From Geitlerinema sp. PCC 7407 (lineage in GTDB: Bacteria; Cyanobacteriota; Cyanobacteriia; PCC-7407): 64,000 nt of DNA. Below, piece after piece: positions 1 through 64,000 of this stretch. The stretch spans positions 3,212,501 to 3,276,500 of the forward strand of contig NC_019703.1 of assembly GCF_000317045.1 (NCBI RefSeq). Reading direction: 5' to 3'. Within the stretch, counting starts at the first letter, position 1, and every line of letters begins with the position of its first letter. Under the pieces are notes generated by a model. That model was not told the DNA's origin. It saw nothing but the letters and a program-made list of their open reading frames with translations, and did no database searches. A program made the position numbers and the translations under genes.

Positions 1-82
1 GATACTGCTCCATCCATTCTCGATTCGGGGCTTGCCTAATAACTTGTGTCAGATGTTTTTGAGTAGAATTATCTATATTCAT
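1..82 (-). CDS. 5' end of an unidentified gene running off the window
   Basis: An ATG at 82-80 on the minus strand opens a frame with no stop up to the window edge (27 codons visible, beginning MNIDNSTQKHLTQVIRQ). It is divergent from the ndhF3 operon. No convincing ribosome binding site is visible upstream and the fragment is too short to assign a family. It could be a chance frame, but it is the only open one at this edge with an ATG facing outward. Confidence 0.35.
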   Translation of the reverse strand, partial: MNIDNSTQKHLTQVIRQAPNREWMEQY

Positions 83-378
83 AATTAAGCTTAAGCTACA
101 GTATTTTGTCGTACAGACATAGATCTTGAGTTTTGTAGCCAAAACCCAAATACACATTTTGTTAGTGAATTTATCAATTTTCATGTTAAGCATTAGGTTT
201 TTAGTTATTTTTATATATGATTCAGCTGGCTTATATAATAACAAGCAGGTCTATGACAAATTCTGACTTTTAAGGAAAAAAATAGAACGCGAGCGGGACC
301 CAGACAAGATTTTTAAAAATTACACAACAAGCTAAGCGGTTAGTCTGGGGAATTAGATTGCCACCTCAGCTCTCAAGT

Positions 379-394
379 ACAAGATCAATCTTGT
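379..394. promoter_or_regulatory. 16 bp palindrome upstream of ndhF3, candidate operator
   Basis: ACAAGAT-CA-ATCTTGT is a perfect inverted repeat with a 2 bp centre. It contains ATCAAT, a half-site also found in published NdhR/CcmR motifs, and the extended 9-mer ATCAATCTT recurs in inverted orientation at 575-583. It lies about 355 bp upstream of the ndhF3 start. The regulator is not known from the sequence. Confidence 0.35.
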
Positions 395-410
395 CCACAT
401 GTACAGAGGC

Positions 411-435
411 AAGCTATCCCAGCTCAAGATAGCTT
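411..435. repeat. Hairpin upstream of ndhF3
   Basis: AAGCTATC (411-418) and GATAGCTT (428-435) form a perfect 8 bp stem with a 9 nt loop. No T-run follows, so it is not a clear terminator. It may be part of the operon leader or an operator. Confidence 0.35.
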
Positions 436-748
436 GTTTGACCTAGGCGATCGCCCCTGTTGCGCGCTTGATCAGCAGCTAGGGGCCACATCAGGCCAGA
501 GCAAGTCAAAAAACTTTATACTTTTTTGGATCAAAAATACTACCGATAGAGTTTTGCTTATAGCACGTCCAAAAAAGATTGATTTTTAATTATAGCTATT
601 TGGATTTATGCTTTTGATAGAGCGGACTTGATCCAAGTCCTCATTCTTCATAGTTGTTTGACTGCTTTTAGGCAGCTCTTTCATTTTCGGAGAGAGCCGC
701 CTTCGTTGCACTCACCGATTTTTGCTCGAAGTCCTACAGGTAAACTGG

Positions 749-2590
749 ATGGCTCAATTTCTGCTGCAAACCGTTTGGCTGATTCCCTGCTACGCGATCA
801 CCGGAGCAGTGACGTCCGCTCTGTGGTCACCAGCCTTGATTCGGCGTACAGGGCCTCGTCCTGCAGGCTACGTCAATGTCTGCATGACTTTTCTCGCATT
901 TCTTCACAGCTTGAGCGTTTTCCCCCTGACTTGGCAGCAGCCAGCTCAGCAGCTCTCGCTTCCGTGGCTGCAGGTGGCCGGGCTAGATTTATCGTTTCCA
1001 GTCGAAATTTCTAGCGTGACCGTCGGCGCCAGCCTGGTCGTGACAGGCCTCAATTTGCTGGGGCAAATTTACGCGATCGGCTATATGGAAATGGACTGGG
1101 GCTGGTCGCGTTTCTTTGCGCTGCTGGCTTTGTTCGAGGCGGGAATGTGCAGTTTGGCTTTCTGCAACTCGCTCTTTTTCACCTATATCTTCCTAGAAGT
1201 TCTGACCCTGGGAACCTACTTGATTGTGGGTACTTGGTTCAATCAATCCTTGGTAGTTACGGGCGCTCGGGACGCTTTTTTGACGAAGCGGATCGGCGAC
1301 TTGTTCTTGCTGATGGGTGTGCTGGCGATCTATCCGCTGGCTGGCACTTGGAACTTTGACGAGCTGGCGCAGTGGGCGGAGACGGCTCAGCTCGATCCGG
1401 CGGTTGCGACGCTGGTAGGGCTGGCTCTGCTAGCAGGTCCGATCGGCAAGTGCGCTCAGCTGCCGCTGCACCTATGGCTGGACGAGGCGATGGAAGGCCC
1501 TGTTCCCAGCACGATTTTGCGTAACTCGGTGGTGGTGGCGACGGGGGCTTGGGTGCTGATCAAGCTCCAGCCTGTGATAGCGCTTTCGCCGGTTGTGCTG
1601 ACGGCAATGGTTGTGATCGGCAGTGTGACGGCGGTCGGGGGCACGCTAATTGCGATCGCCCAGATTGACGTCAAGCGCTCCTTGTCCTACTCGGTCAGTG
1701 CCTACATGGGCCTGGTTTTTGTGGCGGTGGGCACGGGGCACACCGATGCGGCGCTGATGCTGATTCTCAGCCACGCGCTGGCCCAAGCGCTGCTGGTCAT
1801 GAGCACGGGTTCGATCGTGCTCAACAGCATTACCCAAGATCTGACCCAGCTGGGTGGTCTGTGGAGTCGTCGTCCGATTTCGGGTTTGTGCTGTCTGGCT
1901 GGCATTGCGGGCTTGATTGGCCTGCCGCCGCTGGGTGGTTTTTGGGCGCTGCTGAAGCTGGCCGATGGTCTTTGGGAGAGTCGCCCAGAGCTAGTTGCCA
2001 TTTTGCTGGTGGTCAATGGTCTGACCGGATTTAGCTTGGTGCGGGAGTTTGGCCTGATTTTTGCGGGTTCTCCCAAGCCGATGACGGAGCGATCGCCCGA
2101 AAATTTCTGGCTGATCTCGCTACCGATGATGGTCATGATGGGAATGACGCTGCATTTACCTTTGATTTTGCAGAGTCTGTCCCTGCTACCGAGCTGGGCA
2201 ACGCTCAACAAAGAAGCGGCGCTCCTGCTGCTGGTTTCGAGCCTGTTGGGCAGCGGTCTGGGAGCTGTGGTCTACGTCGGCCAGAGCATTCCCAAGCCGA
2301 TCCAGCTGCCATGGCGACGTCTGCAAAGCTTCTTTGCCTACGACCTCTATACGCCGCAGCTCTACCGATCCAGCATTGTGTTTTTTGTGGATCGGGCTTC
2401 TCGCCTGACCGATTGGTTCGATCGCCAAGTCATTGATGGCATGGTTAATCTGGTCGGTTTGGCGTCGCTCTTTAGCGGAGAGGCGCTCAAGTATAGCAAC
2501 ACCGGACAAGGACAGTTTTACATTCTGACAATTGCTTTTGGCATGGCGGCGATCGCCCTCACCATGAGCTGGTCATTCTTCTTGCACTAG
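749..2590 (+). CDS. ndhF3: NAD(P)H-quinone oxidoreductase subunit NdhF3 of the CO2-uptake NDH-1MS complex
   Basis: This is a 613-residue polytopic membrane protein of the NuoL/MrpA antiporter-like family, located in the thylakoid membrane. With NdhD3, CupA and CupS it forms the specialised NDH-1MS complex that couples electron transport to CO2 hydration. The antiporter-family core is visible in CAQLPLHLWLDEAMEGP followed by conserved transmembrane segments. The ATG at 749 (MAQFLLQTVW) is preferred over an in-frame TTG at 722 because it matches the family N-terminus. Assignment to the F3 rather than F4 type rests on the neighbours, ndhD3, cupA and the fasciclin gene cupS, which is the order of the low-CO2-inducible operon in Synechocystis. 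A carbonic anhydrase gene follows, where ndhD3 would normally come next. Confidence 0.93.
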   Translation: MAQFLLQTVWLIPCYAITGAVTSALWSPALIRRTGPRPAGYVNVCMTFLAFLHSLSVFPLTWQQPAQQLSLPWLQVAGLDLSFPVEISSVTVGASLVVTGLNLLGQIYAIGYMEMDWGWSRFFALLALFEAGMCSLAFCNSLFFTYIFLEVLTLGTYLIVGTWFNQSLVVTGARDAFLTKRIGDLFLLMGVLAIYPLAGTWNFDELAQWAETAQLDPAVATLVGLALLAGPIGKCAQLPLHLWLDEAMEGPVPSTILRNSVVVATGAWVLIKLQPVIALSPVVLTAMVVIGSVTAVGGTLIAIAQIDVKRSLSYSVSAYMGLVFVAVGTGHTDAALMLILSHALAQALLVMSTGSIVLNSITQDLTQLGGLWSRRPISGLCCLAGIAGLIGLPPLGGFWALLKLADGLWESRPELVAILLVVNGLTGFSLVREFGLIFAGSPKPMTERSPENFWLISLPMMVMMGMTLHLPLILQSLSLLPSWATLNKEAALLLLVSSLLGSGLGAVVYVGQSIPKPIQLPWRRLQSFFAYDLYTPQLYRSSIVFFVDRASRLTDWFDRQVIDGMVNLVGLASLFSGEALKYSNTGQGQFYILTIAFGMAAIALTMSWSFFLH

Positions 2591-2660
2591 CGTACTGAAA
2601 CGCTAGCAAGCAGGTCCCCATCACAGGCTTAGCGGGCCCTAGGCTACGCTACAGCCGACA

Positions 2661-2712
2661 CTTCCCATCAGCTCTGTACTTCCCATCTGTATTTCCCATC
2701 AATTCTGTACTT
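2661..2712 (+). repeat. Short degenerate direct repeats between ndhF3 and the carbonic anhydrase
   Basis: The 8-mer TTCCCATC occurs three times in 50 bp (about 2662, 2680 and 2693), with TCTGTACTT following two of the copies. A separate 13-mer TCTGACGAGAGAG at 2718-2730 contains the probable ribosome binding site of the next gene and recurs at 2796-2808 inside that gene. Function unknown. Confidence 0.5.
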
Positions 2713-2736
2713 GGTAATCTGACGAGAGAGATTGAC

Positions 2737-3435
2737 ATGCATTTTTCGAGACGAAATGTGCTGAAGCTGGGTGCTGGAGCCATCGGCGCTGGGCTTCTGA
2801 CGAGAGAGCTGCATAGCCCAGTTCTGGCCGACGAGCCAGTCCGGACAGCTTCTCCTACAGATGACCTAACCCCCGATCAGGCCCTGCAACAGCTGCTAGA
2901 CGGCAATCAGCGTTTTGTCAGCAGCAAGCGGCAAAATCCCCACCGAACGATGTTCCGCCTCAGAGAGGTGGCAAAGGGACAGCATCCCTTTGCGTCGGTC
3001 CTGGGCTGCGCAGACTCCCGGGTTCCTGTTGAAATTGTGTTTGACCAGGGATTGGGCGATCTGTTTGTTTGCCGCGTTGCAGGCAACGTTGTCACGCCCG
3101 AGGAAGCCGGCAGCCTTGAGTTTGGTGCCGCTATCTTGGGAACGAAGGTCATTTTGGTCTTGGGCCATGAGCGGTGTGGTGCCATCTCTGCCGCCGCCAA
3201 GGGCGCACAGGTTCCTGGCCAAATTGGCAGTTTGATCGATGCCATTCAGCCTGCGACTGAGCAAGCGAGCAAGCAGCCCGGTGATCCCATCGCAAATCTC
3301 TGTAAAGCCAACGTTCGGCTTCAGGTTGAGCATTTGAAAGCGTCCCCTGTGCTGGCTCAACTCATTCAAGAAAACAAGCTAAAAATTGTTGGCGGCTATT
3401 ACGACCTGGATACTGGATCTGTGACCCTGGTCTAA
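2737..3435 (+). CDS. Exported beta-class carbonic anhydrase (EcaB-like) inside the NDH-1MS operon
   Basis: The 232-residue product should interconvert CO2 and bicarbonate. The N-terminus is a twin-arginine type signal (SRRNVLKLG, hydrophobic stretch, then a possible cleavage site near VLADE), predicting export to the lumen or periplasm. The catalytic domain has all zinc and catalytic residues of beta-carbonic anhydrases: Cys91 and Asp93-Ser-Arg in GCADSR, and His144 and Cys147 in GHERC. The ribosome binding site GAGAGAG lies just upstream of the ATG. The gene sits 146 bp after ndhF3 and 46 bp before ndhD3 on the same strand, so co-transcription is likely. From memory, and not checked here, the Synechocystis enzyme EcaB has been reported to be thylakoid associated and to interact with CupA/CupB. 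The placement here fits such a partnership, but orthology to EcaB is inference. Confidence 0.9.
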   Translation: MHFSRRNVLKLGAGAIGAGLLTRELHSPVLADEPVRTASPTDDLTPDQALQQLLDGNQRFVSSKRQNPHRTMFRLREVAKGQHPFASVLGCADSRVPVEIVFDQGLGDLFVCRVAGNVVTPEEAGSLEFGAAILGTKVILVLGHERCGAISAAAKGAQVPGQIGSLIDAIQPATEQASKQPGDPIANLCKANVRLQVEHLKASPVLAQLIQENKLKIVGGYYDLDTGSVTLV

Positions 3436-3481
3436 TGCGAACCGCTCTTTTTTCTGATCCTGACCCTCTGTGGACTTGTTT

Positions 3482-5014
3482 ATGCTAAGTACACTGATTT
3501 GGTTTCCGGTTCTTGGTGCGATCGCCATTACCGTTTTACCCGTTCGCCAATTAAAGCTGGCAGCTCTAACCATCAGTGGTCTGATTTTGCTATGGACCCT
3601 TTGGATTGCGACTCAGTTTGATTACACCAATCCGCTCTTGCAGCTCTCAGAGTATTTGCCTTGGCTAGAGTCTCTGGGCTTGAACTATCAGCTGGGAGTT
3701 GATGGTCTATCGCTGCCCCTGCTGGTGCTCAACAGCTTGCTAACGTGGATTGCCATCTTTAGCAGCCAAGAAGAAACGCAGCGGCCTCGCCTGTTTTACA
3801 GCCTCGTTTTGCTCGTCAGCGGTGCTGTCGCGGGTGCCTTTTTGGCGCAGAACTTGCTGCTGTTTTTCCTGTTCTACGAAATGGAGCTGGTGCCTTTTTA
3901 CCTGCTCATTTCGATCTGGGGCGGCGAAAAGCGCAACTATGCTGCCACCAAGTTTCTGCTGTACACCGCCCTTTCGGGAGCGCTGATTTTGGTGGCATTC
4001 CTGGGCCTAGTTTGGCTCCAAGGGGCTAGCAGCTTTGCCTATGAGGCCCTGATGGGTCAGTCTCTGCCGCTGTGGCTCCAGATCGTGCTGCTGAGCTTTA
4101 TCATCATTGGCTTTGGGATCAAGATTCCCCTAGTTCCCCTGCACACTTGGCTACCAGATACCTACGTTGCGGCTTCTGCGCCAGTGGCGATCTTGCTGGG
4201 AGGTGTCTTGGCCAAGCTGGGAACCTACGGCATCTTTCGGTTTGGCTTTGGGCTTTTTCCACAGGCGTGGGCGACCCTGGCACCGGGACTGGCAACCTGG
4301 GCAGCGATCAGTGTGTTGTATGGCTCGACCATCGCGATCGCGCAGAAAGATATCAAGCGCATGGTGGCCTATAGCTCGATCGGCCACATGGGCTACATCT
4401 TGCTGGCTGGAGCAGCCGCAACGCCTCTGAGCCTGGTTGGAGCCGTCGCCCAAATGGTTGCCCACGGTCTGATCTTGGCGATCTTGTTCCATCTGGTTGG
4501 CGTGATCGAGACCAAGGTCGGCACCCGGGAGCTGGATGTTCTGAACGGCCTGATGAATCCCATTCGCGGTCTGCCCCTCGTGAGCGCTCTGCTGGTCCTC
4601 GGCGGCATGGCTAGCGCTGGCATTCCGGGCTTAGTGGGGTTTGTCTCTGAGTTTCTGGTCTTCCAGGGCAGCTACTCCGTGTTTCCCTTGCAAACCCTGC
4701 TGTGCGTGGTGGGCACGGGCCTGACGGCGGTTTACTTTGTGATTTTGCTCAACCGCACTTGCTTCGGCAAGCTGGACAATTCGATCGCCTACTTCCCCAA
4801 AGTGGAATGGCGCGAGCGCATTCCGGCCTTGGTTCTAGCGATCACGATCTTTTTCTTGGGGATTCAGCCAAGCTGGCTGGTTCGCTGGAGTGAGCCCACC
4901 ACCACCGCTATGGTTGCGGCCGCAGTTCCGCCTCTGACGCAACCTGCGATCGCCCAAGACCTCAGCAAAAAGTTGCCCTTTATCAGTGGTCTCTCGTCGC
5001 TAGAAAAGCAGTAA
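3482..5014 (+). CDS. ndhD3: NAD(P)H-quinone oxidoreductase subunit NdhD3
   Basis: This 510-residue multispanning thylakoid protein is the NuoM-like partner of NdhF3 in the NDH-1MS complex. The antiporter core is visible (VPLHTWLPDTYVAASAP, then AIAQKDIKRMVAYSSIGHMG). The ATG at 3482 (MLSTLIWFPVLGA) is chosen over an upstream in-frame GTG at 3470 because family members start at MLST. The hydrophobic part ends near residue 475, and a hydrophilic tail follows. No terminator separates it from the carbonic anhydrase before it or cupA after it, which supports one transcript. Confidence 0.93.
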   Translation: MLSTLIWFPVLGAIAITVLPVRQLKLAALTISGLILLWTLWIATQFDYTNPLLQLSEYLPWLESLGLNYQLGVDGLSLPLLVLNSLLTWIAIFSSQEETQRPRLFYSLVLLVSGAVAGAFLAQNLLLFFLFYEMELVPFYLLISIWGGEKRNYAATKFLLYTALSGALILVAFLGLVWLQGASSFAYEALMGQSLPLWLQIVLLSFIIIGFGIKIPLVPLHTWLPDTYVAASAPVAILLGGVLAKLGTYGIFRFGFGLFPQAWATLAPGLATWAAISVLYGSTIAIAQKDIKRMVAYSSIGHMGYILLAGAAATPLSLVGAVAQMVAHGLILAILFHLVGVIETKVGTRELDVLNGLMNPIRGLPLVSALLVLGGMASAGIPGLVGFVSEFLVFQGSYSVFPLQTLLCVVGTGLTAVYFVILLNRTCFGKLDNSIAYFPKVEWRERIPALVLAITIFFLGIQPSWLVRWSEPTTTAMVAAAVPPLTQPAIAQDLSKKLPFISGLSSLEKQ

Positions 5015-5085
5015 TGGCTTAGCCAAAATGGCTCCGGTGGTCAGCCTAGAGCCAATCAGAAATGCTTCATCTCGAGGACTTCATC

Positions 5086-6381
5086 ATGACTTTCACAACG
5101 CTTCCACAGACCATCCTTTCCCCCTCCACTCACGAGTTTTCAGGGATTATCCATCGCCTAGAAGCGGGCGGCTCGATGCTACCTGATACCCCCGAAAATC
5201 TCATGCAGATTATTGGGATTTACAAGGCCTATGCCGTGCCAATGGATTTCTATTGGCGAGACCTGCTCTACATCGCTGAGCACGTCTTTCTCAATCCGCT
5301 GCCGGCATTCAAGTACTTCTTGCCCCAGGAATATCTCGATCTGCACAATCACTACGCCGGAGATGATGCAGATTTGCGGATTTGGCGGGGAGAGGCGACG
5401 GTCCATCCCGAGCTGCTCGAGTTCATTGAGAAGGGGGAACTGAAGCAGAAACTACCCAAGCTGTTTCATCACCTGTCCCACGATCGCGTAAATATGGAGT
5501 TTGCTGAAGCCTGCATGCGCGCCATGTTTTGGCATCGCGGCATGGGCGGTCAGTTTGACCCCTACCTCGACACCGACGAGTACAAAGCCAACGCCGATCG
5601 CGCCATCCGGGCCTATTTCCAGGGCAATCCTGTGATGCTGGGGCTGTACAAGATGTTCCCCGATATGTTTTTGGAGCAGGTGCGGGAGCTATCCTACTAC
5701 GCCAATTTGGGGCTGTTTTGGGAGGTGATGGCGCCGGTCTTCTTCGAGATGTCTGACCTCTACGATGAGGGCAAGCTGACCACGGTTCCTGAGGCGATGA
5801 ACTTCTTGGTCAACGGCATTTTTGCGATCGCCGGTCGTCCGATTTACCACCACGTTTACATTCGGGGCGAGTGCTACGAAATCATTCCCAAGTCCAAGGG
5901 CTTTATGTGGCTCTACGAAGCCGCTCTGCCCTACGTGGAAGCGGTGTTTTATCGGACCTCTCCCTTCCGGGGCACGAAGTCCTACAATGCCCAGGCCAAG
6001 CAGGTTCCCGGCGAGCAGGACGACTTCCACTACGGGATTCTCTACGCGGATGTGTTTCCGGTTGGCTCCGCCGGCATTCCGCCGACGCTGCTGATGCAGG
6101 ACATGCTGCATTTCCTGCCGCCCTATTTGCTGGATTATTACAAGCAATACTGCCGGGGTGATGATGACCTCTTGATCCAGTTGGGAATTAGCTTCCAGCG
6201 ATCGATGTACAATGTCACCTCTGCGGTAATTCAGGCGCTGCGCACGGCGCTGCTCTATCCCCTAGACGATCCAAATCCCAAGCACCTGATGGCCAATCGT
6301 CAGTTTTTTGAGATGCAGATCGATCGCTTCAAGCGTCCCGAAGCGCGTCTGCGAGACATTCAGCGTCAGGACTATCGCTAG
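5086..6381 (+). CDS. cupA: CO2 hydration protein CupA (ChpY)
   Basis: A 431-residue soluble protein that binds NDH-1MS on the cytoplasmic face of the thylakoid and carries out CO2 hydration. It matches the Cup/Chp family along its length. The segment HHLSHDRVNMEF contains His129 and Arg134 by my count, which appear to correspond to the zinc-binding His/Arg pair proposed for CupA in structural work on a thermophilic cyanobacterium. The ATG at 5086 is preferred because GAGGA lies 7 nt upstream; an in-frame ATG at 5062 has no such site. CupA rather than CupB is inferred from cupS downstream and from the ndhF3/D3 context. The gap from ndhD3 is 71 bp. Confidence 0.93.
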   Translation: MTFTTLPQTILSPSTHEFSGIIHRLEAGGSMLPDTPENLMQIIGIYKAYAVPMDFYWRDLLYIAEHVFLNPLPAFKYFLPQEYLDLHNHYAGDDADLRIWRGEATVHPELLEFIEKGELKQKLPKLFHHLSHDRVNMEFAEACMRAMFWHRGMGGQFDPYLDTDEYKANADRAIRAYFQGNPVMLGLYKMFPDMFLEQVRELSYYANLGLFWEVMAPVFFEMSDLYDEGKLTTVPEAMNFLVNGIFAIAGRPIYHHVYIRGECYEIIPKSKGFMWLYEAALPYVEAVFYRTSPFRGTKSYNAQAKQVPGEQDDFHYGILYADVFPVGSAGIPPTLLMQDMLHFLPPYLLDYYKQYCRGDDDLLIQLGISFQRSMYNVTSAVIQALRTALLYPLDDPNPKHLMANRQFFEMQIDRFKRPEARLRDIQRQDYR

Positions 6382-6387
6382 GGGCTT

Positions 6388-6408
6388 GGCGCGCCAGATT
6401 GGCGCGCC
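6388..6408 (+). repeat. GC hairpin between cupA and cupS
   Basis: Two copies of the self-complementary octamer GGCGCGCC (6388-6395 and 6401-6408) are separated by 5 nt and can form an 8 bp all-GC stem just after the cupA stop. No T-run follows, so it is more likely an RNA-stability or attenuation element than a full terminator. Confidence 0.55.
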
Positions 6409-6447
6409 GATCTTCTGTGTTCAAAATCGTCTTGTGAAACAACCGGA

Positions 6448-6849
6448 ATGGCTGACATTGTTGATATTGCAGTAAGTGCAGAAGGTTTCAAAACGCTGGT
6501 GACTGCTGTTCAGGTTGCCAACTTAGTCGAAACGCTGAAAGGCCCAGGCCCTTTTACGGTGTTTGCGCCCACGGATGATGCCTTTGCCAAGCTGCCGCCT
6601 GGCACGGTGCAAACTCTGGTCCAAAACACGCCGCAGCTTGCTCGGATTCTGACGTTTCACGTCGTCGCAGGTAAGTGGATGAAAGCGGATCTTGAGAAGG
6701 TGGATTCTGTGATTTCCATCGAAGGATCGCCCATTCGCATTGATACTTCAGACGGCTTTGAAGTGAAGAATGCAACGGTGATCGCGGCCGATATTGAGGC
6801 AGATAATGGCGTCATTCATGTCCTCGATCGCGTCATTTTGATGGGATAG
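6448..6849 (+). CDS. cupS: CupS, fasciclin-domain subunit of NDH-1MS
   Basis: This 133-residue protein is a single fasciclin (FAS1) domain with both family boxes: [14 protein letters not shown] near residue 36 and a C-terminal [12 protein letters not shown]. It has no signal peptide, in line with CupS being a small cytoplasmic-side subunit of NDH-1MS, unlike exported fasciclin proteins. It is the last gene of the ndhF3-CA-ndhD3-cupA-cupS unit and is followed by a strong palindromic terminator. The ATG start has only a weak ribosome binding site. Its position directly after cupA makes the identification firm. Confidence 0.9.
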
Positions 6850-6874
6850 TTTGCGCTGTTCTTAATATGCTGTT

Positions 6875-6906
6875 CTCAAAAAAGGGGCGATCGCCCCTTT
6901 TTTGAG
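6875..6906. terminator. Bidirectional intrinsic terminator after cupS
   Basis: A perfect 32 bp palindrome with GGCGATCGCC at its centre, flanked by six A and six T, ends the Cup operon. Because it has A/T runs on both sides it can also terminate the converging peptidase gene on the minus strand. Confidence 0.9.
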
Positions 6907-6933
6907 CTTTAAACCCCTTTTTTGAGCTTTAAA
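6894..6933 (+). repeat. 20 bp tandem duplication of the terminator's right arm
   Basis: A 20 bp unit beginning CCCCTTTTTTGAGC is present twice head to tail (6894-6913 and 6914-6933). The first copy is the right arm of the cupS terminator, so the second is a local duplication of half of it. Confidence 0.85.
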
Positions 6934-7035
6934 AAAGAGACTTCAAGTCATCGTCCAGTTCGAGCTCTAGTTTTCTCCACCAGCCTAGACAGATCTATCG
7001 AAATCTCTGTCGAAACCTCTGGGGTTAAAGCGTGC

Positions 7036-7860
7036 TCAAACCCAAGCGCTGGGGTCGAGCTGGTAGTACTGCCAAAGCTGCTCGTAGAGCTCCGGCTCGC
7101 GCTTCTGGAGCTGGCGCGGCTTCTCAAAAAATGTCTCGGTCGCCACGGCAAAAAACTCTGCCGGATTGGTCGCGCCGTAGGGGTTGAGGACGGTTTTGGC
7201 ACCCCGACCGACGTCCCGGCACAGCTTTTCGTAGCCTGCGGCCATGACCTGCGCCCAGGTTTGATAGTCGGCCCGGTTTTTTAGGAAGGGAACGCCTTCG
7301 GCCTCGCCATCTTCTTGGTCGAGCTGATGGGCAAATTCGTGGAGCACCACGTTGTGGCCGTCTCGCCAGTTGGCGCGATCGCGCTGGATTTGGGCCCAGG
7401 CCAGCACCACCTGATCGCGGCTCCAGGACTCGCCCAGACGGGCCACCTGGCGCTCTTCGACGATGTGGGGCGCGGTGGCTTTGGTTTCCTGGACCACGTA
7501 GACATCGGGGTACACCAAGATGGACCGGAGGCGCGAAAAGTAGCTCTCGCGGCCATTGAGCAGAAGCAAGCAGGCGATCGCGGCGATCGCCACCCGCATT
7601 TCCAGGGTCACCACCAGCCCGCCACAGCCGATAAACTGCTTTTCGGCCAAAAAGACCTGAATCAAGCCCCGCAGTCGCTGCCGCTCCAGGGGCGTCAGGC
7701 GCGGATACACCGGCACGTATTGCTCGACTAGGGCTTCCCACAGCGGTGGAAAGGGCTGCCGCTTCAGGCGATCGCGCCGCCACTGGCGCAGCCTCGGCCC
7801 CAGCAAAATTCCGGCTATCACAAGGGCGATCGCCCCAAATACCCCTATCGCCCGATCCAT
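7036..7860 (-). CDS. MtfA-like zinc metallopeptidase (M90 family)
   Basis: The 274-residue product has one N-terminal transmembrane segment (about residues 5-22) followed by an MtfA/M90 peptidase domain. The zinc-binding motif HEFAHQLD is at about residue 178, and a conserved segment with NPAEFFAVATETFF lies near the end. In Escherichia coli MtfA links to the glucose phosphotransferase regulator Mlc, but this membrane-anchored cyanobacterial version is unlikely to share that target. The ATG start is 8 bp after the stop of the pentapeptide-repeat gene on the same strand, so the two are probably one operon. Substrate unknown. Confidence 0.82.
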   Translation of the reverse strand: MDRAIGVFGAIALVIAGILLGPRLRQWRRDRLKRQPFPPLWEALVEQYVPVYPRLTPLERQRLRGLIQVFLAEKQFIGCGGLVVTLEMRVAIAAIACLLLLNGRESYFSRLRSILVYPDVYVVQETKATAPHIVEERQVARLGESWSRDQVVLAWAQIQRDRANWRDGHNVVLHEFAHQLDQEDGEAEGVPFLKNRADYQTWAQVMAAGYEKLCRDVGRGAKTVLNPYGATNPAEFFAVATETFFEKPRQLQKREPELYEQLWQYYQLDPSAWV

Positions 7861-7868
7861 CTGGCATC

Positions 7869-8543
7869 CTACTGCGTCGACGTCGGTGCCTTGCAGTCAG
7901 GCTCAGCCACCTTGCCATCCGCCAGCGTCGTCCTGCAAAACACCGCTCCCTCTATCTTCGCGCCATCCAGGCGAGAGTATTGCAGATCCGCCTCCGTCAG
8001 GTTCGCCCCGCGCAGGTCAACCTCCGCCAGCCCTACCCGCTCTCCATCTGGAAAGCAGTCCAGGCACACGAGGTTTGCGCGCGTCAGGTTGGCTTGGCGA
8101 AAGCTGGCCCCCTGCAAGGTCGTGCAGGTACCGGCCCCACAGTGAAAATCCGCCCCCGTCAGGTTCGCGCGATCGAAGATGGCGTCGTCCAAAGACGCCT
8201 GGCGCAGCACCGCCCCCGACAAGTCCGCCCGCGTGAAGTCCGTGCCCACCAGGGTCGCTGCTCCCAGCACCGTCCCCCGCAGGTCCGCCCGCCGCAAATT
8301 AGCCCCCGACAAATCCACAAACTGCAAATCCAGCCCCGACAAGTTGGCATAGGACAAATCACACCCCACACAGCTCCCCGTGCGAGCCAGCTGGCGGATC
8401 GAAGCGCGCGTCGTCTGAATGTCGTGCTTGACCCACACCACAAATCCCCCAAAGCTGACCACGGCCACCACAACAGTCCCCAGACAGCCCCAGCCCGCCA
8501 GCTTCCACCAGCGTCTTGGGGTTAGCGCTTTTTGCCTACTCAC
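7869..8543 (-). CDS. Membrane-anchored pentapeptide-repeat protein
   Basis: With the GTG start at 8543 the product has 224 residues: a basic N-terminus, one transmembrane helix (about residues 15-37), then a C-terminal domain of A(D/N)LXX pentapeptide repeats that should fold as a right-handed beta-helix. Three cysteine-containing loops (CVGCDL, CGAGTC and CLDCF) interrupt the repeats, an uncommon detail. GTG at 8543 is preferred because GGGAAGG lies 6 nt upstream; a TTG at 8609 would add 22 residues. It precedes the MtfA-like gene by 8 bp. Cyanobacteria have many such proteins and the function here is unknown. Confidence 0.8.
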   Translation of the reverse strand: MSRQKALTPRRWWKLAGWGCLGTVVVAVVSFGGFVVWVKHDIQTTRASIRQLARTGSCVGCDLSYANLSGLDLQFVDLSGANLRRADLRGTVLGAATLVGTDFTRADLSGAVLRQASLDDAIFDRANLTGADFHCGAGTCTTLQGASFRQANLTRANLVCLDCFPDGERVGLAEVDLRGANLTEADLQYSRLDGAKIEGAVFCRTTLADGKVAEPDCKAPTSTQ

Positions 8544-8810
8544 GCGACACCTTCCCAGAGATTTTTGCCAAAAATTCGATGGATCGAAGGCAGATTCAGC
8601 GGAAATCAAGGCTCTTTCGGAGGCGATCGCCCTTTTTTCGGGTCATCTCGAGCTTTGAGATCTCAAAAGTCTTAATCATGCCCTAAAGATATATTGGACA
8701 TTGGATTCTTCCTTTCCTAGGCTGGTGATCGAACACTTACCGCTCCATCCCCGATCGCGGCCTCCGGCTGCCGGGCGGTTCTGGTATTTCCTCTGCCAAG
8801 GTAATGAGCA

Positions 8811-10214
<1,404 letters not shown>

Positions 10215-10321
10215 GAATTTGCAGCGCGCCCGGGCTATGGGGCGATCGCCTTCAGTCTTGGTTCGTTCTTGGTTCGAGTTTGATTGCCATTTCCATTTAG
10301 GAGCAATAGGAGCAACAAGTG

Positions 10322-10927
10322 ATGGTCAGCGAAGTCAAAGCCGTGGTTGGGCGCGGCATTTCTCTGGTGGGCGATGACATTGATACCGATCGGATCATTC
10401 CTGCCCGTTTTCTCAAGTGCGTCACCTTCGAGGGGCTCGGCCAGCACGCCTTTGCGGACGATCGCATCCAGCTCCAGGGTGAGCACCCCTTTGACCAAGC
10501 CGAGTACCAGGGGGCCAGCATCCTGGTGGTCAACCGCAACTTTGGCTGCGGGTCGTCGCGAGAGCACGCGCCCCAGGCGATCGCCAAATGGGGCATCAAG
10601 GCGCTGGTGGGCGAAAGCTTCGCGGAGATTTTCTTCGGTAACTGCGTGGCGATCGGGGTGCCCTGCGTGACCGCCAGCGCAGAAGACGTCAAGCGTCTGC
10701 AAGAGGCGATCGCCGCCCAGCCCCAAGCCGAAATGCAGCTCGATCTGGACGCCAAGCAGGTGCGCATTGGTGAGGTCGTCGCCCCCATTTCCATGGGCGA
10801 AGGCCCCCGCCAAATGTTCGTCACGGGCACCTGGGATGCGTGCGGGCAGCTCGTCGCCCAGGCCGACGCGATCGCCGCTACGGCGAACAAGCTGCCCTAC
10901 GTGCAGTGGAGCCGCCTGAGCGCCTAA
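10322..10927 (+). CDS. leuD: 3-isopropylmalate dehydratase small subunit
   Basis: The 201-residue swivel-domain partner of LeuC. Diagnostic motifs are present: [14 protein letters not shown] near the N-terminus and [11 protein letters not shown] in the centre. ATG at 10322 is used, with AGGAGCA upstream; the GTG immediately before it is an alternative. It forms an operon with leuC and ends at a hairpin terminator facing the convergent FAD oxidase gene. Confidence 0.95.
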
Positions 10928-10950
10928 ACGCCCCTAGGGTCATTTCAGCG

Positions 10951-10979
10951 AAGGGGACAACTGCATCTCGTCCCCTTTT
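10951..10979 (+). terminator. Terminator of leuCD
   Basis: AAGGGGAC (10951-10958) pairs with GTCCCCTT (10970-10977) around an 11 nt loop and is followed by a short T-run. It overlaps the stop codon of the convergent gene. Confidence 0.65.
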
Positions 10980-12162
10980 ACCTGACCAAAAATCGCCCAG
11001 GACTCATCTGAGGAATCACCGTCTCCTCATCCCCGGTCACAAAGCGGGCAAACTGCTCTGCCAATGACGGCACCATCGCCAGGGGATTGCTAAAGCCCGA
11101 AAAGACCTGGAGTCCAGGGCGCTGAGGCACCTCACCGATGAGGGGTAAGCCATCTCGGCTAAAGGCCACCAGGCAGTGATGCCATTGAGCTGGGACATCT
11201 TTGAGAAACGGCATCACTCGGCCAATTCCCGAGCGCAGGGTCGCCTCACTGGCGGCTGGGCTGACCTGAGCCGAGGCGCTGCTGAGAGCCCGGCTAATCT
11301 GGCCAATGCGCAGACTACCGTCGAGGAACTGGATCGCGCCGACGTCTAGGACCGGCGCGATCACTTCTTGATCTGGCTCTTGCCACAGGCGATCGCACTC
11401 TGCGGCCCCCGCCAAAGCCTCCATTTGAAAGCGCCGCGTTACCGCCGGCATCACCATCGTTTGCAGCTTGACAGGAACAGGGGGCGCTTCGAGCACTTCG
11501 GCATGGCTGAAGTACAGCGGCACCTGCACACCCCCTTGACGCAGTAAATCTCGGCTAAAGCCGCCCGCACACACTACCACTTGATCGGCCCACAGCTCCG
11601 TCGTCGCCGTGCGGACCCCTCGACAGCGATCGCCCTCCCACAAAAATCCTTGGGCTTCTCCAAGCACCACGCGGCCCCCCAGCGCCTGGAAGGCCGAGGT
11701 CAGGGCAGCCGTGAGCGCCTCCAGGCGCACATGGCCGTGGGGCACTCGCAGCGCTCCGGCGATCGCCTCCCGATGGAGCAGGGGCTCCAGGGCGCACGCA
11801 TCTTCTTGGCTCAGCAGCTCCGGCACCACGGCGCAGTCTCGAAAGCGGGCCGCGATCGCCCCCGGATCGTCCTCAGGCGCTAGGGTCAGCAACAAATCAA
11901 TTTCTCGAAATTCGATCGCCCCGCCAAACTCCTCCGCCAGAGCCTGATACTGCTTGCGGCTCGCTTCACCCAGGGCTTGCAGCAGGGGTGTCTGTCCCGC
12001 CCAATACGCAATTCCGCCATAGCTATAGCGGCTCGCCCCCACCAGCGGCGCGTGGCGCTCCAGCAACAGTACCGCCAGTCCCCGCTTTTGGAGCTCCCAG
12101 GCCAGAGCCACGCCCGTGATTCCGCCCCCAATCACAATCCAATCCACAGCCTCACCAGTCAT
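10978..12162 (-). CDS. FAD-dependent amine/amino-acid oxidase (DAO family)
   Basis: This 394-residue flavoprotein starts with a dinucleotide-binding fold (VIGGGITGVALAWELQKRG) and an acidic residue at the end of the second strand (LLLERH). It belongs to the D-amino-acid oxidase / glycine oxidase-like family. The C-terminal FSRDGLPLIGEVP and GFSNPLAMVPSLAEQFA parts fit the second FAD-contact region. ATG at 12162 gives the usual short leader; 19 extra upstream residues from an alternative start look non-native. The substrate cannot be read from the sequence. Cyanobacterial relatives include the glycine oxidase used for thiazole synthesis (ThiO), but there is no thi gene adjacent. Confidence 0.82.
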   Translation of the reverse strand: MTGEAVDWIVIGGGITGVALAWELQKRGLAVLLLERHAPLVGASRYSYGGIAYWAGQTPLLQALGEASRKQYQALAEEFGGAIEFREIDLLLTLAPEDDPGAIAARFRDCAVVPELLSQEDACALEPLLHREAIAGALRVPHGHVRLEALTAALTSAFQALGGRVVLGEAQGFLWEGDRCRGVRTATTELWADQVVVCAGGFSRDLLRQGGVQVPLYFSHAEVLEAPPVPVKLQTMVMPAVTRRFQMEALAGAAECDRLWQEPDQEVIAPVLDVGAIQFLDGSLRIGQISRALSSASAQVSPAASEATLRSGIGRVMPFLKDVPAQWHHCLVAFSRDGLPLIGEVPQRPGLQVFSGFSNPLAMVPSLAEQFARFVTGDEETVIPQMSPGRFLVR

Positions 12163-12250
12163 AGCTTTTCCAAATGCGGCATCGTCCAGGCACCCAAAGG
12201 CTAGACCAAGACTCCTCATCTAATCAAGTCGACAGCTCCATCACGACAAA

Positions 12251-12275
12251 AGCCCAAGGCATTTGGCCCTGGGCT
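12251..12275 (-). terminator. Probable terminator of the PEP-CTERM gene
   Basis: An imperfect hairpin whose arms are AGCCCAAGG and CCCTGGGCT, followed on the minus strand by TTT, 50-70 bp after the PEP-CTERM stop codon. Confidence 0.5.
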
Positions 12276-12322
12276 CAGCTTGTGAGGCTAGATTGTCTTC
12301 GTCAAAGTTTGACGGTCAGCGA

Positions 12323-13099
12323 CTAGGCTTGCTTGGCCTTGCGGCGACGAGACAGAACAAGGCCACCGCCAATCAGGCCCAGACCGGCCAGCGTTGCAGG
12401 CTCAGGAACGCTCTCCGTTGCAGCGCCCACAACCTTGAAGTCAGGACCGTTGAAGCTGGATTGAGACACTAGGCGAACCCCAGCAAAGGAGCCGCTCAGA
12501 CCCAGATCTGCCAAGTTCAGGCCCAGAGAACCCACCGCTTGCTTGTCGCCAATTTCGGTGGTGTTGATGTTGAAACCAGCCTTGGCCCAAGTCGCAGAGT
12601 CAATCAGCAGAGAGCTGCCCAGCAGGTTGCCCGCTGCGTCAATGGCCTGAACTGCCAGCTTGCTGTTCATGCCGCGCTCCCAGAAGAACAGGGTATCCAC
12701 AGCGCTCTCAAAGAACAGGTCCATCACGAAGGAACCCGTGTCTTCGGTGTCGATGATGTTGTTGAGGTTCAGGTTACCCAAGCTCGAAGCAATGCTGGCG
12801 CTGGTGGCCGCTTCGAGCTGGACGCCCGAGGCTTCGTCGCCCCGATCAGAGCTGGCTGCCCCGGTGTTGCCGCCGGTGTAGGTGTCATTAGCGATCAGGT
12901 TGGCGCGCTTGACCAAGGAGAAATCGCTAACGGTGCTGCCGTCACCGAGGGTGACAGAGTTGAGCCAAATATTGCCTCGGGAGCCAGCTTCGGCAGTGTA
13001 GTTGGTGGTGAAGGAAAATGCTTGAGCAGGAGACGAGGAGAGGGCGAGGCAACCACCCGCAACGAGGCCTGTTAAAGCAGAAAGATGCGTCAGTTTCAT
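12323..13099 (-). CDS. PEP-CTERM exosortase-dependent surface protein
   Basis: The 258-residue protein has a signal peptide ending near AQA (residue 27) and a textbook PEP-CTERM tail: VPEPATLAG, a short hydrophobic helix, then RRRKAKQA. It should be exported, processed by a cyanoexosortase and delivered to the cell surface or sheath. The body, with SFTTNYTAEAG and SSDRGDEASG, resembles the family of cyanobacterial exosortase-dependent proteins I know as XDP2, though I cannot verify that. No exosortase gene is in the window. Two palindromes lie 160-205 bp upstream of the start. Confidence 0.85.
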   Translation of the reverse strand: MKLTHLSALTGLVAGGCLALSSSPAQAFSFTTNYTAEAGSRGNIWLNSVTLGDGSTVSDFSLVKRANLIANDTYTGGNTGAASSDRGDEASGVQLEAATSASIASSLGNLNLNNIIDTEDTGSFVMDLFFESAVDTLFFWERGMNSKLAVQAIDAAGNLLGSSLLIDSATWAKAGFNINTTEIGDKQAVGSLGLNLADLGLSGSFAGVRLVSQSSFNGPDFKVVGAATESVPEPATLAGLGLIGGGLVLSRRRKAKQA

Positions 13100-13262
13100 T
13101 GGAATAGTGAGTGAAAGATCAATGAATTACTTGCGCTTCTCTCCGCGCACCTGCGAAGAGAGAGGAGCGATCGCAAGGAGTGGAATCAACTGCTTGAAAC
13201 GTCTCCTTGTACTCTCCTAATGTTATTTAACGAACAGGCTTCCTGTCTGCCGTAAATTCAAT

Positions 13263-13303
13263 CTTTCATGAAAGCTTTAAGCTAAAACGCTTTTCATGAA
13301 AGG
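13263..13303. promoter_or_regulatory. Pair of TTTCATGAAA palindromes upstream of the PEP-CTERM gene
   Basis: CTTTCATGAAAG at 13263-13274 and TTTCATGAAA at 13292-13301 are palindromes whose centres are 28 bp apart, close to three helical turns. Such spacing suits a dimeric regulator binding on one face. They are 165-205 bp upstream of the PEP-CTERM start. No regulator can be named. Confidence 0.4.
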
Positions 13304-13463
13304 CTTAGAAGAACTCTGTCACCCAGAAGACTCTTCATTCAAATCTACGTACTTTTGCGGATCCGTGTTTCTAGGTAACTCGGGCTACGCAAGGCTCAAA
13401 AGAAAGAGAATTTGTGCATTGATGAGAAATTTCAGGGTGTGAACACGGAGATTTTTCAGAGGA

Positions 13464-13898
13464 TTAGCTAAAGCAGCAGAAGCCTCACGCCATCATCTTT
13501 GATTTGGCGTTGAGATGAATGCGAGCGAACGAACGACACTCCTCTGACCTATGCCGCAGGCGCGAGAAGAGGAGAGGGAGGAAACGAGCAAACCTCTCAT
13601 GATGCAAAACGGGTGAGATAGACTCAGGCTAAGGGTTTGAGCTAATCGCCGCCCTGAAACTTGAACCTTGACAACCTGGAATATGGGGTTCTGCCTGGAA
13701 ACAGACGATTCGTCGTCGCATCTGTGGGCAGGTAAAATTCCAGCAGTACCAAGGAGAGAACAACACTCTTTGTATTGTTCCGGTGCGGTGGGGCATCCCG
13801 TATCGTCAACAAAGCTCAGGAAACGCCCGATGGGATACCAGGGGTCACTGAGAAGCCTATGCTGCATACGTCAGTATCAGCGTAGGAGTATGTCACGT
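13464..13898 (+). repeat. Interspersed ~435 bp element, copy A
   Basis: This segment is almost identical to 42054-42486 in inverted orientation, with a few substitutions and small indels. Similarity begins at TTAGC and ends at GTCACGT. It holds several hairpins: a nested stem at 13691-13731 (CTGCC/GGCAG enclosing ACAGA/TCTGT), 13758-13780 (GAACAA/TTGTTC), 13815-13852 (CTCAG/CTGAG) and 13856-13886 (CCTATGCTG/CAGCGTAGG). The minus strand carries a 124-codon open frame, but the two copies differ there mostly at amino-acid-changing positions and then by a frameshift, so it is probably not coding. No transposase, terminal inverted repeats or target duplication is visible. It is either a non-autonomous mobile element or a multicopy structured RNA. 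Confidence 0.85.
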
Positions 13899-14135
13899 CC
13901 GATCAATCGAGAAACCCTCTTACCGAAAATTCTGGCTACTGTAAATCACAAAATTGGCCAGACTCCAAGTCTTCAAAAAATGCGTAATACTACGCAGACC
14001 TGGGATTAAAGTTCATTGTTTGGGGCGTTTCTTCAAGGATCAAAAAGCGTTATTGATCGATCGCAGACGCTATTTTTGCGATCGCCGAGGTGTCTGGTGC
14101 CCAGTCTCCGTAGATTTATCAGACAGCGATCGCCC
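13899..14135. other. Spacer between element copy A and the DUF815 gene
   Basis: About 240 bp with no supported gene. It contains a small hairpin TGCGTA-ATAC-TACGCA near 13981-13996 and several HIP1-type sites. The region between the PEP-CTERM start and element A (13100-13463) likewise holds no gene, only the palindrome pair. Confidence 0.5.
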
Positions 14136-15455
14136 CTAGGGCTGCGCCAACGCCAAGTCTGCCACCAGAAAGTCAATGAATTGGCGAGCTGAGCGGCCAG
14201 AGCGGCCGTTGTGGCGGGTTGCCCACTGCAAGGCCCGGTACTCCAGCTCGGCCAGTGGCAGAGAAAGGTCAGCCTGGGCCGCGAGGTGGCGCACCATCGC
14301 CAAGTAAGTGGTCTGGTCTGGGGCCTCAAAGGTCAAGGTCAGGCCAAAGCGATCGCTAAAGGAGAGCTTTTCTTGGAAGGTGTCCCAGGAGCTGATTTCA
14401 TCGGCGTTGCTGGGCCGGGGGCGATCGCCAAAAAATTCGCGAATCAGGTGACGGCGGTTGGATGTTGCGTAGACCACGACATTTTGGGGCCGAGCCGTCA
14501 TGCTGCCCTCCAGCACGACCTTGAGGGCCTTGAACTGATCTTCTTCTTCCTCGAAGGACAGATCATCCACGAAAATGACAAATTTCTGGGCCAGCGGGCG
14601 GACGCGCTCCACGATCGCCGGCAAGTCCTGCAAGTCCGCCTTGGAGACCTCGATTAGCCGCAAACCGCGATCGCCATATTCCGAGAGCAGGGACTTCACC
14701 AGAGAAGACTTGCCAGTCCCGCGACTCCCGTAGAGCAGGACATTCAGGGCGGGGTATCCTGCCAGCAGGGCTTCCGTATTTTTGAGGAGAGTCTCGCGCT
14801 GGAACTCATAGCCCACGAGTGACGTCCATCGAATGGGGTCAGGGTTCAGGATGCCAACCCAATCCCCTGACCTCCACCGCAGGGCTCGATATTCAGCAAA
14901 CAGCCCTGCTCCCCACTCTCGGTAGTAAGCTGCTAGCTCTGAGCAGGCCTCCGACCAGTCATCTAGCCGCTGAAATTTTTCATGCAGTCGTTGCTCTGCC
15001 GCAGTCAGCCTGGCCTCAGCTTCAGGCAGATATTCGTCCCAAGCGGTGGGCGGATCGGGCAAGTTACAGGCATCTTGGACCCACTGACTGAGCTGCTGAT
15101 TGGTGCATTGATACAGAGCTTGTAGCCGCCGCAGATCTTCTTGAACCGCTGTAATCAGAGCCGGGGGAAGCGCCGCAGGCTCTCTCTGCTGAACCTGCCG
15201 AGCAAAGGGATTGTCGGCTCGGGCAATTTGCCGCAAAAGATAGGTTTGCCAGCTACAGTTCTTGTCAGCGAGGGCCTGAAACCAGCGACCGTAGGCTTGT
15301 AGGCAAGCGAGGGGATCTACATTGGCCTGCAAGAGAGCCGCCAGAAGCTCGAGGAAGTAGCGACTTAGCCGACCCTGCAAGGTGTGCTGATAGATCAAAA
15401 GCGAAGCGGCTTGGTACTGCAAGCGCTGGATCTGGGCGATCGCTTGGCGATTCAT
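14136..15455 (-). CDS. DUF815-family P-loop ATPase
   Basis: The 439-residue protein has an alpha-helical N-terminal half of unknown fold and a C-terminal AAA-type ATPase. Walker A is GSRGTGKSS and Walker B is FVIFVDDLSFEEEED, and YATSNRRHLI with a downstream Arg-rich segment is the sensor region. This matches the DUF815 family of uncharacterised bacterial ATPases. ATG at 15455 (MNRQAIAQIQRL) is chosen; the open frame extends 35 codons further, but those residues look like upstream noise. The molecular role is unknown. Confidence 0.82.
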   Translation of the reverse strand: MNRQAIAQIQRLQYQAASLLIYQHTLQGRLSRYFLELLAALLQANVDPLACLQAYGRWFQALADKNCSWQTYLLRQIARADNPFARQVQQREPAALPPALITAVQEDLRRLQALYQCTNQQLSQWVQDACNLPDPPTAWDEYLPEAEARLTAAEQRLHEKFQRLDDWSEACSELAAYYREWGAGLFAEYRALRWRSGDWVGILNPDPIRWTSLVGYEFQRETLLKNTEALLAGYPALNVLLYGSRGTGKSSLVKSLLSEYGDRGLRLIEVSKADLQDLPAIVERVRPLAQKFVIFVDDLSFEEEEDQFKALKVVLEGSMTARPQNVVVYATSNRRHLIREFFGDRPRPSNADEISSWDTFQEKLSFSDRFGLTLTFEAPDQTTYLAMVRHLAAQADLSLPLAELEYRALQWATRHNGRSGRSARQFIDFLVADLALAQP

Positions 15456-15510
15456 GGCAAGGGGCACAGCGGCATGGCTATGGACAGGGAACAACAAGGG
15501 ACGGACTCTC

Positions 15511-15540
15511 AGCGCCGTATTGCTTAGGCAATATGGCGCT
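15511..15540. repeat. 13 bp-stem hairpin between the C-DES-like and DUF815 genes
   Basis: Arms at 15511-15523 and 15528-15540 (outer ends AGCGCC / GGCGCT, one G-T pair) enclose a TTAG loop. On the minus strand it is about 100 nt after the C-DES-like stop and 56 nt before the DUF815 start, so it could end the first transcript or act in the leader of the second. There is no T-run. Confidence 0.5.
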
Positions 15541-15638
15541 GGCTTCTTCTCCCTTTTCAAGAATTTACGCGTTCTTGACTGAAAGGAGAGAGAAGCAGCT
15601 GCGCCTTCGGAAGCAGGCGCTCAGAAGATCTTTGTATC

Positions 15639-16874
15639 CTAGCTTGCTCGCCCAGATTCTAGGGACGCAAATTCTCGCGAGGCGCAGAAGGCGCGCACGG
15701 CAGCTAGGAGCTGATCGATTTCGTCCTCGGTGGTGAAGTAGTGGACGCAAGCGCGGACGCTGTTGGGGTCACGAATCAGGCGAATATAAATGTGCTGAGC
15801 TTCGAGGAACTGCACCAGGCGGGGATGCTGGCGATCGGGCTCCGGGCAGCGAAGCTGGAAGGCCACGAGGCCCGCTTCGGGCGGTGTGGTTTTGAGACGG
15901 GCGATCGCCTCAATTTTTGACAGCCCTCGCCACAGGCGATCGCTCAGAGACACCATGCGCTCGTAGCGATCGCGCGCGGTTCCCCACTGATTGTGAACCG
16001 CGATCGCCGCCCGGAGACCGCAGTACAGCGGATAAGCCGACGTTGCCACCTCAAAGCGTCGACCATCCGGCTGCCAAATCACCCCGTCCGTGACCTGCAC
16101 CACGCCTCGCCAGCCGATCAGAGTAGGCCGCAGCGACTCTAGCGCCTCGGGCCGCACGTACAGGCCCCCCACCCCCTCAGGACCACACCACCACTTGTGG
16201 CCTGTAAAGGCATAAAAATCTACTCCCAAATCCGCCAGATCCAAGGGAATCGCTCCAACCGACTGGGCCGCATCGACCAAAATTCGCAGCGGCTCTCGCG
16301 TGTCTGCCTGGCGACAGGCCTGGGCGATCGCCTTCAGGGGCAGCACCTGACCCGTATTCCACAGCACGTGGCTTAGCACCACCAAGCGCGTCTGGGGCCG
16401 CACATGGGCCATCACCGCCGCCACCGGATCGCCGCCATTGAGGGTGGTTTGCAGCGGACACACCGACACCTCTACCCCAAAGCGCCGCTGCACCTCATAG
16501 GCGGCAGCCACCACCCCCGGGTGTTCGCAGTCCGACAGCAGCAAGTGGTCTCCCGATCGCCAGTCCAGGCCCCACAGCGCGACGTTGCAGCCCGCCGAGA
16601 CATTCTCAGTCAAGCTAATGGTCCCTGGCTCCACGCTCAGCTCAGCCGCGATCGCCTTTCGCAGCGCCTCCGTCACCTCGGTCGCCCAGCTTCCCGCCGA
16701 CTGCGAAAAAGGTCCCCGCGCCTGCACCGTGCGGTATCCCTCAAAAAGCGCATCCAGAGCTGCTTGGGGCATTGGGCCTTGGCCCCCGTAGTTGAAATAG
16801 GCCTTGCCCTGGAGAGCAGGAAAAAGCTGGCGGTGTTGCGCCATGAGACCAGCGCTGGCAGACCGAGAATCCAT
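15639..16874 (-). CDS. C-DES-like cysteine/cystine lyase (class V aminotransferase fold)
   Basis: This 411-residue PLP enzyme has the active-site lysine in FTGHKWW and the cofactor-binding Asp and Gln in LVDAAQSVGAIPLDL. It closely resembles, by recognition, the cystine C-S lyase C-DES of Synechocystis, including FNYGGQGPMP near the N-terminus, SDCEHPGVVA, HVLWNTGQVLPL and RFEVATSAYP. C-DES releases cysteine persulfide from cystine and can supply sulfur for iron-sulfur cluster assembly. A NifS-type desulfurase is the alternative, but the conserved active-site cysteine loop of NifS/SufS is not evident. ATG at 16874 is chosen; ATG at 16844 (MAQHRQLFPAL) is nearly as good. An uninterrupted frame continues far upstream without homology. 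Confidence 0.83.
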   Translation of the reverse strand: MDSRSASAGLMAQHRQLFPALQGKAYFNYGGQGPMPQAALDALFEGYRTVQARGPFSQSAGSWATEVTEALRKAIAAELSVEPGTISLTENVSAGCNVALWGLDWRSGDHLLLSDCEHPGVVAAAYEVQRRFGVEVSVCPLQTTLNGGDPVAAVMAHVRPQTRLVVLSHVLWNTGQVLPLKAIAQACRQADTREPLRILVDAAQSVGAIPLDLADLGVDFYAFTGHKWWCGPEGVGGLYVRPEALESLRPTLIGWRGVVQVTDGVIWQPDGRRFEVATSAYPLYCGLRAAIAVHNQWGTARDRYERMVSLSDRLWRGLSKIEAIARLKTTPPEAGLVAFQLRCPEPDRQHPRLVQFLEAQHIYIRLIRDPNSVRACVHYFTTEDEIDQLLAAVRAFCASREFASLESGRAS

Positions 16875-17467
16875 AGGGACAGACACCCACAAACAACAGC
16901 AGAAGCCCCAGCATTGTATCAACCTCCCTTCCAGGCCTTTGATATTCTCCCTAGGCAAGCCTGCCAGGATTCGGAGAGGCCCTCGCAAAATCCTGCCTCC
17001 AGGAAGAATCCTGTAGAATGTTTCTGGCCGCGAAAAAGCGCTGAAATTAGGGCTGGACTTCTTTCCTTCGAGGTTGACGGGAGCAAGATTTTTCTCGCTG
17101 CTCTCAGGCCAATTGCGCTTTTGCAGCATTGTCTTTGATGACAATTCCATCAGCCTCAGATTTTCACCACCTATAGCAACCCCGAAATCAGTCAGCCTAA
17201 GCGTCTGCTTTCGATCGTGTGCTCCTTCGCTGGCGGACCGGCCTCGCTTCCACGCTGACTCATTCAGCTACAGAAGCGCTTGCTCCATCCCTCAGCAAAT
17301 CCCTGAGTTTTCAGGGAAACTCTCATTCCGTTGGCCATGAGTCAACCGATGAGAGATCTGTGCAAATTGATTTTTGAGATGTGTGTTTGGCGCCCGGGGT
17401 AATGGGCAATGCCGTCAACCCAAGGTTGCTGAGCACCATCCGACAACATCGAGGAGAGACTAGAAAC
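16875..17467. other. Divergent intergenic region
   Basis: About 590 bp between the C-DES-like gene (minus) and the exported CHRD-like gene (plus). It must hold both promoters. Short open frames are present, but none has a start site or protein family I recognise. Confidence 0.5.
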
Positions 17468-18031
17468 ATGCAACGTCTTTACAAAGGCACTCTGGCAACC
17501 TTAGCCGTTCTGGGCATGGCCAGCAGCGCGATCGCTCAAGAAGAGGGCACCCGCATGGAGCCCATCGTCTTCACCAGCACCACCGAAGATGCAACCACCC
17601 GGACCATTCCTGGTTACGAGCCGCGCTTTGACCAAGTGATGGGCAGCGGTAGCCTCATGGTCAACAGCGACGATGAAGTGACGGGTTACTACTTCACCGT
17701 CATGGGTCTCGAAGCAAGCCAAACCGTTCCTTACCACTTCCACGGCGCCATGAACGGCGGCATGCCCACCAGCTGTGAAGGGGACAAGGCGCTCTTTAAG
17801 GGTGAAGGCGCTGGTGGCGTGCTCACCGACCTCGGCGCAGCCGCAGCCCTCGAGTCTAGCGAGAGCGGCTTTGCTCGCGTGGGCAGCCCCGATGCTCCTG
17901 TCATGCTCGATACTCCGGTGCCCCTGGCGGACATCGGCTACATCAACCTGCACTCGACCCAAGGCGATCCGGTGGGTCCTGGCCTGGTTTGCGCCAACGT
18001 GCGCCTCAATCCCGGTGGCTTTGAGCGCTAA
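17468..18031 (+). CDS. Exported CHRD-like protein
   Basis: The 187-residue product has a clear signal peptide (MQRLYKGTLATLAVLGMASSAIAQ, given here only as residues 1-23 with cleavage near AIAQ). The mature part has YHFHGAMNGGMP and a C-terminal INLHSTQGDPVGPGLVCANV, the HxTxxG...GxLxC pattern typical of CHRD and related beta-sandwich domains. It should be periplasmic or extracellular. ATG at 17468 is chosen because GAGGAGAG lies upstream; in-frame codons from 17381 are not part of the protein. Monocistronic, with a terminator 80 bp downstream. The biochemical role of CHRD domains is unknown. Confidence 0.68.
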   Translation: MQRLYKGTLATLAVLGMASSAIAQEEGTRMEPIVFTSTTEDATTRTIPGYEPRFDQVMGSGSLMVNSDDEVTGYYFTVMGLEASQTVPYHFHGAMNGGMPTSCEGDKALFKGEGAGGVLTDLGAAAALESSESGFARVGSPDAPVMLDTPVPLADIGYINLHSTQGDPVGPGLVCANVRLNPGGFER

Positions 18032-18111
18032 GCGCTTTGAGCTTGGTTTTTAGGGTTTTGCCGAGAGCTTCAGTTCAGCACTGACTCCGCTTTGGTAAGA
18101 CCATCATTTCC

Positions 18112-18142
18112 CCGCTTGGGCGATCGCCTGAGCGGTTTTTTT
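18112..18142 (+). terminator. Intrinsic terminator after the CHRD-like gene
   Basis: CCGCT (18112-18116) pairs with AGCGG (18131-18135), with an internal GGGCGATCGCC continuing the helix, followed by seven T. Confidence 0.85.
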
Positions 18143-18246
18143 CGTCAGAGGCGATCGCCCCCTAGCCGCAACATTCTCCAAAATCCTCACGAAGAGCCCA
18201 CAAACGGCTGTAAGCTATTTTCAAGATTTTGCGCTAGCGTGAAAGC

Positions 18247-19818
18247 GTGCTGTTAACTGACGCTCTTCTCCTCCACTATCAGCGCTGCCCTCGACGGGCT
18301 TTCTTGGATGTGCACGGGGACCTAGCCCAGCGCGATCCACCCAGTGACTATCTCTTGAAGCTGTTTCAGGACAGTCTGCTGCACCAGCGATCGGTGCTGA
18401 CAGACTGGGCATGGCTGCCCTTTGGTCTGCCGGACGGTCCCCTCGCCTACCACCGGCCGATCTACCCTGAGCACGACTGGCAAGCAGGAGCGTCCGCCAC
18501 CCTAGAACTGATGCAGCAGGGGGTCGACGCGATTCATCAGGGCATTTTGCTGATCACCGACCCGGCAGGCCACACTTTCATCAGCAAGCCCGATCTTCTC
18601 GTCAAGCAGCCCGGTGATTCTTTGCTTGGCGACTGGCACTATGTCCCTGTCGACATCAAGCTCGGCAAGCGGCCCAAGCTCGAGTATCAGCTCGTTGCTG
18701 CCTACCAAGCCCATCTCCTGGCCCAGATGCAGGGAGCTTGGCCAGAAGCAGCTTGGCTGATCTTGCGGCAGCGGGGAGCCTACGAAGTGGACTTGGTGGA
18801 GCGAGTCCCCAGGATGCAGTCCATTCTGGAGGAATGTACCCGCACCCTGAGCGAACCGGTGGAGCCCGAGGTTTTTATTTCGCGCAATCGCTGCAGTCTT
18901 TGCCACTGGTATGGACACTGCTACGACATTGCGCAGCAGCAGCAGCATTTATCGCTTCTGCCGGGCGTGACGCCCAGCCGCTACAGTTTTTTGCAGGGTT
19001 TGAAGCTCACCACCGTAGAGTCTTTGGCTCTCGCCAGACCTGCTCAGCTAGAGCCGCTGCCCGGCTTTGGTCGTGAGGTCGCCCAAAAACTGGTGTGGCA
19101 AGCCCAAGCGACGCTGAGTAACCAGGCTATTTTGGTTGCAGACCCCAGTCTTTGGTCTCAGGGCTTCTCCGGGAATGGGGCGATCGCGCCTTTTCACCAC
19201 TTGCCCACGGCGCCTGTTGAGTTCTACTTCGACATCGAAGCTGAGCCGGATCTGAATTTGGCCTATCTGCACGGGGTGCTGATGGTCGATCGGCGGACTC
19301 AAACCGAAACGTTCTATCCGTTTTTGGCCGAGGACCCCTCGGCCGAGGCCGCTGTTTGGAAAGACTTTCTAGAGCTGATGCTGGCCTACCCCCAGTCACC
19401 CGTCTTTCACTTTTGCGCTTACGAAGTCCAGACGGTGCGGCGGCTCGCCCAGCTCTACAACACCCCTCTAGATTCAGTCGAGGCGCTGCTTCATCGTTTC
19501 GTGGATCTGCACGCCTGGGTCACCCGGACGGTCATGTTGCCGGTCGAGAGCTACGCTCTCAAGCCCATTGCGCGCTGGGTGGGGTTTGATTGGCGAGATG
19601 CTTCGGCAGATGGAGCCCAGTCGATTTACTGGTACAACCAGTGGCTGACAACGGGCGATCGCAGCTTCTTGGACTCCATCGTTTGCTACAACGAAGACGA
19701 CTGCCGAGCAACCTATCACGTCAAGGACTGGCTGGTCGAATTTCTTCGCCAGCCTCGACTTCCTTACGCTTACGTTTCGGACGGCGAAGAATCGCTGCCC
19801 AGCATCGGAGAGAGGTAA
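18247..19818 (+). CDS. TM0106-family RecB-like nuclease
   Basis: The 523-residue protein combines a Cas4/RecB-type PD-(D/E)XK nuclease domain with a C-terminal RNase H-like exonuclease domain. In the first part KPDLL, DIKLGK and EYQLVAAYQAH carry the catalytic Asp, Asp-x-Lys and QxxxY residues. A first cysteine in RCPRRAF and CSLCHWYGHC near residue 215 could bind an iron-sulfur cluster. In the second part FYFDIE (DEDD-type acidic residues), FCAYEVQTVRRL and YNEDDCRATYHV fit an RNase_H_2 exonuclease. GTG at 18247 is the start. Its 3' end overlaps the convergent psb32 gene by 49 bp. A DNA repair or processing role is likely; no CRISPR genes are nearby. Confidence 0.85.
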   Translation: MLLTDALLLHYQRCPRRAFLDVHGDLAQRDPPSDYLLKLFQDSLLHQRSVLTDWAWLPFGLPDGPLAYHRPIYPEHDWQAGASATLELMQQGVDAIHQGILLITDPAGHTFISKPDLLVKQPGDSLLGDWHYVPVDIKLGKRPKLEYQLVAAYQAHLLAQMQGAWPEAAWLILRQRGAYEVDLVERVPRMQSILEECTRTLSEPVEPEVFISRNRCSLCHWYGHCYDIAQQQQHLSLLPGVTPSRYSFLQGLKLTTVESLALARPAQLEPLPGFGREVAQKLVWQAQATLSNQAILVADPSLWSQGFSGNGAIAPFHHLPTAPVEFYFDIEAEPDLNLAYLHGVLMVDRRTQTETFYPFLAEDPSAEAAVWKDFLELMLAYPQSPVFHFCAYEVQTVRRLAQLYNTPLDSVEALLHRFVDLHAWVTRTVMLPVESYALKPIARWVGFDWRDASADGAQSIYWYNQWLTTGDRSFLDSIVCYNEDDCRATYHVKDWLVEFLRQPRLPYAYVSDGEESLPSIGER

Positions 19819-20576
19819 GCCACCAAAGCACCGATACTAAAGCCAGCCAGGTTGCGGACCAGGGGCAGCCAGTCGGAGGTGCGCGTCACCACAGGTCCAA
19901 TGCCGAAGGCAATAAACAAGATTCCCCACAAGGGCGAGAAGATCAAAGCCCACTGCCAAGCAACGAGCTGGCCGCTCTTGCGGGGCTGAGCCGCAAAGCC
20001 CAGAACAACGCCACCCAAGCAAGAGGTGATCAGGGTCAAGATCCACTGTTCGCGGGGCAGGCCCGGGACGACTTGGCAGCCGCCCTGACTCAGACACGCC
20101 TTGACGGAGTGCAGAGAGTCAAGAATGGAGCGATCTTCTCCGTTCTCGCGGACATAGAACTGGTTGCCGTAGCGCGTTTGGAGCTCGACCCAGAAGGTGC
20201 GAGGCAACAGCTCATAGACCGCATCGCCGACGTTGAAGTTGAGCAGGTTGCCACCGCGGGGGTCTGCGACGAGGAGCACGCTCTTTTCATTGAGGCCCCA
20301 GAAGTCGCGAACGGCTCGGCCGGGGGTGCGATCGTACTGGGTGAGGACCCGCAACTTCCAGCCGGTCCCACTTTCAAACTCTTCGATTTCTTGGGCAAGG
20401 CTGTCTTCCTGGACCTGGGTCAGGGCTCCAGCCAGATCAATGATGGGGGTCTGCACGCTGGGCAGCAAGTCAGGATTGTCGTAGGCCTGAGCCGCTGGCG
20501 CGATCGCCCAGATTGACAAGGACAAAAGAAACGCACTGAAAACCTTAAGGAGCCGCGAGGGGAAGAAGTGCTGCAT
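19770..20576 (-). CDS. psb32: Psb32, TPM-domain photosystem II protection protein
   Basis: A 268-residue protein with a signal peptide ending near AQA (residue 31), a TPM domain (about residues 35-185, from PIIDLAGALTQVQEDSL to PRTFWVELQTRYG) and two C-terminal transmembrane segments. This layout matches Psb32/TLP18.3, which helps photosystem II repair at the thylakoid. ATG at 20576 (MQHFFPSRLL) is chosen because the signal peptide starts there; 13 extra upstream codons are possible. It overlaps the nuclease gene by 49 bp at the 3' end, so the two mRNAs are complementary there. Confidence 0.87.
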   Translation of the reverse strand: MQHFFPSRLLKVFSAFLLSLSIWAIAPAAQAYDNPDLLPSVQTPIIDLAGALTQVQEDSLAQEIEEFESGTGWKLRVLTQYDRTPGRAVRDFWGLNEKSVLLVADPRGGNLLNFNVGDAVYELLPRTFWVELQTRYGNQFYVRENGEDRSILDSLHSVKACLSQGGCQVVPGLPREQWILTLITSCLGGVVLGFAAQPRKSGQLVAWQWALIFSPLWGILFIAFGIGPVVTRTSDWLPLVRNLAGFSIGALVAYLSPMLGSDSSPSET

Positions 20577-20913
20577 CGGAAATCCTAGTGAACCGTCGGA
20601 AGCCTCAGTCTGCATCGCAACGCAGATTCGGGAAACAAGGTAGCAAAATGAGGAAAAGCGAAAATTCGTTACACTTGTTTACCTTAAGTTAATAGAATAC
20701 TACGGACCCGCAGCGATCGCTAGCGGCTATCCGAGGTCTCTCGGGTAGCGACATCGGCCAAAGCAGCCCGAGCCCCGCCAGACGAAAGCAGCTCCCCAGC
20801 TAGAGAGTTTGCAAAGGCTGCTTTCAGCATCTTGCGCAGCTAGGTCGCCAGAATTGTTTAAAAGAAATGACAGAAATTATTTAATGATTTTTGCGCTTTT
20901 TGGGGTGCCAGGC
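20577..20913. other. Spacer upstream of psb32
   Basis: About 340 bp without a supported gene, holding a hairpin at 20726-20749 (GCTATCCGAG / CTCGGGTAGC, GTCT loop, one T-G pair). On the minus strand this lies 165 nt after the DUF948-like gene and 150 nt before psb32. Confidence 0.5.
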
Positions 20914-21534
20914 TCAGGCTTCGTCGGCCGCAGACGCATCTGCTGGATTGGCCACGCGATAGAGGTTTTCGGTCGATTCGCGACCATTTAGAGTGCGCGG
21001 CTCAGGAGTTTCTGGGAATTCTTCTCGACCGGAGGCCCCCAAGGGCAGCTTCTCTTCTTCGGTGTCCGCGGCCTCACTGGAGTAGTAGGTCCGCTCCTCG
21101 CGCAGATCGAGGGGAGGCCGCGAAGAGGGAGCGAGGCGATTGGGGGTGCGGCGGCCGCTGGTCTGGGCGGGCGCCGGACGGGTGAAAGTTCGCCAAGCGG
21201 CGCGGACGCCTGCCGCCAAGCTGCGCCCGGTCGCCTGGGCTCGCTTTGCTTGCTGCCTAGCGCCGTGCAGGCTGTCATCGACCTGCTTCACCACGCGTCC
21301 AGCACTCTGGACACCATCGCTCACATCTTCGGTCAATTCGGTAATCTCAAGCCCCGTAAGGCGAATGGACTCTAGGGTGGGCGGCAGTTCGCGATTGAGG
21401 GTATCAAAGAGTTTTTCGGCGCTACGGGCTGCTCGTCCCAGTTCTTGAAAAGCGGGGATGGCGACGAAGAGCAGCGCGGTCAGGCTGACAGCAACGAGCA
21501 AGATCGAGAGGCCTAGCCAAAAGAGAGGATCCAT
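20914..21534 (-). CDS. DUF948-like membrane protein
   Basis: The 206-residue product has one N-terminal transmembrane helix (about residues 5-27), a helical amphipathic stretch typical of DUF948 proteins (residues 30-105) and a low-complexity tail rich in Pro, Arg, Ser and Glu. It ends with ADASAADEA. It is 183 bp downstream of the YtxH-like gene on the same strand. The two types often occur together in bacteria and are thought to be envelope stress or general-stress proteins; the role here is unproven. Confidence 0.72.
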   Translation of the reverse strand: MDPLFWLGLSILLVAVSLTALLFVAIPAFQELGRAARSAEKLFDTLNRELPPTLESIRLTGLEITELTEDVSDGVQSAGRVVKQVDDSLHGARQQAKRAQATGRSLAAGVRAAWRTFTRPAPAQTSGRRTPNRLAPSSRPPLDLREERTYYSSEAADTEEEKLPLGASGREEFPETPEPRTLNGRESTENLYRVANPADASAADEA

Positions 21535-21717
21535 TACCAGGACTTCTGAGAGGGATCGGAGCGGGGAACGAGCGAGGCGATGTCGGAAGGTAGATAGACA
21601 CCATGCCTGTCATTCTAATCTTGCCAACCCTGGAGGAACGCGGATCGGCGATCGCCGGCGCTCAAGGTCAGGGTCAGCAATAGAGTAGCCTATTCTCGTA
21701 GCGAGGTCGTGTCGAGA

Positions 21718-22077
21718 TCAGAGCTGTTCGAAGGCTTTGGCTTCGCTGCTGTCTCGAGCGGGGGTAGCGATCGGCTCCGTTTGCTCAAAGATTTGCCGCT
21801 CGCGGTAGCTCGCTTCTCGGCCAGCCGCGATCGCCTCTCGCAGCCGCGTCAAGGTGCCATCCCAGTTGCGCAGCGCGCTCTCAGAGAGGCGATCAGCCTG
21901 AAGCTGCACGCTCGTCGATAAATCTTCAGCCAGTTCTGGCAAAGCATCAGCGGACTTTTTGAGGAGTTGCCGAGTTTCACGGCCCGGGCGAGGAGCGATC
22001 AGCAGCCCGGTCACAGCTCCCACCGCCGCACCAAGGAGAAACCCACCAACGAAAGCACCAGAACGATTGTCGGACAT
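21718..22077 (-). CDS. YtxH-domain protein
   Basis: A 119-residue protein with the YtxH signature: glycine-rich helix GAFVGGFLLGAAVGAVTG near the N-terminus, then LLIAPRPGRETRQLLKKS. The rest is a helical, probably coiled-coil region. It likely sits in or at a membrane. It is upstream of the DUF948-like gene and probably co-transcribed with it. Confidence 0.8.
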   Translation of the reverse strand: MSDNRSGAFVGGFLLGAAVGAVTGLLIAPRPGRETRQLLKKSADALPELAEDLSTSVQLQADRLSESALRNWDGTLTRLREAIAAGREASYRERQIFEQTEPIATPARDSSEAKAFEQL

Positions 22078-22408
22078 GAGTGACCTTTGCCTCTGTCGGA
22101 AATTGTCTAAAGGGTCGCTACGGCATCATCGCCAGCGCTCCAAACAATCAAAATACCTCAACACCCTAGCCCTAGGATGCATTGCTCCTTCAGCCTACTC
22201 CAATCGCCGCATCCTAGACTGTATTCCCGCAAGCACTCTTTTGGAGAAGGCGATCGCCCTATCCCGAGACTCAGGGGCTCTCCAGCGCTCCGCCACGCCT
22301 GGGCATGACGCGTGGATTGGCAAAATGGCCAGAGCGATCAACCCAGCAAAAACGGCAGATGGACGAGAACATTTTCCATCTGCCGTTTAACATCGCTATG
22401 AGAATGCC
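22078..22408. other. Spacer between accB and the YtxH gene
   Basis: About 330 bp with the accB terminator at 22350-22388 and, further left, the promoter region of the YtxH gene. No gene supported. Confidence 0.55.
22350..22388 (-). terminator. Terminator of accB
   Basis: Arms AAACGGCAGATGG (22350-22362) and CCATCTGCCGTTT (22376-22388) form a 13 bp perfect stem with a 13 nt loop, and continue into a T-run on the minus strand. Confidence 0.9.
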
Positions 22409-22933
22409 TTAAAGGGGTCGGACTCGCATGAGCACTTGGCCGTACTCCACGGGCTCTGCATTTTGGACCAAGATTTCGACAATCTCGCCTGCCACTTCTG
22501 CTTCGAGCTCGTTCATCAGCTTCATCGCTTCGATGATGCACACCGTTTGGCCTAGACGAATGCGATCGCCCGTATCCACAAACGGCGGCTCATCCGGCGC
22601 AGGAGAACGATAAAACGTTCCCACCATCGGCGAAGTAACATCCAGCAGCTTTTGGTCCGCCTGAGGAGCGGGTGCCGGCGCAGGCTTCGGGCTCGCCTCA
22701 GCAGCCGCCGGAGGAGCAGCAGTCGGCGGTGCCACCGCCGCTGGTGGAGTCATCCCCAGCGTCACTGTGCTCCCTTCGCCCGCAAAAACCGTATCGGCAA
22801 CCGGCAGATACTCTGTCCGGCCACCGCGACGAATCGTCAACTCAAACTCAGCATCCTTCAACGTCAGCTCCGTGAAGTCTGTCTGGTTGATGGCTGCGAG
22901 TAATTCACGGAGTTCGTTTAAATTCAGTTGCAC
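22409..22933 (-). CDS. accB: Biotin carboxyl carrier protein of acetyl-CoA carboxylase
   Basis: The 174-residue carrier subunit of acetyl-CoA carboxylase, first step of fatty-acid synthesis. The biotinylation motif EAMKLMNE is near residue 140, after a Pro/Ala-rich flexible linker (about residues 55-90) and an N-terminal domain starting [18 protein letters not shown] at 22933 is chosen because family members start at this point; an in-frame TTG 27 nt upstream is less likely. It follows efp by 72 bp on the same strand, an arrangement known from other cyanobacteria, and ends at a strong terminator. Confidence 0.94.
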
Positions 22934-23005
22934 AGTGCCTATGACCCCACAATTGAACAAGAAAGCATTGGGACAAGCGAAGGCGCTGCCCGCAGACTTT
23001 CGGCG

Positions 23006-23563
23006 CTATTCCCGGCCCAGATAGGTATCGTTCCGGGTATCGACTTTGATGCGCTCACCCACCGAGATGAACAGCGGCACCATTACTTGGGCACCGGTCT
23101 CAACGATGGCAGGCTTGGTACCGCCCGTTGCTGTGTCGCCTTTGACACCTGGGTCAGTTTCAGTCACTTCCAGGATCACCGAGTTGGGCAGCTCTACCTC
23201 GAGAACTTGGCCGTTCCAGGTGATCACGTTTACTTCCATCAATTCTTTGAGGTACTTCACGCGATCGCCAATTTCATTGGCAGACAGGCGGCTTTCCTCG
23301 TAGGTCTCCATATCCATGAAGACGTACTGATCACCTTCTTTATAGGTGTGCTGCATGGTGCGCTTTTCGAGCGTTGCCTGGGGAACCGTCTCCCCGGCCC
23401 GGAAGGTCCGCTCGATCACGCTGCCGGTTTGGGCGCTTTTCAACTTGGTTCTGACAAAGGCAGATCCTTTTCCTGGCTTCACATGGAGAAATTCCACGAC
23501 ACGCCAGACTGCCCCATCTAGCTCAATCGTGACACCGGGTCTAAAGTCGTTGCTGGAGATCAT
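23006..23563 (-). CDS. efp: Translation elongation factor P
   Basis: The 185-residue factor relieves ribosome stalling at polyproline stretches. It has the KOW-like N-terminal domain with the loop [11 protein letters not shown], where the tip lysine is conserved, and the family C-terminal domain ending in [16 protein letters not shown] at 23563 ([10 protein letters not shown]) is used; eight upstream codons are not homologous. It is first in an efp-accB unit, divergent from cyp38. Confidence 0.95.
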
Positions 23564-23830
23564 GAACTTCGCGCTTGGGGAGAACAATCGGCAATTTATT
23601 GTACCGCTCTGTGCGTATTTCCCTAGCAGTGCTACGCCAGAAGTTCTCTGGCTAGGTCCGGGCGATCGCCCCTGGTTATGATGCCAAAGCGCCGAGGAGG
23701 GGGGCAGCCCTGTGGGAAGATGAAGAAGGCCGTCTCATTCCCGAGCCCTTCGTTTATAGAATGCCTGCGCTTGGGGTGGTCACCGGCATCGCCCATCTGA
23801 TCCAATCCTGTAGTCAACGATCGACCTATG

Positions 23831-24964
23831 ATGCTCTGGAGCCATTCAAAATTCGCCGCTATCAAGCACTGGATAAAAAATGGTGCACTAGCGCTGCTGC
23901 TGATTGTGATGTCGACGGGCCTCAGCGCTGCCCAGTGGGATGGAGGCGGCAGCTCCGCGCGCGAAAGCCGCCTGCCCCAGGGCAACGCTATCACCGATGG
24001 CAAAGCCCTCCTGCGCTACGCGCTGCCCATCGACAATGCCCCCGTCCGCAAACTCCAGGCCAACCTGGAAGATATTGCGACCCAGCTGCGCGCCAACCGC
24101 CGCTGGAACGCTATTAAGAAAGATCTTGTTATTGCAGAGCGCGTTCTGAATCAGCCGGAGGCCCTTTTGGCGTCGGTGGCCCAGAGCGATCGCCCCAAAG
24201 CCGAGGCTCTCATCCAGGAGATTCAGGCCAACGTAGCCGAGCTCCAAGAAATCAGCGACGCCAAAGACAAAGAAGCGCTTTGGCTCAAGCGGGGAGAGGC
24301 CCTCGATCGCGTGAGTGACCTCGAAGAGCTGATGGTCTCCGACTTTCCCTTCAGCGTGCCCGCCGAATACGCCAATCTGCCTCGCCTCGAGGGACGAGCC
24401 ACCATCAGTTTTGAAACCAGCAAAGGTGAAGTGAAAGCCGTAGTGGATGGCTACAGCGCACCGGTCACTGCCGGTAACTTTGTAGACCTGGTACAGCGTG
24501 GCTTCTACGACGGCCTAGAGTTCATTCGGGCCGAAGACTTCTACGTGTTGCAGGTGGGCGATCCCCCAGGCCCCGAAGAAGGGTTTATCGATCCCAAAAC
24601 CGGCCAGTATCGGGGCATTCCGCTAGAGGTCTTGCTTCAGGGCGATTCAGAACCGATTTACGGCGCCACCACTGAGGACTTGGGTCTCTACCGGGCAGAG
24701 CCTGTGCTGCCTTTCTCTGCGTTTGGCACCCTCGGCATGGCGCGTCCGGGTGATGAGCCCAACGGCGGATCGTCGCAGTTCTTCTTCTTCTTGTTTGAGC
24801 CAGAGCTGACGCCTGCGGGCCTGAACCTCCTCGATGGTCGCTATGCCGTTTTTGGCTATGTTACCGAAGGCAAAGAGGTCTTAGAGAAGCTCAAGCAGGG
24901 CGACAAGATCGAAGCAGCCAAGGTGATTCGCGGTGCTGAGAACCTGGTAGCCCCTGCGGCATGA
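23831..24964 (+). CDS. Thylakoid-lumen cyclophilin of the CYP38/TLP40 type
   Basis: The product (about 377 residues; ATG at 23828 or 23831) has a signal/anchor helix (near residues 14-35), a helical N-terminal domain (about residues 50-175) and a C-terminal cyclophilin-like peptidyl-prolyl isomerase domain with VTAGNFVDLVQRGFYDGLEF and GGSSQFFFFLFEP. This layout is that of plant CYP38/TLP40 and its cyanobacterial homologue, which help assemble photosystem II and probably act as a chaperone rather than an active isomerase. The stop codon overlaps the thiL start by 4 bp (ATGA). Confidence 0.88.
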   Translation: MLWSHSKFAAIKHWIKNGALALLLIVMSTGLSAAQWDGGGSSARESRLPQGNAITDGKALLRYALPIDNAPVRKLQANLEDIATQLRANRRWNAIKKDLVIAERVLNQPEALLASVAQSDRPKAEALIQEIQANVAELQEISDAKDKEALWLKRGEALDRVSDLEELMVSDFPFSVPAEYANLPRLEGRATISFETSKGEVKAVVDGYSAPVTAGNFVDLVQRGFYDGLEFIRAEDFYVLQVGDPPGPEEGFIDPKTGQYRGIPLEVLLQGDSEPIYGATTEDLGLYRAEPVLPFSAFGTLGMARPGDEPNGGSSQFFFFLFEPELTPAGLNLLDGRYAVFGYVTEGKEVLEKLKQGDKIEAAKVIRGAENLVAPAA

Positions 24965-26013
24965 CCTCCACGAATCTAGGTCCCGAGGCTGGCGAAGTGC
25001 GAGTTCGGGACTTCGGTGAGCAGGCTCTCTTGCAGCGGCTGCAGCGATTTTGTCCGCCCCAAATCGTTGGGGACGATGCGGCGGTTTTGAGCGTGCCCTC
25101 AGGGCGATCGCTGGTCGCTACCACAGACGTCTTGGTTGATGGCGTTCACTTTAGTTTGGGTCTCGCGTCGCCAGACGTGCGGACGACGTCACCTGCGGAT
25201 GCAGGCTGGCGAGCCGCCGCCGCCAATCTGTCGGATCTAGCGGCGATGGGGGCGGATTCGCTCGGGATTACGGTCGGGCTGGCGCTGCCAGGAGAGACGC
25301 CTATTGCCTGGGTCGAAGGCCTGTATGAGGGCCTGAAGGCGTGTCTCGATCGCTATGGTGGGGCGCTGCTAGGCGGCGACGTCTGCCGGAGTCCGGTCCT
25401 AACAGTCAGCATTACGGCGCTGGGATCGGCGATCGAGGGCCGCATTCTTCGGCGCAGTGCTGCTCAGCCGGGGGATGTTTTGGTGGCGACGGGCTGGCAC
25501 GGCGCTTCTCGGGCAGGGCTCGAGCTGCTGCTGCATCCTGAGCGGAGCAGGGAGGTCGCCGGGCCGGATCGCGATCGCTGGATTCAGGCCCACCAGCGCC
25601 CCCAGCCTCGCTTGGACGTGCTGCCGATCTTGGCCGAAATCTGTGCCGAAATCAGTTCGCAGCGGGCGATCGCCGGCATGGACAGCAGCGACGGTTTGGC
25701 GGACGCGGTTCTTCAGATTTGCCGAGCTAGCGGCGTCGGGGCTCATTTGGAGCGCGATCGCCTGCCGATTCCCCCGGGTCTCGTTGAGTGGGTGGGCCTC
25801 GATCAGGCTCGCCAATGGACTCTCTACGGAGGCGAGGACTTCGAGCTCGTGCTGGCTCTACCCAAGGCGATCGGCGATCGCCTGGTACAGAGGCTTGGAT
25901 CGCCCGCCTGCGTCGTGGGCACCATCACCGCCGAACCCCAGGTTCAGCTCATCGAGGCTCATCACCATCCCCTCGAAACGCTAAGTCTCGACCAGGGGTT
26001 TCAGCACTTTTAA
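24961..26013 (+). CDS. thiL: Thiamine-monophosphate kinase
   Basis: A 350-residue enzyme that phosphorylates thiamine monophosphate to the active cofactor. Family motifs: FGEQALLQRL, GDDAAVL, TDVLVDGVHF, NLSDLAAMGA, GGDVCRSP, MDSSDGLADAV and LYGGEDFELVLA. It is translationally coupled to the preceding cyclophilin gene by a 4 bp ATGA overlap, a pairing without obvious functional logic. A perfect hairpin terminator follows, shared with gap2. Confidence 0.94.
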   Translation: MTSTNLGPEAGEVRVRDFGEQALLQRLQRFCPPQIVGDDAAVLSVPSGRSLVATTDVLVDGVHFSLGLASPDVRTTSPADAGWRAAAANLSDLAAMGADSLGITVGLALPGETPIAWVEGLYEGLKACLDRYGGALLGGDVCRSPVLTVSITALGSAIEGRILRRSAAQPGDVLVATGWHGASRAGLELLLHPERSREVAGPDRDRWIQAHQRPQPRLDVLPILAEICAEISSQRAIAGMDSSDGLADAVLQICRASGVGAHLERDRLPIPPGLVEWVGLDQARQWTLYGGEDFELVLALPKAIGDRLVQRLGSPACVVGTITAEPQVQLIEAHHHPLETLSLDQGFQHF

Positions 26014-26082
26014 GGCAACCGTTCCTACATTTCACCCCTTGCTTGCAAGGGCAGACAAGGGAACAGCAGCAGCAAAAACAGC

Positions 26083-26113
26083 AAGCCCCTCAACACGACG
26101 TGTTGAGGGGCTT
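26083..26113. terminator. Bidirectional terminator between thiL and gap2
   Basis: A perfect 15 bp stem around a single base (26083-26113, arms beginning AAGCCCCTCAACACG) between two convergent genes. Confidence 0.85.
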
Positions 26114-26142
26114 AACTATAGGGTGGCTAAGCGTTGAAGCGA

Positions 26143-27156
26143 TTAAGCCCAGCGCTGAGCAACGAGCTCAGCCAGGTCAACAACCCGCTGGCTGTAGCCC
26201 CACTCGTTGTCATACCATGACACCACTTTCACCAAGTCGCCATCCATCACCATCGTCAGGCTTGCGTCCACGATGGAGGAAGCATCATGACCCCGATAGT
26301 CAGAAGAAACCAAAGGCAGATCGCTGTACTCAAGGACTCCCTTCATCGGGCCAGCAGCGGCTTCCTGCAGTGCTTCATTCACTTCCTCTGCGAAGGTCTT
26401 CTTCTCAACTTGAGCAACGAAGTCCACAACAGAAACGTTGGGAGTGGGAACCCGGAGAGCCAAGCCGTTCAGCTTGCCCTTCATTTCGGGGATCACCAGC
26501 GCTACAGCCTTAGCAGCACCGGTGGAGGTTGGAACGATGTTCAGAGCAGCAGCCCGAGCGCGGCGAACATCCCGGTGGCTCGCATCCAGCAGACGCTGGT
26601 CGCCGGTGTAGCTGTGGGTCGTGGTCATTGTGCCTTTGATGATGCCGAACTTGTCGTTCAGGACTTTCACCACCGGCGCCAAGCAGTTGGTGGTGCAGCT
26701 GGCGTTGCTGACGATATTGAAATCTTCGTGCTTGTACTGGTCAGAATTCACGCCCATCACAAACGTTCCGACGTTGCCACCTTTGCCAGGAGCAGTGATC
26801 AGAACCTTCTTCGCGCCCGCTGCGATATGCTTAGAAGCTCCTTCCTCGGAGACGAAGACGCCAGTGGATTCGATGATCAGGTCAACACCCCAGTCAGCCC
26901 AGGGGAGGTTGAGTGGGTTTCGGTCGGAAACGCACTTAATGGTGTGTCCGTTGACGGTGATGGAGTTCTCATCTGCGCTGATATCCGCGTTCAGCGTCCC
27001 CAGCATGGAGTCATACTTGAGCAGGTGAGAGTTGGTTTTCGGATCGGAAGTGTCATTGATACCAACAACTTCCAGCTGGCTATTGGTCCGAGTTAGCCAG
27101 CACCGCAAGAAGTTGCGTCCAATCCGTCCAAATCCATTGATCGCTACTCTAATCAC
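26143..27156 (-). CDS. gap2: Glyceraldehyde-3-phosphate dehydrogenase, Gap2 type
   Basis: The 337-residue enzyme of the Calvin cycle and gluconeogenesis. Visible: NGFGRIGRN, the catalytic Cys in [12 protein letters not shown], the phosphate-binding [19 protein letters not shown] and [29 protein letters not shown] fits the plastid/cyanobacterial dual-cofactor Gap2 class rather than glycolytic Gap1. The GTG start at 27156 ([10 protein letters not shown]) has GAGGG upstream. Long AT-rich DNA lies upstream. Confidence 0.95.
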
Positions 27157-28494
27157 TGCGTCTCGCCCTCTGTGTACTAAATAAATGCCTAGTATTGAAC
27201 CCAATCATACACGTTCATGAATCCCTGGTTAAGTCCCTTGCAAAATTTTGCTCAATGGGAGGACGGCCTCGATTCAGGACCCAGGACAGGCTCTCCAGAG
27301 GAGCTGAGGGGAGCGATCGCAAGGAGACTGCGCCAAGCTATTCTCGAGTTTCGAGAAAGGTGTCAGTTCGAGGATTAAAATCATCTTGATCCCCTGGCTG
27401 GAGTCATGAATGTCGTACCATACAGACCTTCAGTTCATCGGCTTTATCATGGCATCAAGAATCTATTTTTAATGTCATTTTTTGAAGATTTAAAGCTTGA
27501 ATACCATAGGATTTCGGTCAATTCATTCAAGATTCAGCAATTCTTGAGATCCTTGCCTTACAAAGGATTGAAGCAAATATTTTTATTTTGCCTTGTTTAG
27601 AAAGGTACATAAAATATTTTTGAAAGTGCCCTCGAAAAATTTATTCTTTTAAGTTTGTCTTCATTTTTTTGAAGACATACGATTAAATTCGATTTAAAGA
27701 CAGCCTGATTAAAGCGATGAAATTTCTTGGAGCAATTAGACATCTTTACAATTTTTAATTAAAAATATTTTCTCAGAATTTCATATTTTCTAGGCGAATT
27801 TTGCGGTATACAACCATTCTAATTTCATCCGTATCTGCATTTAGACCAAATTTTTCTTGCTCAGATTTTTTGTTTGAATAACCATCCTAAGGATTAAGGC
27901 AGATAGATCTAGAATTTACGTATTTTTTCGAGAAAACTTCTTTAACAAGGCTTTTATTAGGGGGATATCAATCATCAAGGCTTAGATGACAAAAAAACTA
28001 AATTTTGTCTGTCTCAGGCCTGCTGAAATTGCCTCGCTGGCTCTGCGTTTGGGGGAATGGTCGATCAGGGGTTTAGCGTCTCTCTGGGCGTCCTGGCAGC
28101 AGTTTCACCCCGACGGTGCTGCTGTCAGCAAGACTGCAAAGTCAGCTTTCTTGGTCTATGAGAGTCAGCGGTAGATGTCAGCTTTTAGGGAGCTTTTCGA
28201 GGTTGTAAATTCTCGACAGCATTGAGGCTGGGTCTCTGCAAGCAAAAATCTAGTATCTTTAGGGTTGTGAATTTTGTAAAATTGAGTATAAATTCCTAAG
28301 TATAATTACACCTAAAATTGTGAGACATCTTGGGTCACGTTCAGAAACACTCTATAAGGAAATGCGATCGCCAAAGTACTGGACAGGAAGGCAGCCGCTG
28401 GTATGACCATCAACTTGGCAAGTCTCCTGTGACGAAGCCTGTGACGAGGAGTGATCTGGTCCTCCAAGGGGCATGTGCGATCGCCCCCAGCGGC
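27157..28494. other. 1.3 kb AT-rich spacer between gap2 and nadD
   Basis: The longest gene-poor stretch. From about 27400 to 27980 the base composition is far more A+T rich than elsewhere and HIP1 sites are nearly absent. A short GC-richer patch at 27985-28180 contains a 62-codon open frame (listed separately). No rRNA, tRNA or recognised RNA family is seen. It holds the gap2 promoter region on its left. Possible contents are an unrecognised small RNA or decayed DNA. Confidence 0.6.
27986..28174 (+). CDS. Possible small ORF, 62 codons
   Basis: An ATG frame starting MTKKLNFVCLRPAEIAS, lying in an island of normal base composition within AT-rich DNA. There is no clear ribosome binding site and I recognise no family. 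The compositional island could equally be a structured RNA or a gene remnant. Confidence 0.2.
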   Translation: MTKKLNFVCLRPAEIASLALRLGEWSIRGLASLWASWQQFHPDGAAVSKTAKSAFLVYESQR

Positions 28495-29190
28495 TCATGA
28501 AGATCCACTTTCCGCAAAATCCTGATACAGTCGATGCACTTCTATATAGTGGCGAGTAGATTTGGGCACCAAGTTGCCGATCGGCTGTCCAGACTGGCAG
28601 CGCGATCGCACCAGGCTCGACGATACTGCCACGGGAGGGATGCCCAAGATTTGCCACTGAATTTTTAGGTGCTGCTGGGCCATTTGCTGGGCGACTGCTT
28701 GGCAGGCGGCCATAGCTTGCTGGGTGGTGTCTAAGCTTTGGGTGTTAGCTGCACAAGGGATCGCGGGCACTCTAGCTGCTAACAGATGCCGAGGGACGAT
28801 CAACCACTGACAAGCCTCGGCAAAGTGCTGACGACCATACCAGCGAGGTAAAGACATAAAGGCGTCTAGACCAATGAGCCAAGACCACTGATGGTGAGGA
28901 TACTGGGACCGAAGCCCTAAAAATGTATGAACAGCATAGGATGGGTCGGGGTGACGTGCTTCAATGTCAGAGACCGTGAAAGCGGGATAGAAGGGTGCGA
29001 TCGCTTGCTTCACCATGAAGAGGCGGTGGTAGTAGGGTGCCGGGCGCGATCGCTGTTTGTAGGGCGGATCGTAGGTCGGGACCCAGATGATCTGCTCGAG
29101 GTCGGCCAGCTTGCAGGCAGCGTGGGCGATCGCCAGATGGCCCCGATGAATTGGGTCAAAGGTGCCGCCGAAGACTGCTATTCTTCCCAT
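28495..29190 (-). CDS. nadD: Nicotinate-nucleotide adenylyltransferase
   Basis: A 231-residue nucleotidyltransferase for NAD synthesis. It begins at once with the family motif FGGTFDPIHRGHLAIA (T/HxGH active site). VPTYDPPYK and the C-terminal SSSLVRSRCQSG, the ISSTxIR equivalent, complete the fold. ATG at 29190 gives the standard N-terminus. It is divergent from murC. The product is the usual size. Confidence 0.92.
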   Translation of the reverse strand: MGRIAVFGGTFDPIHRGHLAIAHAACKLADLEQIIWVPTYDPPYKQRSRPAPYYHRLFMVKQAIAPFYPAFTVSDIEARHPDPSYAVHTFLGLRSQYPHHQWSWLIGLDAFMSLPRWYGRQHFAEACQWLIVPRHLLAARVPAIPCAANTQSLDTTQQAMAACQAVAQQMAQQHLKIQWQILGIPPVAVSSSLVRSRCQSGQPIGNLVPKSTRHYIEVHRLYQDFAESGSS

Positions 29191-29449
29191 ATTCGGGTTA
29201 ACTGCAAAAGATTGCGGTCAAAAGCAGCAATTAATCTTCTATAAACTTCCGGATAGATATTTGCTTTTCGCCGTATCAATAGAGACAGATAAGAGCGCTG
29301 CCCGGCCTGTAGGACTATGCCAGGAGACTGAGTTTTTGCAGATTAATTTTGCGAAAGCGACTTGGGTCAAAAAGCACAAATCCCTAGCAGGTCATGTCGC
29401 AAAAAAGCAATTCTTGATATGATATCGCGTGTTATCGGTGTGGTGTGGT

Positions 29450-29460
29450 GTGTGAGGAGT
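29450..29460 (+). promoter_or_regulatory. murC ribosome binding site, complementary to the Yfr1 core
   Basis: The leader just before the murC ATG contains GTGTGAGGAGT, whose GAGGAG is the ribosome binding site. All 11 nt are the exact complement of ACTCCTCACAC, the invariant unpaired core of the cyanobacterial small RNA Yfr1. Part of the match is forced by the Shine-Dalgarno sequence. Regulation by Yfr1 is inference. Confidence 0.4.
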
Positions 29461-29464
29461 AAAA

Positions 29465-30994
29465 ATGCTGAATTCTGTTGATTTCAGCGGCAAACCATTC
29501 CATTTCATCGGCGTCGGTGGAATTGGAATGTCAGCCCTAGCCTATATTTTAACGAAGCGCAAGCTGCCTGTATCCGGTTCAGACATTCGCCTCAATCACA
29601 TTACCCAGCGGTTACAGGAGCTGGGGGCTCATATTTTTCTGAGTCAGGACGCTTCTAATTTAGAGTATTTCCAAAAAAATGCTCGCTTGGAAACGGCAGC
29701 TACTCTGGAGAAATCAACAGAATTAGTTGGGATCGTTGGCGGCCACGGGGGCATTTGTACAGCCGATCCCCACACGCTTCCACAGGTGGTTTGCTCAACG
29801 GCCATCAGTACCGGAAATGCTGAGTATAAAGCGGCACTCGATCTAGGCTGTCCTGTTTTCCATCGCTCAGATCTTTTAGCAGCTCTGGTCCAGGCATCGC
29901 GGGGCATTGCGGTCGCTGGCACCCATGGCAAGACGACGACCAGCAGCCTGATTGGATACATGCTGCTAAAGGCGGGCCTCGATCCAACCATTGTGGTGGG
30001 AGGAGAAGTTAGCGCCTGGGAAGGCAATGCTCGCTTGGGTGAGAGCTCGCTTTTGGTGGCAGAGGCCGATGAGTCGGATGGCTCGCTAGTGAAGTTCCGC
30101 TCTGAAATTGGGGTGGTCACCAATATTGAGCTAGACCATCCAGACCACTACAGCACGCTAGATGAGGTGATCGAGACGTTCCAGACGTTTAACCGTCAGT
30201 GCGAGACGCTGGTGGGCTGCTGGGACTGCACGGTGGTGCGCGATCGCCTCAAGCCCTCCATTAGCTACAGCCTCGATCGTGATTCTGGCGCGGATTACGC
30301 CGTTGATCAGGTGAGCTACCGGGCGGATGGTACGACGGCTCAGGTGTGGGAGCGGGGTATGGCGCTGGGCACGCTCAAGCTCCAGCTGCTCGGTCGCCAC
30401 AATCTCAGCAATGCGCTGGCGGCGGTGGCGGTTGGTCGCCTTTTGGGGCTCGATTTTGCGGCGATCGCTGAGGCGATCGCGACGTTTGATGGCGCTCGCC
30501 GCCGCTTCGAGCTGCGGGGCGAGGTGAATAATATCCGCTTTGTGGATGACTACGCTCACCACCCCAGCGAAATTCAGGCCACGCTAGCTGCGGCTCACTT
30601 GCAGGTGAGCGATCGCCCCGATCGCCGTCTTATTGCCGTTTTCCAGCCTCACCGCTACAGTCGTACCGTTACGTTTCTCGATGAATTTGCTCAGTCATTC
30701 TCTGCGGCAGATGTCGTTATTACAACAGACATCTACAGTGCAGGAGAGATCAAAGAGGTTGACATTTCTGGAGAGCAGGTAGCTGAGGCGATCGCCCAGC
30801 ATCATTCCTGTGTGCACTACCAAGCTTCCCTAGCCGACGTGCGGACCTTCTTGACCCAAACGCTACAGCCTGGAGATTTGGTCGTGTTTTTGGGAGCAGG
30901 CAACCTCAATCAGGTGATTCCTGATGTTGTGGCTTCTCTCCAAATGCCCCCTGAACAGGTCTCTGTAAAGCCCAATCACATCGCTGATTCTTGA
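29465..30994 (+). CDS. murC: UDP-N-acetylmuramate--L-alanine ligase
   Basis: The 509-residue Mur ligase adds L-Ala to UDP-MurNAc in peptidoglycan synthesis. The N-terminal nucleotide fold GVGGIGMSALAYIL, the ATP-binding GTHGKTTTSSLIG, DESDGS, TNIELDHPDHY and FVDDYAHHPSEI are all present and the length is normal. A strong ribosome binding site (GAGGAG) lies 6 nt before the ATG. It is followed by murB after 65 bp on the same strand. Confidence 0.96.
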   Translation: MLNSVDFSGKPFHFIGVGGIGMSALAYILTKRKLPVSGSDIRLNHITQRLQELGAHIFLSQDASNLEYFQKNARLETAATLEKSTELVGIVGGHGGICTADPHTLPQVVCSTAISTGNAEYKAALDLGCPVFHRSDLLAALVQASRGIAVAGTHGKTTTSSLIGYMLLKAGLDPTIVVGGEVSAWEGNARLGESSLLVAEADESDGSLVKFRSEIGVVTNIELDHPDHYSTLDEVIETFQTFNRQCETLVGCWDCTVVRDRLKPSISYSLDRDSGADYAVDQVSYRADGTTAQVWERGMALGTLKLQLLGRHNLSNALAAVAVGRLLGLDFAAIAEAIATFDGARRRFELRGEVNNIRFVDDYAHHPSEIQATLAAAHLQVSDRPDRRLIAVFQPHRYSRTVTFLDEFAQSFSAADVVITTDIYSAGEIKEVDISGEQVAEAIAQHHSCVHYQASLADVRTFLTQTLQPGDLVVFLGAGNLNQVIPDVVASLQMPPEQVSVKPNHIADS

Positions 30995-31059
30995 GCTAAG
31001 GGGACGACGCTGTCCTTAGCTGGCGCATCATTCGAGACAAATGAACGGCTGTACTTATC

Positions 31060-32100
31060 ATGACGCTCTCCCAAGATCCTCCCAGAACGACCTCTTCGTC
31101 GGTCATTAACGATCCCATCGGCCTAAAAACGCCTAAATCTCGCTCCCCTGTGTACCGCTCAACGCCTTCTACCACTTCTACAGATCCGATCCTCCTGCGA
31201 GGTACCAACTGCCTGATCAAGCGCCAAGCCTCCCTTGCGCCCCTGACCTCTTTTCGGGTCGGGGGTCCGGCTGAGCTGCTGGTCTCTCCTCGCACTCTGA
31301 CAGAGCTAGAACTCAGCCTAGAGTGGGCTCAGTCTCAGCCCGAACCGATGCCTATCACGCTATTGGGCGCAGGCTCGAATCTACTCATTAGCGATCGCGG
31401 CTTGCCGGGGCTGGTTATTTGCACCCGTCATCTGCGGCAGACTCACTTTGACGAAGAAACCGGGCGCATCACCGCTGCGGCCGGCGAACCCCTGGTGCGC
31501 CTCGCGTGGCAAGCAGCCTCTCGCGGCTGGAGCGGCCTAGAGTGGGCAGTGGGCATTCCTGGAACCGTCGGGGGCGCTGTGGTCATGAATGCCGGTGCCC
31601 ACACCGGCTGCATGGCTGACATCCTGCTCAGCGCAAACGTGATCACCCCCGATAGCCAAGCGGCAACGTTGCTCTCTGAGGATCTCGGCTATCGCTATCG
31701 CACCTCGATCCTGCAAGGCGGGAGCCAGTTTGTCACCCAGGCAACCTTCCAGCTACAGCCCGGTCACGATCCCGAGGCCGTGACTGCGCTCACCAACGAG
31801 CATCTCAAGTCCCGCCATCGCACGCAGCCCTATCACCTGCCAAGCTGCGGCAGCGTCTTTCGTAATCCCGGCCCCAAGACGGCGGGCTGGCTGATTGAGC
31901 ATGCGGGTCTCAAGGGCTACCAAATTGGGGGAGCCCAAGTTGCTGAGCGTCATGCAAACTTTATTCTGAACTGCGGCGGGGCCCAAGCCAGCGACATCTT
32001 CCGCCTGATCTGCCATGTGCAGGAAAAGGTTAGCCAGCAGTGGGCTTTGGCGTTGATGCCAGAGGTCAAGATGCTGGGCGAGTTCCCGGTCGCAGCCTAG
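31060..32100 (+). CDS. murB: UDP-N-acetylenolpyruvoylglucosamine reductase
   Basis: The 346-residue FAD enzyme forms UDP-MurNAc. Motifs: [50 protein letters not shown], and [10 protein letters not shown] with the catalytic serine, followed by [20 protein letters not shown]. The last block marks the type II enzyme. The first ~55 residues are a Ser/Thr/Pro-rich extension before the FAD domain, typical of cyanobacterial MurB, so a later start is possible. Co-directional with murC and ends at a HIP1-centred terminator. Confidence 0.94.
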
Positions 32101-32142
32101 GGCGGCCAAGCCAGTAAAGACAAATTAGGTTAGTGCTGCGAG

Positions 32143-32169
32143 CAAGGGGCGATCGCCCCTTGTTTTTTT
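32143..32169 (+). terminator. Terminator of murC-murB
   Basis: A perfect 20 bp palindrome (32143-32162) with GGCGATCGCC at its centre, followed by seven T. Confidence 0.9.
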
Positions 32170-32190
32170 GTTGGCTGGCTCGGGGATCAC

Positions 32191-32224
32191 GCAAAAAACC
32201 CTTGGAGCGATCGCCCCAAGGGTT
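32191..32224 (-). terminator. Terminator of typA
   Basis: On the minus strand a stem with arms AACCCTTGG/CCAAGGGTT and GCGATCGC in the centre is followed by six T. It is 20-30 bp from the murB terminator and faces the other way. Confidence 0.88.
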
Positions 32225-32310
32225 GGCTATCTCAAATTCACGAAATGGCGGCCTTATCGGCTTAGCACTTCAAGATTGAATTGAGACGAAGTTGAAACAC
32301 AGAAGCCGTC

Positions 32311-34104
32311 TTAGCGCTTAGCGAGCTTTTTTGCTGGCAGCTTCCGCAGGCGGATCGACTCCGGCGTCACCTCCAGCAGCTCATCGGGGCCGATGTACTC
32401 CAGCGCCCGCTCTAGGCTCATTTCCACCGGTGACTGGAGCTGCACAAGCTCATCTCCACTAGCAGCGCGGTGGTTGGTCAGCTGCTTCGTTTTGCAGACA
32501 TTCAGTTCCAGATCCTGAGGCCGGTTGTGCTCGCCCACGATCATGCCTTTGTACACTTTCGTGCCCGGCGTGATGAAGAAGGAGCCGCGATCTTCCGCGT
32601 TCTTGAGGGCGTAGAAAGTCGCCACACCTTCCTCAAAAGAGATCAGCACACCGTTGCGGCGAGTCTCGATATCCCCCGACAGAGGACGATAGTCCAAGAA
32701 GCTGTGGTTCATGATGCCTTCCCCACGGGTCAAGCGCATAAACTCGCCGCGGAAACCAATCAGGCCCCGCGCCGGGATCACAAACTCCAGCTGCGATCGG
32801 CCATTGCCGGCCACCTGCATATCTTGCATTTCGCCGCGACGCTGACCGAGGCGCTCAATGCAGCCGCCCACAGCCTCTTCGGGCACGTCCAGCACCAAGC
32901 ACTCGTAGGGTTCGCAGGGCTGGCCGCCCACTTCCCGGTAGATCACCTGAGGCTGGGACACCTGGAACTCGTAGCCTTCACGACGCATGGTCTCGATCAA
33001 GATGCCGAGGTGCAGCTCACCGCGACCAGAGACCGCAAACTTATCCGGGGAATCGGTTTCTTCGACCCGCAGAGCCACGTTGGTTTCCAGCTCGCGCATC
33101 AGGCGATCGCGCACCTGGCGAGAGGTCACAAAGTTTCCTTCCTGGCCCGCGAAGGGAGAGTCATTCACCGAGAAGGTCATCTGCAAGGTCGGCTCATCGA
33201 CCTTGATGAGCGGCAGCGCCTGGGGATTGTCAGGGCAGGTGATCGTTTCGCCGATGTTGGCGTCGCTGAAGCCCGCCACGGCCACGAGGTTACCGGCGGT
33301 CGCCGATTCGATATCGATACGGTTGAGGCCTTCAAAGCCCATCAGCTTGGTCACTTTACCCTTCACCACAGCGCCGCTCTCGGTGATCAGAGCCGCTTGC
33401 TGGCCCACCCGAATGCTGCCGTTGTGAATTTTGCCGATGACGATGCGGCCTAGGTACTCCGAGTAGTCGAGGGTCGTCACCTGGAGCTGCAGAGGCTTCT
33501 CCGGATCGCCCACTGGCGGCGGAACGTGGCGCAGGATGGCTTCAAAGAGAGGCCGCATGTCTGCGTTGTCGCTCTCGAGGGTCTCCCGCGCGAAGCCGCC
33601 GAGACCGGACGCGAACAGGTAGGGGAAGTCGCACTGGTCGTCGTCAGCGCCCAGCTCCAAGAACAGGTCCAGGACCTTGTCGACAGCCGAGTGGGGGTCA
33701 GCCCGGGGACGGTCGATTTTGTTGACGACGACGATGGGACGCAGGCCCTTCTCCAGCGCTTTTTTGAGCACGAAGCGGGTCTGGGGCATGGGGCCTTCGT
33801 TGGCGTCGACGATCAGGATACAGCCGTCGACCATACCGAGGACGCGCTCAACTTCGCCCCCGAAGTCAGCGTGGCCCGGTGTGTCAACGATGTTGATCAG
33901 GGTTTCGCCGTAGCGGACAGCGGTATTTTTGGACAGAATCGTGATGCCCCGCTCCCGCTCTAGGTCGTTGGAGTCCATGATGCAGTCCGGAACCTCTTCC
34001 CCTTCGCGGAAAACGCCGGATTGCTTCAAAAGGGCATCAACAAGAGTGGTTTTGCCGTGGTCGACGTGGGCAATGATGGCGACGTTACGAATGGGAAGAG
34101 TCAT
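32311..34104 (-). CDS. typA: Ribosome-associated GTPase TypA/BipA
   Basis: The 597-residue translational GTPase has G1 [16 protein letters not shown]3 [12 protein letters not shown] and G4 NKIDRPRA, then the domain II, III, V and BipA-specific C-terminal parts ([17 protein letters not shown], then [22 protein letters not shown]). TypA binds 70S ribosomes and supports growth under stress and low temperature. The length and ends match the family. It is divergent from the EF-G-like gene across 650 bp. Confidence 0.96.
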
Positions 34105-34753
34105 AGGTTGAAACTAAGGGATTGTCGGAGCAGAACGTTCGAAAAGATGACGTTTTCCGAGGAATGCTCGCCTATCGATGGATAGGGAGGTTTCGGAGGA
34201 GAGCCAAGCTAGAGCGGTAACGTTCACAGACTTCAACAATTTTAGCTTAATCATTAAGAATTATTGGTGATCGCCCGCAAAGCCTTGGGATTATGAGGTA
34301 GACTGCGCGCCTCGCCTACCCAACAGCGCCCCGCAGTCGGCTCTAGAAGTCAATCTGTTGAGAAGCTGCTTTATTTCGTCTGTCGCTTCTTCCGATGAAT
34401 GGCCATGGCCGATTAAGGGCTACTGACCGGGCACCCGCTTCGCCTCAGCCTCTCACGCCCGGGCAGCCGAAGGACGTCAAAAATCTCGATGCAAATCTCT
34501 GCATTTCGAGATGAAGGAAGGTTAAAAACCACTCGAAATCGTCAATATCCTTAACGCTTTAACAACCGAATCTTAAAACTAATTGCAATTCGGTCCTAAC
34601 AGAATCAAAGCCGGGATAATGAGCTTAAGTAAGAGCAGATATCATTTCGCTTCAAGAGTTTTCCTGGATTTCTTACTTAGGGATTGACTGAATTTTAGTT
34701 GCGATCGCAGTACTAACGGAAAGTCATTTCGGGGGTGCTGCCAAGGAGATTTT
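34105..34753. other. Divergent intergenic region typA / EF-G-like gene
   Basis: About 650 bp without a supported gene. It carries a small hairpin at 34171-34186 (CCTATC-GATG-GATAGG) close to the typA start and an AT-rich tract at 34490-34720 before the EF-G-like gene. Both promoters should lie here. Confidence 0.5.
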
Positions 34754-36823
34754 ATGATGAACGAAAAAGTCCTGTCCCGTTCACGAAACGTGGCGATCGT
34801 GGGTCCTTATTTGAGCGGCAAAACGACCCTACTAGAGAGCTTGTTGTCCGTTACCGGAGCGATTTCCCGCAAGGGCAGAATCCAGGATGGCAACACCGTA
34901 GGGGATGCTTCGCCAGAGGCCCGCGATCGCCAGATGACCGTTGAAGTAAACGCCGCCATGACCGAGTATGGCGGCGTTCGTTTTTCTTTCTTAGATTGTC
35001 CCGGCTCTATTGAATTTGTTCAGGAAACCTACAACGCCTTGATCGGGGTTGATGCGGCGATCGTCGTGTGTGAACCAGAGCGCGATCGCGCCCTCACCCT
35101 CGCCCCCCTCTTTAAGTTTTTAGACGACTGGGAAATTCCCCATCTGGTCTTCATCAACAAGATGGACCGCAGCAATGGCGACTATATGGACGTCCTCCAC
35201 GCCCTCAAAGAAGTCTCCAGTCGGCCCCTGATTCCGCATCAATATCCCATCGGCCAAGGAGAGCACCTCACGGGGTTTATTGACCTCGTCACCGAGCAGG
35301 CCTTCCACTACCACGCAGGCGCGCCCGCTGACCCCGTGCCCTTCCCCGCCGCCCTCAAAGCGCAAGAGCATGCAGCCCGCGAGGAAATGCTCGAGGCCCT
35401 CGCCAACTTTGACGATCATCTGCTGGAAGAGCTTTTAGAAGAGATCGAGCCGCCCCAGGAAGAAATCCTGCAAGATCTCAAGATGGAGCTAGGCGCTGAC
35501 CTGATTGTGCCGGTCTTCGTGGGCGTGGCCTCTGAGGACTACGGCGTGCGGCCCCTCCTCGACGCCCTGCTGCGCGAAGCGCCCGATCCGGAGGTGACCG
35601 TGGAGCGGCGCGGCCTCAAGCTCAACCAGACAGAGCCGATCGCCCAAGTCCTGAAAACCTACTACGCGCCTCAGGGCGGCAAGATGTCTCTGGTGCGCGT
35701 GTGGAGCGGCGTCCTCGAGGACAACGCCACCATCAACGGGATTCGCATCGGCGGCATGTACCGCCTCCTAGGCCAGCAGCAGCAGAGCCTCAACCGCGCG
35801 GAAGCCGGGGACGTGGTGGCCCTGAGCCGCACCGAGGGACTGCAAACGGGGGACACGCTGACGCTCAACGGCGGCGCGACCCAAGAGCTGCCGCGGGCCG
35901 AGAAGCTGCCGCCGGTCTTTGCGCTGGCGATCGCCCCCGAGAAGCGCAGCGATGAAGTCAAGCTCAGCAGCGCCCTCGGCAAGCTGATCGAAGAAGACCC
36001 TGGCCTAGTTTGGGAACAGCACGGGGACACCCACGAAGTCATCCTGTGGGGCCAAGGCGACATCCACCTGCAAGTGGCCCTCGACCGGCTGCGGCGGAAG
36101 TACAACCTGCCCATGAGCACCCACCTGCCCCAAATTCCCTACAAGGAGACCATCCGCCAGGCCCAAGCGTCCATTCACGGTCGCTACAAGCACCAAACCG
36201 GCGGTCACGGACAGTTTGGGGATGTCTATCTCGACATCAAGCCGCTGCCCCGGGGCGAAGGCTTCAGCTTCAAAGAAAGCATCGTGGGGGGCGTGGTGCC
36301 TCGGCAGTACATCCCCGGGGTTGAGATGGGGGTGCGGGAATCCCTCGCCCATGGTCCTCTCGGCTTCCCGGTGGTTGATGTGGCGGTCACCTTGACCAAC
36401 GGCTCCTACCACTCGGTAGACAGCTCCGAGCAAGCCTTCAAACAGGCCGCTCGCATGGCGATGCAGGAGGGCATGGCCAAGTGCACACCGACCCTGCTAG
36501 AGCCGATCGTCGCCATTGAGGTCTGGATTCCCAGCGACTTTACGTCCAATGTGCTGCGCCTGGTGAATGGCCGCCGCGGCCAAATCCTGGGCTATGAGGG
36601 CATCGCCGACTGGAAAGGCTGGGACAAGGTCTCGGGCTATTTGCCAGAAGCTGAGATGCATGACTTCATCGTGGAGCTACGATCGATGACGATGGGGGTC
36701 GGCACTTTCCGCTGGCAGCACTCCCACTTGCAGGAGGTGCCGGACAAGCAAGCCGAGCGAGTGCTGGCCACCGCCGGTAGTAGCAACGGCAACAGCAACG
36801 GCAACAGTAACGGCAAGCGATAG
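34754..36823 (+). CDS. Elongation factor G-like GTPase (EF-G paralogue)
   Basis: The 689-residue protein has the full EF-G domain order. G1 is GPYLSGKTTLLESLL, G3 is LDCPGSIEF (instead of DTPGHVDF) and G4 is NKMD. Domain IV and V blocks are present (PYKETIRQAQASIHGRYKHQ, then MQEGMAKCTPTLLEPI and VLRLVNGRRGQILGYE). The altered G1 and G3 show it is one of the extra EF-G paralogues of cyanobacteria (related to Synechocystis sll0830, as I recall) and not the main FusA. A ribosome binding site AAGGAG precedes the ATG. The tail is a short Asn-Gly-Ser repeat ending in GKR. Confidence 0.88.
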   Translation: MMNEKVLSRSRNVAIVGPYLSGKTTLLESLLSVTGAISRKGRIQDGNTVGDASPEARDRQMTVEVNAAMTEYGGVRFSFLDCPGSIEFVQETYNALIGVDAAIVVCEPERDRALTLAPLFKFLDDWEIPHLVFINKMDRSNGDYMDVLHALKEVSSRPLIPHQYPIGQGEHLTGFIDLVTEQAFHYHAGAPADPVPFPAALKAQEHAAREEMLEALANFDDHLLEELLEEIEPPQEEILQDLKMELGADLIVPVFVGVASEDYGVRPLLDALLREAPDPEVTVERRGLKLNQTEPIAQVLKTYYAPQGGKMSLVRVWSGVLEDNATINGIRIGGMYRLLGQQQQSLNRAEAGDVVALSRTEGLQTGDTLTLNGGATQELPRAEKLPPVFALAIAPEKRSDEVKLSSALGKLIEEDPGLVWEQHGDTHEVILWGQGDIHLQVALDRLRRKYNLPMSTHLPQIPYKETIRQAQASIHGRYKHQTGGHGQFGDVYLDIKPLPRGEGFSFKESIVGGVVPRQYIPGVEMGVRESLAHGPLGFPVVDVAVTLTNGSYHSVDSSEQAFKQAARMAMQEGMAKCTPTLLEPIVAIEVWIPSDFTSNVLRLVNGRRGQILGYEGIADWKGWDKVSGYLPEAEMHDFIVELRSMTMGVGTFRWQHSHLQEVPDKQAERVLATAGSSNGNSNGNSNGKR

Positions 36824-36875
36824 AAGAGCTCTGAAACGGCTCCGCTAGACGCGCTCAGTCTCTAGCGCACAACCC

Positions 36876-36904
36876 AAAGCCGAGGGCGATCGCCCTCGGC
36901 TTTT
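36876..36904 (+). terminator. Terminator of the EF-G-like gene
   Basis: A palindrome with GGCGATCGCC in the centre and arms AAAGCCGAG/CTCGGCTTT, followed by T. Confidence 0.88.
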
Positions 36905-36934
36905 GATCTAGGAAGAGGCGCGCTCTCCCCCACT

Positions 36935-36977
36935 CAATTCAGGGCTTTATTAAGCCCTGAATTGAAGCCCTGAATTG
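36935..36977. repeat. Inverted plus tandem repeat between convergent genes
   Basis: CAATTCAGGGCTT (36935-36947) and AAGCCCTGAATTG (36952-36964) form a perfect 13 bp stem with a 4 nt loop, and the right arm is repeated directly at 36965-36977. This could terminate the minus-strand DUF3352 gene, although there is no T-run. The duplicated arm resembles the one after cupS. Confidence 0.7.
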
Positions 36978-36983
36978 AAGCGT

Positions 36984-38642
36984 CTATTGAGCCGGTTTTT
37001 GAGACTGGGTGAACTCCGAGGTCGGCTTGAGAGACACCAGCATTTCCAGCTCACTGGTTCCTTTCTCGGGCCAGGTCGCCGTCACGCCCACACCCCGAAT
37101 CGAGGTCAGCACAGCCTTGGCGTTGGGGGGAATGACGCCCTGCTGGGGCTGCACGATGGAGCGATCGAGCAGGGTCATGACGCTGTCCATGTTGACGTAG
37201 AAGTAGCCCGCGTTGGGTTTGGGCAGGGAGGCTGTGGCGGCCTTGAAGTTGGGGCTGCTGTCGAGGGGCTGCTCGGGCTTAGCAGCGATCGCGCCAATCA
37301 GCGGATCGCCCATGGCAATGAAGATAGAGTTGTTGTCGAGCCAGCCGTGACCCAAGATCGTCTGCTGGGGCAGCCGCCACTCTGTCACCTGGATGCCATT
37401 GACCTCTTTTTGGCCGATGGTCAAGAAATTGCCCTGGGCCAGGGTGTCTAGCTTCTTGAGAGTGGCTTCGGCCGTGGCGCGATCGCTCGTTTGCAGGACC
37501 ATGGCCGCCCCGGCCCCAAAGGGTGCCAGCACCCCTTCATTAGCAGCGATCGCCCCCAGCGCAAACTCCCCATCCATCCAGCCAAACACCTCCTTATCGG
37601 CGTCTAAATTCACCATTTGGAGGTTTTGGCGCACCTGGGTGACCAGGGTTTGCGTCGCGGGGTCCGTCTCTGCCTGATTCACCAGACCCGTCCACAGCGT
37701 TTTCAGTCCCTGGCCCGACACCAGCGCGATCGTCTCCGCCGGAAACTCGCTGATCACCTTCCCCGGCACCGTCTCGTACTTCACCGTGACCGCCTTGGGA
37801 TCCACCTGGGTCAGGGCCTTGATCCGCAGACCGTCATCATCGACTCCCACGCCCATCACCACAGATTTCACCTGCTTGAGCTGCTCCAGGGTCGAGGCAG
37901 GCAGCGGCGCGCCGGGGTTGCTGGCAGACAGCTGCTGAATCGCCGCCGCGTAGTCAGTGATGTAGACCTGGGCAATGGAGTTGGGCAGGTCCACCGATCG
38001 CGACAGGGTCTGGCGGGCTCCCTTGACGTCCGCCAGCGAAGGCTCTCCCTTGAAGGTGTCTACGGCCTGCTGGACAACCGTCTGGGACGGGGAGAGGGCC
38101 AGGTGATCACCGAGGAGGGCAGAGTACAGCTTGGTGCTGTTGCGGGTAGATTCGGTGATTTTGACGCCCTTGTAATCTGTTTCTTTGGTCTGTAGCGTCT
38201 TGTCTTCTTTGAGCTTGTTGGCAAACTGCTGGGCCTTGAGCTTGTCTTTGACGCCCACGACCATCAGCAGCTGAGACTGCTCCGCCGGAGCGCCCTGGGC
38301 CGCCGGGACAAAGGTAGCCATCAGCCCTCCCATCCACGGCTTGAGATCTTGGTCAAAATTGAGCTCGGAGCCTGCGAGGAGCTGAGATTTAAAGGAGTTT
38401 AGGTTGGAGCCGACCAGTTTTTGGGCTTCGGGGGTGCCAAATTTTTGCAGTTCTGCCCAACCCTGGGAATCCATCGAGATAAAGGTCGCCAGCGGGGCTT
38501 CGTCCGGGACGATCTCAGCACTGGCGAGGGGGCTAGAGGCATCTTTGAGCCCGCCCTTAAACAGAAACTGATAGGCAGCTAGGCCGCCTGCAACAACAAT
38601 GACGGCACCAACGGCGGGGGCTATCAGTTTTTTCACAGACAT
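36984..38642 (-). CDS. DUF3352 membrane-anchored protein, paralogue 1
   Basis: The 552-residue protein has an N-terminal signal anchor (about residues 5-28) and a large hydrophilic domain of the DUF3352 family, probably exposed to the periplasm or lumen. Shared blocks with the second copy at 40266-42059 include FGTPEAQK, NFDQDLKPWMGG and QQAVDTFKGEPSL, and a late segment WLDNNSIFIAMGDPLI. The family is common in cyanobacteria and has no known function. It is divergent from cofH. Confidence 0.8.
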   Translation of the reverse strand: MSVKKLIAPAVGAVIVVAGGLAAYQFLFKGGLKDASSPLASAEIVPDEAPLATFISMDSQGWAELQKFGTPEAQKLVGSNLNSFKSQLLAGSELNFDQDLKPWMGGLMATFVPAAQGAPAEQSQLLMVVGVKDKLKAQQFANKLKEDKTLQTKETDYKGVKITESTRNSTKLYSALLGDHLALSPSQTVVQQAVDTFKGEPSLADVKGARQTLSRSVDLPNSIAQVYITDYAAAIQQLSASNPGAPLPASTLEQLKQVKSVVMGVGVDDDGLRIKALTQVDPKAVTVKYETVPGKVISEFPAETIALVSGQGLKTLWTGLVNQAETDPATQTLVTQVRQNLQMVNLDADKEVFGWMDGEFALGAIAANEGVLAPFGAGAAMVLQTSDRATAEATLKKLDTLAQGNFLTIGQKEVNGIQVTEWRLPQQTILGHGWLDNNSIFIAMGDPLIGAIAAKPEQPLDSSPNFKAATASLPKPNAGYFYVNMDSVMTLLDRSIVQPQQGVIPPNAKAVLTSIRGVGVTATWPEKGTSELEMLVSLKPTSEFTQSQKPAQ

Positions 38643-39018
38643 TTTGAATTCTCCTGAGCGTAGACAAGGACTGAGCAGGACGAAGAACGGGGCAACGAGC
38701 AGATAAAAAATGAATCAGTGCGAATTGAGAGAGGATTTTGAAGGGGTTTTGAGAGATGCCAGCGCTGGGGTGGCGATCGCCCGTCTCTAGAATTCCCATG
38801 AGAGTACTAACACGACCCCCCTGGGGAATTCCGGTGCGGGCTGCCACAATGGAAACTGCGTCTTGGCGATCAGGCAGTCTGTCCTTTGATACTGCAACCT
38901 TCCCGGTGGCAGGCGATCGCCAAAAGACCGATCGGCTTGGGCCGGTCCTTTCGTGAGAAGACTCCTTGACCACCGTGCAAAGGGGTCGGCGGCTGTTAAT
39001 CCATGCAAGTGCCCTGAG
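38643..39018. other. Divergent intergenic region DUF3352 / cofH
   Basis: About 375 bp with no supported gene. Codons in frame with cofH continue upstream to 38953 but have no homology. Confidence 0.5.
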
Positions 39019-40188
39019 ATGTCTTTTTCTTTGACCCATGCAGCGGACCGGACGATTGATGCGATTTTAGCCTGCGCCCTGGCTGGCGAGGATCTTTCGG
39101 AGGCGGACGGCGAAGTTCTGCTGCGCCAGAGCGATCCGGGGGCGATCGCGGCCATTCGGGCGGCGGCAGATGCGCTGCGCCAGCGTCAGGCTGGGGACAC
39201 CGTGACCTACGTGGTCAACCGCAACATCAACTTCACCAATATCTGCGAGCAGCACTGTAGTTTTTGTGCGTTTCGGCGAGACCTGGAGGACGAAGGGGCC
39301 TACTGGCTGGACGAAGACGCCCTGGTGGCCAAGGCGGCGGATGCAGTGGCGCGCGGCGCGACGGAGCTGTGCATGCAGGGCGGCCTGAATGTCCACGCCA
39401 AGCGCGACGGCAAGTCACTGCCCTACTACGTTCATCTGGTCCAAACCCTGACCACGGCGTTTCCGGCCCTGCACCTCCACGCCTTTTCGCCCCAGGAGAT
39501 CCAGTTCATCGCTCGGGAAGATGATCTGAGCTACGAGGCGGTGATCGCGGCGCTGGCGGAAGCGGGCGTCGGCTCCCTGCCGGGTACGGCGGCCGAGGTG
39601 CTCGACGATGCGGTGCGGCGGGTGCTGTGTCCCGAAAAAATCAGCGCGGCCACCTGGCTGGAGATTGTCTCGGCGGCCCATCGCCTGGGGATGCCCACCA
39701 CGAGCACGCTGCTGTCGGGCCACATCGAAACCCCGGCCCAGCAAATGCGTCACCTGGGTCAGCTGCGATCGCTCCAGCAGCGATCGCTGCCCGGCGGAAC
39801 GGGGATTACGGAGTTTATTTTGCTGCCCTACGTGGGCCAAGAGGCTCCCAAGGCGCTCCGGCGGCGCGTGGGTCGCGACCAGCCCGTCCTGGCGGACGCC
39901 CTCCAGCTGATGGCGGTGGCCCGGATCTTTTTGGGCAACTGGATTGCTAATCATCAGCCGAGCTGGGTGAAGCTGGGGCTGACTGGGGCAACCGAAGCCC
40001 TCACCTGGGGCTGCAACGACCTGGGGGGAACCCTTATGGAAGAACACATCACCAGCATGGCGGGAGCGACCGGAGGAACCTGCTTGCAGGTCGAAGATCT
40101 GCGAGGGGCGATCGCCTCCCTCGGCCGACCGGCCCAGCAGCGGGACACCCTCTATCGCCCCATCCACCAGTCCACCGCCGCAGGCTAG
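39019..40188 (+). CDS. cofH: FO synthase subunit 2 (radical SAM)
   Basis: The 389-residue radical-SAM enzyme joins a tyrosine-derived radical to 5-amino-6-ribitylaminouracil. With CofG it makes 7,8-didemethyl-8-hydroxy-5-deazariboflavin (FO), in cyanobacteria the antenna chromophore of DNA photolyase rather than a step to F420. The iron-sulfur motif is CEQHCSFC in [17 protein letters not shown], followed by LCMQGGLN and [13 protein letters not shown] at 39019 is chosen; an earlier in-frame start at 38953 adds 22 residues. No cofG is in the window. The DUF3352 neighbours have no evident link. Confidence 0.9.
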
Positions 40189-40265
40189 GGGTTTGTCGCC
40201 CCCGTCGCGACCGTCCCCGTGAGCCTGCTACATTGGCAATTGCACTGCTGACTCTGCACAAGCCC

Positions 40266-42059
40266 ATGCCCGAGAAAGAGAAAAAGCGCTCCTCAATTTT
40301 GCTGACGCTTAGCGCAGCGGTTCTGCTCATCGGGGGCGGAGCAGTCGCTTATTGGCTCATGCAGCGGCGGCCCGTCACCACGGATTTGCCCCCGGGCAGC
40401 GCAGTGATTCCCGAGGAAGCGATCGCGACGATTTCGCTGTCCACCGACGCTGCTCAGTGGGACCGGCTGCGCGCGTTCGGCACCCCCAAGTCCCAGAAAG
40501 CGTTTGATACCCAGCTCACCCAGTGGCGCGATCGCCTCTTCAGCGCCAACGGCTACAACTTTCAGCGTGACATCCGGCCCTGGGTCGGCCGTGAAATTAC
40601 GGTGGCGGTCCTGGCCAGCGCGCCGCCCGGGGAGGCCAAGGCCCAAACCGGCTCTAGCGCCACTCCTCCAGCGCCCATCGATCCCCAGAGCCTGCTGTGG
40701 GTGATGCCCATCGCCAACCCCGAGCGCCTGCAGCCTCTGCTCAATAAACCGCCCAAAGGAGAAGCCTGGAGCGAGGAAACCTACAAAGAGATTCCGATCA
40801 AGACGACGCCCGCCGGCACCGCCACGCCCTACGCCATGGCCAAGCTGGGGGAAGAGTATCTGGTGGTGTCTACCAGCGTGGAAGGGGTGCAGCAAGCCAT
40901 CGATACCTTCAAGGGCGATCGCTCGTTGGTGACGACGCCGGGGTTTGTGGACGCCCTGGCCAACTTGCAAACGCCGCCCCCGATTTTCCGGGTCTATCTC
41001 AATGTTCCGGCCCTGGCCACCAACACCGCCGCAACGCTGGCCCAGCCCTTTCCGCCCCAGGCCATCAGCCTCCTGCGCCAAAATCAGGGCATGGTGGCCC
41101 ACGCCGTCCTCCAAGAGGAGGGGGTGCTGTTTCAGGGGGTTTCCTGGCTGCGGCCGGACAGCGATCGCAAGCACGCGATCGCCAACGACGCCGGCGAGCT
41201 GCCCAGCCGCCTACCAGCCAACACCCTGATGATGCTCTCCGACGGCAACTTCCAGCGGCTGTGGGAGTCCTACGAGCCCGCAGCCGAAGCCAATCCCAAC
41301 GCCCCCTTTAGCCCCAGCTGGCTCAAAGAGGCCCTGCAATCCACCGTCGGCCTAGACTGGGAAAAAGACTTTCTCAGCTGGATGGAAGGGGAAGCGTCCC
41401 TGGCGCTGGTGCCCACCACTAGCAGCGCCCCGCCCAACCTGCCCGTGGGCCTGATGTTTTTGGTGGAGGCCAGCGATCGCTCGGCCGCCGAGGAAACCAT
41501 GGCCAAACTAGACAGCACCATGGCCGAGAAGTATCGCCTGAAGGTGAACGAAGCGCGGGTCAATGGCCAGCCCGTCGTCAACTGGACCTCGGAGTATGGC
41601 GCCATTACGGTGACCCACGGCTGGCTCAGCGGCAATGTCGGTTTCTTCACCCTGGGCGTCGGCGACACCATTGCCCAGACCATCAATCCCGAGCCCGCCG
41701 CCCCCCTTTCAGAAAACAGCCTCTTCCAGCGATCGCTGCCGTCCAACCAGCTTCAGCAGCCCTTCAACGGCCGCTTCTTCATTGACGTCGATCGCACCCT
41801 CGAAGCGCTCAAGCCCTGGGTCCAGCTCCCCGAAAGTCAGCGCACCTTCATCGAAGCCATGCGCACCATCGGCATCACTGCCGCCATTCGCGACGGGCGC
41901 AATACCCGCTTTGATATCTTGCTGCGGCTGAAGAAGGTCGGCGAAGTTCGCCCCCTGCCCAGCCCCACCAGCAGCCGCCTGCTGCCGGACAGCACCGGCG
42001 ATACCGCAGCTCAGCGCGGACCGGAGGAGGCGAGCGGCGCTGTCAAATCCAGCACGTGA
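40266..42059 (+). CDS. DUF3352 membrane-anchored protein, paralogue 2
   Basis: A 597-residue protein with a basic N-terminus (MPEKEKKRSS), one transmembrane helix (about residues 11-31) and a DUF3352 domain. It shares FGTPKSQK, a NFQRDIRPWVG block and QQAIDTFKGDRSL with the gene at 36984-38642, so the two are paralogues flanking cofH. ATG at 40266 is preferred over a TTG at 40233. The last two codons and the stop (ACG TGA) lie inside the left boundary of element copy B, so the element may have supplied the present stop and altered the C-terminus. Confidence 0.8.
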   Translation: MPEKEKKRSSILLTLSAAVLLIGGGAVAYWLMQRRPVTTDLPPGSAVIPEEAIATISLSTDAAQWDRLRAFGTPKSQKAFDTQLTQWRDRLFSANGYNFQRDIRPWVGREITVAVLASAPPGEAKAQTGSSATPPAPIDPQSLLWVMPIANPERLQPLLNKPPKGEAWSEETYKEIPIKTTPAGTATPYAMAKLGEEYLVVSTSVEGVQQAIDTFKGDRSLVTTPGFVDALANLQTPPPIFRVYLNVPALATNTAATLAQPFPPQAISLLRQNQGMVAHAVLQEEGVLFQGVSWLRPDSDRKHAIANDAGELPSRLPANTLMMLSDGNFQRLWESYEPAAEANPNAPFSPSWLKEALQSTVGLDWEKDFLSWMEGEASLALVPTTSSAPPNLPVGLMFLVEASDRSAAEETMAKLDSTMAEKYRLKVNEARVNGQPVVNWTSEYGAITVTHGWLSGNVGFFTLGVGDTIAQTINPEPAAPLSENSLFQRSLPSNQLQQPFNGRFFIDVDRTLEALKPWVQLPESQRTFIEAMRTIGITAAIRDGRNTRFDILLRLKKVGEVRPLPSPTSSRLLPDSTGDTAAQRGPEEASGAVKSST

Positions 42060-42486
42060 CATACTCCTACGCTGATACTGACGTATGCAGCGTAGGCTTC
42101 TCAGTGACCCCTGGTATCCCATCGGGCGTTTCCTGAGCTTTATTGACGATACGGGATGCCCCACCGCACCGGAACAATACAAAGAGTGTTGTTCTCTCCT
42201 TGGTACTGCTGGAATTTTACCTGCCCACAGATGCGACGACGAATCGTCTGTTTCTAGGCAGAACCCCCTATTCCAGGTTGTCAAGGTTCAAGTTTCAGGG
42301 CGGCGATTAGCTCAAACCCTTAGCCTGATTATCTCACCCGTTTTGTATCATGAGAGATTTGCTCGTTTCCTCCATCTCCCCTCCTCGCGCCTGCGGCATA
42401 GGTCAGAGGAGCGTCGTTCGCTCGTTCGCATTCATCTCAACGTCAAATCAAAGATGGTGGCGTGAGGCTTCTGCTGCTTTGGCTAA
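42054..42486 (-). repeat. Interspersed ~435 bp element, copy B (inverted relative to copy A)
   Basis: The reverse complement of 13464-13898 with few differences. It begins in the final codons of the DUF3352 gene and ends about 240 bp before ccsA. The terminal hairpin is CCTACGCTG/CAGCGTAGG, and a C-G pair here replaces a U-G pair of copy A when read in the copy A plus orientation, a structure-preserving change. The nested stem and the GAACAA/TTGTTC stem are also intact. The plus strand has a 126-codon open frame whose first ~80 codons match copy A's, after which a 2 nt length difference shifts the frame. Confidence 0.85.
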
Positions 42487-42726
42487 GGCGATCGCCCCTT
42501 GGCCTCTCCCATAGGAGAGACGCCCAATAGTCGATAGGATAGTGTTTTGGTGAGCAGCACCATCCCGGCCGCTGGTCCCTGGACTTGCAGGGATTCCCTG
42601 CCAGGGCGTCGGCCAGCAGAAGCTCGGGGACCTAGGCCCCCGCTCAGCCGCAACGCGATCGCCTTCCAAGCGCTTTGATATCCGTCTTTTGAGAATCTTC
42701 GTTCCTTTTTTGCCGGAGCACACACC
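42487..42726 (+). other. Upstream region of ccsA
   Basis: About 240 bp with a small hairpin (CTCTCC 42504-42509 with GGAGAG 42514-42519) and a GC-rich stretch with several short inverted repeats around 42565-42615. Probably promoter and leader of ccsA-tilS. No gene seen. Confidence 0.45.
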
Positions 42727-43731
42727 ATGAATTTGGTTGAACTGCAAGCCACGTTGGATAACGTGTCCTTTGCCGTCTTATTTATCACGATGCTGCTGTA
42801 CTGGCTGGGGGCTGCCTTCCCTGGGTTGCGCTTCTTGCCAACGGTGGGCACAGCGGGCATGGCGATCGCCAATCTCTGCATTGCGGCCCTGCTGGGAGCG
42901 CGCTGGCTAGATGCTGGCTACTTCCCCCTGAGCAATCTCTACGAGTCCCTTTTCTTTGTGGCGTGGGGCATCACGGCCATGCATCTGGTGGCCGAGCGGA
43001 TGAGCGAAAGCCGCTTGGTGGGCACGGTGACTGCTCCGGTGGCCATGGGCATTACGGCCTTTGCGGCGCTGTCGCTGCCCGACACGATGCAGCACGCTGA
43101 GCCCCTGGTACCGGCCCTGAAGTCCAACTGGCTCATGATGCACGTCAGCGTGATGCTCCTAAGCTATGCCGCCCTGATGGTGGGAGCTCTGATGGCGATC
43201 GCCTTCCTGGTGGTCACGCGGGGCCAGGCCGTGGAGCTGCGCGGTAGCTCGGTAGGCACGGGGGGCTTCCGGACCTATCGGGTCCGGCGGGCCGACGGAG
43301 CAGAAGAAGCTTCAGCGCCGGTCTTGGCCGGAGGCGATCGCCCGGGCAGCACCGCTGTCCTCACCGCCGCCAGCGCCGCTGTCGCTGCCACCAGCCTTTC
43401 TCCCCAGCGCCTCAGTCTGGCCGACACCCTCGACAACGTCAGCTACCGGATGGTGGGCCTGGGCTTTCCGCTGCTGACCATCGGCATCATTGCTGGAGCC
43501 GTGTGGGCCAACGAAGCCTGGGGCTCTTACTGGAGCTGGGACCCCAAAGAAACCTGGGCGCTGATCACGTGGCTCGTGTTTGCGGCCTACCTCCACGCCC
43601 GCATCACTCGGGGTTGGCAAGGCCGGCGACCGGCGCTGCTGGCAGCGAGCGGGTTTGTGGTGGTCTGGGTTTGCTACCTGGGGGTCAACCTGCTGGGCAA
43701 AGGACTCCACTCCTACGGCTGGTTTTTCTAG
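42727..43731 (+). CDS. ccsA: Cytochrome c biogenesis protein CcsA
   Basis: The 334-residue polytopic protein of system II cytochrome c maturation carries haem across the thylakoid membrane to Ccs1. The haem-binding tryptophan-rich WWD segment is visible as [18 protein letters not shown] (about residues 262-279), and [12 protein letters not shown] and [10 protein letters not shown] give further conserved haem-handling histidine regions. A variable loop of about 70 residues between about 165 and 235 is hydrophilic. Some databases call this family CcsB. tilS starts 7 bp after the stop. Confidence 0.93.
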
Positions 43732-43738
43732 AGTCCCA

Positions 43739-44740
43739 GTGAGACCTCGTTCGCCCTGGAGCCCGCTGCACGCTCGGTTACACCAAACCTTGCGGCAGCG
43801 GGCTTTGGTTTTGTCTCGGGAGCGCCTGCTCATTGCCGTTTCGGGCGGCCAGGATTCCCTCTGTCTGGCCAAGCTGCTGGTTGATCTTCAGCCCAAGTGG
43901 GAGTGGACCTTGGCGATCGCTCACTGCGACCATCGATGGCGCCCAGACTCCGAGGCCAACGCCCGTCATGTGCGATCGCTGGCCCAGGCCTGGGGAGTTG
44001 ACTACTTCCAGGAGGTGGCTGGGCGATCGCTCCCCAGCGAGGCGGCGGCGCGGCAGTGGCGCTATGAGGCCCTGACGGCGATCGCCCAGCAAGGGGCGTT
44101 CTCGCGCATCCTGACGGGCCACACCGCCAGCGATCGCGCCGAGACTTTGCTATTTAACCTGTTGCGGGGCAGCGGGGCCGACGGCCTCCAGGCCCTCACC
44201 TGGCGCAGACCCCTTGCGGCTGATGTCGAGCTAGTGCGCCCCTTGCTCAACTTCACCCGGACCGAGACCGGCGACTTTTGCCGCACCGGGCAGCTGCCGG
44301 TCTGGGAAGACAGCACCAATCAAGACCTGAGCTACCGGCGAAACCGGATTCGGCAGGAACTGCTGCCCTACCTAAGCGACCATTTCAATCCACGGGCCGA
44401 GCAGGCCCTGGCCCAGACAGCCGAGCTGCTCCAGGACGATGTGCAGTATCTCGAAGCAGAAGCCACCGCCTGGCGACTGCGCGCCCAGGATCCTGCTGCC
44501 GATCAGCCATCCTGCCGGATCAACCGCCGCATTCTCCAGGGCGCTCCTCTTGCCCTCCAGCGGCGATCGCTTCGCCAGTGGCTACAGCTCCATCTGCCTC
44601 AGCAGCCTACCTTCGGCGATATCGAGAAAGTTGTGGCGCTGCTGAGCGCCCCCCAGCGCCACCAGAGCGACCCCTTTCCGGGCGGGGCGATCGCCCGAGT
44701 CCAGGGTGAGTGGATCGAGCTGGTCGGGCCAATGTCCTAG
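43739..44740 (+). CDS. tilS: tRNA(Ile)-lysidine synthase
   Basis: The 333-residue enzyme modifies the CAU anticodon of a tRNA-Ile so that it reads AUA. The PP-loop ATP site is AVSGGQDSLCLAKLL, followed by AHCDHRWR, GHTASDRAETLLFNLLRGSG and EDSTNQDLSYRRNRIRQELLP, all diagnostic of TilS. It is a short cyanobacterial form. GTG at 43739 is chosen; it lies 7 bp past the ccsA stop, which suggests translational coupling. The frame is open further upstream through ccsA but only as a shadow. Confidence 0.92.
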   Translation: MRPRSPWSPLHARLHQTLRQRALVLSRERLLIAVSGGQDSLCLAKLLVDLQPKWEWTLAIAHCDHRWRPDSEANARHVRSLAQAWGVDYFQEVAGRSLPSEAAARQWRYEALTAIAQQGAFSRILTGHTASDRAETLLFNLLRGSGADGLQALTWRRPLAADVELVRPLLNFTRTETGDFCRTGQLPVWEDSTNQDLSYRRNRIRQELLPYLSDHFNPRAEQALAQTAELLQDDVQYLEAEATAWRLRAQDPAADQPSCRINRRILQGAPLALQRRSLRQWLQLHLPQQPTFGDIEKVVALLSAPQRHQSDPFPGGAIARVQGEWIELVGPMS

Positions 44741-44766
44741 GGCCAAGATACGCGCGATCGCAGAGC

Positions 44767-44795
44767 AAAAAGGCCGGGAGAGCGTTCTCCCGGCC
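44767..44795 (-). terminator. Terminator of hmpF
   Basis: A 10 bp stem (GGCCGGGAGA / TCTCCCGGCC) with a 4 nt loop, followed on the minus strand by five T. It may also stop tilS transcripts. Confidence 0.82.
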
Positions 44796-44886
44796 CACCA
44801 AGGTCATAGGACTATCGATCCAAACACGTCAATCCTGGCCAAAACCTGAGCAAAACGCGCCAGGCAAGGGCACCCCGCACAAGCGA

Positions 44887-46653
44887 CTAAGAAGCGGCCA
44901 GCTCCGGCGCTTGCTCGGCCACCAGGCTCTGCATCACCTGCCGCATGTCGGCGATCGCCTGGAGCTGGTAGTCGCTGGCTTCTTGGAACTGTCCCAAAAT
45001 CCCGGCGATCGCCTCAGAAGCCTGGCGCAACCCATTGAGGCTGTCCTGGGTCGGCTGCAGCCACTCCTGATACAGGTTGACCTGTCCCCACAGCTCAGCC
45101 ACGGTGCTCCGCTGCGATCGCAGGTTTTCTTCCCACTGCTTGAGCTCGTTGCGCTTGGCGTCTTGCTCTCCCGTTTGCTGGCTGATCATGCCCTGAGCCT
45201 GCTCGATCGCGCCCCGCATCTGAGAGACCTGGCCCTCCAGCTTTTGGAGCACCTCTGCCTGCTGCTGCCGCTGGCTATCGAGCTGGGACAGCACCGGCCC
45301 GAGGTCCACCGTCGGACGCTCCTGGGACGAGTCCACCTGGATTCCCTGACGGCGCTGCAACACCGATTGGTGCTTGGCCAAGACTTCCTGGCGCTCCCGC
45401 AGGTTCCGGCGCTGGCCCACGAGGGTTTCATTCAGCATCTGGTAGCGATCTTGCTCCTCGGCCAGCTCTGTTTCCAGGGCGAGGCGATCGTAGTCATTGG
45501 CGCTCTGAATCTTCTGCTGGAGCGCTTCGATTTCTTCCATCTGTAGGCGCAGCTCTTCTTCCTGGTCATTCACAAAGTGATAGACCTTATCTTGGTCGCG
45601 CTGGAGGTCTTGGACCAGGGATTGCAGCTCATCAACGGGCATCTTGTCGAGGGCTTCCAGGTCAATGCGGGCGCTGACCTGGACATCGTCAGATGACTCA
45701 GCCAGGCGATACATCTGCTGATAGAGATCTTCCTGATTTTGCAGCAGCAGGCTCAGGTTCTGGGCTTCTTCTTGCTTGAGCTGGAGCGTGGTCTGCTGGA
45801 TTTTGACTTCACCGCAAGCTTGGTCCAGGGAGACTTGGGCTTGGTGCCATTCTTGCCAGCGTGTCTCGAGATCCTGGCTCTGGCGATCGACTTCTGCCTG
45901 GAGCTGCTCAGCTTCGCTGCGCTTTTGCTCTAGACGCTGCCAGTGCTGATCGAGGAGGGTCTGCTGACCACTGATCAGGCCAAAGGCTTGATTGACCTGC
46001 TCACGGATCTGGTCGGTGGGAGCGACAGCGCCCGAGATACGGCTCAGGATTTCGTGGAGTTTATTGGCCTGCTCAGCGTCGAGACCCGCCGACTTTTGAA
46101 TGTCTTCCTTGGTCTCTTCTAGGCGGCGCATCTCGCCCCGCAGGTGCTCCCAGGCGCCTTCTAGCTCTTGGCTCTTGCGCTCGATTTCTTCGCGCAGGCG
46201 ATCGGCTTCTTCACGGGCTCCGGCGATTTCCTGGCGCTGCTGCTCTAGCTTTTCAGAGTCTTCTTCGAGGGCTTGAAGCTGCTCGCGCCGCGCTTCCATT
46301 TCCATTTCGCGGCGGTTGAGCTCTTGACTTTGGTAGGTCAAGGACTGCTTCCACTGCTCGATTTCTTCTTCTTGGGTTTTGAACTTCTCCTGCATGCGGG
46401 AGAAGTTTTGCAGGATGCTGACTAGCTGCCGTCCGGCTTCCTGCACCCGTTTGACCTGACGGTTGTTGTTTAGGTCGGCAAGTACTAGAGCCCCAGCGTT
46501 GAAGTTTTTAGCTTCTTCTGCTGCAATGACTTCTTCTCCAGGAACTGCCGTCCAGTTTTGTTCAGAGCGTTGGCAGGCTAGCAACTTTAGTTCTACCTTG
46601 CCGCCTAGGCCAAAGCTCGCTGTGGTTTTTTGTACTTCCGCTAGATACAGCAC
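44887..46653 (-). CDS. hmpF: Pilus motility taxis protein HmpF
   Basis: The 588-residue protein has a short globular N-terminal domain (MLYLAEVQKTTASFGLG to about residue 70) followed by a very long coiled coil rich in Gln, Glu and Leu up to the C-terminus. This matches HmpF, a cyanobacteria-specific cytoplasmic protein needed for type IV pilus motility; in filamentous species it localises to the poles. It is divergent from hmpA, in the same order I recall for the hmp locus of Nostoc punctiforme. It ends at a strong terminator. Confidence 0.9.
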   Translation of the reverse strand: MLYLAEVQKTTASFGLGGKVELKLLACQRSEQNWTAVPGEEVIAAEEAKNFNAGALVLADLNNNRQVKRVQEAGRQLVSILQNFSRMQEKFKTQEEEIEQWKQSLTYQSQELNRREMEMEARREQLQALEEDSEKLEQQRQEIAGAREEADRLREEIERKSQELEGAWEHLRGEMRRLEETKEDIQKSAGLDAEQANKLHEILSRISGAVAPTDQIREQVNQAFGLISGQQTLLDQHWQRLEQKRSEAEQLQAEVDRQSQDLETRWQEWHQAQVSLDQACGEVKIQQTTLQLKQEEAQNLSLLLQNQEDLYQQMYRLAESSDDVQVSARIDLEALDKMPVDELQSLVQDLQRDQDKVYHFVNDQEEELRLQMEEIEALQQKIQSANDYDRLALETELAEEQDRYQMLNETLVGQRRNLRERQEVLAKHQSVLQRRQGIQVDSSQERPTVDLGPVLSQLDSQRQQQAEVLQKLEGQVSQMRGAIEQAQGMISQQTGEQDAKRNELKQWEENLRSQRSTVAELWGQVNLYQEWLQPTQDSLNGLRQASEAIAGILGQFQEASDYQLQAIADMRQVMQSLVAEQAPELAAS

Positions 46654-47094
46654 GCCGATAGTCCTCTTCCGTGTCTATGCCCAGTCCTGCAACAGACTTA
46701 ACCCCCTACAGATTAATCGCCATGGTAAATCAAATCGCAGGGAGAAATGTTTGTGAAAAACGCGAAACACACCAAGACGAGCGATCGCCCCGAAGTTGCG
46801 TCTGCCATGTTATTGAATGCTATCCCGAGATCCTGACCGACGGCCAATGGGTTCTCGATGAAACTCGCCGAAACCCAGTCCAAGGCCAATGGTTGCTACT
46901 ACAGGTTATACCCTGGTTCTGGCGATGGCGTTTCCGGACAGGAATATTAAGATGCGGGACTTCAAGGAGGTTTTACAATCAAGTTAACTTTTAAGTTAAC
47001 GTGTTGGCACGGCTTAGGGCAGACCCTGAGGCGATCGCCGCGAGTGAAGACGGAGAGACGCCCCCGGAGGCCCTTAGGAGAGCATCGGCGCTGC
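46654..47094. other. Divergent promoter region hmpF / hmpA
   Basis: About 440 bp between the two divergent motility units. It contains the inverted repeat at 46983-47000. Codons in frame with hmpA continue to 47044 but the family start is at 47095. No gene supported. Confidence 0.55.
46983..47000. promoter_or_regulatory. GTTAAC inverted repeat upstream of hmpA
   Basis: GTTAACTT (46983-46990) and AAGTTAAC (46993-47000) are perfect inverted copies separated by TT, and each contains the palindrome GTTAAC. The site is 95 bp upstream of the hmpA start. It is a plausible operator for the motility locus; the regulator is unknown. Confidence 0.4.
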
Positions 47095-48369
47095 ATGCAG
47101 GGACATTTAAACGAAATCGATATTCGTAGCATTCTCCAACTCATTGAGCTGGGTCAGCGAACCGGTGAATTGTTTGTGGAGACCTATGTTTCGGCGTCGC
47201 CGTTTGGGGGGTTGCCGAGCGATCGCGCGCGTCCGCCGTCGGAGCACTCTTGGTTCGTTTTCTTTGTCAATGGTCACATCGCCTATGCCACCAGCGGAGA
47301 CGGCAATCTGCTGCGGCTGCGGGACTACCTGCGGCGCTACAAAGTCGATGCGGCCCTCGATAGCGTCTCGATGTCGGCGATCGCCTCCATCAACGCTCCC
47401 GAGTACGGCTATCTGTGGTCCCTCCTAGAAAACCACCTCCTGACTCCCTCCCAAGGACGCAGCATCATCCGCAGCATGGTGCACGAGACGCTGTTTGATC
47501 TGCTCAGCCTGCACCACGGCTCCTTCATTTTTGAAATCAGTCCGCCGCTCACCCCCCAGCTCACCACCCTCGAGATCGCGCCCATCGTCACGGACATCAT
47601 CAAGCAGGTTCAGGCCTGGAAGCAGCTTCATCCCCACATCCAGTCCCCAGACCAGTGTCCGGCGATCGCCAACCCAGAGCAGCTGCGCGAAGCCCTGCCC
47701 ATCACCACCTTCAAAACCGTCGAGCGCTGGATCGACGGCAAGACCTCCATTCGCCAGATGGCCCGCTACCTCAACCGCGACATCCTGACCGTCGCCCGCG
47801 CCGTCTATCCCTACATCCAGCAGGGCCTCGTCCAGCTCGTCTATCCCACCGTCGCCGCCCCGAGCTACGCTAGCCGCGGCCTCAGCACCTGGCCCGAGGC
47901 CCGTCCCCCGCGCATCGTCTGCATCGACGACGGCACCACCATCCGCAAAGCAGTCGAATACATTCTCAACCGTCACGGCTACGAAGCCACCGCCATTGGC
48001 AACCCCCTCAAAGCCCTGAGCCTGGTCTTTCACCTCAAGCCCGACTTGATCCTGTGTGACATCGCCATGCCAGAGCTAGACGGCTACGAAATCTGCGCCA
48101 TGCTGCGCAGCTCCACCGCCTTTCGGCAGACTCCCATCATTATGTTGACGGGCAAGGATGGCTTCATTGACCGCGTCAAAGCCCGGATCGTCGGCGCAAC
48201 GGACTATCTGACCAAGCCCTTTGGCGAGAGTGAGCTGCTGATGCTCGTTGAAAAGTACGTCGGCGTGGGCAATCCTGAGCTGCCAAAACCGGACGTCTTG
48301 CTGGCTGAAGCCCTCGGAGACGAAGTAAAACTTAACATTCACGATCAGGCAGATTCGGTATCATCCTGA
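47095..48369 (+). CDS. hmpA: PatA-type response regulator HmpA (PilG-like)
   Basis: The 424-residue protein has an N-terminal PATAN/DUF4388 domain (starting MQGHLNEIDIRSILQLIEL) of about 250 residues and a C-terminal receiver domain. In the receiver the phospho-acceptor is Asp322 in LILCDIAMPELDG, with IDDG early, the Thr in MLTGKDG and Lys in YLTKPFGE. It should relay phosphate from HmpE to the type IV pilus system. ATG at 47095 matches family members. hmpB follows only after 500 bp, so hmpB-E may have their own promoter. Confidence 0.88.
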   Translation: MQGHLNEIDIRSILQLIELGQRTGELFVETYVSASPFGGLPSDRARPPSEHSWFVFFVNGHIAYATSGDGNLLRLRDYLRRYKVDAALDSVSMSAIASINAPEYGYLWSLLENHLLTPSQGRSIIRSMVHETLFDLLSLHHGSFIFEISPPLTPQLTTLEIAPIVTDIIKQVQAWKQLHPHIQSPDQCPAIANPEQLREALPITTFKTVERWIDGKTSIRQMARYLNRDILTVARAVYPYIQQGLVQLVYPTVAAPSYASRGLSTWPEARPPRIVCIDDGTTIRKAVEYILNRHGYEATAIGNPLKALSLVFHLKPDLILCDIAMPELDGYEICAMLRSSTAFRQTPIIMLTGKDGFIDRVKARIVGATDYLTKPFGESELLMLVEKYVGVGNPELPKPDVLLAEALGDEVKLNIHDQADSVSS

Positions 48370-48872
48370 ATCGCTGGAGGCCTTGATTCTGCGACACTTT
48401 CCGTGCTCGCGGTTTTTTGCTGAGGGCGATCGCCCCACCATACGATCATCAGCGTCTTGATCAAAGCCTGCTTTGATATCCCCAGTCGCTAGCCTTCACG
48501 TTGGGCCTTCCGCCGCCCGGTTCTTGCGCCTGCCCGTTCCGGTCCCTAGCAAAATCAAAATTTAGTCTTATACTTGACGCACCCAAGCCCAACTTTGTTT
48601 TCGGGAGCCCCTGACTTTCCTTCGAATAAGATGCAACAATTCGTGCTCAAAACTCCCAAAGACTCTCCGATCTTTGCAGAGTTTGAGGGTGATTTTGGGC
48701 AATCTAACGGAGGGGAGCTAAGCTCATCCGTTCGTTTCCGGAATCCGCCGCCTGCACTTGTCAAGGTTCGGATTAATATACAAGCTATACAGCGGGAAAT
48801 CGCCCAAGTTGCGATCGCTTTCATTGACTCAATGCAGGTTAGTTTGGACGGGGTATCAAGAGGTCAATTGCA
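48370..48872 (+). other. 500 bp spacer between hmpA and hmpB
   Basis: Unusually long for a locus otherwise read in one direction. An open frame of up to 100 codons (48574-48876, TTG start; first ATG at 48631) overlaps the hmpB start by 4 bp, but has no recognisable family. More likely a second promoter and leader for hmpB-hmpE. Confidence 0.5.
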
Positions 48873-49238
48873 ATGAGCACAGTTCTGGTTGTGGAAGACA
48901 GCGTCACGCAACGGGAAATGATCACCGACCTCCTCAAAGGAAGCGGTCTCAGCGTAGCCGTCGCCACTGATGGTGTCGAAGCCTTGGAACAGGTGCAAAA
49001 GCACTGTCCAGACCTCGTCGTGCTGGATATCGTCATGCCCCGCATGAACGGCTACGAAGTCTGTCGCCGCCTCAAAGCTGACCCCAAGACCCAAAATGTC
49101 CCTATTGTGATGTGCTCCTCCAAGGGCGAAGAATTCGATCGCTACTGGGGCATGAAGCAGGGAGCCGATGCCTACATTGCCAAACCCTTTCAGCCAACCG
49201 AGCTGGTAGGAACCGTTAAGCAACTACTGCGAGGGTAG
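48873..49238 (+). CDS. hmpB: CheY-like response regulator HmpB (PilH-like)
   Basis: This 121-residue protein is a single receiver domain: acidic pair in VVEDSVTQREM, phospho-acceptor Asp52 in VVLDIVMPRMNGYEV, Ser in MCSSKGEE and Lys in YIAKPFQP. It has no output domain, so it works by protein contact, as do PilH/PixH in pilus taxis systems. hmpC follows after 8 bp. Confidence 0.9.
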   Translation: MSTVLVVEDSVTQREMITDLLKGSGLSVAVATDGVEALEQVQKHCPDLVVLDIVMPRMNGYEVCRRLKADPKTQNVPIVMCSSKGEEFDRYWGMKQGADAYIAKPFQPTELVGTVKQLLRG

Positions 49239-49246
49239 AGTCGCCG

Positions 49247-49777
49247 ATGGTCGGGAATCCTGATTTTTTGACTGGCAGAGGCCAAGATCAAGCACCAGAG
49301 TTTCAAGAACTGGAAAGTCCAGAAGGAGAGTTACATCTTCGGTTCTTTGTTCCCTCAGGTAATGAGTTTGCGCTGCCAGCGATCGGCATTCGCGAAGTCA
49401 TCTCCCCAACCCCCGATCGCATTACCCCCATTCCTAATGTCTCACCCCTCCTCTTGGGCACGCTCAATGTGCGGGGGCGGGTAATCTGGGTGGCCGATCT
49501 GGGGCAGTTTTTGGGAGACTCAGCCCCCCTGAACACCGACCGACCTGACATTTCTGTCATTGCGATCGAAGATCAGGACCTCATGATGGGACTCGCCGTC
49601 GATCGCATCCATGAGATGGATTGGCTCGATATCGAAGACATCCAGATGCCTACGAGCGTCCCCGACAGCATGGCTCCATTTTTGCGGGGGGAGTGGGTCA
49701 TCAATCCAGACGCTGATACAGTGCTTCGGCTTTTGGACCAAATCGCAATTTTGCGATCGGCACGGTGGGCAACATGA
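49247..49777 (+). CDS. hmpC: CheW-like adaptor HmpC (PilI-like)
   Basis: A 176-residue CheW-domain protein that links the receptor HmpD to the kinase HmpE. Conserved blocks are FALPAIGIREVISPTP, LLGTLNVRGRVIWVADLG and GLAVDRIHEMDWLDI. It starts 8 bp after hmpB and has a ~30-residue N-terminal extension before the CheW fold. Next gene: hmpD, 200 bp on. Confidence 0.9.
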   Translation: MVGNPDFLTGRGQDQAPEFQELESPEGELHLRFFVPSGNEFALPAIGIREVISPTPDRITPIPNVSPLLLGTLNVRGRVIWVADLGQFLGDSAPLNTDRPDISVIAIEDQDLMMGLAVDRIHEMDWLDIEDIQMPTSVPDSMAPFLRGEWVINPDADTVLRLLDQIAILRSARWAT

Positions 49778-49980
49778 AGCACAGCCCCGTTTGGCAGCCG
49801 AGTCATCATCGAAGGCGCGCCGGTCCTTTGAGCAGTGGTTTGCTTCCCCAAGTTCTAGGAGGTCCGATCTGGCAACAGACGAGCTACGGTAGAAGCGATC
49901 GGGGTGCCCTTAACAAGCATTACAACAGATAGCGTGAGCTTCTAGCGAAACGGCAGACGTGCAACGGCAGGAGAAGGCAG

Positions 49981-52900
49981 ATGGGTTCGAGCATCGATTA
50001 CGCGCAAGAATACCAACAGGCCCAAATGGCCTACATGCAGCAGGACTATGAGACTGCGGCCAGTGTCATTGACCGACTGGTGCAGGACTTTCCCGAGGAT
50101 CCGAGTGCACGCCTGCTGAGGGGGCACATTTACTGCTACGGCTTGCAGCAGTATCAGGTTGCTCAGGAGGAGTACTCAGCGGTGCTGGGGCTGACCTCAG
50201 AGCCAGATTTTATTGACTATGCCAATAGCGGTCTTGCTTACGCCGAACAGTTCGCAGGCAGTGGTGGCGCTGCGGCTGCCTTTGACACCTCTGAGTTCAA
50301 TCTTGCTGCCGAGGGTGACATCGACGCCTACGGGCCGGACGCCTATGGTGTCCCTGACACTAGCAATCTAGAAGAGGCCTACGGCGCCGACGTTGCTGCA
50401 ACGCCAAACGATGCCTTTGCCCAAGCAGACAATGCTTTTGCCGCTGACAGCTTTGGCGCGGAGAGCTGGCAGTCTTTTGAGGATGAGCATCTCGACGAGA
50501 ACTTGTTGGGGGATGCTTCGGACTTTAATTTTGATGATTTTGGCGGATCGGCGGCGGCAGCGGACAACCCCTTTGGCACGATGGGCTCAGAAGGGGCGAT
50601 CGCCCCTTCTGAGCCCGAGACTCCCTTTGACAATCCCTTTGGCCTCGACGCCGATCTGAGTACCGACGAAGCAAATGCTTTTGCAGAAGCCAGCAACCCC
50701 TTCGCCCTAGACGATGCCTTTGGCACCGAGGAGGCCGCTGCTGACAATGAGAGCTTCTTTGCAGATGAGCCTAACTTTGGCGCTGAGGAGGCCGACTACG
50801 GCGCGATCGCCCCAGAGTCCCCGTTCGACACCTCATCCGCCCCAGAGACTCCGGAGGCCCCGGACTATCCGGCTTCCTACAGCCCAGACGCGGGGAGCTA
50901 CGATGACACCTTCGATCCAGGGGACTTTGGCCTCGGCGACGAGGGCAGCGCCGACGACTGGGCCAACGCAGGCAGCACCCTCGAAGACCAAGGCAGCCTA
51001 GAATCCTTCGACTATGGCTACAGCCAAACCGAGGACGAAACGTTTTTCATGGGGGATGCAGGGGCTGACGCAGCCGGGATGGGCAGCGCACCCTACGGCG
51101 GCTTTCAGCCAACCTATGACCAAGACGAGCAGACGTTTATCGCTCCACCCCAGCCTGAGGACGAGGCTGAGTCTTTTGGCGGCTATGACGCCTTTGACGA
51201 CAACGCTTTTAACGACAACGCCTTCGACACGTTCGATGAAGACGCGGCCTATCGCTCGTCCAACGGCGGCGCGCCCGTCCTCTCAGCGATGGATTCCTTT
51301 GACTCCCTCGGTAGCCAGAGCAACGTTGACTTTCTAGACGAATTCGATGAGTTTGACGACCTAGGGGATCTGCCCGACTTCGATTTGTCAGAAAATTCGG
51401 CGGGCTTTACGACCCCCTCGGCTGGCACCAGCTTTGGCATGGGGACCGGGCGCACTGAAGCGGCCACAGATGAGGTGCGCTTCGACGACTTTGCAAGCGG
51501 CCTCGCGGATGACGGCGATCGCTCGGTGATAGGCGAAGATGAGCTGTTCAGCATCTCCGGCACCTCCGAGCATCTGCCCAGCTTCACCCAGTCCGACAGC
51601 CAGATCAAAGAACCCGCCGTCTCCATCGAGCAGGGCTGGCTTGCATTCTTCGAAAATGCACCCTTGGCTGCCAAGCAAATATATACAGCGATCGCTGCCG
51701 GGTTCGTTTCGGCTGCCGCCGTAGCCGTGACAGTCCATATCTCTGCAAACAACTCTCCTCCATGGACCAAGCTTGCCATGGTCTTTGCACCCGGTCTGGC
51801 CAGCGGCGGCACGACCTATGTGCTGAGCCAGGCAATGGCTCGGCAGGTCAAGCGAACCACCGACGATCTACAATCGCAGTTCCAGTCCGTGTCCCAAGGC
51901 AATTTGGGAGCGCGGGCAACGGTCTTTTCGGAAGATGAGTTCGGTCAGCTGGCCTCCGGCTTCAACCACATGGCCCGCGTGATCTTCACCACCACCAGCG
52001 AAGCGCAGCGCAAGGCCGAAGAGCAAGAGCAGGCCAAAGAAGACCTCCAGCGCCAAGTGATTCGTCTGCTGGACGACGTGGAAGGGGCGGCCCGAGGAGA
52101 CTTGACTGTCCAGGCAGAGGTCACGGCAGACGTTTTGGGCGCCGTTGCTGACTCCTTCAACTTGACGATTCAGAACCTGCGGGAAATCGTGCAGCAGGTG
52201 AAGACCGCCGCTCGCCAGGTGAGCAAGAGCGCTACGGACAACGAGATTTTCGCCCGGGGCCTGTCCTCTGACGCCCTCCGGCAAGCGGAGGAGTTGGCCG
52301 TCACGCTGAACTCGGTGCAGGTGATGACGGACTCGATTCAGCGGGTGGCCGAGAGCGCCCGGGAAGCAGAAGAGGTGGCCCGCTCAGCATCGTCGACCGC
52401 TCTGAAAGGGGGCGAGGCAGTGGAGCGCACCGTGGCGGGTATTTTGACGATTCGCGAAACGGTGGCGGAAACCACCCGGAAGGTGAAGCGCCTCGCTGAG
52501 TCGTCCCAGGAAATCTCGAAGATTGTGGCGCTGATTTCTCAGATTGCGTCTCGAACCAACCTCCTCGCCCTCAACGCCAGTATTGAGGCGGCGCGGGCGG
52601 GAGAAGCGGGCCGAGGCTTTGCGATCGTGGCCGATGAGGTGCGACAGCTGGCAGACCGGGCCGCCAAGGCGTCGAAGGAGATTGAGCAAATCGTGCTCCA
52701 GATCCAGAGCGAGACGGGGTCCGTGATGACGGCGATGGAAGAAGGCACCCAGCAGGTGATCGAGGGAACAAAGCTGGCAGAACAAGCCAAGCGATCCCTC
52801 GAAGACATCATTCAAGTGTCCAACCGCATTGACATTCTGGTGCGCTCCATCACGGCGGATACGGTGGAGCAAACCGAAACCTCTCGAGCCGTGGCCCAGG

Positions 52901-53055
52901 TGATGCAATCGGTGGAGTTGACGGCGCAGGAAACGTCCCAGGAAGCTCAGCGAGTTTCGGGCTCTCTGCAAAGTCTGGTGGGGGTTGCGCGGGACCTGCT
53001 GACCTCGGTGGAACGGTTTAAAGTTGAGGCGATCGACTCCTCCCAATCGTCTTGA
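49981..53055 (+). CDS. hmpD: Methyl-accepting chemotaxis protein HmpD (PilJ-like) with a TPR-like N-terminus and acidic linker
   Basis: The 1,024-residue receptor has a TPR-like N-terminal domain (residues 1-90, with [18 protein letters not shown]), an acidic, Gly/Ala/Phe-rich low-complexity segment (about 90-545) with many DNPFG, FDDFG and NAFA motifs, two transmembrane helices (about 562-583 and 595-618), a HAMP region, and a methyl-accepting signalling domain. The hairpin tip is intact ([20 protein letters not shown], about residues 870-890). It lacks a classical periplasmic sensor between the helices, so most of its mass is cytoplasmic. Role: signal input for pilus motility, probably phototaxis or surface sensing. 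The acidic segment parallels that of HmpE. Confidence 0.9.
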
Positions 53056-53284
53056 AATGGGGACAGACAAGCCTTCATGTCGATTGGTGAGAGATCGGAT
53101 ACATTAAAGCCAGAGAGGGCTGCTGAGGGTCACCAAAGCCGCAGTCGGTGGTGTGAAGAGGACAAGGGACGGTGGAGTTTTTTCCACTGGCCGTGCCTTC
53201 ATGTCGGGCGCTCTGGAACCAGAAGCAAGCACATCGCGATCGCCTCTGGAGCCATCTAGAACTTTTAGGGGAAGGGATACCGCT

Positions 53285-56200
53285 ATGCAGTCAGAACAAC
53301 AACAGCGGATCATGGGGTACTTCATCGAGGAGGCAAGGGACCACCTCAATACCCTGGAGCAAGGTTTGCTGAACCTGCAAAGCACCCTGGAAGATCCCGA
53401 GATGCTCAATGAGCTCTTCCGCGCGGCTCACTCGGTGAAGGGTGGGGCTGCCATGCTCGGCATTGACAGCATCCAGCAAACTTCCCACCGCTTGGAAGAC
53501 TGTTTCAAGATTTTGAAAGAGCACCCCGTCAAGGTTGACCAAGACATTGAGTCACTTTTGCTGAGCTGCCTGGACACGCTGCAGGAGCTGCTGGGGCAGT
53601 TGCAAACTCCGTTTGGGCTGACGGAGGAGAAGGCTCGCGAGATTATGGCTGGAGTAGAGCCTGTATTTGCGGAGCTGGGCAGCCGTCTCACCCAGATGGT
53701 TGCTGCAACGGGAGGGGTGATCACGCCAGAGACCCAAGAGACCTGGATTGCGCCCGAGGCTGCAGCGTCTGCCAGTGCTCCTGTCCAAGCCGAAGAAGAA
53801 AGTGCGCTACAGCTCATTTTCCAAAGCGATGTGCCCCGCCAGCTTCGAGATATGCTGCAGCTGTTTAAGCAGGCAGATACGCTGGAGCGGCGACAGCAGC
53901 TGCAAGAGATTTGTAGCGGCCTCAAGCGCACGGGGGAACAGTTTGATCTGCGCAACTGGTGTGATTTGCTAGAGTCGGCTCGGCTGGCGATCGCCAGTCC
54001 CGAAAACACGTATCACACCCTGGCCCCGATTGTGATTCGGGAGATTAAGCAGGGCCAGGAACTGGTGCTGGCGGGCCGGAGTGCCGACATTGCGGTGAGT
54101 CCCGCCCTGCAAGAGCTGCTGCCAGTGACGGCTGTGACGGGTGAGCTGAGCCTAGATGCGATGTTTGCCGAATCGCCATCCGGAGAGCTCGACTTCTCGG
54201 CGATCGCCGACAGCTCGACTAACCAAGCTCCAGCAGCTGTGTCGGCGTCGGATTTGGACTTCCACAAGGCGACGGGCGATCGCCCCGGCCCCGAAGTCGG
54301 CATGGCCGAGCTCAATTCCCTGGCCGACCTTTTCGAGGGAGACGTGCCAGATCTCGACATCACCTGGGAGCAAGAAGAGATTCTGGGCAGCACCGCCGAC
54401 GAGATTCTCAGCTCCCTGGACCTCGACGCAGCGAGCGACTTCTCCGATGACTTTGCCGATCTGCTGTTTGAGGAATCTACCGCGTCTAGCAGCAGCGCTG
54501 AAGACGATCTTTCAGGATTTTTGCAGGCGGCGGAGCAGCGCGAGGAAACAGCCGCGATCGCCGACCTTGACTTTGATCTAGGTGACGACTCCGCTGGCCT
54601 CTTTGACGATCTGCTCGAGCCAGTAACGGTCGAACCCCCTAGCGATCTGAGCCAGCCGTCGGGAGATCTGGGCGACCTGTTTGCCGAAATTGACGCCGTT
54701 GATCTTGAGGCTGAAACCCCGTCAGCGGTCAGCCAGCCGGCTCCTGAGCTGGCGGCCCTCGGTTCGCTCTTCGGGGAAATGCCAGTGGACGATGAGGAGC
54801 TGATGACAGACCTCAACGAGGATTCGTCCAGCCCCTTTGATGAAGCGGAAGACCTGTTACAAGACGACTTTGGCGCCTCATTTGAGGATGGGTTGGGCGA
54901 CCTGGGTCTAGACGAAGAGCTGGAGGGCCTTGATCTGTTGACGGAGGCCCAAAGCGGTGACGCTGACAAAGTAGCGGAGTCTGAACTGGATTTTTCGGCG
55001 GCCCTGCTGGAGGAACCTGGCGAAAGCACGACCGCCGATGAGGATTTCCTGGACCTAGGTCTGGAAGAAACAGCGGCGATCGCCTCACCAGAAGACGACT
55101 TGGGCAACCTCTTTGGCAGCGGGCTGTCTCAGGAGCGGACCGACCAACTCGGCGCCGCCGAAAGCAGCGAGCTTGCCAATTTGTTCGGCGGATCGGCTGG
55201 CGAGAGCGAGCTTACGGACAATCTTTTTGACGGCGATGCTGAGGCCGGTGATGCCTTTGCTGAGATGTCGCTCGACGCTTTTGCTGACTCAGCCGAGCCA
55301 GCGCCAGCAGCGCTTTCAGAAGTCGACGAAACAGAAGCAGCCTCAGCCTCCGAGGACGATTTCTCAGGGCTAGACTGGGATGCTGCCGAACTCGATCTGG
55401 CGCCAGAAAGCTCAGCAGCGGAGGCAGAGGAAGCAGAAGACTTCGCAGATCTAGCAGGCTTAACTGACGACACTCCAGTCGACGGCACCGGCCTCGAGCT
55501 GACAGGCCCAGAGCTTGCCTGGGACGCGATCGAGAGCGAGAACGCCGCAGCCGATGCCGCCATCGATCAGGCCCTTGGTCTAGAGTCCTTCGATCTCGAA
55601 GAAGATGCATGGGATACGCCTCCCGAGGAGGCCACAGCCCCCGAAGCAGCCTTGTTCTCCGAGACCAGCGCTCCTGAGGCCGATGTCTTTGGCGAATCCT
55701 CCGAGGCGATCGCCGCCGATGACTGGGAGCTGAGCCCTGACGACACCCAAGAGCCAGCCCTCGGCCTCGAAGCGGATCTTTTTGAGCAGTCGACCGGAGC
55801 GAGTACAGCCTCCGAGACTGGTACTGGCAACGATTGGGAGACCTTCTTTGATAGCGATCAAAAAGGCGATCGCTCCCCAAGCACCAGCAACGAGATTGAG
55901 GACTTCTTCGGCACCGACATCAGCGAAACCAGCCTAGAAGCGTCTGCTCTGACAGATTTCGCATCTACCGAGAATTTGCTCAGTGAGGAGCCAGCGCAAC
56001 CAGCGGCAGAAGCCGCGATCGAGCTTGAGGAAGACCTGTGGGCCGATCAAGCAGCGCAGACCGAGGCTGCGGCGCTGTTAGACGACAGCTTCGCGGAGGC
56101 ACCAGACCTTGATCTAGGTTTGGCAGATCTAGCAGGTGAGCCAGCGCCCGAAACCGCAGCGTCTCTGGACATGGAGGGCGCAACGGAGGCGATCGCAGAT

Positions 56201-59200
56201 GACTTTGATCTAGGCTTTGCCGCCGAAGAGCTTACGGCTCCAGAAGCTACAGCTGGCGAGGAAGATCTTGGGCTTGATAGTCTCGAAGAACCCGAACTCG
56301 GCCTCGATCTGGCCGACACGAGCGAGGAAGCCGGGGCTTTGGACTTTGACCTCGGCCTAGAAGCGCCGATCGCAGAAACTCCTGAAGCCGCCGATGATCT
56401 GGATTTCGGACTAGCAGCAGACGCGTCAGACTCTCTGGAATTCGCAGCGGCCGAAGCTACCGATGAGCTCGACTTTGGCCTAGACCTGACTGAGGAACCC
56501 GAATCTCTGGGATTCGAGGCCGCAGAAGCGGATGTGCTCGACTTTGACCTAGAGAGAGGAGAGCCTGCTGAGCTAAGCTTCGAGACCGAGGCAGCCACTG
56601 ACGACTTGGGCTTTGATCTGAGCGCCGCCGATGAATTCGACCTGGGCTTCGAGGCCGCCGAGGACAGCGGTGAGCTCGGACTGGACCTGGGCGATACCGA
56701 TGAATTCGACTTGGGCCTCGAGACCGCTGAAGAAACCTCAGAGCTTGACTTTGACCTCGCCGCTGAAGCCACCGACGACTTAGGCCTTGATTTCGGTGAG
56801 ACTGAAGCGGCAACGGATGAGCTCGACTTTGGGCTGGAGGAGACCGAAGCGGCCTCGGAGCTCAGCTTTGAACCGGAAGGCTCGGAAGACCTGGGCTTTG
56901 AGCTGGGTGCTGGCGAATCGGAAGACCTGGGTTTCGATCTGGGTGCTGGTGAGGAAGCTGGAGACCTGGACTTTGACCTGGGTCTGGAAGAGCCAGTTGC
57001 AGAAACCGCTGAAGCTGCCGATGAGCTGGATTTCGGGCTGGATCTGGCCGAGGAATCAGAGACCTTGGACTTTGGGGCAGCCGAAACCACCGATGAGCTG
57101 GACTTTGGCCTAGACCTGACCGAGGAGCCAGAATCCCTGGCATTTGACGCAGCCGAGGAGAGCGATGAGTTTGACCTTGGGTTCGAGCTCGGAGGCGAGG
57201 CAGAATCTTTAGACTTTGCAGCTGCTGAAACCACTGATGAGCTGGACTTCGGGCTGGATCTGGCCGAGGAGCCTGGTGAGCTGAGCTTCGAGACTGAGGC
57301 AGCCACTGACGACTTGGGCTTTGACCTGGGCGACACCGATGAATTCGACCTAGGCCTTGAGACCGCTGAGGAAACCTCAGAGCTCGACTTTGACCTCGCC
57401 GCCGAAGCCACGGACGACCTAGGCCTTGATTTCGGTGAGACTGAGGCAGCAGCGGATGAGCTCGACTTTGGGCTGGAGGAGACCGAAGCGACATCAGAGC
57501 TTAGCTTTGAGCCGGAAGGTTCGGAAGACCTGGGCTTCGATCTGGGTGCTGGTGAGGAAGCGGGGGATCTGGACTTTGACCTGGGTCTGGAAGAGCCCGT
57601 TGCGGAAACCGCTGAAGCTGCCGATGAGCTGGATTTCGGGCTGGATCTGGCCGAGGAGTCGGAGACCTTGGACTTTGGGGCAGCCGAAACCACCGATGAG
57701 CTGGACTTTGGCCTAGACCTGACCGAGGAGCCAGAATCCCTGGCATTTGACGCAGCCGAGGAGAGCGATGAGTTTGACCTTGGGTTCGAGCTCGGAGGCG
57801 AAGCAGAATCTTTAGACTTTGCATCTGCTGAAACCACCGATGAGCTCGACTTTGGCCTAGACCTGACCGAGGAGCCTGGTGAGCTGAGCTTCGAGACCGA
57901 GGCAGCCACTGACGACTTGGGCTTTGACCTGGGCGCCGCCGATGAATTCGACCTGGGCTTCGAGACAGCCGAGGACAGCGGTGAGCTCGGACTGGACCTG
58001 GGCGACACTGATGAATTCGACCTAGGCCTCGAGACCACTGAGGAAACCTCAGAGCTTGACTTTGACCTCGCCGCTGAAGCCACCGACGACTTAGGCCTTG
58101 ATTTCGGTGAGACTGAGGCAGCCGCGGATGAGCTCGACTTTGGGCTGGAGGAGACCGAAGCGGCCTCGGAACTCAGCTTTGATCTGGAAGGCTCAGAGAG
58201 CTTGAGCTTCGATCTGGGTGCTGGCGAATCGGAAGACCTGGGTTTCGATCTGGGTGCTGGTGAGGAAGCTGGAGACTTGGACTTTGACCTGGGTCTGGAA
58301 GAGCCAGTTGCAGAAACCGCTGAAGCTGCCGATGAGCTGGATTTCGGGCTGGATCTGGCCGAGGAGTCAGAGGCCTTGGACTTTGGGGCAGCCGAAACCA
58401 CCGATGAGCTGGACTTTGGCCTAGACCTGACCGAGGAGCCAGAATCCCTGGCATTTGACGCAGCCGAGGAGAGCGATGAGTTTGACCTTGGGTTCGAGCT
58501 CGGAGGCGAGGCAGAATCTCTAGACTTTGCAGCTGCTGAAACCACCGATGAGCTGGACTTCGGGCTGGATCTGGCCGAGGAGCCTGCTGAGCCGAGCTTC
58601 GAGACTGAGGCAGCCGCTGACGACTTGGGCTTTGACCTAGGCGCTGAGGAATCCTTGAGCCTTGATGATGATTTGGGCGATCTCTTCGGCACAGAGGCTT
58701 CTGAGGTCGGAGAGGGCGAGTCTTCGGCCATGTTTGACTTCGAGCTGGGCGAAGAGTCTGCCGCTACGGCCGATGATTTTGGCCTGGACGGGGCGGTGAC
58801 ATCGGATGGTTTGATTTTTGGCATGGATGAAGGCGATGCCGATTTGACAGAAAGCCTATTTGGCGCCGGGGAGACAGATACCTTTGAGGGGGATCTGTTC
58901 GGCCTAGAGTCGGCTGAGATGGGCGGGATTGAGACAGATCTGAGTTTTGATGACGATCTGCTGGCGATCGCCGATGAAGTTCCCGCTTTCCTCGCAGACG
59001 ACACAGGGGCGATCGCCGTCACCGAGACCCTCGCCCCGGAGGAAGCCCGCGAGCTCGAGTCTCTGCTGGCGGAAGAGTCCAGCTTGCCCCTCGAAACCGG
59101 CGATCGCCAAGTTTTTGATGAGCTGGCCGCCCTTCTAGACGACGGGACGATCGCAGTTCCGGCGATCGCAGCGCCCCACGTCACCCAGATCGACATCGAA

Positions 59201-61273
59201 AGCGACATCGACAACGAATTCGCCGACCTCGAGAAACTCCTAGAGGACGCCGACAACACCCTCGGCCCCTCCACCAAAGCCGCTCGCGGCCCCGCGCCGA
59301 CCCTCAGCCGTCGACCCCGCGGCCTGGTCGAGCAGACCATGCGCGTCCCCGTCAAGCACCTCGACAACCTCAACAACCTGGTCGGGGAACTGGTGGTCAA
59401 CCGCAACAGCCTCGAGCAAGACCAAGAGCGACTGCGCCAGTTCCTCGACAACCTGCTCTACCAAGTGCAGCAGCTCAGCGACGTGGGCCAGCGGATGCGT
59501 GACCTCTACGAGCGATCGCTCCTCGAGAGCTCCCTGCTCTCCAGCCGCCGGACCCACCAGATCGCCCCGGGCAGCCACAAAAAAGGAGACTCCAACGCCT
59601 TCCACGCCACCGGCGAAAACTTTGACGCCCTGGAGATGGACCGATTCACCTCCTTCCACACCCTCTCCCAGGAAATGATCGAGCTGATCGTCCGGGTACG
59701 GGAGGCCTCCTCTGACATCGAGTACATCGTCGACGAGACCGACCAGGTCACCCGCTCCTTCCGCCAAGTCACCACCCAGCTTCAGGAAGGACTCAACCGT
59801 TCTCGAATGGTGCCCTTTGCTCAGATCGCCGACCGGCTGCCCCGAGCGGTGCGAGACATCGCCATGAAGTGTGGCAAACAGGCAGAACTCGTCATCGAAG
59901 GGCGCGACACCCTCATCGACAAGATGATCCTAGAGCAGCTCTACGATCCGATGACCCACCTGGTCAACAACGCGATCACCCACGGCATCGAGGCTCCGGA
60001 TGTCCGGAAAGCCTCTGGCAAAGCGCCTACTGGCCGCATCACCGTGCGCGCGTTCCACCAAGGGAACCAAACCGTGATTTCGGTCTCCGACGATGGGGCC
60101 GGCATCCCCGTCGACCGGGTAAAAGCCAAAGCCGTCGAGCGGGGCTTGGTCACCCCCGTCGAAGCCAAGCAAATGTCTCGCCTCGACGTCTACGACCTGC
60201 TGTTCCATCCCGGCTTCAGCATTCGTGACAAAGCCGATGACTTCGCCGGTCGCGGCATCGGGATGGACGTTGTGCGCACCAGTCTCAACGAGATTCGCGG
60301 CGCCATCAACACCGACTCCACCCTGGGACGTGGCACCAACTTCACGATCCGTCTACCGCTGACCCTCAGCATTTCCAAGGCGCTGTGCTGCATCAGCAAC
60401 CACGCCCGCATCGCCTTCCCGATGGACGGGGTCGAGGACATGCTGGACCTGCCCAAGGACCGCATCCAGACCAACGCCGAAGGTCAGCCTTGCATCCTCT
60501 GGCGCGACACGATGCTGCCTTTCCGGCCGCTGACAGAGCTGCTGCGCCACAACCGGTTCCTGGGTCGCGGTAGCGTCTACGGCGGTCACCAAGACGATGA
60601 CATCATCTCCATCGTGGTGCTGCGCAGTGCGGGAACCTTCATTGCGCTCCAGGTCGACCAGGTCTTGGGCGAGCAGGAAATCGTTATCAAGCAGCTAGAA
60701 GGCCCCGTGCCCAAACCCGCTGGCGTGGCTGGGGCAACGGTGCTCGGGGATGGCCGAATCATGCCGATCGCGGACGTCCTAGAGCTGATCGATCTAGCGC
60801 TGGGACGAGCCCGCCGCGATGTGGGCGGCGCGCTGTGGGAAGAAGGCGATCAGGTGCCAGTGGAGCCCCCAGTGGTCAAGACCGAGCCGACGGTACTCAT
60901 CGTGGACGACTCCATCACGGTGCGCGAGCTGCTGTCGATGACCTTCAACAAGTCTGGGTACCGCGTGGAGCAGGCCCGCGACGGTCAAGAGGCTTGGGAG
61001 AAACTGCGATCGGGCTTGCCTTGCGACTTGGTGTTCTGCGACATCGAGATGCCTCGCATGGACGGCCTAGAGCTGCTGTCGCGGATGCAGAAAGATCCTT
61101 CGCTCAATCGCCTCCCCATCGCGATGCTGACGTCCCGAGGCGCGGATCGTCACCGTCAGATGGCGGTGCAGCTCGGCGCTCGCGGCTACTTCACGAAGCC
61201 CTACCTGGAGGAGGCGCTGCTAGACGCAGCCCAGCGAATGCTCAAAGGGGAAGTGCTCGTCGGTAGCAAGTAA
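53285..61273 (+). CDS. hmpE: Giant hybrid histidine kinase HmpE (CheA/PilL-like) with a repeat-expanded acidic linker
   Basis: The predicted product is 2,662 residues. Order: an HPt domain (about 1-110; phospho-acceptor His49 in AAHSVKGGA), a helical domain (about 175-285), an acidic low-complexity linker (about 290-2010), then the CheA core. The core has a dimerisation helix starting VEQTMRVPVKHLDNL, ATPase N-box LVNNAITHGIE, G boxes SDDGAGIPVD and GRGIGMDVVR, a CheW-like domain, and a C-terminal receiver with Asp2586 in VFCDIEMPRMDG. All catalytic parts look intact. ATG at 53285 has GGGGAAGGGA upstream; an earlier in-frame start at 53153 lacks homology. Related kinases are usually about half this length or less. 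Last gene of the hmp locus, with its own terminator. Confidence 0.9.
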   Translation: MQSEQQQRIMGYFIEEARDHLNTLEQGLLNLQSTLEDPEMLNELFRAAHSVKGGAAMLGIDSIQQTSHRLEDCFKILKEHPVKVDQDIESLLLSCLDTLQELLGQLQTPFGLTEEKAREIMAGVEPVFAELGSRLTQMVAATGGVITPETQETWIAPEAAASASAPVQAEEESALQLIFQSDVPRQLRDMLQLFKQADTLERRQQLQEICSGLKRTGEQFDLRNWCDLLESARLAIASPENTYHTLAPIVIREIKQGQELVLAGRSADIAVSPALQELLPVTAVTGELSLDAMFAESPSGELDFSAIADSSTNQAPAAVSASDLDFHKATGDRPGPEVGMAELNSLADLFEGDVPDLDITWEQEEILGSTADEILSSLDLDAASDFSDDFADLLFEESTASSSSAEDDLSGFLQAAEQREETAAIADLDFDLGDDSAGLFDDLLEPVTVEPPSDLSQPSGDLGDLFAEIDAVDLEAETPSAVSQPAPELAALGSLFGEMPVDDEELMTDLNEDSSSPFDEAEDLLQDDFGASFEDGLGDLGLDEELEGLDLLTEAQSGDADKVAESELDFSAALLEEPGESTTADEDFLDLGLEETAAIASPEDDLGNLFGSGLSQERTDQLGAAESSELANLFGGSAGESELTDNLFDGDAEAGDAFAEMSLDAFADSAEPAPAALSEVDETEAASASEDDFSGLDWDAAELDLAPESSAAEAEEAEDFADLAGLTDDTPVDGTGLELTGPELAWDAIESENAAADAAIDQALGLESFDLEEDAWDTPPEEATAPEAALFSETSAPEADVFGESSEAIAADDWELSPDDTQEPALGLEADLFEQSTGASTASETGTGNDWETFFDSDQKGDRSPSTSNEIEDFFGTDISETSLEASALTDFASTENLLSEEPAQPAAEAAIELEEDLWADQAAQTEAAALLDDSFAEAPDLDLGLADLAGEPAPETAASLDMEGATEAIADDFDLGFAAEELTAPEATAGEEDLGLDSLEEPELGLDLADTSEEAGALDFDLGLEAPIAETPEAADDLDFGLAADASDSLEFAAAEATDELDFGLDLTEEPESLGFEAAEADVLDFDLERGEPAELSFETEAATDDLGFDLSAADEFDLGFEAAEDSGELGLDLGDTDEFDLGLETAEETSELDFDLAAEATDDLGLDFGETEAATDELDFGLEETEAASELSFEPEGSEDLGFELGAGESEDLGFDLGAGEEAGDLDFDLGLEEPVAETAEAADELDFGLDLAEESETLDFGAAETTDELDFGLDLTEEPESLAFDAAEESDEFDLGFELGGEAESLDFAAAETTDELDFGLDLAEEPGELSFETEAATDDLGFDLGDTDEFDLGLETAEETSELDFDLAAEATDDLGLDFGETEAAADELDFGLEETEATSELSFEPEGSEDLGFDLGAGEEAGDLDFDLGLEEPVAETAEAADELDFGLDLAEESETLDFGAAETTDELDFGLDLTEEPESLAFDAAEESDEFDLGFELGGEAESLDFASAETTDELDFGLDLTEEPGELSFETEAATDDLGFDLGAADEFDLGFETAEDSGELGLDLGDTDEFDLGLETTEETSELDFDLAAEATDDLGLDFGETEAAADELDFGLEETEAASELSFDLEGSESLSFDLGAGESEDLGFDLGAGEEAGDLDFDLGLEEPVAETAEAADELDFGLDLAEESEALDFGAAETTDELDFGLDLTEEPESLAFDAAEESDEFDLGFELGGEAESLDFAAAETTDELDFGLDLAEEPAEPSFETEAAADDLGFDLGAEESLSLDDDLGDLFGTEASEVGEGESSAMFDFELGEESAATADDFGLDGAVTSDGLIFGMDEGDADLTESLFGAGETDTFEGDLFGLESAEMGGIETDLSFDDDLLAIADEVPAFLADDTGAIAVTETLAPEEARELESLLAEESSLPLETGDRQVFDELAALLDDGTIAVPAIAAPHVTQIDIESDIDNEFADLEKLLEDADNTLGPSTKAARGPAPTLSRRPRGLVEQTMRVPVKHLDNLNNLVGELVVNRNSLEQDQERLRQFLDNLLYQVQQLSDVGQRMRDLYERSLLESSLLSSRRTHQIAPGSHKKGDSNAFHATGENFDALEMDRFTSFHTLSQEMIELIVRVREASSDIEYIVDETDQVTRSFRQVTTQLQEGLNRSRMVPFAQIADRLPRAVRDIAMKCGKQAELVIEGRDTLIDKMILEQLYDPMTHLVNNAITHGIEAPDVRKASGKAPTGRITVRAFHQGNQTVISVSDDGAGIPVDRVKAKAVERGLVTPVEAKQMSRLDVYDLLFHPGFSIRDKADDFAGRGIGMDVVRTSLNEIRGAINTDSTLGRGTNFTIRLPLTLSISKALCCISNHARIAFPMDGVEDMLDLPKDRIQTNAEGQPCILWRDTMLPFRPLTELLRHNRFLGRGSVYGGHQDDDIISIVVLRSAGTFIALQVDQVLGEQEIVIKQLEGPVPKPAGVAGATVLGDGRIMPIADVLELIDLALGRARRDVGGALWEEGDQVPVEPPVVKTEPTVLIVDDSITVRELLSMTFNKSGYRVEQARDGQEAWEKLRSGLPCDLVFCDIEMPRMDGLELLSRMQKDPSLNRLPIAMLTSRGADRHRQMAVQLGARGYFTKPYLEEALLDAAQRMLKGEVLVGSK
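56330..58640 (+). repeat. hmpE: In-frame tandem duplications encoding the HmpE acidic linker
   Basis: Landmark GAAG(A/C)GCC sites in equivalent positions lie at 56360, 56987, 57590 and 58298, giving unit lengths of 627, 603 and 708 bp, each a multiple of three. Units 2 and 3 are nearly identical in DNA; the first is diverged, and the last is cut short near 58640. The protein repeats use ELDFGLDL, DDLGFDLG and DEFDLGLE motifs, so a finer ~12-17 residue period lies inside each large unit. The pattern indicates growth by unequal recombination under selection for reading frame. Confidence 0.88.
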
Positions 61274-61327
61274 ACACCTGTAAAGGCACAGATACTAACA
61301 GTTCACTAGACTGTTCAAAAACAGAAT

Positions 61328-61356
61328 AAAAAAGAGGGCGATCGCCCTCTTTTTTT
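61328..61356 (+). terminator. Terminator of hmpE
   Basis: A perfect palindrome with GGCGATCGCC-like centre (AGAGGGCGATCGCCCTCT core) flanked by A and T runs. Confidence 0.9.
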
Positions 61357-61385
61357 ATTTGTTTCTGTTGACTCCAAAACTTCAA

Positions 61386-62867
61386 CTAACTTCCGACAAA
61401 TTCCTCCTCTTCCTTTGACTTGAGTTCAGTGAACTTGAACATGTCAGGATCAAGCTCCAAAATTTCCACCGATCGCGTACGAACGCCAATTTTGTGCTCA
61501 ATCAGCAAGTCAATTAATTTCTCGCCATTGATCAGGGTAATGGGAGCAGCACCTCGCTCTACGGCTGCTGCCGCCGTTCCCTTCGAGAAATCCCCCACCG
61601 TGATAATAGTCCCTCGAACCGCGTCAAATCGGTGCAGAGAGCCCCGCAGAGCATCCAGCACAGGACGCTGAATATTGCCTTTTTGGCGCTTGGCTTGAAC
61701 TACCTCCCGCACCGAGGTAATACCCATTTCAATATCAGCTTTTACATCGATTCCTTTATCATTTGAGGGCGCTGTAACCATGACATTTTGATAGTTCATC
61801 GCCTCCAAAAGCTGCTTGATGAGATGCTCAAAGGCGATCGGATCCATCGCTTCCAAATGGTCTCGAATTTTGGCGCGAATGCTGACACTTTGTTGCTTAA
61901 CAAGGGTCAAAATTTCTTGCAACTCGTCAGGACTATCGGTATCTTCAGAGCCCCCCGTCCGCCGCAAGTAGGCTAGGCCCGCATCCGTGATGCTGTAGGT
62001 TGTGCCAGTTCTGGAGAGAAATCCTCGCTCCAGCAGATTTCGCAGACGACACCACAGGGTGTCCTTGATGGTGCCATCGGTCCCAAAGCGGGAATAACGC
62101 TGCAAATACTCGGCCCACTCCGGCACGAAGTCACTGTGTCGTCCAGTCCCCTTTTCGGCCACTATCGTCAGAATCTTCAGCAAGCCTTCATGCTCATCAA
62201 TGTAGGCGACTGCGTCCCCTTGCTCCTGAGTCACAAAGTCATTGCCACGATCAGTCAGAAGCATCGGACCTGCGGCATTCTCGGCCAGCAGGCCATACTG
62301 ACAGGCCAAGAGCCAGTGACCATAAACATGCCGAGGGTTGACCTTGCCATCGGTCTTTTTCCAGATGGCTTCTGCCAGTTCGCGATCGCTCCCTTGGAGG
62401 CGCTGGGGAATCCAAACATCCGGATCGGTCCAGTCCACAGGAGCTTGGGGACTACCCCACAGCGCAGATAGCGTAGAGCGCAACCCCGTAATCTGAGCCC
62501 TCAGGTGTCCCTGCCAAATCGGCAACACCAAACGGACTTCTGAATAAATTGGAAACAGTGGTGTTCGAACGCGTTGATTTTCGCTGTTGGTTGCGCTGGG
62601 CTTTTGATTGGGCATAAACGGATCTAATCCCCAGATGCGCAGACCAAAGACCCCTGGCCTGATGCGAACAAAGGGGCTTTGTTCACCTTTTTGCTTGATG
62701 TCCACGGCCAACCGAGCGTTGAGCGTGGCGTCAGGGGTTTTGCCATCGGTTTGCAGGAAGCCTTGCTCTAGCGATCGCCGCGTGATCTCTTGATAGTGCA
62801 ATGGCTCTCCAGCAGATTGCAGAATCCTGAAAGCTGCATCAGCAAAGGACATCGGATCAGAGGTCAT
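61386..62867 (-). CDS. HARE-HTH / Mrr-type restriction endonuclease-like protein
   Basis: With the ATG at 62867 the product has 493 residues. The N-terminus (about 1-85) matches a HARE-HTH (HB1/ASXL) DNA-binding domain: SFADAAFRILQSAGEPLHYQEI, then FVRIRPGVFGLR. The middle has a winged-helix-like segment around TTYSITDAGLAYLRRTGG. The C-terminal ~130 residues form an Mrr-cat nuclease: FEHLIKQLLEAMNYQ, APSNDKGIDVKADI with the catalytic Asp, and VVQAKRQKGNI with the QxK motif. Mrr enzymes cut modified DNA. No methylase is adjacent, in keeping with a type IV system. A TTG at 62918 would add 17 residues. Confidence 0.82.
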   Translation of the reverse strand: MTSDPMSFADAAFRILQSAGEPLHYQEITRRSLEQGFLQTDGKTPDATLNARLAVDIKQKGEQSPFVRIRPGVFGLRIWGLDPFMPNQKPSATNSENQRVRTPLFPIYSEVRLVLPIWQGHLRAQITGLRSTLSALWGSPQAPVDWTDPDVWIPQRLQGSDRELAEAIWKKTDGKVNPRHVYGHWLLACQYGLLAENAAGPMLLTDRGNDFVTQEQGDAVAYIDEHEGLLKILTIVAEKGTGRHSDFVPEWAEYLQRYSRFGTDGTIKDTLWCRLRNLLERGFLSRTGTTYSITDAGLAYLRRTGGSEDTDSPDELQEILTLVKQQSVSIRAKIRDHLEAMDPIAFEHLIKQLLEAMNYQNVMVTAPSNDKGIDVKADIEMGITSVREVVQAKRQKGNIQRPVLDALRGSLHRFDAVRGTIITVGDFSKGTAAAAVERGAAPITLINGEKLIDLLIEHKIGVRTRSVEILELDPDMFKFTELKSKEEEEFVGS

Positions 62868-63064
62868 GGCACTTAGCGATCGACGAGAGAACGATTTCAG
62901 CTCATTCCTGGTGGCCAAAAGCGATACCTGAAAAATGCACGCAGGGGTGAGCAGTTCTAGAGTTCCCGAGAAAATTGATAAAGCTTTAGACGAATAATTA
63001 TTGTTTGAGCTCAGCAGACTTTTGGCGCGGCTGAGCTCAAGGCTGAAAAGTTTAAAAACAAAAC

Positions 63065-63097
63065 AAAAGAGGGACTCTTTTTGGGAGTCCCTCTTTT
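63065..63097 (-). terminator. Terminator downstream of tRNA-Ala
   Basis: AAAAGAGGGACTC (63065-63077) and GAGTCCCTCTTTT (63085-63097) form a 13 bp stem with a 7 nt loop, 50-90 nt after the tRNA 3' end on the minus strand. Confidence 0.85.
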
Positions 63098-63150
63098 GCT
63101 TCAGAAGCGCTTGGCTTTTTAGAGCTTTGCGCAGGTGCTTGTCTTACGGA

Positions 63151-63223
63151 TGGAGGTAAGCGGATTCGAACCGCTGACCCCTTCAATGCCATTGAAGTGC
63201 TCTACCAACTGAGCTATACCCCC
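63151..63223 (-). tRNA. tRNA-Ala (anticodon GGC)
   Basis: A 73 nt cloverleaf on the minus strand: acceptor stem GGGGGTA / TACCTCC with the G3-U70 pair that identifies alanine tRNA, D-arm TAGCTCAGTTGGTAGAGC, anticodon stem CTTCA/TGAAG with loop ATGGCAT (GGC), and T-arm AGCGGTTCGAATCCGCT. The discriminator is A. The 3' CCA is not encoded. Confidence 0.97.
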
Positions 63224-63390
63224 GTGACGCGAAATCTATAATGCCTTGAAGGATCGGGGTTCGTCAAGGGGAATCGGAATTTTGTTGGGAAAAGAGGGCC
63301 AAGGAGGTCGGCGATCGCGCTAGAGTTTTGATCGGGCCTTCCGGGTCCACCTGTGTTTGAATGTTTTGCTGGTCAGCCTCTAGGGTTCTC

Positions 63391-64000
63391 ATGACAGACT
63401 TTTCGGCTTCTCCCCTCAACTCGTCCATTTCCCTCAGCCCCGAAGAAACCGAAGACCTCGTGCGTCAGCTCCGGCGCAAAGAAGGAAACTGGGTGGGCTG
63501 GGGAGAGGCATGCCAAAAGCTGCTGAAATCCGGCTTCAATCCTCAGTCGCTGTTCGAAGAGACGGGCTTCGAGCCGGTGCAGCAGAACCAAGTGATCGTC
63601 GGGGCGCAGGTGTTTGCGTCGATCACGAGCGGGAACGTGGAGGAGGCTGTCCGGGAGTACTTCGAGCGCAAGGGCAGCGACATCCTCTATGAGTTCCGGA
63701 TTTTGAATAATGCCGAGCGCCAAGCGGCAGCGGCGTTTGCCTACGAGCGCAAGATGGACATGGACGAAGCCCATGATCTGGCTAAGGCGATGCGAGATTA
63801 TTCGCGCACCCGCAATGTGCCCGAGGCGTTCAAAAACCATCCGGGAGACGCGATCGCCTATGAGTGCTGGCGTCTAGCCCGCCAAAAGGACGATCTCCAA
63901 GAGCGATCGCGCCTGATCGCCCGCGGCTTGCAGTTCGTCCACAGCACCGAGGCTCGCCAATACCTCGAAAAGCTGCTCACCGACTTCACAGTGGTGGCCC
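63391..64000 (+). CDS. raf1: Rubisco accumulation factor 1, 5' part
   Basis: The first 203 codons of Raf1, a dimeric chaperone that brings Rubisco large subunits together. LRRKEGNWVGWGEACQKL, FEETGFEPVQQNQVIVGAQV and YEFRILNNAERQAAAAFAYE are typical of the N-terminal alpha domain of cyanobacterial Raf1. ATG at 63391 (MTDFSASPLN) is the first clear start. The gene runs off the window, so the C-terminal beta domain is not seen. Confidence 0.92.
   Translation, partial: MTDFSASPLNSSISLSPEETEDLVRQLRRKEGNWVGWGEACQKLLKSGFNPQSLFEETGFEPVQQNQVIVGAQVFASITSGNVEEAVREYFERKGSDILYEFRILNNAERQAAAAFAYERKMDMDEAHDLAKAMRDYSRTRNVPEAFKNHPGDAIAYECWRLARQKDDLQERSRLIARGLQFVHSTEARQYLEKLLTDFTVVA

Follow-up and report, generated by a model that had tools for sequence, protein, structure and literature searches.

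We have analyzed a window of 64,000 nucleotides (the whole stretch of DNA examined) from Geitlerinema sp. PCC 7407, whose genome is one contig of 4.68 Mb. The window contains a chemosensory operon in which genes for a PATAN regulator, CheY, CheW, an MCP and CheA follow in the order of hmpA-E, the cheA frame being the last gene. The genes are as follows.

44887-46653, minus strand: HmpF candidate of 588 aa, coiled-coil-like, divergent from hmpA, assigned by position
47044-48369, plus strand: PATAN (DUF4388) response regulator of HmpA type, by Pfam
48873-49238, plus strand: CheY of HmpB type
49247-49777, plus strand: CheW of HmpC type, by Pfam
49981-53055, plus strand: MCP of HmpD type, 1,024 aa, by Pfam HAMP and MCPsignal
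53285-61273, plus strand: CheA of hmpE type, 2,662 aa, by open frame, domains and orthologues

This is a type IV pilus chemosensory operon of the Hmp/Tax3 type, with a CheA that carries a C-terminal receiver. HmpE/PilL orthologues act in the control of type IV pili and motility (PMC12288463). The real start of the PATAN regulator probably lies a few codons into the frame, at MQGHL. The divergent gene is taken as the HmpF candidate because it has the look of a coiled coil and occupies the same position relative to hmpA as hmpF, which lies beside hmpA in the Npun_R5959/F5960-F5964 gene order of Nostoc punctiforme and also in Leptolyngbya boryana (PMC10581220). Two further CheAs are encoded in the same genome (open frames of 818 and 840 codons), and these have neither an acidic segment nor the M1 motif described below. 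Directly downstream of hmpE lies a gene for an Mrr-type restriction endonuclease with a HARE-HTH domain (61386-62918, minus strand), and beyond this are a tRNA gene (63151-63223, minus strand) and the start of the gene for Raf1, the Rubisco accumulation factor (63361-63999, plus strand).

The hmpE frame is translated into 2,662 amino acids without a stop, and its start at 53285 fits the conserved N terminus of the orthologues, MxxEQQQRIMGYFIEEA. Along the protein we distinguish the following features.

53309-53587, plus strand: HPt or P1 domain (aa 9-101); Pfam PF01627 with E 1.9e-17, AlphaFold pLDDT >90, Foldseek match to CheA P1 structures
53786-54118, plus strand: second helical bundle, d2 (aa 168-278); AlphaFold pLDDT >90 over most of it, kept in most orthologues
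54140-59317, plus strand: acidic linker (aa ~286-2011) of about 1,725 aa; composition, charge-hydropathy and AlphaFold
54287-54382, plus strand: N-terminal island GPEVGMAELNSLADLFEGDVPDLDITWEQEEI (aa 335-366); pattern in the linkers of 53/67 relatives and in the consensus of 49 orthologues
56291-58744, plus strand: array of ELDFGLDL-type repeats (aa ~1003-1820), whose short units lie inside copies at offsets of about 200-437 aa
56558-59047, plus strand: 830 residues (aa 1092-1921) devoid of Lys, Arg and His; composition
59216-59260, plus strand: M1 motif EFADLEKLLEDADNT (aa 1978-1992), a predicted helix; motif counts, AlphaFold and alignment
59330-61231, plus strand: kinase core and receiver (P3 59330-59500, P4 59948-60364, P5/CheW 60383-60793, receiver 60893-61231)

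Pfam places H-kinase_dim at residues 2016-2072, HATPase_c at 2222-2360, CheW at 2367-2503 and Response_reg at 2537-2649; together with AlphaFold and Foldseek this defines a CheA-type histidine kinase in which P1 (HPt), P3, P4 and P5 are all present, in order. AlphaFold, supplied with an alignment of orthologues, predicts two confident helical bundles at residues 1-150 and 168-278, mostly with pLDDT above 90. The first of these resembles CheA P1 structures (Foldseek); the second, d2, matched no Pfam family and may be a degenerate HPt. Pfam gave no match in HmpE to the P2 domain that docks response regulators, and d2 and the disordered linker fill the interval. P2 is present in E. coli CheA, and is not essential to the CheA family. 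A previous reading of this DNA from its letters alone (the sequence-only reading) had described a 2,662-residue HmpE-type CheA of an Hmp-like operon, with its HPt and kinase core complete and far apart. The open frame, the gene order and the Pfam domains, with Hpt at 9-101 and the core beginning at aa 2016, all agree with this.

The linker is markedly acidic. Its core (aa 279-1964) contains 32% D+E and 0.6% K+R, with a net charge of about -534. The acidic segment noticed in the sequence-only reading is thus real, but the length then given, about 1,800 residues, was slightly high because residues 168-278 after the HPt form the folded d2. Charge-hydropathy analysis puts every part of the linker on the disordered side. 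AlphaFold modelling covered the start of the linker and the last 1,022 residues of the protein, so that most of the 1,725 residues are judged by composition only. Confidence falls to 40-65 from about residue 285, and the repeat stretch 1641-1893 has pLDDT values of about 30-45 with hardly any secondary structure. Near the end of the linker three short helices are predicted (1919-1933, 1942-1951 and 1978-1992), and the canonical P3-P4-P5 and receiver follow. Prediction therefore supports an intrinsically disordered linker, and the earlier statement that it has no predicted fold is borne out by charge-hydropathy and by the AlphaFold models of the parts sampled. A calcium-binding beta-roll (RTX-like), suggested by the alternation L-D-F-G-L, was rejected as a likely fold, as pLDDT was about 31, no strands were predicted and Pfam found nothing there. 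A DUF2999 match in HmpE scored 22.4 bits, under the cut-off of 25, and was treated as compositional. An open frame of 1,134 codons runs antisense to the linker (56047-59451, minus strand); it has no Pfam match, and we treat it as a probable side effect of acidic codon usage on the sense strand.

Ionic strength, divalent cations or polyamines might alter the size of a chain that bears more than 500 negative charges, and the kinase might be tuned in this way. The extreme net charge would suit such a polyelectrolyte sensor, and Synechocystis mutants of the orthologous kinase form no biofilm in response to salt (PMC7656254). That phenotype is explained equally by loss of signalling, however, and nothing ties the linker to it. 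We regard a sensor of this kind as very improbable.

Orthologues of HmpE were found in 117 of 136 genomes in a search of the class, those without one coming mostly from one family of small genomes. Their open frames range from 425 to 2,721 codons (median 1,798), the lowest value being the broken frame of L144 and some other short lengths being due to contig ends. The sequence-only reading had suggested that HmpE length be compared across related strains; this comparison makes the Geitlerinema frame the longest of the 117, followed by frames of 2,698, 2,567, 2,488 and 2,483 codons, and shows that linkers are common to nearly all relatives. In 67 full-length relatives, Geitlerinema included, the linker has 531-1,758 aa (median 928), with 22-32% D/E and 0.6-4.3% K/R. 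An acidic linker is present in most of the wider class sample, with an overall range of 0 to 1,758 aa. It has 115-150 aa in the distant orthologues L145, L146 and L148, and three further distant orthologues (L131, L132 and L147) lack both linker and M1, and d2 could not be detected in them. The latter three are possible ancestral or reduced forms.

The net charge of 85 linkers is -0.256 per residue (s.d. 0.025), and long runs free of K and R recur in relatives (848, 796, 721 and 711 aa). Longer linkers carry more net negative charge per residue (Spearman +0.48, without phylogenetic correction). From one species to another, no similarity can be detected over most of the linker. It is the composition of the linker that is conserved, and not its sequence.

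Regular ELDFGLDL-type motifs had been noted from the beginning. They are real and far above chance, but they are specific to this lineage, and it is other motifs that are kept throughout the family. The core of the short unit is [DE][LF][DG][FL][DG][LF]; the alternating pattern [LF]x[FL]x[LF] occurs 68 times, where shuffles of equal composition give 5.9, and there are 13 copies of DELDFGL. Long repeats are also seen in the DNA, of 960 nt at 90% and 1,704 nt at 76% identity. The differences between copies are mostly synonymous, with dN/dS of 0.18-0.45, and such an excess fits a translated and constrained frame. Since gene conversion or codon bias could lower the ratios, they are supportive and not proof; they suggest copies that are old enough to be told apart and under purifying selection at the level of protein.

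Repeats of up to 1.7 kb could have been mis-collapsed or expanded in assembly, and it might be asked whether the frame in fact represents several genes. Yet the copies differ by 10-24% in their DNA, with the synonymous excess just described, and there is no in-frame stop. Moreover, the genome is a single contig, and independent assemblies give similar linkers in the four next-longest frames. An assembly error is unlikely, and we consider it extremely improbable that the linker is an artefact of assembly or frame.

Internal repetition is found in 23/67 linkers, and in none of their shuffles. The amplified unit is MDDMFGEDLSATPAE in Trichocoleus FACHB-40, DELDLDLDSLLDSETE in Leptolyngbya FACHB-36, LEDNFFAEEAIA in Scytolyngbya and DLGFNLDAEETE in FACHB-471. 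On a tree of the kinase core the label 'repeat-rich' changes about 14 times, and its clustering is no tighter than that of shuffled labels (203/500 as low). Given the differences between units and the scatter of the label, it is not the repeat sequence that is conserved, but rather an acidic background with short L/F motifs. The relatives have amplified other acidic-hydrophobic units, and have done so independently.

These observations bear on whether the linker is an inert spacer, that is, an acidic disordered segment whose length has drifted through slippage in replication and unequal recombination, and which has been kept as soluble and harmless. Such drift would produce lengths from 0 to 1,758 aa and the changing repeat label, and the dissimilarity of most of the sequence between species would suit it equally well. 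It does not sit easily with the narrow composition across the 85 linkers, the recurrence of K/R-free runs, the dN/dS values below 0.5 between copies, or the class-wide conservation of the terminal motif M1 (see below). An inert spacer is in our view unlikely.

The repeats might alternatively act as stickers in an acidic spacer, leading HmpE to phase-separate at the cell poles. Regular hydrophobic motifs in a disordered chain would be in keeping with this, as would the amplification of other acidic-hydrophobic units by relatives, and CheA, a dimer, belongs to receptor arrays. With a net charge of -0.26 to -0.37 per residue and almost no K or R, however, the chain should repel itself. Increased negative charge made the condensates of PopZ more fluid, and the PopZ linker is dispensable for condensation (PMC9512792); the rise of charge per residue with length in the HmpE family is also opposite to PopZ. 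Condensate formation thus seems improbable.

Two short islands are conserved within the linker. The N-terminal island, near the HPt side, has the consensus GPEVGxAELNSLADLFEG and is present in 53/67 linkers. In shuffle tests on the non-repetitive linkers F.DL was enriched 6.4-fold, and DL..L, DLF and L..LF also stood out. There are 184 occurrences of the pattern F.[DE]L..[LF][LF] where 3.3 would be expected; they come from 65/67 linkers and lie mostly no more than 200 aa from the kinase. M1, DEFxDLExLLxDA, is the last copy of this pattern; its F, L and L are nearly invariant across 49 aligned orthologues, and AlphaFold predicts it to be helical in an otherwise mostly structureless linker. It lies mostly 35-45 aa ahead of the kinase core, for linkers of 115 to 1,758 aa. 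When a profile of M1 was searched against the Geitlerinema genome, HmpE was the sole strong match (E 2.7e-8, the next being 0.96), and the strong matches in six other genomes were all HmpE, with one weaker exception (E 0.003 in G022). The profile had no convincing match in the PDB (best E 0.46). M1 is missing or undetectable in L129, L136, L137, L143 and L152, all of which have d2. M1 and d2 as a fixed binding pair is not supported as a rule, as their co-occurrence is incomplete across the orthologues.

In most orthologues the linker lies between the HPt and the kinase, and P1 and P2 of E. coli CheA are likewise carried on disordered linkers (PMC10653900). It might then be a flexible tether that determines how far the HPt reaches, and at what effective concentration it is met by the kinase core and response regulators. 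The sequence-only reading had favored a role in the local concentration of the HPt at the kinase, but this is weakened by two relatives in which the protein is split and a linker of 341-358 aa with its motifs is nevertheless kept. In L135 (genome G036) a 282-codon HPt+d2 frame is followed, after 99 nt, by a kinase frame that opens with about 341-358 aa of acidic linker. In L149 (G064) the kinase frame opens with an acidic linker that is 358 aa long and has M1 at its end, and HPt+d2 form a 309-codon frame about 950 kb away. The count of clean splits comprises these two genomes; it leaves out L045, L059, L083, L087 and L157 (apparent frameshifts or broken frames in draft MAGs), the broken kinase frame of L144 (G128), L152 (G138), and L129 (G008), which has its HPt in another frame and d2 still in the kinase frame.

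Synechocystis also has a split kinase that works, PilL-N/PilL-C (Hik36/Hik43) (PMC7656254). In two-hybrid analysis, Hik43 lacking its catalytic, CheW and receiver domains still binds Hik36 (the HPt half) and Rre6 (a PATAN regulator), and removal of the N-terminal part of Hik43 abolished both interactions, linker and P3 being treated as one unit in this test (PMC7656254). That kinase halves with a detached HPt still carry a linker indicates that tethering of the HPt is not the linker's only role. The range of lengths is, in addition, too wide for a tuned tether, and we judge that a tether by itself is a distinctly improbable explanation.

The MCP of the operon has an acidic region of its own (aa 86-555; 50236-51645, plus strand), kept at 299-470 aa in 57 sequences including that of Geitlerinema. 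Comparison of relatives reveals an island within it.

51319-51408, plus strand: near-invariant DEFDDL island in the MCP acidic region

NPF tripeptides are about seven times as frequent in the MCP acidic region as in shuffles (38 compared with 5.6).

The reading that we favor is that the HmpE linker is a multivalent docking and scaffolding region, to which we give a probability of roughly 0.55. A scaffold is more likely than a mere tether because nearly all relatives keep a shorter, differently spelled linker with the same small docking-like motifs. The acidic region, predicted to be disordered, is a family-wide feature of the Hmp/Tax3-type CheA of cyanobacteria, and it sits where E. coli CheA has its P2, with P1 on one side and P3 on the other. 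In favor of docking we count the Synechocystis two-hybrid interactions, the near-constant distance of M1 from the kinase core, the linker kept by kinase halves that have lost the HPt, the lack of such a segment in the other two CheAs, the island in the MCP and the purifying selection on the repeat copies. The region may scaffold a polar complex. The two conserved motifs, GPEVGxAELNSLADLF and the helical DEFxDLExLLxDA, would bind defined partners, for which we infer as candidates the PATAN regulator, HmpF, parts of the pilus motor or the N-terminal half of HmpE itself. The acidic, K/R-free bulk would keep both motifs exposed together with many weak L/F motifs, set the distances between partners and prevent the assembly from coming out of solution. 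Duplication of the ELDFGLDL unit in this lineage has given rise to the longest linker of those sampled. A scaffolding role would not be universal, because M1 is undetectable in five d2-bearing orthologues and the linker is absent from three. As a tentative extension, the acidic regions of HmpD and HmpE, each with a DEFxDL-type island, might together form a polar hub in the cyanobacterial chemosensory array that takes on the task of proteobacterial HubP/FimV by recruiting one client common to both regions, for instance HmpF, the PATAN regulator or the pilus motors.

The linker bears on a question of cyanobacterial motility, namely by what means Hmp positions HmpF and switches on pili at a single pole. 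A class-wide acidic region with two short motifs in the kinase, and a matching region in the receptor, provide concrete targets for mutation, including a motif of 15 residues. Nature has already lengthened the linker, shortened it, split it from the HPt and deleted it, and the span of 0 to about 1,760 residues in orthologues offers a natural series in which to follow the evolution of an acidic disordered region in composition and not in sequence. In the open-access literature searched we found no description of the acidic linker, its motifs, its retention after the HPt has been split off, or a cyanobacterial CheA with a disordered linker.

Both the protein itself and its operon are of kinds already known. 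HmpE shares with PilL-C (TaxAY3, Hik43) and other HmpE proteins the operon order, the domain order P1 + P3-P4-P5-REC, an orthologous core and a neighboring HmpF candidate; the Geitlerinema protein differs from them in having the longest open frame in the sample of 117 genomes and an ELDFGLDL array of its own. HubP and FimV of Vibrio, Shewanella and Pseudomonas, like HmpE, have a large unstructured acidic cytoplasmic region. The imperfect acidic repeats of HubP vary widely in number, length and sequence between species, even close relatives, and HubP/FimV are tied to the chemotaxis array and polar placement (PMC12918733). HmpE has the HubP-like trait of a long acidic disordered region with repeats, but this sits inside a kinase, and Pfam found no LysM-like, transmembrane or C-terminal FimV/TPR domain in HmpE. 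HmpE is not a member of the HubP/FimV family, and the likeness would be one of functional analogy only. PopZ of Caulobacter is another polar protein with a conserved acidic disordered linker, in which charge and length are kept in preference to sequence (PMC9512792). That linker has 78 aa, is proline-rich and conserved in length, and its charge fraction falls with length where that of the HmpE family rises. E. coli CheA has disordered linkers between P1, P2 and P3 (PMC10653900); compared with it, HmpE has no P2, and has instead short motifs in a linker that is many times longer.
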